A stretch of 36,425 nt of DNA, taken from NCBI RefSeq assembly GCF_900188065.1, contig NZ_FZNQ01000024.1:1-36425 (forward strand), read 5' to 3'. Each line of letters starts with the position of its first letter. Position 1 is the stretch's first letter. The notes below the pieces were generated by a model. It had not been told where the DNA came from and searched no databases. It saw only the letters and a program-made list of their open reading frames with translations. This DNA comes from Halorubrum vacuolatum. GTDB taxonomy: Archaea > Halobacteriota > Halobacteria > Halobacteriales > Haloferacaceae. A program made the position numbers and the translations under genes. Of the stretch, positions 1 through 36,425 are shown one piece after another.

Positions 1-95
1 AAACTGGTGCATTCGCACCTCAAGAACAGGTGACGTCGTAAACCACAATATCCCAACGTGGGAATCCTCGCGCTTCAGCGCGGGGAGGATGTCAA
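1..95 (+). mobile_element. Right end of an IS200/IS605-family (IS1341/TnpB-type) element, partial
   Basis: Bases 66-85 form a stem of eight pairs (one G-T wobble) around the loop TTCA, followed by AGGATGTCAA at 86-95. This hairpin plus short tail is the layout I know from the right ends of haloarchaeal IS200/IS605 elements of the IS1341 (TnpB-only) kind. The tnpB gene itself would lie to the left of the window. A frame from base 1 closes with tga at 31-33 and could be its last codons, but ten residues are too few to prove it. The boundary at 95 is inferred from the usual TCAA end and from the recognisable kinase sequence that starts just after it. Confidence 0.7.
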
Positions 96-111
96 GGACC
101 GCTCTATCGTG
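1..111 (+). ncRNA. 3' part of a putative TnpB omega RNA (reRNA) with guide
   Basis: TnpB nucleases use an RNA made from the 3' end of the element. Its scaffold ends at the element boundary and its guide is the first roughly 16-20 bases of flanking DNA. Overlapping sense RNAs of this kind are known from IS1341-type genes of Halobacterium. Here the scaffold would end with the hairpin at 66-85 and the tail to 95, so the guide would begin GGACCGCTCTATCGTG (96-111), which is kinase coding sequence. The 5' end and the transcription are not visible; the extent given is the visible part only. Confidence 0.4.
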
Positions 112-1370
112 CGGAGAGCGCCGCGGTCGCGTTGAGTACGCTGCCTCCGGGGTTGGCGCTCGTCGCATGGACGCTCGAACTCGGGCCGGCTCCACAGATT
201 CAGCTCGCGCCGATCATGTTCATTCCACATGCGCTCCTGGATGCCTACGCGTTCAACCGCGCGGAGATGTTCGAGCGATATCCGACGACGAGCCGGGCGG
301 CCGAACGAACCGCGATCAACGACCTCGCCGACCCGGTCATCGCGCTCGCGCCGGATCGCCGAATCGTCAGCCTCAACCCCGCCGCGGAGACCGTATTGGG
401 GATGCAAGCCGAGGATGCTCGAAACCGGCCGATAACCGAGTTCCTCTCGGTCGATGTTCCGGACGGACGAGCGAGTGACGAGACCGACAGCGCGACGGAG
501 ACCAACGAGGTCACGCTCACCGTCGACCGTGAGCGACGAATATACGCGGTTTCGGTGTCAGTGCTCGCGGACCCACGAGGAATCGAGGTGGGTTATACGG
601 TCGTCCTCTCCGATGTGACCGAACGTGAACGCCGACGCCAACAACTGGAGGTGCTCAATCGGATCCTGAGACACAACCTCCGAAATGACGCCGGCGTCGT
701 TCATGGCTACGGCGAACTCCTCGTCGACCAGCTTGAGGACCCCGAACTCCGGAGAATGGCCGATGCGATCGAACGACGAGCGGGCGCGCTGGCGACGCTC
801 GGGGACAAAGCGAACACGGTCGAAACGCTGCTTTCGGAGGTCGATCCCGCGCCGGTCGATATCGATGCACTCGCCGGTTCGACGATCGACGACGCCCGGC
901 AACGACACCCCGACGCAGTCATCGAATACGTGAGCGATATCGACGATCCGACCCTCGATATCCGTGAAGATGCGTTCCGCGCGGCCCTCACGAACACGGT
1001 CGAGAACGCCGTTGAACACCACGATGGCCATGGATGCACGAACGGAAATGGGAGCCCGTGGATCCGGGTGGCGCTTCGAGTCGAGCGAGCGGATGGTGAT
1101 GAGTCCGTCCCATCGGCGGCGACGCTCGTGTGTACGGTCGAGGACGACGGTCCCGGGATCCCCGATCACGAGCTCCAGGCGATCGAAGCCGGACAGGAAA
1201 CCGCACTCGAACACGGCTCCGGGCTCGGCCTCTGGATCGTCGAATGGGCAGCGGCCGCCCTCGGCGCGACGGTCGAATACGAAGAGCGCGAACCGCGAGG
1301 TACCCGAATGAGGATGCACGTGCCGCTGCGCGGTGAAACCGGCACTGATCAACGGGAAATGGACGGGTAG
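96..1370 (+). pseudogene. Sensor histidine kinase, 5' end lost at the transposon junction
   Basis: The frame is open across the transposon end and has no ATG or GTG start; the first usable start codon is TTG at 132. The first ~45 residues resemble the last helices of the N-terminal seven-helix module of haloarchaeal kinases. A PAS domain follows (roughly residues 65-170 counted from 132). The dimerisation helix carries the phospho-acceptor His181 in RHNLRN, and an ATPase domain has the N box around NTVENAVEH, the G1 box DDGPGIP and G2 GSGLGLWI. All catalytic boxes are intact, but most of the membrane sensor module is missing. The remainder may lie on the far side of the element, outside the window. 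A soluble truncated product from TTG 132 or ATG 216 is possible but would lack its input module. Convergent with the sliding-clamp gene. Confidence 0.75.
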
Positions 1371-1431
1371 TTCCGAACGGGCGTCCGGGAGGCCGTGCGG
1401 ACGAACGAGCGCCCTCGGCGCGGGCGTGCGA

Positions 1432-2175
1432 TCAGTCGCTCTGGATGCGGGGAGCCAGCATAAACGTGACCTGCCCGAGCCCCTGGCCGAACCCGTAGTG
1501 GAGTTTGACGGGGAACTCCTCGCCGAGTTCGACGGTTACCTCGGCGTCCGCGGGGATCGCCTTGTTCATGTCCTTGAGGTAATCGAGCGAGAAGAGCGAG
1601 TCGGCTGGGCCGGGCGAGAACGCGATGAGGTCCTCACGCGTCAGCTTCAAGTCGACATCGTCGGTGTCGCCTTCGGCCTCGATATAAAAGGACTCCTCGG
1701 CCTCATCGACGCGGAGACGGATGTGATCGCTCACCATGTCCGCGGCCTTCACGCCACGATTCAACTGCGCGCCCTCGACGACGACCTCGGCGGGAAGGTC
1801 GAGTTCCGGAATGTCCGGTTCCTGCCGGATCGAGTCGGGATCGATGAGCGCGAGCGTGTACGAGAGCCCGTCGATCTCGATGTGGAGCTTCCGGGTCTCC
1901 TCGTCGAGTTCGAGATGAACGAGGTCGCCGGAGGCCGCCATGCCGGCGATGTCCTCGAGACGGGCGAGGTTGACGCCGATGACGCCGCCGTCGGCGCTGT
2001 ACGACTCGAACGCGGCGGCCTCGAGCGTGAGATCGACCATCCCAACGTTGGCGGGATCGACGGCACGAATGGAGAGCTCCTCCTCGTTCAAGCGGATCTT
2101 ACACTCGTCGACCAGCACGCTCACCGAGTCGAGCGCGTCCTGCAGCGTGGACGCGCTCACGATGGCCTTGAACAT
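1432..2175 (-). CDS. pcn: DNA polymerase sliding clamp (PCNA)
   Basis: The protein has 247 residues, the usual archaeal PCNA length. It begins [18 protein letters not shown] and shows the two-fold clamp fold: an N-terminal half to about residue 115, then a connecting segment and a C-terminal half ending in the FMLAPRI strand typical of archaeal clamps. It forms the trimeric ring that tethers DNA polymerase, flap nuclease and ligase to DNA. The surface is very acidic, as in halophile clamps. The start is ATG at 2175, with a TATA-like box 27-33 bases upstream, so translation is probably leaderless. The phosphohexomutase gene is upstream on the same strand, ending 61 bases away, but the box between them suggests a separate promoter. 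Confidence 0.97.
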
Positions 2176-2201
2176 ATATGACGGGCTACGGCGGTATCAC
2201 C

Positions 2202-2208
2202 TAAAAAG
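2202..2208 (-). promoter_or_regulatory. TATA-like box of pcn
   Basis: On the minus strand the sequence reads CTTTTTA, 27-33 bases before ATG 2175. This supports that start and a transcript beginning at or just before it. It lies between the clamp gene and the preceding mutase gene. Confidence 0.6.
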
Positions 2209-2236
2209 CCACCCAATCGGGCCGGTCGGAACCGGA

Positions 2237-3610
2237 TCAGATGAGCGGTTCGACGATCTCACGTCCCGCCGCGAGCAACTCCTCAACGGCGGCCTCATCG
2301 CCCGCCTCGGCGTACACACGCAACACCGGTTCGGTTCCGGACGGTCGGACGAGCAACCACGAGCCGTTGTCCAAGAGCAGTTTAAATCCGTCGAGGGTGA
2401 CCACCTTCGCGACGCCCTGTCCGGCAACGCTCTCCGGAATGTGATCCTCCAACTCCGAGAGGACGCCCTGTTTCCGTTCGTCCGGACACGCCACCGAGAT
2501 CTTATCGGCGACGACGCGACCGTGCTCCGCGGTGAGGCGATCGACCCGTTGATCAAAGGGTTCCGCGACTTCGGCCGCGCCGGCGAGCAGCGCCATCAAT
2601 ACCCCATCCTTCTCGCGGACGTGTCCACGAAGCGTGAACCCGCCGGATTCCTCGCCGCCGAAGAGCGCGTCGTGGTCCGCCATCGCCTCCGCGACCCACT
2701 TGAACCCGACCGGTGTCTCGAAGACTTCCTGCCCGTGCGCCTCCGCGAGGCGGTCAACGAGGAACGTCGTCGAGACCGTCCGGATCGCGGGACCGGAGTC
2801 CTCCTCTAAAAGTCGATCATAACAGGCCACATAAAACAGGTTGGCGTCGAGAACGCCGCGATCGGGGGTACAGATAGCGATCCGGTCGGCGTCGCCGTCG
2901 TTGGCGATCCCGAGGTCGATGTCGCCTTCGGCTACCGCCTCGGCCAATTCCCCGAGATGCTCCGCGTTCGGCTCCGGCGGTTCGCCGCCGAAGGTTGGAT
3001 CCTGTTCACAGCGAAGTCGTTTCACCTCCGCACCTGCCGCCTCCAACAACGCATCCGTCACCCCGCGACCGCTGCCGTGCATCGCGTCGTAGGCGACGGT
3101 GAGCCCCGAGAGGTCGGCGTCGATGAGGTCGGTCGCCGCCTCGGCGTGCGGGGTAATGAAATCGTGCCGACGGATCTCGCCCCACTCGGATTCGGGACGC
3201 AGATCCGGTTCGGCGAGCCGTGAAACGACATCTTCCGTCACTTCGGGCAGCGCCGGAGCCCCATCGCTTGGGATGAATTTCACCCCGTTATACTCGGGGG
3301 GGTTGTGGGAGGCGGTGACCATACATGCGCCGGCGAGCCCCTCGGCGACGATACCGTAGGCGACCGTCGGGGTGGGAACGTCGCGCTCGGGCAGAAGGAC
3401 GTCGAATCCGTTACCTGCGAGCACCTCCGCCAAGCTCTCGGCGAACCCTTCCGAGGTTTCGCGGGCATCGTAGCCGACCGCAACTGGTTCATCGTGGCCC
3501 GCAGCCGTGAGGTGATCGGCAACCGCCTGACCGACGATCCGAACCCGATCGTCGGTGAAGACGTCGAGCGTCGCCCGCCAGCCATCCGTGCCGAAGGAGA
3601 TCTGATCCAT
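2237..3610 (-). CDS. Phosphoglucomutase/phosphomannomutase family protein
   Basis: A 457-residue alpha-D-phosphohexomutase, a cytosolic enzyme that moves phosphate between the 6 and 1 positions of a hexose phosphate. The substrate-binding start FGTDGWR is at residues 6-12. The phosphoserine loop TASHNP has the acceptor Ser101. The metal loop DGDADR is at 238-243 and the sugar-specificity loop GEESGG at 319-324. The C-terminal phosphate loop RPSGTEP lies near residue 430. The family includes phosphoglucomutase, phosphomannomutase and phosphoglucosamine mutase, and sequence reading alone does not separate them here. The frame extends 18 codons further upstream, but ATG 3610 begins exactly with the family's N-terminus and has a TTATAA box 24-29 bases upstream, so I chose it. 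Confidence 0.93.
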   Translation of the reverse strand: MDQISFGTDGWRATLDVFTDDRVRIVGQAVADHLTAAGHDEPVAVGYDARETSEGFAESLAEVLAGNGFDVLLPERDVPTPTVAYGIVAEGLAGACMVTASHNPPEYNGVKFIPSDGAPALPEVTEDVVSRLAEPDLRPESEWGEIRRHDFITPHAEAATDLIDADLSGLTVAYDAMHGSGRGVTDALLEAAGAEVKRLRCEQDPTFGGEPPEPNAEHLGELAEAVAEGDIDLGIANDGDADRIAICTPDRGVLDANLFYVACYDRLLEEDSGPAIRTVSTTFLVDRLAEAHGQEVFETPVGFKWVAEAMADHDALFGGEESGGFTLRGHVREKDGVLMALLAGAAEVAEPFDQRVDRLTAEHGRVVADKISVACPDERKQGVLSELEDHIPESVAGQGVAKVVTLDGFKLLLDNGSWLLVRPSGTEPVLRVYAEAGDEAAVEELLAAGREIVEPLI

Positions 3611-3633
3611 AGGGCACGTGTCGACACGGAACG

Positions 3634-3639
3634 TTATAA
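3634..3639 (-). promoter_or_regulatory. TATA box that fixes the mutase start
   Basis: TTATAA lies 24-29 bases before ATG 3610. It falls inside the longer open frame, so a transcript from it would exclude the 18 extra N-terminal codons. Confidence 0.65.
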
Positions 3640-3797
3640 CGTCGGGTGTCGCCGTCGAATACATCCGGGGTCACCACGATCCTTTATATCCGATAGCGCG
3701 GCCAGCATCTCCGTGACCTAACTACGGCCCCGGGGCGGGGGGCGGTCGTGCGGCAGTCGTCCCGGGCAACGGATCGCCGCCTGTCAGCCATCATCAG

Positions 3798-5615
3798 TCA
3801 GAGGCGTTCACGGAGCCGCCGAGCCGTGATTTCACCCACACCGTCGACATCGGTCAGGTCGTCCATCGATGCCTCCCGCACGTTTTCGACGGACCCGAAC
3901 CGACCGAGCAGCCGGGCCCGGGTTTCGGGACCGACCCCGGGAACGTCATCGAGCACGGTCTTGACCTCGTCGCGAAGCGTCTGGTGATACTGCACCGCGA
4001 AGCGGTGTGCCTCGTCACGAACGCGCTGGAGCAGGTGGAGTTCGGGCGCGTCCGTGGGCCATCGGCGCGGTCCAGCCGGCGTGATCACCAGCTCCTCGGC
4101 CTTCGCGAGCGCGACGGTCGGGACATCCCAGCCGGTCTCCGCGAGGGCGTCCCGTGCCGCGGCCAACTGACCCTTGCCACCGTCGATGAGCAACAGATCC
4201 GGATCGGAGCGGTCATCGCGACCCTCCGTCGCGCGCATCGCACGCCATCGGATCAGCTGGCGCATGTTCGCGTAGTCGTCGTTGCGTTCGGTGAGACGCT
4301 TGCGTCGATACCCGGCGGTCTCCGCCTGCCCATCGACGAACCGGACGTTGGAGCCGACGACTGCCGTGCCGCCGGCGTGGCTCACGTCGAATCCCTCGAT
4401 CCGATCCGGCCGAGCGATCCCAAGACGATCGCCGAGCGCGGCGACCGGGTCATCACGCCCGGTCCGTCTGCGGGCATTCTTGAGCGCCAGCTCGACGAGT
4501 TTCGCCTCGCGGCCGGCTCCGGGAACCCGAACGGTGACGCCCTCGCGTTCGAGCCACTCGACGACGTCCGGATCATCCGGACGTTCCGCGAGGAGGACCG
4601 TATCGGGGAACTCACGCTCCGCGTAGTACTGGGTGAGGAACGCGGAGAGCACCGCGGCCGGCGTGTTCACGTCGTCGCTCGTGGGAATGTCGACGCCGGA
4701 CGAGTCGCCGTGTCCCCGTTCATCGTCCGGGGATTTCTCACCGCCTCGGGGAGCGCGAACGGCTGCATCGAGCCGATGTCGGCTTCGATCGACCAGCTGC
4801 CCCCGCTCGCTATGAAGTCGGGCGACTCGAGCGACGCTCCCTTCGACGGCCGCCGCGAGGACATCGACGGTCCGATCGTCCGACCGGTCCGCCACCGCCT
4901 CCCCGCCGTCACCGTGGAAGGCCTCGATCGCTTCGAGCCGGTCGCGGAGGGTTGCAGCCCGTTCAAACGCGGCATTTTGAGCCGCTGCCTCCATGCGTCG
5001 GCGGATCGGTTCGGCGAGGACACCGGTTTCACCCTCAAAGAACCGTCTGGCCGCCGCCACGTCCTCGGCGTACGTTTCCGGATCGATCTCGCCCGTACAG
5101 GGGGCCGAGCAAATCCCCATCTCGTAATCGAGACAGGGGCGGTCACGGCCGGCGTACTTGTGATCCGAACAGCCACGGAGTCGGTAGACCTCCCGAACCG
5201 CCTTCACGACGGCCTCGACGCGCCCCTTGTTCGTGAACGGACCATAGGCGACCGCCCCCTCATCGGGGTCACGTGTGATCTCGATCCGTGGGACCTCGTG
5301 ATCCGTGAACCCGACCAACGGATACGACTTATCGTCTTTCAGTCGGACGTTATACCGCGGCTGGAGGCGTTTGATCAGGTTCGCCTCGAGTAAGAGCGCC
5401 TGCGTCTCGGTGTCCGTCACCGCGAACTCGATGTCGTCGGCCCGCGAAACCATGCCACGAATGCGGTCGGAGCGTGGCTCCGCGTACGAACTAACCCGTG
5501 ATCGGAGATCGACTGCCTTCCCCACATAGAGCGTGGTATCACCCGATCGGAACTGATAGACGCCGGGATCACGCGGAAGCGTCGCGGCGTGATCACGAAC
5601 GTCGACGGCCTCCAT
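3798..5615 (-). CDS. uvrC: UvrABC system protein C (excinuclease subunit)
   Basis: A 605-residue UvrC, the dual nuclease that makes both incisions around a bulky DNA lesion after UvrA and UvrB have loaded. The order of domains is complete: GIY-YIG nuclease at about 14-92 (PGVYQF, then [11 protein letters not shown]), a UvrB-binding UVR helix pair near 190-225, the RNase H-like endonuclease ([10 protein letters not shown] and [11 protein letters not shown]) at about 375-500, and tandem helix-hairpin-helix DNA-binding motifs at the end ([13 protein letters not shown] and [12 protein letters not shown]). A GTG codon directly precedes ATG 5615; I prefer the ATG. The gene is divergent from the transducer gene, sharing a 126-base promoter region. 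UvrB is at 13.6-15.7 kb; UvrA is not in the window. Nucleotide-excision repair by bacterial-type UvrABC is established in haloarchaea. Confidence 0.97.
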
Positions 5616-5741
5616 CACTGAACGGTAACGCTCGGGCGGGTTTGAACGCTACGGGGCCGACCGCCGGCGCGGCCGGTTATCTCGTTTGAATATTGGAGCC
5701 GTTGAATTAAGGATCGTCTTTCGAGACGTACACGCGAGATC

Positions 5742-7346
5742 ATGAGAAGCCTGCTCACGGGGCTCAAACGACTACTTGGGACGGCGAATGACGAGCGATC
5801 GATACCCGATGGTGGGGTCGTCGTGGAGGCGTCCGAGGAAGCGGCCGTCGGGGGAGCGACGGTGGCGGACGACGAGCAGCACATGGTGACCGACGAGGAG
5901 GGAGTCGATCGGGCAGGAACCCTGGGCGGGGCCGGGTTCGAGCAGATCTTCAGCGCTCTCGGGGTACCCACCTTCATCCTCGACCGCGACGGCAACGTCG
6001 CCGAATGGAACGAGGCGATGGTCGGCCTCACGGGTGTAAGCCGGGAGGAGGCGATCGGACACGGCCACGTCTCGGAGCTATTTTATCACGACGGGCGCCG
6101 TGCAGCCACCCTCGCCGACAAGGTGATCGAGGCGCCGGAAACGGCGGATAGAGAGTACGGCGTCGAGCGGGTCGACGCGGAACGAACGAGATATCGTGAT
6201 TCCTCGACGATGATGAACCGTCGGGGTGATGAGGTCCATATCGAATTCGCAGCGACGCCGCTGTACGACGGCGAGGAACTCGTCGGGGTCGCGGAGGTCG
6301 TCATCGATCGGACGGAGAACGTGAACGAGCGCGACGCGATCCACGCGCTCGTCACCGAGATCCGCGGGACTGCGGAGTCCATCGGTTCGGGGAACTTGGG
6401 CGCACGGGCGGAGTGTCACGATTCGTTCGCCCACCTCGACGACGAGATCACGGCCGTCGTCGAGGTGGTCAACCGGATGGCATCGAACCTCGACGAACTC
6501 GCGGGGAGCGTCGATCGAAAGGCGCGTGAACTCGATGAAACGGTCGAGGAAGCCACCGAGGCGGCAAGCACCATCGCAAGCAACGTCGAGGATCAGAACG
6601 ATCTGATAACCGAGGGCGTCTCGGAGATGCAGTCGTTCTCGGCGGGGATGGAGGAGGTCGCGGCCACCGCCGACCAAGTCGATCATGCGGCCTCCGCCGC
6701 GAGCGCCGCCGCGGAGGAGGGGTTGGATGCCAGCGAGGACGCCAGGGAGGCGACCCAGGATGTCGTCGAAATCGGCGACGAGTTGGTCGAGAGCGTCGGC
6801 CAGCTCTCCGCGCGGATGGACGATATCGAGGAGGTGATCGAGGTCATCTCCGAGGTCGCCGAACAGACCAACCTCCTCGCGCTCAACGCCAACATCGAGG
6901 CGGCCCGCGCCGGCGACGGTGGGGACGGCTTCGCCGTCGTCGCCGAGGAGGTGAAGAAGCTTGCCGATGAAACCCGGAGTCATACCGAGGAGATCACCGC
7001 GAGCCTCGCCGAGCTGCAGGCACAATCGGATGAGACCTCCGAGGCGGTCGGACGGTCACACGACCGGATCGCCGACGCCGGCGAACAGATCGAATCCGTC
7101 TTGGATTCACTCGCGGAGATCGCCGATGCGGTCGAGGAGGCCGCGGACGGCGTCGCGGAGGTGGCCCGAACCACCGATGACCAAGCCGCCACGGTCGAGG
7201 AGCTGACGGCCACGTTGGAGGCGGTCAGGGAACGGTCAGACCGGACCGAGACGGCGACCGAACGGATCGTCGCGGCGACCAGCCAACAGGAGGCCGCCGT
7301 CGAGGAGCTGATCGCCCGCGTCGAACGCCTCGATGCCGACGATTGA
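5742..7346 (+). CDS. Soluble PAS-containing methyl-accepting transducer
   Basis: A 534-residue cytoplasmic chemotaxis or phototaxis transducer with no membrane span. A variable acidic N-terminus (about 1-62) is followed by a PAS domain at about 65-195 (PTFILDRDGNVAEWNEA), a short linker with HAMP-like heptads, and a long coiled coil. The highly conserved hairpin tip that contacts CheA and CheW is at about 373-400 (EQTNLLALNANIEAARAG). Ala/Glu-rich heptads on both sides are the likely methylation regions. The ligand is unknown; the PAS domain suggests internal sensing (redox, light or a metabolite). Halobacterium has several soluble transducers of this design. No che gene is nearby. The start ATG 5742 is the first in frame. 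Confidence 0.92.
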   Translation: MRSLLTGLKRLLGTANDERSIPDGGVVVEASEEAAVGGATVADDEQHMVTDEEGVDRAGTLGGAGFEQIFSALGVPTFILDRDGNVAEWNEAMVGLTGVSREEAIGHGHVSELFYHDGRRAATLADKVIEAPETADREYGVERVDAERTRYRDSSTMMNRRGDEVHIEFAATPLYDGEELVGVAEVVIDRTENVNERDAIHALVTEIRGTAESIGSGNLGARAECHDSFAHLDDEITAVVEVVNRMASNLDELAGSVDRKARELDETVEEATEAASTIASNVEDQNDLITEGVSEMQSFSAGMEEVAATADQVDHAASAASAAAEEGLDASEDAREATQDVVEIGDELVESVGQLSARMDDIEEVIEVISEVAEQTNLLALNANIEAARAGDGGDGFAVVAEEVKKLADETRSHTEEITASLAELQAQSDETSEAVGRSHDRIADAGEQIESVLDSLAEIADAVEEAADGVAEVARTTDDQAATVEELTATLEAVRERSDRTETATERIVAATSQQEAAVEELIARVERLDADD

Positions 7347-7386
7347 GCCCGTTCAGCGAAGCCTTGTGAACCGTGTCGCGCCGAAC

Positions 7387-7393
7387 GTTTAAC
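7387..7393 (+). promoter_or_regulatory. TATA-like box of the P450 gene
   Basis: GTTTAAC lies 24-30 bases before ATG 7417, consistent with a leaderless transcript for the P450 gene, independent of the transducer gene that ends at 7346. Confidence 0.5.
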
Positions 7394-7416
7394 CCGACGC
7401 ATCCCTCAGTTCTCAT

Positions 7417-8820
7417 ATGTCCGTGACGCCCCCCGGGCCGATCGGCGACCCCCTGTTCGGAAACGCCCGACAGTACGCCGATGACCCGTTTACGTTCATC
7501 CGCGCGTGTGCCGATAGCTACGGCGACGTCGTCAGGTTCGACCTCGGACCGCTGGAGACGTACATGCTCACGAATCCTCGCGATATCGAGCGCGTGCTCG
7601 TCGCCGACGCGGAAAAATATCGAAAACCGTCCTTCGGCGACGACGCGATCGGAACCCTGCTCGGCGACGGGCTCCTGTTGAGCGAGGGGGAGACGTGGCA
7701 GCGACAGCGTCGGCTCGCAAACCCCTCGTTTCACACCCGCCGGATCGGCGCGCTGGCGGGCACGATGGTCGAACACACCGACGATCAGATGGCCGGTTGG
7801 GAACCCGGCGACGTCATCGACGTCCAGCTGGAGGTCGCTCGCCTCACCGTCCGGATCATCGTCTCGGCGATGTTCGGGACCGACATCACCGAGGAGGAGG
7901 TGCGAACCGTTCAGGAGAACTTGGAGCCGCTCGGAGCACGCTTCGAACCCGACCCGCGTCGATTTTTGATCCCGAACTGGGTGCCGACCCGCGAGAACCG
8001 CGAGTTCGACGCCGCGATCGCGACGCTGGAGGACCTCATCGACGACATCGTCGCCCGTCGCCGTGGGACCGAGTACGACCCCGACATCGACCCGGCGGGT
8101 ACGGACGGTATCGCCGTTCGGGGACCGGCGGGCGATCCCGACGGGGGCCTCCCGATGGACCTCCTTTCGGTCCTGTTACGTGCGTACGATCGCGGCGAGC
8201 AGACCGAGAAGAACCTGCGCGATGAACTCGTGACGATGCTGCTCGCCGGCCACGACACGACGGCGTTGACGCTCACGTACACGTTCTACCTGCTTTCGAA
8301 GCATCCCCACATTCGCGAACGGGTCGAAGCCGAAGCCGACGAGGCGGTCGCCGACGGTCCACCGGACGCGATGGACGCGCGCGGAATGACCGAGACGGAG
8401 CGCGTGCTCAACGAGGCGATGCGGCTCTATCCGCCGGTGTACACGATGTTCCGCGAGCCGAAGCTGGATGTCAAACTCGGGGGGTATCGGATCCCGGAGG
8501 GTGCAGCGATCATGTTGTCACAGTGGGCGATCCACCGCTCACCGCGGTGGTACGATGCCCCGGAGGCGTTCGACCCGGACCGGTGGCGATCCGAACGACG
8601 CGCTGACCGGCCGCGGTTCGCGTTCTTCCCGTTCGGCGGCGGTCCGCGCCACTGCATCGGGAAGGCCCTGTCGCTGCTGGAGGCGAAACTCATCCTCGCA
8701 CGGGTCTGCTCGCAGTATCGGTTGGCATACGAGGGGCCCGAGCTCACGCTCCGCGGGTCGCTCACGATGCATCCGAATCACCCGGTGCCGATGCGGGTCA
8801 CGCCGCGTTCCGACAACTGA
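7417..8820 (+). CDS. Cytochrome P450
   Basis: A 467-residue haem monooxygenase. The oxygen-binding I-helix reads AGHDTTALT, the ExxR motif ERVLNEAMRLYPP is present, and the haem-ligand loop FPFGGGPRHCIG places the thiolate at Cys413. There is no membrane anchor and no fused reductase domain, so separate ferredoxin partners are expected. It resembles the CYP174 family described from Halobacterium, but I infer that from overall appearance only. The substrate is unknown; the retinal and carotenoid genes 1.6 kb downstream make a terpenoid a reasonable guess and no more. It converges with the 2H phosphoesterase gene, 28 bases apart. Confidence 0.95.
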   Translation: MSVTPPGPIGDPLFGNARQYADDPFTFIRACADSYGDVVRFDLGPLETYMLTNPRDIERVLVADAEKYRKPSFGDDAIGTLLGDGLLLSEGETWQRQRRLANPSFHTRRIGALAGTMVEHTDDQMAGWEPGDVIDVQLEVARLTVRIIVSAMFGTDITEEEVRTVQENLEPLGARFEPDPRRFLIPNWVPTRENREFDAAIATLEDLIDDIVARRRGTEYDPDIDPAGTDGIAVRGPAGDPDGGLPMDLLSVLLRAYDRGEQTEKNLRDELVTMLLAGHDTTALTLTYTFYLLSKHPHIRERVEAEADEAVADGPPDAMDARGMTETERVLNEAMRLYPPVYTMFREPKLDVKLGGYRIPEGAAIMLSQWAIHRSPRWYDAPEAFDPDRWRSERRADRPRFAFFPFGGGPRHCIGKALSLLEAKLILARVCSQYRLAYEGPELTLRGSLTMHPNHPVPMRVTPRSDN

Positions 8821-8848
8821 GAGGACGGGCGAGAGGGACGGCGGCCAC

Positions 8849-9388
8849 CTATGGACGAACCCGTCCGGCGACCTCGCGAAACTCGGGGTCGTAGAGTTCG
8901 AACTCGTGGACGCGCCACGAGACGGTGTCGAACGGTGTATCGAGGAGGGATTCGACGGCTGCCGCCGATCCTCCTCGTGCGAGGGTAATATGGGGTATAT
9001 AGTCGTCGCCCTCGATACCATCAACGGGATCGAAGCTCGCACAGAGCCGCCGATGAAGTCGACGAAGGGCGTCGCTCTCGACGGAGAGGTAGACGACGGG
9101 GCCGGGGCCCGCCGCGGGCCGCTCGAACGTCCCGAGCCCATCGACCGTGACGGTGAACGGGGTGGTGCCGGCCAGGAGGGGCCGGAGTTCCTCGCGGAGG
9201 GCCGCGAGCGCGACGTCCTTGGACCCGGGATGTGGACCCCCACCGGTCCCGGGAACGTCGCGGGCGTCGACCCGCTTCGCCACGAGCGTGTGCCGCTCAC
9301 GAACCCGGTCGAAACCCGTGAGTTTCGGGTGGAGATCGGCCGCTATCCGGTCGATCGCGGGCGGAAGCGGGACGTTGAGGCTGAACAT
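8849..9388 (-). CDS. 2H phosphoesterase (2'-5' RNA ligase family)
   Basis: A 179-residue protein with the two catalytic HxTx motifs of the 2H superfamily, HTLV near residue 33 and HITL near residue 135, set in two lobes of similar length. Members act on 2',3'-cyclic phosphates or 2'-5' bonds in RNA; the true substrate cannot be read here. It differs clearly from the ThpR protein at 30.6 kb, so the window has two 2H enzymes. Its ATG 9388 follows the stop of the 62-residue membrane protein gene by 4 bases, so the two are probably one transcript. Confidence 0.85.
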   Translation of the reverse strand: MFSLNVPLPPAIDRIAADLHPKLTGFDRVRERHTLVAKRVDARDVPGTGGGPHPGSKDVALAALREELRPLLAGTTPFTVTVDGLGTFERPAAGPGPVVYLSVESDALRRLHRRLCASFDPVDGIEGDDYIPHITLARGGSAAAVESLLDTPFDTVSWRVHEFELYDPEFREVAGRVRP

Positions 9389-9392
9389 CGCC

Positions 9393-9581
9393 TCAGATCC
9401 GATCGGTGAGCCACAGCACGATCAGGACGACGATGAGGAGGCCGATGAGCGTCGGCAACGCGTTGAACAGGGTGAGCGTGATGCTCAACAGGCTCCCGAT
9501 GATCTCCAGAAGAAGCCACAGGATCACGAGTCCGAGCACGATCTTGAGGAGGTCCTCGACCTCGAGCGCGGCGCGGTTCAT
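9393..9581 (-). CDS. Small two-helix membrane protein (62 aa)
   Basis: A 62-residue protein with an acidic N-terminal stretch (residues 1-13) and two strongly hydrophobic segments, about 14-39 and 43-58, ending in a short charged tail. I chose ATG 9581 because the longer frame upstream is Arg/Pro/Ser-rich and non-coding in character. It lies 4 bases upstream of the 2H phosphoesterase on the same strand and is divergent from serB with a 111-base gap. Function is unknown; small proteins of this type are common in haloarchaea. Confidence 0.75.
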   Translation of the reverse strand: MNRAALEVEDLLKIVLGLVILWLLLEIIGSLLSITLTLFNALPTLIGLLIVVLIVLWLTDRI

Positions 9582-9692
9582 ACGCGGCGATCCGATCGGG
9601 CGACGAAAAAGCCCGTCGGGACGGGCCGCCGAGGAGTGGGACTCCCCGAACGGATCGGGCACTTACAAGACGGCCGCTGGGGAAGGTAGTGT

Positions 9693-10337
9693 ATGCGACT
9701 GATCGCGTTCGACTTCGACGGGACGCTCTCGGATTCGGAGATGACGGTGCTTTTGGCCGAACGCGCCGGCGTCGCCGACGAGGTGGCGGAGATCACGGAG
9801 CGGGCGATGAACGACGAATTGAGCTACGCTGAGAGCCTGTATCGACGGGCCGAGCTGCTCGGCGGGCTGGAGGAGGACGCCGTCGAGGAGGCGTACGACG
9901 CGGTCCGACTCCGTCCGGGCGCGGCGAAGCTGATCGAGCGGCTCCAGGCGGAGGGCCATCACGTCGCCGTGCTGACCGGGGGGTTCGAGCGGGGCGTGGA
10001 GCGAGCGCTGGAACGCGAGGGCGTCGAGGCCGACTCGATCGTCGCCAATCGGCTCCCGCTCGCGGACGGCGCGCTCACCGGCGAGGCCGAGGGGCCGCTC
10101 ATCGAGGGGACCAAAGACGACGCGTTGGCGGCGCTCGCGGACGACCTCGACGTGCCGATGGAGCTGACGGTGGCGATCGGCGACGGCGCGAACGACCTCC
10201 CGATGCTGGAGGTGGCCGGCCTCGCCGTCGGCTTCATGCCGAAGTCGGCGGTTCGGTCGGTCTGTGACGCCGTCGTCGCCTCCATGTTCCGCCTCGGGAA
10301 GGTGTTCGAGGGGTACGGGGTTCTCACGAAGCGGTGA
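9693..10337 (+). CDS. serB: Phosphoserine phosphatase SerB-like HAD hydrolase
   Basis: A 214-residue cytosolic HAD phosphatase. Motif I DFDGTLS has the nucleophile Asp7 and acid/base Asp9, motif II is VLTGGF, and motif IV is GDGANDLPML. The cap is helical, as in SerB, and the length is close to the usual 210. SerB removes phosphate from phosphoserine in the last step of serine synthesis, and serA is present at 33 kb, which supports the assignment. The last ~15 residues (FRLGKVFEGYG) follow the haloarchaeal pattern. A weak TATA-like CTTACAA is 26-31 bases upstream of ATG 9693. Confidence 0.88.
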   Translation: MRLIAFDFDGTLSDSEMTVLLAERAGVADEVAEITERAMNDELSYAESLYRRAELLGGLEEDAVEEAYDAVRLRPGAAKLIERLQAEGHHVAVLTGGFERGVERALEREGVEADSIVANRLPLADGALTGEAEGPLIEGTKDDALAALADDLDVPMELTVAIGDGANDLPMLEVAGLAVGFMPKSAVRSVCDAVVASMFRLGKVFEGYGVLTKR

Positions 10338-10394
10338 TCCGGACACTGCGTCGGGTCGACGGAGCCGCCGGATCCCTGACCACGATCGGGTGTC

Positions 10395-10402
10395 TTTTTA
10401 AA
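10395..10402 (+). promoter_or_regulatory. TATA box upstream of the crtY micro-ORF
   Basis: TTTTTAAA lies 25-32 bases before an ATG at 10427, not before the crtY start at 10453, which is 51-58 bases away. A leaderless transcript from this box would therefore begin on the nine-codon reading frame and not on crtY. Confidence 0.7.
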
Positions 10403-10426
10403 CGGGCTCGGGACGAACTGACGGAC

Positions 10427-10456
10427 ATGGACGTCACTGACGGGGTGGTGCCGTGA
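10427..10456 (+). CDS. Nine-codon leader frame overlapping crtY
   Basis: ATG 10427 opens the peptide MDVTDGVVP and stops with TGA at 10454-10456. This overlaps the GTG start of crtY (10453-10455) in the four-base GTGA arrangement typical of coupled genes. Its ATG is where a leaderless transcript from the TATA box at 10395 should begin, and GGTGG at 10444-10448 inside it could serve as a ribosome-binding site for crtY. Nothing shows that the peptide is made; a chance frame is possible. Confidence 0.4.
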   Translation: MDVTDGVVP

Positions 10457-11289
10457 TCCCGACCCTGACGTATCTCCAGTATCATCTCGTCTTCAGCCTC
10501 CCGGTGATACTGCTGACGTGGTATCTCGCGCCCCGATACGACCGCGTGCGACGGCGGCGGTCGGCCGTCGGGATCGTGATCCTCGTCGTCATCGCGTTTA
10601 TATACACGACCCCGTGGGGAAGCTACATGATCCGCACGGGTGTCTGGTGGTACGGCGAGGGCGCGGTCCTGTTTCGGGTCCTCTCGATCCCGCTCGGCGA
10701 GTACCTCTATTTCGCGATCCAGACGGTCATCGTCGCGTTCGTCCTCCACCGGATCGGCTTCGATCCGACGTTTCGGGAGGGCGACTTCGCGCGGGCACCA
10801 CGGATCGCCGGCGTCGTCGTCGGGATCGGGCTCTGTCTGGTGGGGCTGTGGCTCGTCACCCTCGACGCCTCCTACCGCTATCTCGGCGGGCTGATCGCGT
10901 GGGTCGGGCCGGTGCTCGCGCTACAGTGGGGCGTCGGCGGCGGCTACCTGATCCGCACCGCGCCGATGTGGCTGTCGGCGACGCTCGTGCCCTCCGTCTA
11001 CTTCTGGGTCGTCGATCGGATCGCCATCGAGATGGGGACCTGGGTGATCTCCACGGAGTTCACGACGGGCGTTACGCCGCTCGGGCTGCCGATCGAGGAG
11101 GCGCTCTTTTTCGCCTCTGCCAGCCTCATGACGGTGAACGGGCTGGTGTTGTTCGAGTGGGTGCTCGACTGGAACGATCGTCGGGAGACGGGATGGGAGG
11201 CGGTGCTCGACCGGCTCGATCCGGCGGCCGATATCGTGACCGAGCCGGTCGCGGACGGCGGTGATCGGCCGGGGACGGGGAATGGGTGA
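10453..11289 (+). CDS. crtY: Lycopene beta-cyclase (CrtYcd-type, fused)
   Basis: A 278-residue integral membrane protein with about seven hydrophobic helices. It is made of two related halves, each with the acidic cyclase signature: PLGEYLYF near residue 80 and PIEEALFF near residue 218. This is the fused archaeal form of the heterodimeric CrtYc/CrtYd lycopene cyclase, which closes both ends of lycopene to give beta-carotene. The C-terminal ~35 residues are polar and acidic. The start is GTG 10453, chosen because the protein begins there with IPTLTYLQYHLVF and no in-frame ATG precedes it. It overlaps the downstream blh gene by 8 bases, so the two are one operon. Confidence 0.93.
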   Translation: MIPTLTYLQYHLVFSLPVILLTWYLAPRYDRVRRRRSAVGIVILVVIAFIYTTPWGSYMIRTGVWWYGEGAVLFRVLSIPLGEYLYFAIQTVIVAFVLHRIGFDPTFREGDFARAPRIAGVVVGIGLCLVGLWLVTLDASYRYLGGLIAWVGPVLALQWGVGGGYLIRTAPMWLSATLVPSVYFWVVDRIAIEMGTWVISTEFTTGVTPLGLPIEEALFFASASLMTVNGLVLFEWVLDWNDRRETGWEAVLDRLDPAADIVTEPVADGGDRPGTGNG

Positions 11290-12343
11290 GCGAGACGCCG
11301 CGGCCCGCGCGGTCGACCGATGGTTCGCGCGACTGCCGGCGATCGCGTTGTTGGCGGTGCTCCCGATCGCCGCGGTGACCCCTTCGTTTCCGGTGGAGAT
11401 CGGACTGATCGCGTTCGCGCTGGGGACGCTCACGACCGGGATGGCCCACGGTGCGGTCGATCACCTCGTCCCGTTCCGGGCGGCCTCGACGTCGCTTCTC
11501 CGCTCCATCGCCGTCGTCTCCGTCGTCTACGCCGTCTTGGGTGCGGCGGTCGTCCTCGGGTTCTTTCTCGCGCCCGTCGCCGCCTTCGTCGGCTTCATCG
11601 CGCTGACGTGGCTGCACTGGGGGCAGGGGGACGTGGCCGCGCTCGCCGTCGCCGGCGTCGAACATCTCCGGACCCCGACCGAACGGGCGTTGAGCGGATT
11701 CGTGCGCGGCGGGCTCCCGATGGGCGTCCCGCTCGTCGCACAGCCAGCGGAGTATCGTCTCGTCGCGGAGTGGGTTGTCGGCTTGTTCGTCGTCGACGCC
11801 GCGGCCGCGAGCAGCGCGGTCGATCCGCTCTTTACTGATTCCGTTCGGCTCGGTGTCGGCGGCGTGATGATCGCGGCGACCCTCCTCTCGGCCGGGGTCG
11901 GGTACGTCCGCGTTCGAGGCGGCGCCTCGCGTCGTGGGTGGCTTCGGGACATTGGCGAGGTCGGCGTGTTGTGGGCGTGGTTCAGTCTCGCGGCCCCGGT
12001 GTTCGCCGTCGGCGTCTATTTCGGCGCGTGGCACGCGCTCAGACACGTCGGACGGCTGATCCTCGTTGACGAACGGGCGGCGACGGCGATGGCTCGCGGG
12101 GAGCCGCGGGTCGCGCTCGGGCGGTTCGCGCGCGACGCCGCGCCGCTCACGCTCGGCGGCTACGTCGTCGTGGGGCTCGTCGCCGTCGCGGTCCCCGCGG
12201 GGGTCGCAGACGGCGGGAGCCTCCTCGCGGTCGCGCTCGTCGCCATTGCGGCGATGACGCTCCCGCACGTCGTCGTCGTCGCGTGGCTCGACGTCGAACA
12301 GGGGATCTGGTCGGAGCGTCCATTCGGCGGGTGGATCGGCTGA
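11282..12343 (+). CDS. blh: Brp/Blh family beta-carotene 15,15'-dioxygenase
   Basis: A 353-residue polytopic membrane protein (about nine hydrophobic segments) of the Brp/Blh family, which cleaves beta-carotene into two retinal molecules. The likely iron-site histidines lie in conserved membrane segments: GMAHGAVDHLVPF, TWLHWGQGD, GAWHALRHVGR and LPHVVVVAWLD. I placed the start at ATG 11282; an in-frame start at 11261 would add seven residues inside crtY. The 8-base overlap with crtY, which makes its substrate, is strong functional context. The product retinal would serve rhodopsins, none of which is in this window. Confidence 0.93.
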   Translation: MGERDAAARAVDRWFARLPAIALLAVLPIAAVTPSFPVEIGLIAFALGTLTTGMAHGAVDHLVPFRAASTSLLRSIAVVSVVYAVLGAAVVLGFFLAPVAAFVGFIALTWLHWGQGDVAALAVAGVEHLRTPTERALSGFVRGGLPMGVPLVAQPAEYRLVAEWVVGLFVVDAAAASSAVDPLFTDSVRLGVGGVMIAATLLSAGVGYVRVRGGASRRGWLRDIGEVGVLWAWFSLAAPVFAVGVYFGAWHALRHVGRLILVDERAATAMARGEPRVALGRFARDAAPLTLGGYVVVGLVAVAVPAGVADGGSLLAVALVAIAAMTLPHVVVVAWLDVEQGIWSERPFGGWIG

Positions 12344-12401
12344 TCGATGGCGTTCCCCGGGATGTGATGATCGACGGCGGCCCCGGTGTTTCGGCGGCGG
12401 C

Positions 12402-12407
12402 TTTTAA
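12402..12407 (+). promoter_or_regulatory. TATA box of the AI-2E-family gene
   Basis: TTTTAA lies 25-30 bases before ATG 12432. This favours that start over the in-frame one at 12420. Confidence 0.6.
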
Positions 12408-12431
12408 TCCACAGCCGCCGTGGGCATCGCC

Positions 12432-13553
12432 ATGACGGACCGACGATACGTCCTCGGCGGGGCGATGGTGCTCGCGGGGGCGGCCGCGGTGTTCCTCCTC
12501 AGGGAGGTCGTCGCGACCGTCTTCTTCGCGATGACGGTCGCATACGTCCTCGGTCCCGTTCGCGAGCGGCTCCGACGACGCGGGCTTTCACGACGGCTGT
12601 CTGCCGGGCTCGCCTCGGCCCTCGCGTTCCTCGCGGTCGTGGCGCTCATCATCCCGTTCGTCGTCGTCCTCGTCGTCCGGCTCGACGAGGCGATCCGCTT
12701 TCTCGAATCGATCCCCGAGTCGGTGACGCTGTCGGCCGGCGGCTTCGAGTACACCGTCGTCACCGCGGAGGTGAGTGCGGTCGTCGTCGAGTGGCTTGTC
12801 GCCGCGACGACCGCGGTGGTCGCCGCCGCGCCGGTGCTCCTGATCAAACTCGTTCTCTTCGCGTTCGTCGTCTACGGGCTGTTGTATCACCGGTCGCGGA
12901 CGCGTCGGGCGGTCCTCGCGCTCGTGCCGGTCGGCCACCGTGACCTCGCGGAGGCGCTTCACGATCGCGCGAGCGAGACGCTTTATGGCCTCTACGTCGT
13001 GCAGGTGGCGACCGGCGCGGCGACGTTTCTGCTCGCGCTCCCGGTGTTCATCCTCTTCGGCTATCCCTCGCCGATCGCGTTGGCGACGCTCGCCGGCATC
13101 CTCCAGTTCATCCCGGTGCTCGGGCCGAGCGTGCTCGTCGTCGGACTCACGCTGTATGAGGTCGCCCTCGGCGATGTCGCCGGCGCGGTCGGGATCCTCG
13201 TCGTCGGCGGGGCCGTGATCGCGGCGACGCCGGACATCCTTATTCGGCCACGACTGGCCTCCGAGACGGCCGCGTTGCCCTCGACGCTGTATTTCATCGG
13301 CTTCGTCGGCGGGGTGCTCACCGTCGGGCCGATCGGTATCATCGCCGGCCCGCTCGTCGTCGCCATCGTCGCCGAGTTGGCGACCCGGCTCTCGGGCGAA
13401 TTAAACCTGATCCGGGTGGAGGAGGAAGCGGGTGAGGCCGAATCGACGGCGGTGGATACTGCTGACCGCGGCGAGCCATCAGATACCGTCGACCGCGACG
13501 ATCCAACAGGTGCCGCCAACCGCGACGATCCAAGCGGCCACGGGGCGCATTGA
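12432..13553 (+). CDS. AI-2E family transporter (PerM/UPF0118)
   Basis: A 373-residue membrane protein. Two N-terminal helices (about 8-40), a further pair at 55-85, a more polar stretch, and a block of hydrophobic helices at about 145-320 follow the AI-2E/PerM plan. The segment GILQFIPVLGPSVLVVGL near residue 230 is the family's best-known region. Members export signals, ions or small solutes; the substrate here is unknown. The last ~50 residues are a hydrophilic acidic tail with loosely repeated TADRGEP, TVDRDDP and AANRDDP units, ending before uvrB. Start chosen by the TATA box at 12402. Confidence 0.88.
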   Translation: MTDRRYVLGGAMVLAGAAAVFLLREVVATVFFAMTVAYVLGPVRERLRRRGLSRRLSAGLASALAFLAVVALIIPFVVVLVVRLDEAIRFLESIPESVTLSAGGFEYTVVTAEVSAVVVEWLVAATTAVVAAAPVLLIKLVLFAFVVYGLLYHRSRTRRAVLALVPVGHRDLAEALHDRASETLYGLYVVQVATGAATFLLALPVFILFGYPSPIALATLAGILQFIPVLGPSVLVVGLTLYEVALGDVAGAVGILVVGGAVIAATPDILIRPRLASETAALPSTLYFIGFVGGVLTVGPIGIIAGPLVVAIVAELATRLSGELNLIRVEEEAGEAESTAVDTADRGEPSDTVDRDDPTGAANRDDPSGHGAH

Positions 13554-13637
13554 AACGCACGGGGAAGTTCGCAGCGAAAAGTCACCGACGCCCGCGGGCG
13601 CGCCGCTCAAGTGGCTGGACCGTCTACACCGCCCATC

Positions 13638-15692
<2,055 letters not shown>

Positions 15693-15785
15693 CGCTCCGC
15701 GCGGCGACCCGCATGGAGGCGCCGATTATCGGCGCGTGTAACGCGTAGCGGGGAGTTTTTCAGGACCCGGCGCTGACCGCGGCCA

Positions 15786-16307
15786 ATGAAGCGTCGTGGC
15801 GTCGTGATCGGAACCCTCGCCGTCGCTACGGCCGGGTGTGTCGACCGCATCCACGACGTCGCCGCCTCCACCCCACGCGATATCGACGTGCGGAGTCGAT
15901 ATTTCGAGACGGATCCCCTCGTCGAGTCAGAAAGCATCGTGAGCGCGCCCATGGACGTCGAGACCCACGCACGGGCGTACACGGGTGCGGAGACCGCTAC
16001 CGACGCGATGGTCGATGACGCGGAGGCCGCCCGCGAGTTCGTCACGGAGACGGCGTTCGTCGATGACGGCGGCGACGCGGTCTTGCTCGTCGCACAGCGA
16101 CTGGCCCCGCCATCCGTCGACTTCCGGCTCGCCTCCGTGAGTCGCACGGGGGAACACGCGCTGCGTATCTCGGCCAGCGAGGTCGGGACCCGGCACGAGG
16201 AGGATCCGGTGGCGCACACGCTGTTCATCAGGCTGGCGGACGAGCGGGGGCCGCCGGAACGGGTGACCGTCTCCGTGAGCGGCGACCGGGCATCGGTTAC
16301 CGTTTGA
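15786..16307 (+). CDS. Putative lipoprotein of unknown function
   Basis: A 173-residue protein that starts MKRRGVVIGTLAVATAGC. The double arginine, short hydrophobic run and Cys18 in a lipobox-like ATAGC suggest export, possibly by the Tat route, and lipid attachment at Cys18. The mature part is acidic with beta-type hydrophobic alternation and no family that I recognise. A T-rich GAGTTTTT element sits 24-32 bases before ATG 15786. It probably faces the cell exterior; function unknown. Confidence 0.7.
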   Translation: MKRRGVVIGTLAVATAGCVDRIHDVAASTPRDIDVRSRYFETDPLVESESIVSAPMDVETHARAYTGAETATDAMVDDAEAAREFVTETAFVDDGGDAVLLVAQRLAPPSVDFRLASVSRTGEHALRISASEVGTRHEEDPVAHTLFIRLADERGPPERVTVSVSGDRASVTV

Positions 16308-16381
16308 AGCACGCACCAGCAAGGGACCAATAACGAGGAGGAGAGCCATGGCGGCGAGAAGTCGGAACCATCTGCCGGACC

Positions 16382-16388
16382 TATTTAA
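16382..16388 (+). promoter_or_regulatory. TATA-like box of the 16413 gene
   Basis: TATTTAA lies 25-31 bases before ATG 16413, which supports this start and a leaderless transcript. Confidence 0.6.
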
Positions 16389-16412
16389 CTCCAGGCGACC
16401 CGTCCGATCCGT

Positions 16413-16991
16413 ATGGTCACCCTTCCTCGTCGCGTGCGTGGCGCGATGTTCGTGGCGCTTGCGGTGGGTTTTTTAGCGGGGCCGTTTCTGTTGCGGGCGG
16501 CTGCCGTGCCGATGTCGACTCCGACGGTCGCCGAACCGGGATCGTTGCTCGCGCTCGCCGCGCCCGCAAGCGTCGCCGCCGGGGCCATCCTACTCGTCTC
16601 GGGTGGGTCTGCGCTGTCCGGACGAGCGCTCGCACCGCGTTGGAGCCTCGTCGCCCCGGCAATCGGCGTCGCGGTCGGGATAGGGTTCGGCGTCAGTGGA
16701 TCGACGGAGGGACTGGATCCGGCGACCCTCTCCTCGCTGGATCTCGGCGTCCTGCTTTCGGGCGTGACATCGTTCGTCATCGGCGGCGCGCTCGTCGGTG
16801 CCGCGCTTGCGCCGGTCGTCCTCGGCTCATTAAAAGGGGATACCGTGACGCTGCTTGCTGGGACTGTTCTCGTTCTCGCCAGCATCGCGTTGACGCCCGC
16901 GGCCGCGTTTGCGACCCTCGCCGGACTCCTCGGTGGCGGCGTCGCCATCGCGTTGCTCTGGGCAGCCGGTGACAACAGCTGGCGCCCCTGA
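16413..16991 (+). CDS. Polytopic membrane protein of unknown function
   Basis: A 192-residue, Ala/Gly/Leu/Val-rich protein with about five to six hydrophobic segments (near 10-32, 44-65, 72-92, 108-140, 145-165 and 168-186) and very short loops. I do not recognise a family. It stands alone: the lipoprotein gene ends 105 bases upstream, and the region downstream is the AT-richer leader of nrdB. The TATA-like box at 16382 supports ATG 16413. Confidence 0.7.
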   Translation: MVTLPRRVRGAMFVALAVGFLAGPFLLRAAAVPMSTPTVAEPGSLLALAAPASVAAGAILLVSGGSALSGRALAPRWSLVAPAIGVAVGIGFGVSGSTEGLDPATLSSLDLGVLLSGVTSFVIGGALVGAALAPVVLGSLKGDTVTLLAGTVLVLASIALTPAAAFATLAGLLGGGVAIALLWAAGDNSWRP

Positions 16992-17086
16992 GGTCGTGTT
17001 AGGATGAGTCCTGCACCGTTCGATCCATTACAACGGTGTCCGTTCGCCATTATCTAAATCAAGCTTGTTCTACTGCAATCTTGTTG

Positions 17087-17097
17087 GTAATAATTAA
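17087..17097 (+). promoter_or_regulatory. Candidate TATA element of the nrdBA operon
   Basis: The stretch GGTAATAATTAAGGG is the most AT-rich part of the 249-base gap before nrdB and the best promoter candidate. It would give a leader of roughly 120 bases, unusual in this window where most genes look leaderless. Just upstream are a CAAGCTTG palindrome (17060-17067) and two similar nine-mers, AAGCTTGTT and AATCTTGTT, which could be regulator sites. Inference only. Confidence 0.4.
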
Positions 17098-17218
17098 GGG
17101 GATAGAGTGGGTCACAGGTGATACGGTTCGCTTCAGATTCGCGGCCGCGTCCGGTGGGGACGATTCGGGCACCAGGTGCCTCGTGCTCACGCGGGTCGAC
17201 GACGTACAAAGGATACCA

Positions 17219-17248
17219 ATGAAACACACGGTGACAACGAATGAGTAA
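17219..17248 (+). CDS. Nine-codon frame overlapping the nrdB start
   Basis: ATG 17219 opens MKHTVTTNE and stops with TAA at 17246-17248, overlapping the nrdB ATG (17241) as ATGAGTAA. It contains GGTGA at 17230-17234, the ribosome-binding site of nrdB. It is the tail of a longer open frame from 17036, but only this last ATG is well placed for coupling. Translation is not shown. Confidence 0.3.
   Translation: MKHTVTTNE
17230..17234 (+). promoter_or_regulatory. Ribosome-binding site of nrdB
   Basis: GGTGA, complementary to the archaeal 16S 3' end (CACCUCC), ends six bases before ATG 17241. It fits a transcript with a leader and fixes the nrdB start. Confidence 0.55.
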
Positions 17249-18269
17249 GGGTAAACCTTCGAGCCCACAGGCTGATGCAGGCATAGAAACGGACACGGAC
17301 ATCTTCGAGGAGCGAACACAACTCAAACCCTACGAGTACAGGGACTTTCTCGACTACGTCGAGGCGATTCGAAACAGCTACTGGGTGCATACCGAGTTCA
17401 ACTTCGAGGGTGACGTGCAGGATTACAAGGTCAACACAACCGCCGCCGAGAGGACGGTCATCAAGCGGACCATGTTGGCCATCGCCCAGATCGAGGTGCA
17501 GGTGAAGACGTTCTGGTCGGACATCTACGAGGAGATGCCCAAAGCCGAGATCGGCAGTGTGGGCATGACCTTCGCGGAGAGCGAAGTCCGGCACATGGAT
17601 GCCTACAGCCACCTCCTTGATGTACTCGGGATTACGGACGACTTCGAACAGGTGACCGAAGAGCCGGCGATCACGGCCCGTATCGAATATCTGGATGCGT
17701 ACCTGCAGCGGGCGAAACGCGACGACAAACGGGAGTACGTGATGAGCATCCTGCTTTTCAGTACGTTCATCGAGCACGTCTCGCTGTTCAGCCAGTTCCT
17801 TATCATGACGAGCTTCGACAAGCACGAAAAGAAGTTCAAGGGGATCGCGAACGCCGTCGAGGCAACCAGCAAGGAGGAACAGATCCACGGCCTGTTCGGC
17901 GTCGAACTCGTCGAGACCATTCGGGAGGAGAACCCGGATCTCTTCGATGAGGACTTCGAGGAGGAGGTCACGCAGGCGTGCCAGCAGGCGTACGAGGCCG
18001 AAACCGAGATCCTCGATTGGATATTTGAAGACGGCGAGCTGGCGTTCCTACCCAGAGAGCACGTCGACGCGTTCCTTCGGGACCGGTTCAATCGGAGCCT
18101 CGAAAACGTCGGCGTCGATCCGATCTTCGAGACAGACGCCGACCTGCTTGAAGAGACACGCTGGTTCGATGAGGACATCATGATGACGAAGGATAACGAC
18201 TTCTTCAGCAAGCGATCCACCACGTACAACAAACACACCCAGAGCGTCACCGCGGAGGATATGTTCTAA
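17241..18269 (+). CDS. nrdB: Ribonucleotide reductase class I small subunit (R2)
   Basis: A 342-residue ferritin-like radical-generating subunit. The dimetal ligands can be placed as Glu85 (QIEVQVK), Glu115 and His118 (SEVRH), Glu178 (FIEHVSLF), and Glu213 with His216 (EEQIH). Tyr122 follows in RHMDAY at the position of the radical tyrosine, so a tyrosyl-radical type is more likely than the Phe-bearing class Ic. The first ligand appears to be Glu rather than the common Asp. The C-terminal tail, ending SVTAEDMF, would dock on NrdA. No ATP-cone is present. The stop TAA touches the ATG of nrdA directly. Serine is written mostly with AGC or AGT, unlike neighbouring genes that use TCG and TCC, which suggests transfer. 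Confidence 0.95.
   Translation: MSKGKPSSPQADAGIETDTDIFEERTQLKPYEYRDFLDYVEAIRNSYWVHTEFNFEGDVQDYKVNTTAAERTVIKRTMLAIAQIEVQVKTFWSDIYEEMPKAEIGSVGMTFAESEVRHMDAYSHLLDVLGITDDFEQVTEEPAITARIEYLDAYLQRAKRDDKREYVMSILLFSTFIEHVSLFSQFLIMTSFDKHEKKFKGIANAVEATSKEEQIHGLFGVELVETIREENPDLFDEDFEEEVTQACQQAYEAETEILDWIFEDGELAFLPREHVDAFLRDRFNRSLENVGVDPIFETDADLLEETRWFDEDIMMTKDNDFFSKRSTTYNKHTQSVTAEDMF
18254..18259 (+). promoter_or_regulatory. Ribosome-binding site of nrdA
   Basis: GGAGGA inside the last codons of nrdB, ten bases before ATG 18270. It supports translation of nrdA from the nrdB transcript. Confidence 0.6.
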
Positions 18270-19958
18270 ATGTCACAGCAAGCACGAAAGACCGTCAAAG
18301 AGCAGCACGAAGAACCGTTCTACTGGCTCAATCAAAACAGCAGGGAGTTCCTCACGGAGGGATACCTCCTCGAAGGCGTCGAGCCCGAAGAGCGCATTCG
18401 ACAGATCGCGGAGCGAGCCGAGGAGATCCTCGGTGAGGAGGGGTTTGCGGACAGGTTTTACGAGTACATGAGCCGGGGGTTCTACAGCCTTGCCAGCCCG
18501 GTGTGGGCCAATTTCGGCCTCGAACGGGGTCTCCCCATCAGCTGTTTCGGGAGCTACATGGAGGACACGATGGAGAGTATCCTCTATACGCAAGCCGAGG
18601 TGGGTGAAATGACCAAGCTCGGTGGGGGAACGAGCGGCTACTTCGGCGACCTCCGTCCCCGAGGGACTCCGATCACCAACAACGGGAAGAGCAGCGGGAG
18701 TTACAACTTCACCCAGCTCTTCGACACCATCATCAACGTCGTCAGCCAGGGTGAAACCCGGAGAGGCCAGTTCGCCGGCTACATCGACGTCGAACATGAC
18801 GATCTCGAGGAGTGGTTAAACATCAAGACCGAGGGCGACCCGGTACAGGACATCTACTACGGCGTCATCATCGGCGATGAGTGGTTCCAGGCGATGCTCG
18901 ACGGCGACGCCGAAAAGCGGGAGACCTGGGCCAAGATCATCGAGACGCGGATCAACATCGGCGTTCCCTACATCGTCTTCCGGGACAACATGAACGAGGG
19001 GAAGCCGCAGGTCTACACGGACGAGGGCTACCAGATCAATGCTAGTAACCTCTGCACAGAAATTGCCCTCCCGGCCACACCTGCTGAGAGCTTCGTCTGC
19101 TGTCTCTCAAGCATGAATGCGCTCCACTTCGACGAGTGGAAAGACACCGATGCCGTCGAGACGCTCACCCGCTTCCTCGACGCCGTCATGGAGGAGTTCA
19201 TCCGGAAGGCGGACGGCGTGCAGTTCATGGAGCGGCCCGTTCGCTTCGCCAAGCGACACCGAGCGATCGGGATCGGCGTCCTCGGCTGGCATAGCTACCT
19301 CCAAAAGAACATGATCCCCTTCGACAGCATGGAGGCGATGGAAAAGAACGAGCGGGTCTTCCGAACCATCAAGGAGCGAAGCTACGAGGAGAGCGCTCGG
19401 CTGGCCGAGGAGTTCGGTGAGCCCGACGTACTTGAGGGGTATGGCAGGCGGAACACCACCACCATGGCCGTCGCGCCGACCAAGTCGAGCAGCGTCATTC
19501 TCGGACAGGTCAGCCCGAGCGTCGAGCCGCTGAAGTCGAACTACTTCGTCAGGGACAGCGCGAAACTCAAAGCGACACAGAAGAACCGCTTCCTCCAAGC
19601 GATACTGGCCGAACGAGGGAAAGACACACGCGAGGTGTGGGATGAAATCGCGGCCAAGGACGGCAGCGTGCAGCATCTCGACTGCCTCACCGATGAGGAA
19701 AAGGAGGTGTTCAAGACGTTCGCCGAGATCCCACAGATGGCGATCATCAATCAGGCGGCACAGCGGCAGAAACACATCGACCAAGCACAGAGCATCAACG
19801 TCTCCATTGACCCGGCCGAGGTGAGCGTCAAGCAGATCAACCAACTCTACATCAGTGCATGGGAAAAGGGTGTAAAGAGCCTGTATTACCAGCATAGCGT
19901 GAACGCTGCACAGAAGTTCAGTCAGGATATTCTCGACTGCAAGGCCTGTGAAAGCTAG
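18270..19958 (+). CDS. nrdA: Ribonucleotide reductase class I large subunit (R1)
   Basis: A 562-residue catalytic subunit that reduces ribonucleotides to deoxyribonucleotides. The active-site cysteines are Cys92 (PISCFGS) and Cys277 or Cys278 (FVCCLSS). The thiyl-radical loop NLCTE provides Asn260, Cys262 and Glu264. The radical-relay pair is Tyr539-Tyr540 (SLYYQHS), and the C-terminal thiol shuttle is CKAC (557-560). It is shorter than the E. coli protein (about 760) because it starts straight at the core and has no N-terminal ATP-cone, so dATP overall inhibition through a cone is not expected. The pair is in the order B then A with zero spacing. Serine is strongly AGC-biased, as in nrdB. 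Convergent with the GCS2-type gene 103 bases away. Confidence 0.96.
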   Translation: MSQQARKTVKEQHEEPFYWLNQNSREFLTEGYLLEGVEPEERIRQIAERAEEILGEEGFADRFYEYMSRGFYSLASPVWANFGLERGLPISCFGSYMEDTMESILYTQAEVGEMTKLGGGTSGYFGDLRPRGTPITNNGKSSGSYNFTQLFDTIINVVSQGETRRGQFAGYIDVEHDDLEEWLNIKTEGDPVQDIYYGVIIGDEWFQAMLDGDAEKRETWAKIIETRINIGVPYIVFRDNMNEGKPQVYTDEGYQINASNLCTEIALPATPAESFVCCLSSMNALHFDEWKDTDAVETLTRFLDAVMEEFIRKADGVQFMERPVRFAKRHRAIGIGVLGWHSYLQKNMIPFDSMEAMEKNERVFRTIKERSYEESARLAEEFGEPDVLEGYGRRNTTTMAVAPTKSSSVILGQVSPSVEPLKSNYFVRDSAKLKATQKNRFLQAILAERGKDTREVWDEIAAKDGSVQHLDCLTDEEKEVFKTFAEIPQMAIINQAAQRQKHIDQAQSINVSIDPAEVSVKQINQLYISAWEKGVKSLYYQHSVNAAQKFSQDILDCKACES

Positions 19959-20061
19959 GACGAAGACGTCCTATCGAGTTCCGCCCGACACGTGTCCCCG
20001 GTGAAATGGGCGTGAAGCCGTTGTCGTGCGTCGCTCAAAGGACCAGTTTCGCGCCGTGGGC

Positions 20062-21591
20062 TCACTCGGACGGCCACTCACTGAGCGACCCATCGTAGAA
20101 CGTGTGTGCTTGGTGCCGCAGGTACCGTCGCTGTGCCTCGTGGATGGCCTCACCGGGGGTGCTCCCGCTTTCGAGTTCACCGGCGACGATGCGGCGTTTC
20201 CAGCCCGCTGGCGACGTTTGAGTTGTGACACGGTCACGAAGGGGTGCGATCCAGTCGGTTGCCTCGGCCGTATCGAACCCCTGCTTTTCAAGGCCGGCAA
20301 CGGCGATCGAAAAGAGGTCGTCATAGAGCCGGTCGATCTCCGAAACCCGTTCGCCGTCGGCCGTTATCCACTGCATCTCGGCCGACACCCCCTCGCGGGC
20401 GGCCGCGTAGAAGTTCTCCCGTGCCACGTCCCAGCGAAGGCTACTCACGGGGTGTTCTGACTCCGAGAGTCCGATGACCGATCCGGCGACGGCAGCCACG
20501 AGGGCGATCGTGTCGGGGAGCGTCGGTTGTCCCGGCAGCGGTCGGAACTCGATGCGGGCGTTCGCATCGACCTCGGACGCGCCATCGAAGACGGGTCGCA
20601 CCCAGCGCCAGAAGCTGCCGTGTTTGTGGCGAACGTGAACGAACTGGTCGTCGAACCGCGGCCCTTCCTCGATGACGGCCGGGACGATGGTCTTATCGGC
20701 GACGATTCGGTCAACGGCTTCCTGTGGACTGTCGAGATCCCGTGGGAATGTGACTTTTGGGCTGCCCTCGGAGGGGTTCATCATCCCCTCATAGACGGGG
20801 ATCCGGTTCTCCGCGTGGCTCCCCTCGAGTAGTAACTCATCCGTCAGTTCGCCGTCGTCATAGAGCCCGGGTGGGAAAAACGGTGAGTTAACCGCGAGCG
20901 CGAGAAGCGGCCCCGCGACACGAAGGGCGTTGTTGTGATACGCCGGCAGGTCATCGGCACGCCGTGGTTGCACGTGCGGTTGGATCGAACTGGTCAGGCT
21001 GACCGGTCCCGCCGTTTCGGATCGTATCGTCGCCCCCGGGAGGTCTATCCTGCCGCCGACCGGCGTGTGTTCGGTGACGCTCCCGAAGCCGTGATACCTG
21101 ACCGCGTTGCTGATGTTGATCGCGAGGGACAACCCCTCCTCGTGTGTCGCCTCCATGAGATAGCTTTCCGTGGTGCCGTTCGCCGGACCGATCGTCCACA
21201 TCCCGTCACTGACGAAGCTGATCCCGTCTTCAGCCGCCAGATTCTGGAGGTTCCGTATCTTGGCTTCCGTCTCCCACCGAAGAGCCGTAAGCCCTGCGTG
21301 GTTACACGGATACACGCTGGAGGTGAGTTCGGCGTTGTGTAACCCCAGCTCCCGCTCAAAACCAAGCGTTTCCAACAGGGACCGCGGGACCCGTCGAAGC
21401 GTCCCACTGGCCGTCTCGACGGCATAAAACTCATATTCGAGACCGATCGTGATCTGCCGGTTATCGAACGTTTCCGAGTCGAGATATGTTTTCAGACGCT
21501 CACCTTCCTCACGGACCCGACCTTCAAACGTTTCGAGGTCGATATCCTTCGACTCCTTGAGCCCTGTTATCGTATCACGCCCACTCATCAT
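20062..21591 (-). CDS. Glutamate-cysteine ligase (GCS2) family protein
   Basis: A 509-residue protein of the GCS2 carboxylate-amine ligase family. Near residue 48 it has ITIGLEYEFY, the glutamate-binding start of the family; later come HTPVGGRIDLPG, a metal and nucleotide region around NARIEFRPLPGQPT, and a helical C-terminal third. Haloarchaea use gamma-glutamylcysteine as their main small thiol. The well-described haloarchaeal GshA is around 360 residues, so this longer protein may be a paralogue that joins glutamate to another amine; I therefore give no symbol. Two ATG codons are adjacent (21591, 21588). The TATA-like ATTTTAA at 21617-21623 favours 21591. Confidence 0.8.
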   Translation of the reverse strand: MMSGRDTITGLKESKDIDLETFEGRVREEGERLKTYLDSETFDNRQITIGLEYEFYAVETASGTLRRVPRSLLETLGFERELGLHNAELTSSVYPCNHAGLTALRWETEAKIRNLQNLAAEDGISFVSDGMWTIGPANGTTESYLMEATHEEGLSLAINISNAVRYHGFGSVTEHTPVGGRIDLPGATIRSETAGPVSLTSSIQPHVQPRRADDLPAYHNNALRVAGPLLALAVNSPFFPPGLYDDGELTDELLLEGSHAENRIPVYEGMMNPSEGSPKVTFPRDLDSPQEAVDRIVADKTIVPAVIEEGPRFDDQFVHVRHKHGSFWRWVRPVFDGASEVDANARIEFRPLPGQPTLPDTIALVAAVAGSVIGLSESEHPVSSLRWDVARENFYAAAREGVSAEMQWITADGERVSEIDRLYDDLFSIAVAGLEKQGFDTAEATDWIAPLRDRVTTQTSPAGWKRRIVAGELESGSTPGEAIHEAQRRYLRHQAHTFYDGSLSEWPSE

Positions 21592-21616
21592 TGAGGCTAC
21601 TATTCGGATTCGCTCG

Positions 21617-21623
21617 TTAAAAT
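21617..21623 (-). promoter_or_regulatory. TATA box of the GCS2-type gene
   Basis: ATTTTAA on the minus strand, 26-32 bases before ATG 21591. It supports a leaderless transcript from the first of the two ATG codons. Confidence 0.6.
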
Positions 21624-21713
21624 CCTCCCGCCGATGGACGAACCGCTGAGGGAATACCGAAACGAATGGACCGTCAACAACGAGGGGTCCGAACCCGAAC
21701 GCGACGTTCCCGC

Positions 21714-22886
21714 TCAGTTCCGTTCCGTCTCCAGGGCGACTTCGTCGTCGGTGACCTCCCGCGGGCCGTCAGTGGAGGCTGCGAGGTCCGCGTCCTCGTA
21801 GCTCTCCAACTCCTCTAACGCGGACTCGATGTCGTCGAGCCCGAGCAACTTCTCGGTCTCCTCGTCGAACTGCTTGCCCTCGAGTCCCTCCATCGCCTGC
21901 ACGTCGGAGCCGGAGAGGGCCTTGCCGTACCGGCCGACGAGGCTCGTAAGCTCCTGTGGGAGGACGAACGTCGTCGATTCGCCCGCGCCGATCGATTCGA
22001 GCGTCTCCATCCCGCGCTCGATGATCGCCCGCTCGCCCATCGAGTCGGCCGCACGCGCCCGCAGCACGGTGGAGATCGCGTCACCCTGCGCCTCGATGAT
22101 GCGGCTCTGTTTTTCCCCCTGTGCGCGGATGACGTTCGACTGTTTGTCACCCTCCGCACGCTCGACGGCGGAGCGACGCTCACCCTGTGCTTCGAGGATC
22201 ATCGCCCGGCGGCGGCGCTCGGCGGACGTCTGCTCCTCCATGGCGCGCTGGACGTCCCGCGAGGGGCTCACCTCACGGACCTCGACGGCCTCGACACGGA
22301 TCCCCCACTCGTCGGTCGGCTCGTCGAGTTCGTCGTGGATCCGGTCGTTGATCTCCTCACGTCGCGAGAGGGTGTCGTCGAGCTCCATGTCGCCGAGGAC
22401 CGCCCGGAGCGTCGTTTGCGCGAGGTTCGAGACCGCCTTTTTGTAGTTGTCGACCTCCAGAAAGGCCTTCTTCGCGTCCATCACCTTGATGTAGACGACG
22501 GCGTCCGCGGTCACCGGCGAGTTGTCCCGCGTGATCGCCGATTGGCTCGGTACGTCGATCGTCTGGGTGCGCATATCGAACGCGTAGGTGCGTGAGACGA
22601 ACGGCGGGATGAGATGGACGCCGGGGTCGAGCAGCTTTCGGTACTCGCCGAAGACCGTGAGCGCCTCCCGCTCGTAGGCGTCGACGATCTCGACGGCGCT
22701 CATGATGGTGACCAACACCAACAACAGCGCGAGTACGGCGACGCCGAACATGAGGCTCTGGTTCAAAAGCGAGACCCCCACGATCAACACGAACCCCAAT
22801 GCGAGGTACTGCCAGACCGCGTCCGGCATCCCTCCGGTCGGGCTTCCTGGATCGAAGATCTCACCTTGCGGGCCTTGCGTTCCCAT
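21714..22886 (-). CDS. SPFH/band 7 (stomatin/prohibitin-like) membrane protein
   Basis: A 390-residue protein with one or two N-terminal hydrophobic segments (about 24-42 and 45-62). An SPFH domain follows at about 63-220 (AYEREALTVFGEYRKLLDPGVHLIPPF, split here as AYEREALTVFGEY and then LDPGVHLIPPF). Next is a long Ala/Glu/Arg coiled coil with near-repeats ERRSAVERAEGDKQS, QGEKQSRIIEAQGD, then a Gly/Leu-rich segment and an acidic tail. Stomatin-like proteins form membrane scaffolds and often work with NfeD or FtsH proteases; no such partner is adjacent here. Divergent from hisA with 125 bases between starts. Confidence 0.92.
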   Translation of the reverse strand: MGTQGPQGEIFDPGSPTGGMPDAVWQYLALGFVLIVGVSLLNQSLMFGVAVLALLLVLVTIMSAVEIVDAYEREALTVFGEYRKLLDPGVHLIPPFVSRTYAFDMRTQTIDVPSQSAITRDNSPVTADAVVYIKVMDAKKAFLEVDNYKKAVSNLAQTTLRAVLGDMELDDTLSRREEINDRIHDELDEPTDEWGIRVEAVEVREVSPSRDVQRAMEEQTSAERRRRAMILEAQGERRSAVERAEGDKQSNVIRAQGEKQSRIIEAQGDAISTVLRARAADSMGERAIIERGMETLESIGAGESTTFVLPQELTSLVGRYGKALSGSDVQAMEGLEGKQFDEETEKLLGLDDIESALEELESYEDADLAASTDGPREVTDDEVALETERN

Positions 22887-22981
22887 GACTCGATCTTACG
22901 GTTCGACGACGTTAACAGTTCGCACGAAACGGGGGATTCGCGTGTCCGCGGCGCGATGTGCTCCGACCGACAACCGACCCG

Positions 22982-22988
22982 CTTAATC
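22982..22988 (+). promoter_or_regulatory. TATA box that fixes the hisA start
   Basis: CTTAATC lies 24-30 bases before ATG 23012. It lies inside the longer open frame from 22958, so that longer start is unlikely. Confidence 0.6.
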
Positions 22989-23011
22989 GGCGGGCGATCG
23001 ATCTGACCGAT

Positions 23012-23773
23012 ATGAGCCACTTTCCCGAGTTCGAGGTCATCCCAGCCGTCGACGTTCAGGACGGCGAGGTCGTCCAGCTGGTCGGCGGCGAGCGCGGCAC
23101 GGGCAAACGCTACGGCGACCCGGTGGAGGCGGCTCGTCGCTGGCTCGATGCCGGCGCACACACCCTCCATCTCGTGGACCTCGATGGCGCGTTCGCGGGC
23201 GAGCGGGCGAACGCGGCCGCGATCGAGGCCGTCGTCGACGCCGCCGGCGACGAGGCCGGCCTCCAACTCGGCGGGGGAATTCGAACCGCCGAGGACGCAC
23301 GAGCGCTGCTCGATGCGGGGCTCGACCGCGTGATCCTCGGGACGGCCGCGATCGAGAACCCCGGGATCGTCGAGCGGATCGACGAGACGCACCCGGGAAG
23401 CGTCGTCGTGAGCCTCGATGCGAAGGGTGGGGAGGTCGTCGTCGCCGGCTGGACCGAGGGTACGGGGCTCGATCCGGCCGAGGCGGCCGGCCGATACGAG
23501 TCGCTCGGCGCGGGCGCGATCCTGTTCACGAACGTCGACGTCGAGGGGCAGCTCTCGGGCATCGATCGGGTGGCCGTCTCGGCGATCACGGACGCGGTCG
23601 GGATCCCCGTGATCGCCTCGGGCGGCGTGGCGACCGTCGAGGACGTCGTCGCGCTGAAGGCGGCCGGCGCCGCCGCGGTCGTGGTCGGAACCGCCCTCTA
23701 CGAGGGTGCGTTCACGCTCGCCGAGGCACAGGCGGCCGCGGACGGCGCGGACGGGCGTAGCGACGCGGGATAA
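23012..23773 (+). CDS. hisA: HisA, ProFAR isomerase (histidine synthesis)
   Basis: A 253-residue (beta-alpha)8 barrel that isomerises phosphoribosyl-formimino-AICAR-phosphate in histidine synthesis. The general base is the Asp of IPAVDVQ (residue 12), and the second catalytic Asp is in VSLDAKGG near residue 133. The phosphate-binding ends of the two half-barrels are QLGGGIRT and IASGGVAT. Length is as usual for the family (about 240-250). The start ATG 23012 gives MSHFPEFEVIPAVD and is supported by the TATA box. The stop codon lies within a short tandem repeat. hisB is 3.6 kb downstream, so the his genes are dispersed. Confidence 0.95.
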   Translation: MSHFPEFEVIPAVDVQDGEVVQLVGGERGTGKRYGDPVEAARRWLDAGAHTLHLVDLDGAFAGERANAAAIEAVVDAAGDEAGLQLGGGIRTAEDARALLDAGLDRVILGTAAIENPGIVERIDETHPGSVVVSLDAKGGEVVVAGWTEGTGLDPAEAAGRYESLGAGAILFTNVDVEGQLSGIDRVAVSAITDAVGIPVIASGGVATVEDVVALKAAGAAAVVVGTALYEGAFTLAEAQAAADGADGRSDAG

Positions 23774-23821
23774 CGCGAGCTGACGCGGGATAACGCGAGC
23801 TGACGCGAGCTGACGCGAGGT
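23762..23821 (+). repeat. Tandem repeat spanning the hisA stop codon
   Basis: A 20-base unit, GACGCGGGATAACGCGAGCT, occurs twice exactly (23762-23781, 23782-23801). It is followed by two shortened ten-base copies, GACGCGAGCT and GACGCGAGGT. The first copy contains the last three codons and TAA stop of hisA, so the second repeats the same stop. It looks like a recent slippage product, or a short site array; no hairpin is evident. Confidence 0.85.
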
Positions 23822-23909
23822 GGGACGATGCGACACGACCCGCCGAAACGGTTCGCCGCAGTGAGTTTTAAACGTGCGGGAGCCCTTGCCACGGCTAGTT
23901 ACGAACGCA

Positions 23910-23993
23910 ATGGGAGACGTCATCGATGCGGCCGAGGTGACCGCCACGGCGGGAGGTCCGTGTGGAAGGCGACCGATGGAGGGATGCCCGTGA
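23910..23993 (+). CDS. 27-codon frame overlapping the next gene
   Basis: ATG 23910 opens a 27-residue frame (begins MGDVIDAAEV, ends RRPMEGCP) whose TGA at 23991-23993 overlaps the GTG start at 23990 as GTGA. The ribosome-binding site of the next gene lies in its last codons. A TATA-like TTTTAAA at 23866-23872 is 38-44 bases upstream. It could be a leader peptide, a small protein with two cysteines, or chance. Confidence 0.3.
   Translation: MGDVIDAAEVTATAGGPCGRRPMEGCP
23978..23983 (+). promoter_or_regulatory. Ribosome-binding site that decides the 23990 start
   Basis: GGAGGG touches the ATG at 23984, too close to use it, but stands six bases before GTG 23990. I therefore prefer the GTG as the start of the following gene. 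Confidence 0.5.
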
Positions 23994-24547
23994 GCGACGA
24001 GGCCGTGACCGAACAGCTCGTCCGCACCTACGATCACACCGACGACGCGGGACGGGCGGTCGTCGAGGTCGTCGCCACCCCACGCGAGGTCGACGGACAG
24101 CTACACGTGCCGATCGAGGTGCTCACCACCGGCGAGCGGACCGAACTCACGTTCGAGTTGCCCCACGCATGGTCGGATGCATACCCGCTGGTCCGGTTGC
24201 TCGAATCGGTCGGCTACGGCCCCGGCGGCGTCGACATGCTCGTCGGCGAACGGTTCCCGGTCGTCCGGCGAGGCGGCGAGTTACGGCCCGCGCTCCCCGA
24301 CGGGCGGACGACCGAGCGCGACCGGGGCGAGTTGACGCGTCAGGCCGTCAGACGGACGGGCGAGTACGCTGCCGCGGTCGCGACGTTCACCCTCGTGATC
24401 GTCGTCGGCGCGGTCGTGGCGGCGCTCATGGCCGCGGTGCTCGTCACCCCCGGGCTCGTCACGCCGCTCGCGATCACCGCGGCGATGCTGGTTGCGCTTA
24501 TCACGCGGCGGTGGCGGCCGACGGCCACATCGATACGGACGGTATGA
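23990..24547 (+). CDS. Membrane-anchored protein of unknown function
   Basis: A 185-residue protein. The first ~85 residues form an acidic soluble domain with hydrophobic alternation suggesting beta strands. A basic Arg-rich stretch follows (about 95-127), and the C-terminus has two hydrophobic segments (near 132-155 and 158-175), ending RRWRPTATSIRTV. I recognise no family. The start GTG 23990 is favoured by the GGAGGG site; ATG 23984 is the alternative. It overlaps the 27-codon upstream frame by four bases and is followed 87 bases later by the EamA-like gene on the same strand. Confidence 0.65.
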   Translation: MSDEAVTEQLVRTYDHTDDAGRAVVEVVATPREVDGQLHVPIEVLTTGERTELTFELPHAWSDAYPLVRLLESVGYGPGGVDMLVGERFPVVRRGGELRPALPDGRTTERDRGELTRQAVRRTGEYAAAVATFTLVIVVGAVVAALMAAVLVTPGLVTPLAITAAMLVALITRRWRPTATSIRTV

Positions 24548-24601
24548 CCGCCGGATCGGTCGGTTGGAGCGAGAGACGGTTCCCACCGTCGTATGCAACA
24601 G

Positions 24602-24608
24602 TATTTAT
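24602..24608 (+). promoter_or_regulatory. TATA box of the EamA-like gene
   Basis: TATTTAT lies 27-33 bases before ATG 24635. It falls inside the longer frame from 24593, arguing against that longer start. Confidence 0.6.
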
Positions 24609-24634
24609 CCCGACGGGTGCCTGAGGCACACGCG

Positions 24635-25060
24635 ATGAGCGTCCCTGAGGTAAACGCGGCCGTGGCGTTCGGGGTGTTGACGATGGTCTCGTGGGGGATC
24701 TGGATCGTCGTGGGAAACGCGGCGTCGGAGTCGATGGATCCCATAACGGCAGCGGCCATCTCGTACATCGTCGCGGCCACCCTCGCGGTCGGATACGTGT
24801 TTCTGTCGGGTGCCTCGCTTTCGATCACGCCGCGGGATGGTGGGCTCGCCGCGATAGCCGGCGTGTTCGCCGGGATCGGCTTCATCTCGACGTACGTGGG
24901 ACTTTCACGCGGCTCGGCGACCGTCGTCTCGACGCTCAGTGCGATGTATTTCGTCGTCGCAGCGGTCATCGGCATGACCATCCTCGGCGACGAGGTCACG
25001 GTGACGCGGGTCGCAGGGGTGCTGCTCGCACTGCTAGGCGTCGTGCTTATCGCCCGATAG
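24635..25060 (+). CDS. Single EamA-domain (DMT superfamily) membrane protein
   Basis: A 141-residue protein with about five hydrophobic helices that ends in the family's typical GVLLALLGVVLIAR. It carries one EamA repeat, half the size of the usual ten-helix drug/metabolite transporters, so it should act as a dimer, like small EmrE-type proteins or bacterial YddG halves. TSWGIW-type helices at the start (TMVSWGIWIVVG) and LGDEVTVTRVAGVLL near the end match the repeat. The substrate is unknown. Converges with the UspA gene 20 bases away. Confidence 0.85.
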   Translation: MSVPEVNAAVAFGVLTMVSWGIWIVVGNAASESMDPITAAAISYIVAATLAVGYVFLSGASLSITPRDGGLAAIAGVFAGIGFISTYVGLSRGSATVVSTLSAMYFVVAAVIGMTILGDEVTVTRVAGVLLALLGVVLIAR

Positions 25061-25080
25061 CGGGCGCTTCCGGCGAGAGG

Positions 25081-25821
25081 TTACGCCGCCTCGTCGCTCG
25101 CGGGACGCTCCCGCTGGACGACGAGCACCGGCCCGAGAAACCGCTCTGCAACCTGCTCGGAGGGCATCCCGAAGACGTACGTCGTCACCGACGGATCCGT
25201 CTCGCCCATCACGACCGCCCCGTGATCCTCGGCGTGGCGGGCGATCGCGTCGATCGGCGTCTCGGGACGTTCGATGAGCGTCTCGACTGCGTCCGCGTCC
25301 ATCCCCTGGTCGACGAGCCGGCCGGTCGCGCCCTCAAGCAGCGTCTCCGCGTCGTCCTCGCTCTCGTCCTCCCCGAGGATGTGATAGAGAACCACCTCGA
25401 CGTCGGTGTCGGCGAAGAGCCCGCCGACGAGCCGGGCGGTTCGCTCCAGCCCGACGGTCCCGCGGACCGCGACGAGGACGGACGAGAGCCCCTCCGTTCC
25501 GTTCGGGACGAGCACCGCGAGGCAGTCGTGTTCGTAGATGATCCGGTCGATCGTCGTCTGTGCCTCGTGGGTGAAGACGAGCCGGGTGTCGACGGTCGCG
25601 CCGGCGGTCGTGAGCGTCGTCGCGAACTCCTCGAGCTTTTTCATCGCCCGCTCGCCGAACTGCTCACGGGCCTGTTCGGTCGCCGTCTGACCCGGGATGA
25701 CGTGGTAGCCGAGCAGGACGACGTGTGCGTTTGCGAGGAGCCGCGGGGTTCCCTCGGGCAGGGACTCCCCCTCCAGTACCTCCAGCGGGACGAGCACGGT
25801 CGGTCGGTCAGTGTCGGACAT
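25081..25821 (-). CDS. UspA-type universal stress protein
   Basis: A 246-residue protein with Usp-like beta-alpha segments; the N-terminal part starts with VLVPLEVLEG and the C-terminal part ends in GPVLVVQRE. A GETDPS...GMPSEQVAERF stretch near residue 205 resembles the ATP-binding end of Usp domains in degenerate form, so nucleotide binding is uncertain. It starts two bases after the permease stop, so the two are one operon. Haloarchaeal amino acid permeases are frequently paired or fused with Usp domains, which suggests a regulatory role for the permease. Confidence 0.88.
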   Translation of the reverse strand: MSDTDRPTVLVPLEVLEGESLPEGTPRLLANAHVVLLGYHVIPGQTATEQAREQFGERAMKKLEEFATTLTTAGATVDTRLVFTHEAQTTIDRIIYEHDCLAVLVPNGTEGLSSVLVAVRGTVGLERTARLVGGLFADTDVEVVLYHILGEDESEDDAETLLEGATGRLVDQGMDADAVETLIERPETPIDAIARHAEDHGAVVMGETDPSVTTYVFGMPSEQVAERFLGPVLVVQRERPASDEAA

Positions 25822-25823
25822 GA

Positions 25824-27218
25824 TCAGAAGTCACCTTTGAGTTCGACGTCGGTCGCGTAGTAGCGATACCAGCCGTATGACGCCACCATGATGAGGATAC
25901 CGATGACGATCGAGGCGGGCTGCATGAACGCGATCAGCCCGAAGCTGGCGAGCGCGCCGACGCCGGCCACCGCGAAGCCGGCCGGACAGCGGAACGACGG
26001 GGTGTACCAGTCGGGCCCCTCACGCCGCAGTTGGATCAGCGCGACGCAGATCAGCCCGTACATCACGAGGTGGAGGAAGGAGGCGACCTCCGCGAGCAGC
26101 TCCACCTGCCCGGTCGCGGTGAGCACGACGATGGGCCCGCCGGCGAGCCCGAGCGCGACGTGGGGCGTGCCGTATTTGAGGTTGATCCGGCTCGCCGCCT
26201 CCGGGATGAGATCGTCGCGGCTCACGGCGTAGACCGCCCGCGAGGCGCTGAGGATCGACGCGTTCGCGCTGGAGAACGTCGCGAGCAGTCCCGCAAAGAG
26301 GATCGCGAGCGCGCCGGGCAGCCCGACGAACTCGCGGGCGACCTCGACCATCGCGGTCTCGCCGAACTCCCCGAGGCGGGCCGAGCCGAACGCGCTCGTC
26401 GCGACGAAGATGGTGACGACGTAGAAGACGCCGACGAGGATCACGGATCCGACCATCGCGAGCGGGAGGTTGCGGCTGGGCTGTTTGATATCGCCCGCGA
26501 CCGTCGCGATCTGTGCGAAGCCGAGATAGGAGGTGAACACGAGCGCCGCGGTCTGGAGCACAGGGAGGAGCCCGCCCGGCGGGAAGAACTGCTCGGGGGT
26601 CGACTCCGCGCCGAAGACGCCGAGCGCGTCGAGGCTGCCGTAGCCGAGAAACAGCGTGAGGATGGCAAGCAGCACGACGACGATGGCGTTCTGTAACGCG
26701 GCCGTGTTCTCGGTGCCGAACAGGCTGAGGACGGTGAGCCCGACCCCGAACGCGACGCCGAGCGGGACGGCCGGGCTTATCGGCAGCGCGAACCCCGCCT
26801 CGGTGAACACCTGCCCGGCGTAGCTGCCGAGCCCGACGAGATAAAAGGCGGACGCGAAGACGAGCCCGAGCCAGAGCCCCAGCCCGACGATTGCACCTGG
26901 ACCCGTGCCGAGCCCGCGCGAGATGAAGAAGTAGCCGCCGCCGCTCCGGGGCATCGCGGTCGCGAGCTCGGAGGCGGGCAGCGCGACGAGCAGCGCGATG
27001 ACCGCGCCGATGGCGAACGAGAGCGCCGCCGCCGGGCCGGCGTTTTCGGCCGCCAGCCCGGGAAAGACGAAGATCCCCGCGCCGATCATCGTCCCGATGC
27101 CGATCGCGAGCCCGCCGACGAGCCCGATGGTCCGTTCAAGCTCACCCTCGCCCGCGTCGGCGTCGTGTTCGGCCTGTGGCTCCGGGACGTCCTCGGGCGA
27201 CGGAGCGGGGTCGACCAT
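25824..27218 (-). CDS. APC-family amino acid permease
   Basis: A 464-residue transporter with an acidic soluble N-terminus (about 1-27) and about twelve transmembrane helices. Helix 1 carries the unwound substrate-site signature [15 protein letters not shown], and helix 6 has [16 protein letters not shown], both typical of the amino acid-polyamine-organocation superfamily. The specific amino acid is not readable. I chose ATG 27218 because the 76 codons upstream are atypical and run antisense over hisB, and because ATAAAAAAA (TTTTTTTAT on the coding strand) is 22-30 bases before it. Operon with the downstream UspA gene. Confidence 0.93.
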
Positions 27219-27239
27219 GGTCCGGCTTTCTCGCCGCGG

Positions 27240-27248
27240 ATAAAAAAA
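27240..27248 (-). promoter_or_regulatory. TATA box that fixes the permease start
   Basis: TTTTTTTAT on the minus strand, 22-30 bases before ATG 27218. It is the strongest AT run in this stretch and rules against the longer open frame that extends to 27446. Confidence 0.7.
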
Positions 27249-27304
27249 GCCGACGTAGTGGCGAACCGCGGCCGGAAGTCCCGGGAGGAGCCACGCCGCA
27301 ACCC

Positions 27305-27311
27305 CCTTAAG
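27305..27311 (+). promoter_or_regulatory. TATA-like box of hisB
   Basis: CCTTAAG lies 23-29 bases before ATG 27334, consistent with a leaderless hisB transcript. Confidence 0.5.
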
Positions 27312-27333
27312 AGCGCCCGCCGAGGGTCGGGGT

Positions 27334-27939
27334 ATGAGCGAGCACGGCGACCACGAGCGGACCGCGGCCGTCTCCCGGGAGACCAGCGAGACGACCATCG
27401 AGGTGACCCTCGCGATCGACGGGGACGGCGAAAGCGAGGTCGACACCGGGATCGGCTTCTTCGATCACATGCTGGAGGCGCTCGCGAAACACGGCCTCTT
27501 CGATCTGACCGTCCGGTGTGACGGCGACCTGGAGATCGACGACCACCACACGGTCGAGGACGTCGCCATCTGTCTCGGGGAGGCGTTCGAGGCGGCACTC
27601 GGTGACAAACGCGGCATTCGCCGATACGCCGACCGACGCGTCCCGCTCGACGAGGCGGTCGCCGCCGTCGTCGTCGACGTCGCCGGTCGCCCCCACTACG
27701 AGTTTGAAGGGGAATTCTCACAGGAGCGGATCGGCGGGTTCACGAGCGTCATGGCCGACCACTTCGCGATGTCGCTCGCGCACAACGCGGGCCTCACGCT
27801 CCACGTCGCCGTCGAACGCGGCGACAACGCCCACCACGAGGTCGAAGCCCTATTTAAAGCGCTGGCGCGGGCCCTCGACGACGCCACGCGGATCGACGAG
27901 CGGCGTGGCGATACGCCGAGCACGAAAGGGACCTTATAA
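27334..27939 (+). CDS. hisB: HisB, imidazoleglycerol-phosphate dehydratase
   Basis: A 201-residue enzyme that dehydrates imidazoleglycerol phosphate in histidine synthesis. The two manganese-binding motifs of the two-fold repeat are visible: [14 protein letters not shown] near residue 70 and [17 protein letters not shown] near residue 165. [13 protein letters not shown] and the middle [10 protein letters not shown] complete the family pattern. It is the monofunctional form without a phosphatase domain. Divergent from the permease gene; followed by the toxin-antitoxin pair 89 bases downstream. Confidence 0.96.
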
Positions 27940-28004
27940 ATCAGAGAAGGATGCCAGGCGGTTGAGAGGGCCTCCTTGAGCAACACTGGACACTAACCGT
28001 TATG

Positions 28005-28024
28005 TGTGATACCGTCGTATCACA
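28005..28024 (+). promoter_or_regulatory. Perfect palindrome, likely antitoxin operator
   Basis: TGTGATAC and GTATCACA form perfect eight-base arms around CGTC, ending four bases before ATG 28029. RHH antitoxins bind such dyads to repress their own operon, and this site would block the promoter start region. An upstream ATG at 28002 would place the palindrome inside the gene, which argues for ATG 28029. Confidence 0.65.
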
Positions 28025-28028
28025 AAAT

Positions 28029-28304
28029 ATGAGTACGGACGCCGAAACTGGGAGCGATCGGATGAAAAAAATCAACGTCCGCGTTCCGGAGAGCCTCTTG
28101 CAGCGTCTCGATGAGGAGTGGGAGCGTCGTGGGTATACCAGCAAGTCAGAGGCCATTCGCGATGCGCTTCGCGACTGGGTGAACCCATCAACAGAACTGT
28201 CCGAGGAGACGCTTGCTGCCCTCGAACGAAGCCGCGAGCAAGCGAAGCAGGGTGACACGGTATCGGCGGAAGAAGCGCGAGAGCGACTGGGGCTGGATGA
28301 CTGA
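28029..28304 (+). CDS. Ribbon-helix-helix antitoxin/regulator
   Basis: A 91-residue protein. The RHH fold is at about 15-50: strand MKKINVRVPESLL, then helices around QRLDEEWERRG and KSEAIRDALRDWV. The C-terminal half (TLAALERSREQAKQGDTVSAEEARERLGL) is the charged helical neck that wraps a RelE-type toxin. The start ATG 28029 directly follows the palindrome. It overlaps the toxin gene by eight bases (ATGACTGA), the usual arrangement for type II pairs. A role in post-segregational stability or stress response is known for the family, not shown here. Confidence 0.88.
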   Translation: MSTDAETGSDRMKKINVRVPESLLQRLDEEWERRGYTSKSEAIRDALRDWVNPSTELSEETLAALERSREQAKQGDTVSAEEARERLGLDD

Positions 28305-28560
28305 GGTCGAGTACACCGCGCAAGCGCTCGATCACTTGAGTAGCCTCGACCCGCACATCGCCGATCGCGTGCTGAACAAGGTGGAAGAGGCAACCGAGTG
28401 GACCGAACATCGACTCGAACCACTCACCGGATATCCGTATTATAAGCTCCGAGCAGGTGACTATCGGGCGATACTCACCTGGGATCGGGAGGCCGATCTC
28501 CTCCGTGTCGAAGCGGTCGGTCACCGTCGAAACGTCTACGACCGCCATCTCCCGCCGTGA
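28297..28560 (+). CDS. RelE/ParE-family toxin
   Basis: An 87-residue basic-core protein of the RelE/ParE superfamily. The N-terminal helices (AQALDHLSSLDPHIADRVLNKV) are followed by the beta sheet with LTGYPYYKLRAGDYRAIL and VEAVGHRRNVYDR at the end. The Lys, Arg and Tyr residues in these strands match positions used by RelE for ribosome-dependent mRNA cleavage. The HRRNVYDR ending is the best-conserved archaeal RelE feature. The start at 28297 gives the normal family length; the longer frame upstream lies inside the antitoxin gene. Confidence 0.9.
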   Translation: MTEVEYTAQALDHLSSLDPHIADRVLNKVEEATEWTEHRLEPLTGYPYYKLRAGDYRAILTWDREADLLRVEAVGHRRNVYDRHLPP

Positions 28561-28598
28561 CTGTCCAGCGCGTTGAATATGTCAGAAGGATATCCGGC

Positions 28599-29117
28599 TC
28601 AGTCGCGTTCTGCGGGCTCGAACAGCCGGTCGACGGTCCGGATGAACCGGTCGACGACCCGGTCGGGCAGCGAGGGCGAGGCGCTCTCCAGCAGCCGGGC
28701 CGTTCGGTCCGGATCCGTCAACGCGACCGTCATCGGTCGACCCCCGGAGCGCTCGATGATCCCGTGATCGGTAAGCGTCGAGACGTGCCAGGAGACGGTG
28801 CTGCGGGCGAGCCCGAGGTCGTCGGCGAGGTCACACGGCCGGGCCGGGCCGTCGGCGTGGAGACGGACGATGATCCCGCGGGCGCTCTCTCGCCGCAAAA
28901 AGGCGAGCGCGCGCCGGTCCCACGGGTCCACGGCCGGGTCGTAGTAGTGGGTTCGGCCGGCGATCTCCTCGGCGACGATCGCGTTCTCCCCGCAGAGTCG
29001 TCGGAGGTGGTACTGGATCTGACCCGTAGCGAGCTCAAGGTCGCGTTCGAGTCGGCTGAAGTGGACGCCCGGCGTCGCACGGATGTGATCGCGGATCCGG
29101 TCGCGCGTCTCGCTCAT
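28599..29117 (-). CDS. Double winged-helix transcription regulator
   Basis: A 172-residue protein with two predicted winged-helix domains. The first is at about 3-60 (RDRIRDHIRATPGVHFSRLERDL, in parts ATPGVHFSRLERDL and TGQIQYHLRRLC), with a wing around AGRTHYYDP. The second is at about 72-140 (GPARPCDLADDLGLARSTVSWHV, in parts DLADDLGLARSTVSWHV and LTDHGIIERSGG). The layout is common among haloarchaeal ArsR/MarR-like regulators. A TATA-like GGTATTAG lies 24-32 bases upstream. It is divergent from a small membrane protein gene, a likely target. Confidence 0.88.
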   Translation of the reverse strand: MSETRDRIRDHIRATPGVHFSRLERDLELATGQIQYHLRRLCGENAIVAEEIAGRTHYYDPAVDPWDRRALAFLRRESARGIIVRLHADGPARPCDLADDLGLARSTVSWHVSTLTDHGIIERSGGRPMTVALTDPDRTARLLESASPSLPDRVVDRFIRTVDRLFEPAERD

Positions 29118-29254
29118 TACGTTGGAGTAAGGGGTCTCCGGCTAATACCTCGCTCGGTTTCTCAGCGAGTGGGAGGACCCGGAGGGCTCCAGCGACGACG
29201 AGACGTCGTCCGAAGGGAGTGGATTGATACACACGGCGGCCCGACGGTCGGTCG

Positions 29255-29599
29255 ATGAACGTCGGTTCCCCCCTCGGTATCGGTCACACGGGCGGTGTGG
29301 AGGGCTCCATTCCGCTCCTGTTGGTGATCCTCGTCGCCGGGATCGGGACGGGAACCCTCTTCGTCGTGAGCCTCGTGGCGTACGCCCGTCGACGATCGAC
29401 ACAGTACCTCCTGATCTGCGTCGCCGTCGGCGCGCTCTGGGCCCGCTCGCTCGTCGGGGCCGGCACGGTCCTCGGCTACGTCCCGATGACGATCCATCAC
29501 CTGATCGAACATAGCCTCGATTTCATCATCGCCGCCCTCGTCCTCTATGCGGTGTATGCGCACGCTCCAGGCGAGCTTGGCGGACTGGATGAGTCCTGA
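29255..29599 (+). CDS. Small three-helix membrane protein of unknown function
   Basis: A 114-residue protein with three hydrophobic segments (about 18-44, 50-76 and 84-102). Polar features include the YARRRSTQY loop and a HHLIEH motif between helices 2 and 3, which could bind a metal. ATG 29255 has TTGATAC 25-31 bases upstream. I recall haloarchaeal membrane proteins of this size next to winged-helix regulators as here, but I cannot name the family with certainty. Divergent from the regulator gene with 137 bases between starts. Confidence 0.7.
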   Translation: MNVGSPLGIGHTGGVEGSIPLLLVILVAGIGTGTLFVVSLVAYARRRSTQYLLICVAVGALWARSLVGAGTVLGYVPMTIHHLIEHSLDFIIAALVLYAVYAHAPGELGGLDES

Positions 29600-29674
29600 C
29601 GGGGCGGGGAAAGACGGGGTGGCAGGCTCGCCACGCTCGGAAACGATCGGGGTCGGTCGCGACCGGCGTGACAC

Positions 29675-29681
29675 TTTATAA
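29675..29681 (+). promoter_or_regulatory. TATA box that fixes the YkgJ-type start
   Basis: TTTATAA lies 23-29 bases before ATG 29704 and within the longer frame from 29668, so the shorter start is preferred. Confidence 0.7.
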
Positions 29682-29703
29682 CACACATCACGAACGGAGC
29701 GGT

Positions 29704-30618
29704 ATGAAGCTGCGGTGTGCGGGCTGTGCCGGCTGTTGTGTCGACTGGCGGCCGATCGCACCGGACGCATCGGAGACACGCGGCTCGAATGTGGGCGGTC
29801 GCAGGCCGGACGACCGCCGACCGCCGCTCGACGACGTCGCGAACCTCGCGCCGCTCACGCGCGACGAGGTAGTCCGGTATCTCGACCGGGGAGTCGCGGA
29901 TGCGCTGATCCCACGCCTCTTCGAGCCCGCCGAGCGCGACGAGGTCGTCACGATCGATGGCGTCGCGCTCGCGGCCGTCGACGGCCGACCCGTCTTCATG
30001 ATCGGCCTCTATAAACCGCCGAAGCCCGTCGCGCCGGTGGGGACGGAGACGGTCCGGTGGCTGGATACGTGCGTCTTTCTCGACCCGACGACGCTGCAGT
30101 GTCGGATCCACGGCGACGAGGATCTCTACCCGCGAACGTGTGCGACGTATCCCGCCCACAACCTCGCGCTGGATGCCGAGACGGAGTGTGAACGCGTGGA
30201 GGCGGCCGGCGGCGGCGAGCGGCTGCTCGACCCGAACGTCCCCGATGATATTCCACCGCCGGCGTTCGGCCCGCACGCGCTCGGTGCGACGATCTTCGCG
30301 TATCCGGATCCCGACGATCTCGCTGGCGTCGTGGATCGGCTTCGGCGTGGGGAGTCGACCTTCGACGATCGGGCCCGATTCATCGGGGCGGCGGTCGGTT
30401 CCCGACCCGGCAGCCTGTCGGTCGACCGCGATCGGATGGGTGCGGCTCACGAACGGGTACGGGGGGCCGATTCGTGGGCGGGACGAGCGATCCGGAGCTG
30501 GACCGAACGCGCCGGGAAGCGAGGTGAGCCGGCCGCGGTTGCGGACACCGAACGCGACGCCCTCGTCGGCGAGTTGGAGGACGAGGCGGGCGCGCCGGGA
30601 ACACCGGGGTGGCAGTGA
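29704..30618 (+). CDS. YkgJ-type cysteine-cluster protein
   Basis: A 304-residue soluble protein. It starts MKLRCAGCAGCCVDW, with four cysteines by residue 12. A second group at about residues 119-145 includes DTCVFLD, LQCRIHG and PRTCATYP. This CxxCxxCC...C...C...C pattern belongs to the YkgJ/UPF0153 family, thought to bind zinc or an Fe-S cluster; the biochemical role is not known. The C-terminal ~100 residues are acidic and less conserved in character. It ends two bases before thpR, so the two are one operon. Confidence 0.85.
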   Translation: MKLRCAGCAGCCVDWRPIAPDASETRGSNVGGRRPDDRRPPLDDVANLAPLTRDEVVRYLDRGVADALIPRLFEPAERDEVVTIDGVALAAVDGRPVFMIGLYKPPKPVAPVGTETVRWLDTCVFLDPTTLQCRIHGDEDLYPRTCATYPAHNLALDAETECERVEAAGGGERLLDPNVPDDIPPPAFGPHALGATIFAYPDPDDLAGVVDRLRRGESTFDDRARFIGAAVGSRPGSLSVDRDRMGAAHERVRGADSWAGRAIRSWTERAGKRGEPAAVADTERDALVGELEDEAGAPGTPGWQ

Positions 30619-30620
30619 CG

Positions 30621-31226
30621 ATGCGCGCGTTCTTCGCCGTCGACCTGCCGGAGTCGCTTACGGACGCCATCGCGGCCGCCCAGGGTCCGCTCACGGAGGC
30701 CGCGGGGATCGATCCGGTGGACCCGGAGGGGGCCCACCTGACGCTGAAGTTTCTCGGGGAGGTCGACGACGGCGACCACGATGGCCCCGACGACGGTGAC
30801 CACGATGGCCCCGACGCCGACGTCTCCCTCGACGACGTGCTCGCCGCCGGAGAGCGGGCGGTCGAACGCGCCGGGGTCGATCCCTTCGCGTGTCGCGTTC
30901 GAGGCTACGGCGTCTTCCCGAGCCTTGAGTACATCTCGGTCGTCTGGGCCGGGATCGAGGAGGGTGGCGAGGAGTTGACCGAACTCCACGAGGCGCTGGA
31001 GGCGGAGACGACGGCGATCGGCGTCGACGCTGAGACGCACGCGTTCACGCCGCACGTCACGATCGCCCGGATGCGCGACGGGCGGGGAAAAGAACACGTC
31101 CAGCGGGTCGTTCACGAACGGGAACCCGAGATCGGACGGTTCGAGGCGAACGAGATCCGGCTCCTCTCCTCGACGTTGACGCCGGACGGTCCCCTCTATG
31201 AGCCCGTCGAGGTGTTTGATCTGTGA
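30621..31226 (+). CDS. thpR: RNA 2',3'-cyclic phosphodiesterase ThpR
   Basis: A 201-residue 2H phosphoesterase that opens 2',3'-cyclic phosphates on RNA (the family also shows 2'-5' ligase activity in vitro). Both HxTx motifs are present: HLTLKFL near residue 42 and HVTIAR near residue 150. It begins MRAFFAVDLPESL as is usual for the family. An extra acidic insertion of about 16 residues after the first motif comes from a 24-base duplication. I chose ATG 30621 over the GTG at 30609, which lies in the preceding gene. Its last ~170 bases overlap, on the opposite strand, the 3' end of the CNNM-type gene. Confidence 0.92.
   Translation: MRAFFAVDLPESLTDAIAAAQGPLTEAAGIDPVDPEGAHLTLKFLGEVDDGDHDGPDDGDHDGPDADVSLDDVLAAGERAVERAGVDPFACRVRGYGVFPSLEYISVVWAGIEEGGEELTELHEALEAETTAIGVDAETHAFTPHVTIARMRDGRGKEHVQRVVHEREPEIGRFEANEIRLLSSTLTPDGPLYEPVEVFDL
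30765..30812 (+). repeat. 24-bp in-frame duplication within thpR
   Basis: Two 24-base copies (30765-30788, 30789-30812) differ at one base, encoding DDGDHDGP twice. The insertion follows the first catalytic motif and keeps the frame. It adds charge to a surface loop and looks recent. Confidence 0.9.
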
Positions 31227-32751
31227 TGGGGGATCGCGCCGCCGGCGCTGACGACTCCGACGGCTCCGACGACTCTGACGACTCCGACGGCTCCGACGAC
31301 TCTGACGACTCCGACGGCTCCGACGACTCTGACGACTCCGACGGCTCCGACGACTCTGACGACTCCGACGGCTCCGACGACTCTGACGACTCCGACGGCT
31401 CCGACGACTCTGACGACTCCGACGGCTCCGACGACTCTGACGACTCCGACGGCTCCGACGGTCCGGCCGTGCCCGCATCCGTCCCCTCCCCGCTGCGTTC
31501 CACATCACCCGCCCCGTGTTCGACCCGAACCCGCGTGACGCGGGTGGGCGTCGCCGCGGTGACGACGAGGGTGACATCGCCGAAGTGGACCCGATCACCC
31601 TCCTCGGGGAGCCGGCCGAGCGCGGCGGTGATCAGCCCGGCGACCGTCTCGAAGTCGCCGTCGGTCGGGAGCGTGAGCGCGAGCGTCCCGTTGAGATAGG
31701 CGACCGTCGTCCAGCCGCGAACGATCGCCGTCTCGCCGTCGACGACACGAACGTGTTCCGTCTCGTAGGGGCCGACGATCTCGCCGACGACCTCCTCGAC
31801 GACGTCCTCAAGGGTGGCGATCCCGCTCACCGCGCCGAACTCGTCGACGACCACGACCATCCGAACCGCGCCGTCGCGCATCTCCTCGAACAGCTCGTCG
31901 ATCGACTTCGTCTCCGGGACGAACGTCGGCTCACGAAGCACGCTTTCGAGGCCCTCGCCAGCCTCCACCGCCCGGATCGCGTCGCGAACGTCGACGATGC
32001 CGACGACGTCGTCGCGATTTTCGCCGTAGACGGGCATCCGGGTGACCCCCTCGCTGGCGGCCGTCGAGAGGACGTCGTCCGGTGCGGCCGTCTCCGAGAC
32101 CGCGACCATGTCGGTGCGGGGAACCATCACGGCCGTGACCGTCGTCGCCTCCAGATCGAGGACGCCGCGGATCATCGCGCTCTCGTCGGGATCGAGCGCG
32201 CCGGTCTCCTCGCCGGAGAGGACGATCGTCTCGATCTCCTCGCGGGTGAGGTAGGATTCGATCTCCGTCTCGCCGCCCGTCACGCGGTTGACGAGCCCCG
32301 AGGCGACCTCGAAGACGAGGAGGATCGGGCGGAGGAGCCGCTGGGCGACCACGACCGGCCGGGAGACGCGAAGGGCGTGTTTCTCGGCGTTCGCGACCGC
32401 ATACGACTTCGGGGCGATCTCGCCGAAGACGATGACGAAAAACGAGGTGAAGAGGGTGGATCCGGTCGCCGCTTGGCTCGGCGGGAGGAACTGTACGAGC
32501 ACGGCAGTCGCGACGGAGGCCGCCGCGATGTTGGCGACGTTGTTGCTCACGAGCGCCGTGACGAGGAATCGATGTGGGTCCGCACGGAGCGTTGCGAGCG
32601 CCGCGGCGCCCGGGACGTCGGTGGCGACGAGCGAATCGACGCGGTGTTTCGCGACCGAAAAGACGGCGAGCTCCGAACTGGAAAAGAAGGCGCTGACCGC
32701 CGTCAGCACGACGATGGCGGCGAACCCGAATAGCGTGATCGTGAGGTCCAT
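31057..32751 (-). CDS. CNNM/CorC-type transmembrane CBS-domain protein with repeat tail
   Basis: A 564-residue protein. A DUF21/CNNM membrane domain spans about 1-150 (SAFFSSSELAVFS, VIFGE-type FVIVFGEIAPKSYA). Paired CBS domains follow at about 200-320 (VMVPRTDMVAV, VVVDEFGAVSGIATLEDVVEE), then a CorC/HlyC domain at about 330-410. Relatives move or regulate magnesium, cobalt or sodium. From about residue 430 to 500 the tail consists of PSESSESSE units encoded by a 27-base tandem repeat. The final ~60 residues (SAPAARSPIT onwards, Arg/Pro-rich) run antisense to thpR and have a non-coding look. ATG 32751 begins MDLTITLFGFAAI with CTTTTATC 20-27 bases upstream; the longer upstream frame is antisense to serA. 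Confidence 0.9.
   Translation of the reverse strand: MDLTITLFGFAAIVVLTAVSAFFSSSELAVFSVAKHRVDSLVATDVPGAAALATLRADPHRFLVTALVSNNVANIAAASVATAVLVQFLPPSQAATGSTLFTSFFVIVFGEIAPKSYAVANAEKHALRVSRPVVVAQRLLRPILLVFEVASGLVNRVTGGETEIESYLTREEIETIVLSGEETGALDPDESAMIRGVLDLEATTVTAVMVPRTDMVAVSETAAPDDVLSTAASEGVTRMPVYGENRDDVVGIVDVRDAIRAVEAGEGLESVLREPTFVPETKSIDELFEEMRDGAVRMVVVVDEFGAVSGIATLEDVVEEVVGEIVGPYETEHVRVVDGETAIVRGWTTVAYLNGTLALTLPTDGDFETVAGLITAALGRLPEEGDRVHFGDVTLVVTAATPTRVTRVRVEHGAGDVERSGEGTDAGTAGPSEPSESSESSEPSESSESSEPSESSESSEPSESSESSEPSESSESSEPSESSESSEPSESSESSEPSESSAPAARSPITDQTPRRAHRGDRPASTSRRGAGSRSPRTVRSRVPVRERPAGRVLFPARRASGRS
31249..31460. repeat. 27-bp tandem repeat, seven full copies and one partial
   Basis: A 27-base unit starting at 31249 recurs exactly seven times to 31437, then for 23 bases of an eighth copy. 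Each unit is made of three nine-base subunits: GACGACTCC, GACGGCTCC, GACGACTCT. Since 27 and 9 are multiples of three, no frame is broken by copy changes, and all six frames stay open. In the minus-strand CNNM-type gene it encodes the Ser/Glu/Pro tail; on the plus strand it would read DDSDGSDDS. The identical copies imply recent expansion or active homogenisation. Confidence 0.97.
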
Positions 32752-32921
32752 ACCGGTCCCATGCGGGCGTGATAAAAGGGCGTACCGGCCGGTTGAAGAC
32801 GTGGGTTCGATCGGGGAACATACGCGTGTCGACGATCCCCGTGGTGCGTTCCACCCGAAAGGAGGGGTGAAGCACCGCGGTCCCGGAGCGGATCGGGTGC
32901 CGGACGGACCGATGAAGAAAG

Positions 32922-32928
32922 CGTTATC
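32922..32928 (+). promoter_or_regulatory. TATA-like box of serA
   Basis: CGTTATC lies 25-31 bases before ATG 32953, consistent with a leaderless serA transcript. Confidence 0.5.
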
Positions 32929-32952
32929 CCCACCCCGCGGGTCCCTTCGCGC

Positions 32953-34557
32953 ATGAAGGTACTCGTGACGGACCCGATCGCTGAGGCGGGTCTGGACCGG
33001 CTCCGTGCGGAGGGCTACGAGGTCGAAACCGCCTACGACATCGACGATGACGCGCTCGTCGACGCCATCGTGGACGCACAGGCGCTGATCGTTCGCTCCG
33101 GAACGGAGGTGACCCGGGAGGTGTTCGAGGCCGCCGAGGAGTTGGTCATCGTCGGACGGGCTGGTATCGGCGTCGACAACATCGACATCGACGCCGCGAC
33201 CGACCACGGCGTGATCGTCGCCAACGCGCCGGAGGGGAACGTCCGTGCGGCCGCCGAACACACCGTCGCGATGACGTTCGCGGTCGCCCGATCGATCCCG
33301 CAGGCACACGGTCGATTGAAGACCGGCGAGTGGGCGAAGGGCGCATACCTCGGCACCGAGGTGAACAACAAGACGCTCGCGATCATCGGCCTCGGCCGCG
33401 TCGGCCAGGAGGTCGCAAAGCGGCTCGACTCCCTCGGGATGGACCTCGTCGTCTACGACCCGTACGTCTCCAAGGAACGTGCCGAGCGGCTCGGCGCCAC
33501 GCTCGTCGAGGATCTCGGTGACGCGCTCGCACAGGCGGACTTCGCCACGATCCATACGCCGCTTTTACCCGAGACCGAGGGGATGGTCGGCGAGGACGAG
33601 CTGGCCGAACTCGAGGGGGGCTACCTGATCAACTGTGCGCGCGGCGGCATCATCGACGAGGACGCGCTTGCGGCCGCCCTCGAGGACGGGACCCTTGCCG
33701 GCGCGGCGCTCGATTCGTTCGCCGAGGAGCCGCTCCCGGCGGACTCGCCGCTTCTCGACGTTGACCGGATCGTTCTCACGCCGCACCTCGGCGCGGCAAC
33801 GGAGGCCGCACAGGAGAACGTCGCGATCGACACCGCGGAGGCCGTGATCGCGGCGTTCAACGATGAGCCGGTGCTCACCGCGTTGAACGCCCCGTCGGTC
33901 GATGAGACCGCCTTCCCGCGGATCAAACCGTACATCGCCGTCGCCGAGACGGCCGGGAAGGTCGCCGCACAGCTGCTCGACGGCCGCGTGACCTCGATGC
34001 AGGTCACCTACGAGGGCGACATCGCCGCCGAGGACGTCGAACTCATCACCGCGAGCGCGCTGAAGGGGGTCTTCGAGCCCCTCGAATGGCAGGTGAACGC
34101 GGTGAACGCCCCACAGCTCGCCAAGGAACGTGGGATCGAGGTGACCGAGTCGAAGACGCGACAGACGGAGGACTTCCAGAGCCTCGTCCGCGTCGCGGTC
34201 CGCAACGGCGACGAGGAGATGGCCGTCGAGGGGACGCTCTTCGCCGGCGAGGACGCGCGGATCGTCCGGATCGACGGCTTTCGCGTCGACGCCGTTCCCT
34301 ACGGCCACATGCTGGTCGCCCGCAACACCGACGAGCCGGGCGTCATCGGACTTATCGGAACCGTCCTCGGCGACCACGACGTCAACATCGCCGGGATGTT
34401 CAACGGCCGCGAGACGATGGGCGGCGAGGCGCTCACCGTCTACAACCTCGATCACGACGTACCCGAGGCCGCCATCGAGACGCTCCTTGCCGACGATCGG
34501 ATCATCGAGGTCACCGAGATCACGTTGGACGGGGCCGACGAGCGCGACGTGGAGTAA
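32953..34557 (+). CDS. serA: D-3-phosphoglycerate dehydrogenase
   Basis: A 534-residue enzyme that oxidises 3-phosphoglycerate with NAD in the first step of serine synthesis. The order is substrate domain, NAD-binding Rossmann fold (GLGRVGQEVAKR near residue 145), catalytic Arg in CARGG, Glu in FAEEPLP and His in LTPHLGA, an ASB domain at about 310-445, and a C-terminal ACT domain at about 455-525. The ACT domain usually mediates serine feedback. The length matches the long bacterial and archaeal form. serB at 9.7 kb is a further serine-pathway enzyme in the window. Confidence 0.97.
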   Translation: MKVLVTDPIAEAGLDRLRAEGYEVETAYDIDDDALVDAIVDAQALIVRSGTEVTREVFEAAEELVIVGRAGIGVDNIDIDAATDHGVIVANAPEGNVRAAAEHTVAMTFAVARSIPQAHGRLKTGEWAKGAYLGTEVNNKTLAIIGLGRVGQEVAKRLDSLGMDLVVYDPYVSKERAERLGATLVEDLGDALAQADFATIHTPLLPETEGMVGEDELAELEGGYLINCARGGIIDEDALAAALEDGTLAGAALDSFAEEPLPADSPLLDVDRIVLTPHLGAATEAAQENVAIDTAEAVIAAFNDEPVLTALNAPSVDETAFPRIKPYIAVAETAGKVAAQLLDGRVTSMQVTYEGDIAAEDVELITASALKGVFEPLEWQVNAVNAPQLAKERGIEVTESKTRQTEDFQSLVRVAVRNGDEEMAVEGTLFAGEDARIVRIDGFRVDAVPYGHMLVARNTDEPGVIGLIGTVLGDHDVNIAGMFNGRETMGGEALTVYNLDHDVPEAAIETLLADDRIIEVTEITLDGADERDVE

Positions 34558-34645
34558 GGCGAACGACAGCACCGAAGCCGCCAGTTCGGCACGGATACCG
34601 GCTTCGAGCGCCCGAATTTCTCACTTGGAGTCGTCTAATCAAAAT

Positions 34646-34653
34646 CCTTATAC
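34646..34653 (+). promoter_or_regulatory. TATA box of the cation efflux gene
   Basis: CCTTATAC lies 24-31 bases before ATG 34677 and fixes this start within a much longer open frame that begins inside serA. Confidence 0.65.
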
Positions 34654-34676
34654 GGCGAGTCAGGGAACCGACGGCA

Positions 34677-35603
34677 ATGAGCGAGGTGGCGCTGGCCGAA
34701 TCTGAGGTGGAGTCCGCAGAGAACAGGCGTGATTTCACCCGGACCAGCGCCCTCAACATCGTCGGCAACGTCGCCAAGATCCTCGTCGAGGGGGCGATCG
34801 GACTGGCGTTCGGATCGGTGGCGTTGCTCGCGGACGCCGCACACTCCGTCGCCGACGTCGTCGGCAGCGTCGTCGTCTTCGTCTGGGGGCGAAGCGTCTA
34901 CGCGGCCCCCGATGAGACCCACCCACACGGTCATCAGCGGATCGAGCCGCTAACGGCGCTGTTCGTCGGTGGAACCATCATCGTCCTCGGGCTGTATTTG
35001 TTGTATGAGTCCGCCAGCGCGCTCCTTACGGGCCCGACGGTAACGTTCAGCCCGTGGCTGGTTGGCGGGCTGCTCTTTGCGCTTGCCGACATGTCGCTTC
35101 TCTACTGGTATACGACGCGGGTGAACGAGCGGGTCGACTCCTCGGCGCTCGCGGCGCTGGCCGTCGACTGCTTCAACGACATCTTCACCACGCTCGCGGC
35201 GCTCGTCGGCATTATCGGCGTCCTCTTCGGCTACCCGTTCATGGACGCCGCCGTGGGTGGGGTGGTGAGCATTCTCGTCATCTATCAGGGCCTCAAGGTC
35301 ACCCGCGAGAACGTCACCTACCTCGTGGGTGCGGCCCCCTCGGAGGCGGAACGTCAGCGCATCATCGCCGCCCTTCGGGCCCATCCGAAAGCGGAGGGGG
35401 TCCACGACGTGGCCGTCTTTTATGACGGGACGCGGCTGGAGGTGGAAGCGCACGTCGAGGTCGACGGTGAGTTAACGCTCGTGGAGGCCCACGACCTCGA
35501 GACGGAACTGATCGAGCGGTTGCGTGAGATGGACGACGTCGGCGACGTTCACCTCCATCTCGATCCCGCGGGTATCGGGGAGTGGAAGGACGCCCGCGAG
35601 TGA
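34677..35603 (+). CDS. Cation diffusion facilitator (CDF) family transporter
   Basis: A 308-residue metal/proton antiporter with about six transmembrane helices to residue 215 and a cytoplasmic ferredoxin-like domain (about 220-300). Transmembrane helix 2 has the metal-site motif HSVAD (HxxxD) in LADAAHSVADVVG. The matching motif of helix 5 reads DCFND (DxxxD) where zinc exporters normally have HxxxD. HPHGHQRIEP in the loop between helices 2 and 3 is typical of the family. The mixed His/Asp site could change metal preference, for example towards manganese or iron, but this is inference. The start is ATG 34677. Confidence 0.92.
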   Translation: MSEVALAESEVESAENRRDFTRTSALNIVGNVAKILVEGAIGLAFGSVALLADAAHSVADVVGSVVVFVWGRSVYAAPDETHPHGHQRIEPLTALFVGGTIIVLGLYLLYESASALLTGPTVTFSPWLVGGLLFALADMSLLYWYTTRVNERVDSSALAALAVDCFNDIFTTLAALVGIIGVLFGYPFMDAAVGGVVSILVIYQGLKVTRENVTYLVGAAPSEAERQRIIAALRAHPKAEGVHDVAVFYDGTRLEVEAHVEVDGELTLVEAHDLETELIERLREMDDVGDVHLHLDPAGIGEWKDARE

Positions 35604-35608
35604 GTGAG

Positions 35609-35622
35609 CCCACAAATGTGGG
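35609..35622. terminator. Short palindrome just after the CDF gene
   Basis: CCCACA-AA-TGTGGG, six-base arms starting six bases after the CDF stop codon. The two-base spacer is tight for a hairpin, so it may instead be a protein-binding dyad. No T-run follows directly. Confidence 0.3.
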
Positions 35623-35643
35623 GCGGGAGCGATTGCAGGCGTG

Positions 35644-35673
35644 TCATAATAACACACAGTGTATGTTTTATGA
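35644..35673. repeat. 30-bp imperfect inverted repeat
   Basis: TCATAA (35644-35649) pairs with TTATGA (35668-35673), and AACACAC (35651-35657) pairs with GTATGTT (35661-35667) with one mismatch and one unpaired T, around the loop AGT. It may be a terminator for the CDF gene, an operator for the small frame at 35712, or a transposon end. Confidence 0.5.
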
Positions 35674-35711
35674 AAATCTTAATGTAGGCTGCTGCGGTTT
35701 CTTCCTACGAC

Positions 35712-35882
35712 ATGCGTAGTCAACATGCGATTTACGATAGAGAACAGCTGATTCGGAGCGGGAGCAACATCCACGGCCAGCCCCTCGATGAACTCGTACT
35801 GAGCCTGCTTAGCAGCGCCTTCGCCGGCGTCTTCTGCGGATATGAACGGAGAAATTCGTATGGAGAACAGACGGCACGCTAA
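35712..35882 (+). CDS. Possible 56-residue protein, unrecognised
   Basis: ATG 35712 opens a 56-codon frame beginning MRSQHAIYDREQLIRSG, with a mildly hydrophobic centre (ELVLSLLSSAFAGVFCGY) and a charged end. A TTTTATGA element is 39-46 bases upstream. I recognise no family; it may be a real small protein, the 5' remnant of a longer gene, or chance. Confidence 0.3.
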   Translation: MRSQHAIYDREQLIRSGSNIHGQPLDELVLSLLSSAFAGVFCGYERRNSYGEQTAR

Positions 35883-35937
35883 GCGATCGGGTTCTTCGCG
35901 GATCGAGGAGACGGTTGGGTCTGCCAGTCACAACCAC

Positions 35938-35984
35938 GGACACGTCCTTCGAGCGTAACCGATGACGCTTCGAGCGACGTGTCC
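35938..35984. repeat. 47-bp imperfect hairpin
   Basis: GGACACGTC (35938-35946) and GACGTGTCC (35976-35984) are perfect nine-base arms. Inside, AGCGT (35952-35956) pairs with ACGCT (35965-35969) around an eight-base loop, with a partly paired stretch between the stems. Such a long stem outside genes suggests a structured RNA or a mobile-element end. Confidence 0.55.
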
Positions 35985-36030
35985 CGTTTCGCCAGCGACC
36001 GCCATCCCAACTCCGGGAGCACGACCGATC

Positions 36031-36049
36031 GGTGACGGAAAACGTCACC
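36031..36049. repeat. Perfect seven-bp hairpin
   Basis: GGTGACG (36031-36037) and CGTCACC (36043-36049) enclose GAAAA. It lies about 50 bases after the larger hairpin and directly after the palindrome ACCGATCGGT (36023-36032). Confidence 0.55.
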
Positions 36050-36190
36050 CCACCGTGACAAACGCAAGCTGACGCCCGCCGCGACCCTGAGGAGAGAAAT
36101 CGCTGTTCGCCCCCTGTGGACCCCGTGTCCGCCTCGGAGGGCACCCTTTGTGCCTTTATTTCATGTTTTAGATCGCTGGATTTAATACGG

Positions 36191-36259
36191 ATGGAAGTCC
36201 ACGTCCAGTTAGACGTGAGCGCAATCACAGCACTCACGGATATGAGAGGAAGACTATGA
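36191..36259 (+). CDS. 22-codon frame overlapping the last gene
   Basis: ATG 36191 opens a 22-residue frame (begins MEVHVQLDVS, ends TDMRGRL) and stops with TGA at 36257-36259, overlapping the next ATG at 36256 as ATGA. GTTTTA at 36165-36170 is 21-26 bases upstream, so a leaderless transcript could start on it. Possible leader peptide; not proven. Confidence 0.3.
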   Translation: MEVHVQLDVSAITALTDMRGRL

Positions 36260-36425
36260 CCGCAAACACGCCTGCAGATGAGAACCGGCATGAAGAATCG
36301 GCCGAGGAACAGTCCATGGAGTTGCTCCCGGACGGTGGAGCCACCAAGACCGTCGGTGGCGGCATCTCCATTCGCGGTGCAAATATCAAGGACGCGGAAT
36401 TGACTCGCAGCGAGCTCATCCTTGA
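36256..36425 (+). CDS. 5' end of an unknown protein, cut by the window edge
   Basis: The frame from ATG 36256 runs open to the window end, giving 56 residues. The first ~25 are polar and acidic (MTANTPADENRHEESAEEQS). The rest contains GGGISIRG followed by ANIKD, AELTR, SELIL, which reads like three consecutive pentapeptide-repeat units (A/S-N/E-I/L-x-x). This would suggest the start of a right-handed beta helix, but three units are not enough to be sure. A purine-rich GAGAGGAAG precedes the start. Its stop and true length are outside the window. Confidence 0.5.
   Translation, partial: MTANTPADENRHEESAEEQSMELLPDGGATKTVGGGISIRGANIKDAELTRSELIL

What the first reader, a model, noticed from the sequence alone, without database searches (positions are those of the whole stretch)
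1..215. TnpB-type element end fused to a truncated sensor kinase, with a readable putative guide
The sequence shows the hairpin-plus-TCAA right end and, directly after it, an open frame with the last membrane helices of a 7TM-PAS-kinase. From what is known of TnpB omega RNAs, the 16-20 bases after 95 would be the guide, so the element would be directed at this kinase gene in strains that lack the insertion. The element may also have knocked out the sensor half of a signalling protein.
Basis: partly seen in the sequence, partly recalled or inferred. Interest (0 to 1): 0.55.

Follow-up and report, generated by a model that had tools for sequence, protein, structure and literature searches.

The report
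TnpB transposon splits a kinase gene
In a salt-loving archaeon, a small jumping element of the RNA-guided TnpB kind has inserted precisely into a sensor kinase gene and cut it in two; the anatomy is clear, but it looks like an ordinary insertion of a well-known kind.

Summary
The window is a whole contig of a Halorubrum-type genome and begins inside a repeated element. Bases 1-95 are the right end of an IS200/IS605-type, tnpB-bearing element: the last 12 TnpB codons and stop, part of an omega-RNA scaffold (Rfam sot0042), GAAT, a covarying hairpin, and TCAA at 92-95.

From base 96 the kinase runs on. Its missing 5' part lies at the end of contig C31, reading ...CTCAGTTAC and then the element's left end. 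Joining the flanks gives one open frame (598 aa from the first ATG), with no base lost or duplicated; in relatives the gene runs through this site. The ends follow the IS608 rules (TTAC/TCAA, AAAG/GAAT), except that a G follows TTAC where IS608 prefers C.

The putative guide is 96-111. It should fit only a near-identical empty allele: of 32 distinct relatives' sites, 29 have CTAC, 3 have TTAC, and all differ from the guide at 2-6 of 16 bases. The tnpB body of this copy was not found in the assembly, so its activity is untested. It is a new copy of a known kind; interest is low.

The parts
3..41 (+). last 12 codons and stop of tnpB (TGAFAPQEQVTS*); the rest lies off the contig
   Evidence: frame 3 translation; identical to the C-termini of TnpB of Halorhabdus tiamatea pHTIA and Halolamina sp. 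CBA1230
1..95 (+). right end (RE) of the IS200/IS605-type element
   Evidence: 100% repeat at C12:1-95; 19 aligned copies share the end, flanks unrelated
1..86 (+). 3' part of the omega-RNA scaffold (Rfam RF02656 sot0042, model positions 85-174, cut 5' by the contig end)
   Evidence: 80 bits, E 2.4e-21, below the gathering score of 88; complete relatives L082 and L083 score 171.6 and 178.6
62..65 (+). GAAT, equal to the RE guide tetranucleotide (GR) of IS608
   Evidence: position; IS608 GR GAAT from PMC5934647 passages
65..86 (+). subterminal hairpin of the RE
   Evidence: 9 pairs, 95.6% of cells paired, 3 pairs changed on both sides (3/500 shuffles reach this), covariation score reached by 0/500 shuffles
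92..95 (+). TCAA, presumed right cleavage site (CR); last bases of the element
   Evidence: 18 of 19 aligned copies TCAA, 1 TTAA
96..111 (+). putative guide of the omega RNA (about 16 nt, possibly to 115), being kinase codons GPLYR..
   Evidence: inference from ISDra2 TnpB, where the last ~16 nt of the RNA come from the flank (PMC8612924 passages)
96..1370 (+). 3' part of the split histidine kinase gene (424 codons and stop): 7TM remainder 102-278, PAS 321-632, HATPase_c 966-1331; longest frame with its own start 132-1370 (TTG)
   Evidence: Pfam, ORF list, relatives run through the site, joined with the C31 flank one open frame

Best explanation
An IS200/IS605-family element of the tnpB-bearing haloarchaeal kind has inserted behind TTAC in a 7TM-PAS histidine kinase gene, between the codons of ..LLSY and GPLY... 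Shown: both element ends at the two gene halves, the base-exact junction, a joined frame without stop codons, and a second place with identical element ends (C42 and C12). Inferred: a single-strand (Y1, TnpA) transposase moved it, probably in trans. TnpB uses an RNA made of the tnpB 3' end, the right end and about 16 nt of kinase sequence (96-111) to cut a TTAC-bearing empty allele, so that the element is copied back after excision or into a sister chromosome. The kinase loses the continuity of its membrane sensor; precise excision could restore it. The confidence given is for the insertion as described; the TnpB step is likely but weaker (see the first rival, which shares the insertion).
For: Right end at 16 places in the genome, 18 of 19 aligned copies ending in TCAA with unrelated flanks. 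TnpB tail identical to two annotated TnpBs. Kinase 5' part at C31:50289-50795, ending with TTAC, then the left end with AAAG before a hairpin. Joined C31|C37: one open frame of 607 codons stop to stop, 598 from the first ATG; joined C42|C12: 316 codons; each crossed pairing puts the two genes out of frame. PF16927 positions 8-159 on C31 (83 bits) and 164-222 in the window. Site read through in 40 of 56 loci examined, 32 distinct sites. RF02656 match, a family that PMC12558985 treats as omega RNAs (passages). IS608 rules TTAC/TCAA/AAAG/GAAT (PMC5934647 passages; found here). Y1 transposase genes on C28 and C65.
Against: The body of this copy was not found: best internal tnpB matches 67-70% identical DNA (40 of 86 candidates scored), so an intact TnpB is not shown. 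C31-C37 pairing rests on gene continuity, not reads; C42-C12 rests on an open frame only (relatives not searched). IS608 prefers C after TTAC and disfavours purines; here it is G, and the 19 copies show C 7, A 5, T 4, G 3. The left-end fold is not strong against shuffles (z -1.68, 14 of 200 fold as well). Of 8 related loci given to Rfam only 3 (L082, L083, L019) reached the sot0042 gathering score; L055, L057 and L058 are cut by contig ends, L060 and L066 are not. No same-species empty allele is held. Guide and its length come from ISDra2, a bacterial element.
Confidence: 0.88

Rival explanations
1. Same insertion, but a relic: tnpB of this copy is broken, the RNA is not made, and the insertion is only an inert gene disruption. 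(This rival shares the insertion with the best explanation and differs in the TnpB step only.)
For: The body of the copy is not visible. Of 23 tnpB-domain matches in this genome, 5 lie in open frames of only 101-268 aa, and terminal-only remnants of 46-48 bp exist.
Against: Two places carry identical 95-bp right ends and two carry identical 95-bp TTAC-plus-left-end stretches, as expected of recent movement. The TnpB tail is intact and identical to that of full-length relatives. The joined host frame has no stop codon.
Confidence: 0.25
2. The contig joins are reshuffled: the kinase halves belong to different element copies after recombination between them, so the gene was not split by a simple insertion.
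For: Two copies with identical ends exist, and the assembly does not bridge them.
Against: The parallel pairings give open frames and the crossed pairings are out of frame; the two kinase halves meet exactly where relatives read through. A rearrangement would still need earlier insertions at the same two sites.
Confidence: 0.04
3. The hairpin is part of the kinase gene or a transcription terminator, and there is no insertion.
For: A G+C-rich hairpin beside a gene can be a terminator (general knowledge).
Against: It is a repeated unit with unrelated flanks; relatives have the kinase uninterrupted at this place.
Confidence: 0.01

Closest known systems
Haloarchaeal IS1341/IS605-type elements (TnpB of Halorhabdus tiamatea pHTIA WP_008528512.1 and Halolamina sp. 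CBA1230 WP_079232228.1)
   Same: 94% and 92% DNA identity over the right end, same TnpB tail, TTAC at the left; in the Halolamina element, 1474 bp, tnpB is the only annotated gene
   Different: Site of insertion; the body of the window's copy is not held and cannot be compared
Rfam RF02656 sot0042 (sense overlapping transcript, treated as omega RNA in PMC12558985)
   Same: Scaffold matches model positions 85-174 with 80 bits
   Different: 5' half lies off the contig; a small hairpin is 4 nt shorter than the model's
IS608 of Helicobacter pylori
   Same: TTAC left and TCAA right cleavage sites, AAAG and GAAT guide tetranucleotides
   Different: IS608 carries tnpA and tnpB and prefers C after TTAC; here G follows, and the related Halolamina element shows no tnpA
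ISDra2 TnpB/reRNA system
   Same: Inferred RNA layout: tnpB 3' end, right end, ~16 nt flank
   Different: TAM TTGAT there, TTAC presumed here; archaeal host; activity untested
PATEs of Haloquadratum (52 bp terminal-only remnant of ISHwa23)
   Same: This genome has 46-48-bp elements of fused left and right ends; PATE passages of PMC3119063
   Different: These are other loci, not the window's copy

Membership tests
IS200/IS605 family (tnpB-only, IS1341-like) | Subterminal hairpins at both ends, no terminal inverted repeats | tested here: met
   RE hairpin folds and covaries. The left end folds to an 8-pair hairpin after AAAG, but only weakly against shuffles (z -1.68). Absence of inverted repeats by inspection only
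IS200/IS605 family (tnpB-only, IS1341-like) | Insertion 3' of a fixed short target without target duplication | tested here: met
   TTAC|GGACCG, no base lost or duplicated in the joined frame. TTAC also at C42, C43, C70, C33; TTGT at C61 and GTAC at C40 among weaker left-end matches; the search pattern included TTAC and so leans to it
IS200/IS605 family (tnpB-only, IS1341-like) | TnpB coding gene | tested here: inconclusive
   Only the last 12 codons are on the contig; the relative L082 carries PF01385 and PF07282 and matches solved TnpB chains, e.g. 8bf8_A at 1e-5; body of this copy not found
IS200/IS605 family (tnpB-only, IS1341-like) | Absence of tnpA in the element | not testable with these tools
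   Body not held; the related Halolamina element shows tnpB as its only annotated gene
TnpB omega RNA (RF02656) | Covariance-model match at the tnpB 3' end / right end | tested here: met
   80 bits, E 2.4e-21, truncated at the contig end and under the gathering score of 88 (none at gathering score); 3 of 8 related loci reach it
TnpB omega RNA (RF02656) | Expressed RNA whose 3' end holds flank-derived guide | not testable with these tools
   No RNA data
RNA-guided TnpB nuclease | RuvC catalytic residues and TAM-dependent cutting | not tested
   Body of the copy not held; residues of relatives were not checked one by one; cutting needs the bench
7TM-PAS histidine kinase | HisKA_7TM, PAS and HATPase_c in one frame | tested here: met
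   PF16927 83 bits on the C31 part; PAS_4 44.6 and HATPase_c 59.6 bits in the window part; one open frame when joined

The most novel reading that the evidence does not exclude
The element works as a reversible switch on the kinase: precise excision restores the undamaged 598-aa kinase frame, while TnpB with guide 96-111 cuts restored alleles and converts them back, so a population (haloarchaea being often polyploid, recalled) holds a controlled mixture of sensing and non-sensing chromosomes.
Probability: 0.07. Interest if true: 0.5.

Novelty: new member of a known kind. Interest (0 to 1): 0.22.

Why it matters
It gives a base-exact archaeal case of a TnpB-type element with a predicted guide inside a kinase gene, usable as a test site for TnpB homing in haloarchaea. 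It also shows that several contig ends of this genome are such elements, so that a gene cut off at a contig edge may be a real disruption. It changes no general picture.

Tried and rejected
Tried: extending leftward in the contig (impossible, the window is the whole contig); finding the element body in the genome (best internal tnpB matches 67-70% identity; 40 of 86 candidates scored); finding another target for the guide in the genome (20-base TTAC+guide pattern, up to 3 mismatches: the window's own flank, and one site with 3 mismatches on C23); a same-species empty allele (none among the relatives, which hold one genome per species). Rfam at gathering score gave no match in the window; the E-value search found the truncated RNA. 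Rejected: terminator or native hairpin, and reshuffled contig joins (see rivals). Side-lead: HgcC (RF00062) matches the right end weakly (29 bits, cut-off 50). In the 14 HgcC copies over the cut-off I saw, by eye and on the RNA's strand only, no tnpB-like frame before the RNA; L142 holds too little sequence to tell. So HgcC as the RNA of a neighbouring tnpB was not supported there, although in Thermococcus kodakarensis three HgcC RNAs are transcribed from within transposase genes (PMC4247193, passages).

Rows dropped before counts: hairpin count: of 19 copies, C39b, C64a and C28 were left out because of a length change (they were in the first alignment), and C12L, C48, C68 and C12R because they equal included copies over these bases; 12 given, 10 distinct. 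Relatives' count: 16 of 56 loci did not show the site motif and were not counted; 12 of these are distant loci (L109-L120), the others L040, L042, L050, L090. In one search my script read 7 of 15 loci on the wrong strand and L042 does not read through in the printed frame; read both strands. In one search the end of two copies (C42L, C28) was placed one base off and was put right.

Full report
What the window is. The window is the complete contig C37 (36,425 bases) of a genome of 3.48 Mb in 72 contigs. Of the 25 named loci whose kinase is at least 49% identical to the window's, 21 are Halorubrum records, 2 Halopenitus and 2 unnamed haloarchaea, so the host is taken to be a Halorubrum-type haloarchaeon (inference). 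The first 95 bases occur again, identical, at the start of contig C12. Identical 95-base stretches at contig ends are what an assembler leaves at a repeated element (inference), which explains why the window begins there.

The element end. Frame 3 of bases 3-41 reads TGAFAPQEQVTS*, identical to the C-termini of two annotated TnpB proteins of haloarchaeal plasmids; the right ends of these elements match at 94% (bases 1-101) and 92% (1-95). Bases 1-86 match Rfam sot0042 (RF02656) with 80 bits and E 2.4e-21, cut at the 5' side by the contig end and below the gathering score of 88. Of 8 related loci searched, L082, L083 and L019 reach that score (171.6, 178.6, 96.5 bits); L055, L057 and L058 are cut by contig ends; L060 and L066 do not reach it. 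A 2025 paper (PMC12558985; outline, abstract and passages seen) treats these RNAs as omega RNAs. The hairpin at 65-86 is conserved by compensation: on 12 of 19 copies (10 distinct), 95.6% of cells are paired, 3 pairs change on both sides (3 of 500 shuffles reach this), and 0 of 500 shuffles reach the covariation score; slid versions score lower. Shuffles do not correct for relatedness.

Boundary. In 19 aligned copies from this genome, 18 end in TCAA and 1 in TTAA; the element's last 12 columns carry 1.7-2.0 bits and the 20 flank columns 0.0-0.5. The copies were chosen by likeness to this end. A search with bases 1-95 found matches in 33 of 39 genomes examined, the own one included, so this is a common family.

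The other half. The kinase part after base 95 begins with GPLYRAES; kinases of the same genus read ..DTLLSYGPLYRRES. Each of 17 same-genus genomes has a counterpart at 61-74% identity, in some only in part. A search of the own genome with the 5' part of a relative's kinase found it at C31:50289-50795, 73% identical, ending at the last residue of the query. There the DNA reads CTCAGTTAC, then GGAGAGTCAAGGAGAAAGCCTCGCCGTTCACGGCGGGG, and the contig ends 91 bases after TTAC. The same 95 bases end contig C42. Joining the flanks gives 607 codons stop to stop for C31|C37 (598 from the first ATG) and 316 for C42|C12; each crossed pairing puts the two genes out of frame. Being out of frame is expected by chance in two of three joins, so the kinase homology on both sides is the stronger evidence; the C42|C12 pairing rests on the frame only. 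PF16927 is covered at 8-159 by the C31 part (83 bits) and at 164-222 by the window part (17.8 bits, under the cut-off of 28.6). The insertion is therefore base-exact, without loss or duplication.

How it moved. IS608 cuts at TTAC and TCAA, paired with AAAG and GAAT beside the hairpins (PMC5934647, passages). All four are present: GAAT 62-65, TCAA 92-95, TTAC on C31 and AAAG before its hairpin. The left end folds to an 8-pair hairpin, but 14 of 200 shuffles fold as well. IS608 also prefers C after TTAC and disfavours purines; here G follows, and the 19 copies show C 7, A 5, T 4, G 3. A single-strand transposase in trans is the likely mover; two Y1 transposase genes lie on C28 and C65. That they act on these ends is inference.

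The guide. In ISDra2 the last ~16 nt of the TnpB-bound RNA come from the flank, and cutting needs the transposon-associated motif (PMC8612924, passages). By analogy the guide is 96-111 and the motif TTAC. Of 56 loci examined in relatives, 40 show the site, making 32 distinct sites: 29 with CTAC, 3 with TTAC; mismatches to the 16-base guide are 2 in 1, 3 in 2, 4 in 6, 5 in 21 and 6 in 2. The three TTAC sites each have 4 mismatches. So other species are poor targets, and only a near-identical empty allele should be cut (inference). In the own genome the TTAC+guide pattern finds the window's own flank (TCAA in place of TTAC) and one site with 3 mismatches. A gene-drive use of TnpB in plasmids is described in a 2025 preprint (PMC11870625; abstract and outline seen).

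Limits. The tnpB body of this copy was not found (40 of 86 candidates scored), its catalytic residues and expression are unknown, and no reads were available. A related TnpB (L082) carries PF01385 and PF07282 and matches solved TnpB structures by sequence, which says nothing of this copy's integrity. Interest is low: a clear example of a known kind.

Side observations. Terminal-only copies of 46-48 bases (C70, C33, C42) resemble the 52-bp PATE described in Haloquadratum (PMC3119063, passages). The Rfam family HgcC (RF00062) matches bases 15-108 weakly (29 bits, cut-off 50). In 196 genomes of the phylum, 46 had matches at E<=0.001 and 4 had matches over the cut-off (up to 16 candidates scored per genome). 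Of the 14 copies over the cut-off, 13 have GGTCAG and 1 GGTCAC followed by unrelated bases, and none shows a tnpB-like frame before it by eye; L142 was too short to tell. Against this, T. kodakarensis HgcC1-3 are transcribed from within transposase genes (PMC4247193, passages); a 2017 paper calls the function of HgcC unresolved (PMC5732400, passages). A search of the held papers for HgcC with TnpB gave 0.

Noticed in passing
L065:3089-3140 (C70), L068:2334-2383 (C42), L014 minus strand near 622-673 (C33): Elements of 46-48 bp made only of the fused left and right ends behind TTAC, like the PATEs known from Haloquadratum.
   Followed up: partly
window 15-108; L140-L153: The Rfam family HgcC resembles this right end weakly. 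Of 14 strong HgcC copies in other archaea of the phylum, 13 have GGTCAG and 1 GGTCAC followed by unrelated bases, with no tnpB-like frame seen before them by eye: perhaps stand-alone guide RNAs or mobile ends.
   Followed up: partly
L071:1501-1595 (C42 end) and L055:1-95 (C12 start): A second copy with identical ends seems to split another gene (316-codon joined frame); its 3' part matches a DICT sensory domain weakly (18.9 bits, cut-off 23.8).
   Followed up: partly
C68 start, C48 end, C39 end, C12 end (L059, L062, L063, L056): Four contig ends share an identical 95-base right end of a related element, 81% like the window's over bases 23-95, suggesting a second recently multiplied element.
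   Followed up: no
L049 (G014:C53 end): In one relative the counterpart kinase runs into a contig end part-way through, possibly another disruption or only an assembly gap.
   Followed up: no
L082:458-1761: In the Halorhabdus relative an IS630-type transposase gene (ISHti6) lies between a left-end-like sequence at 458 and tnpB at 1761, so that element may itself be interrupted.
   Followed up: no
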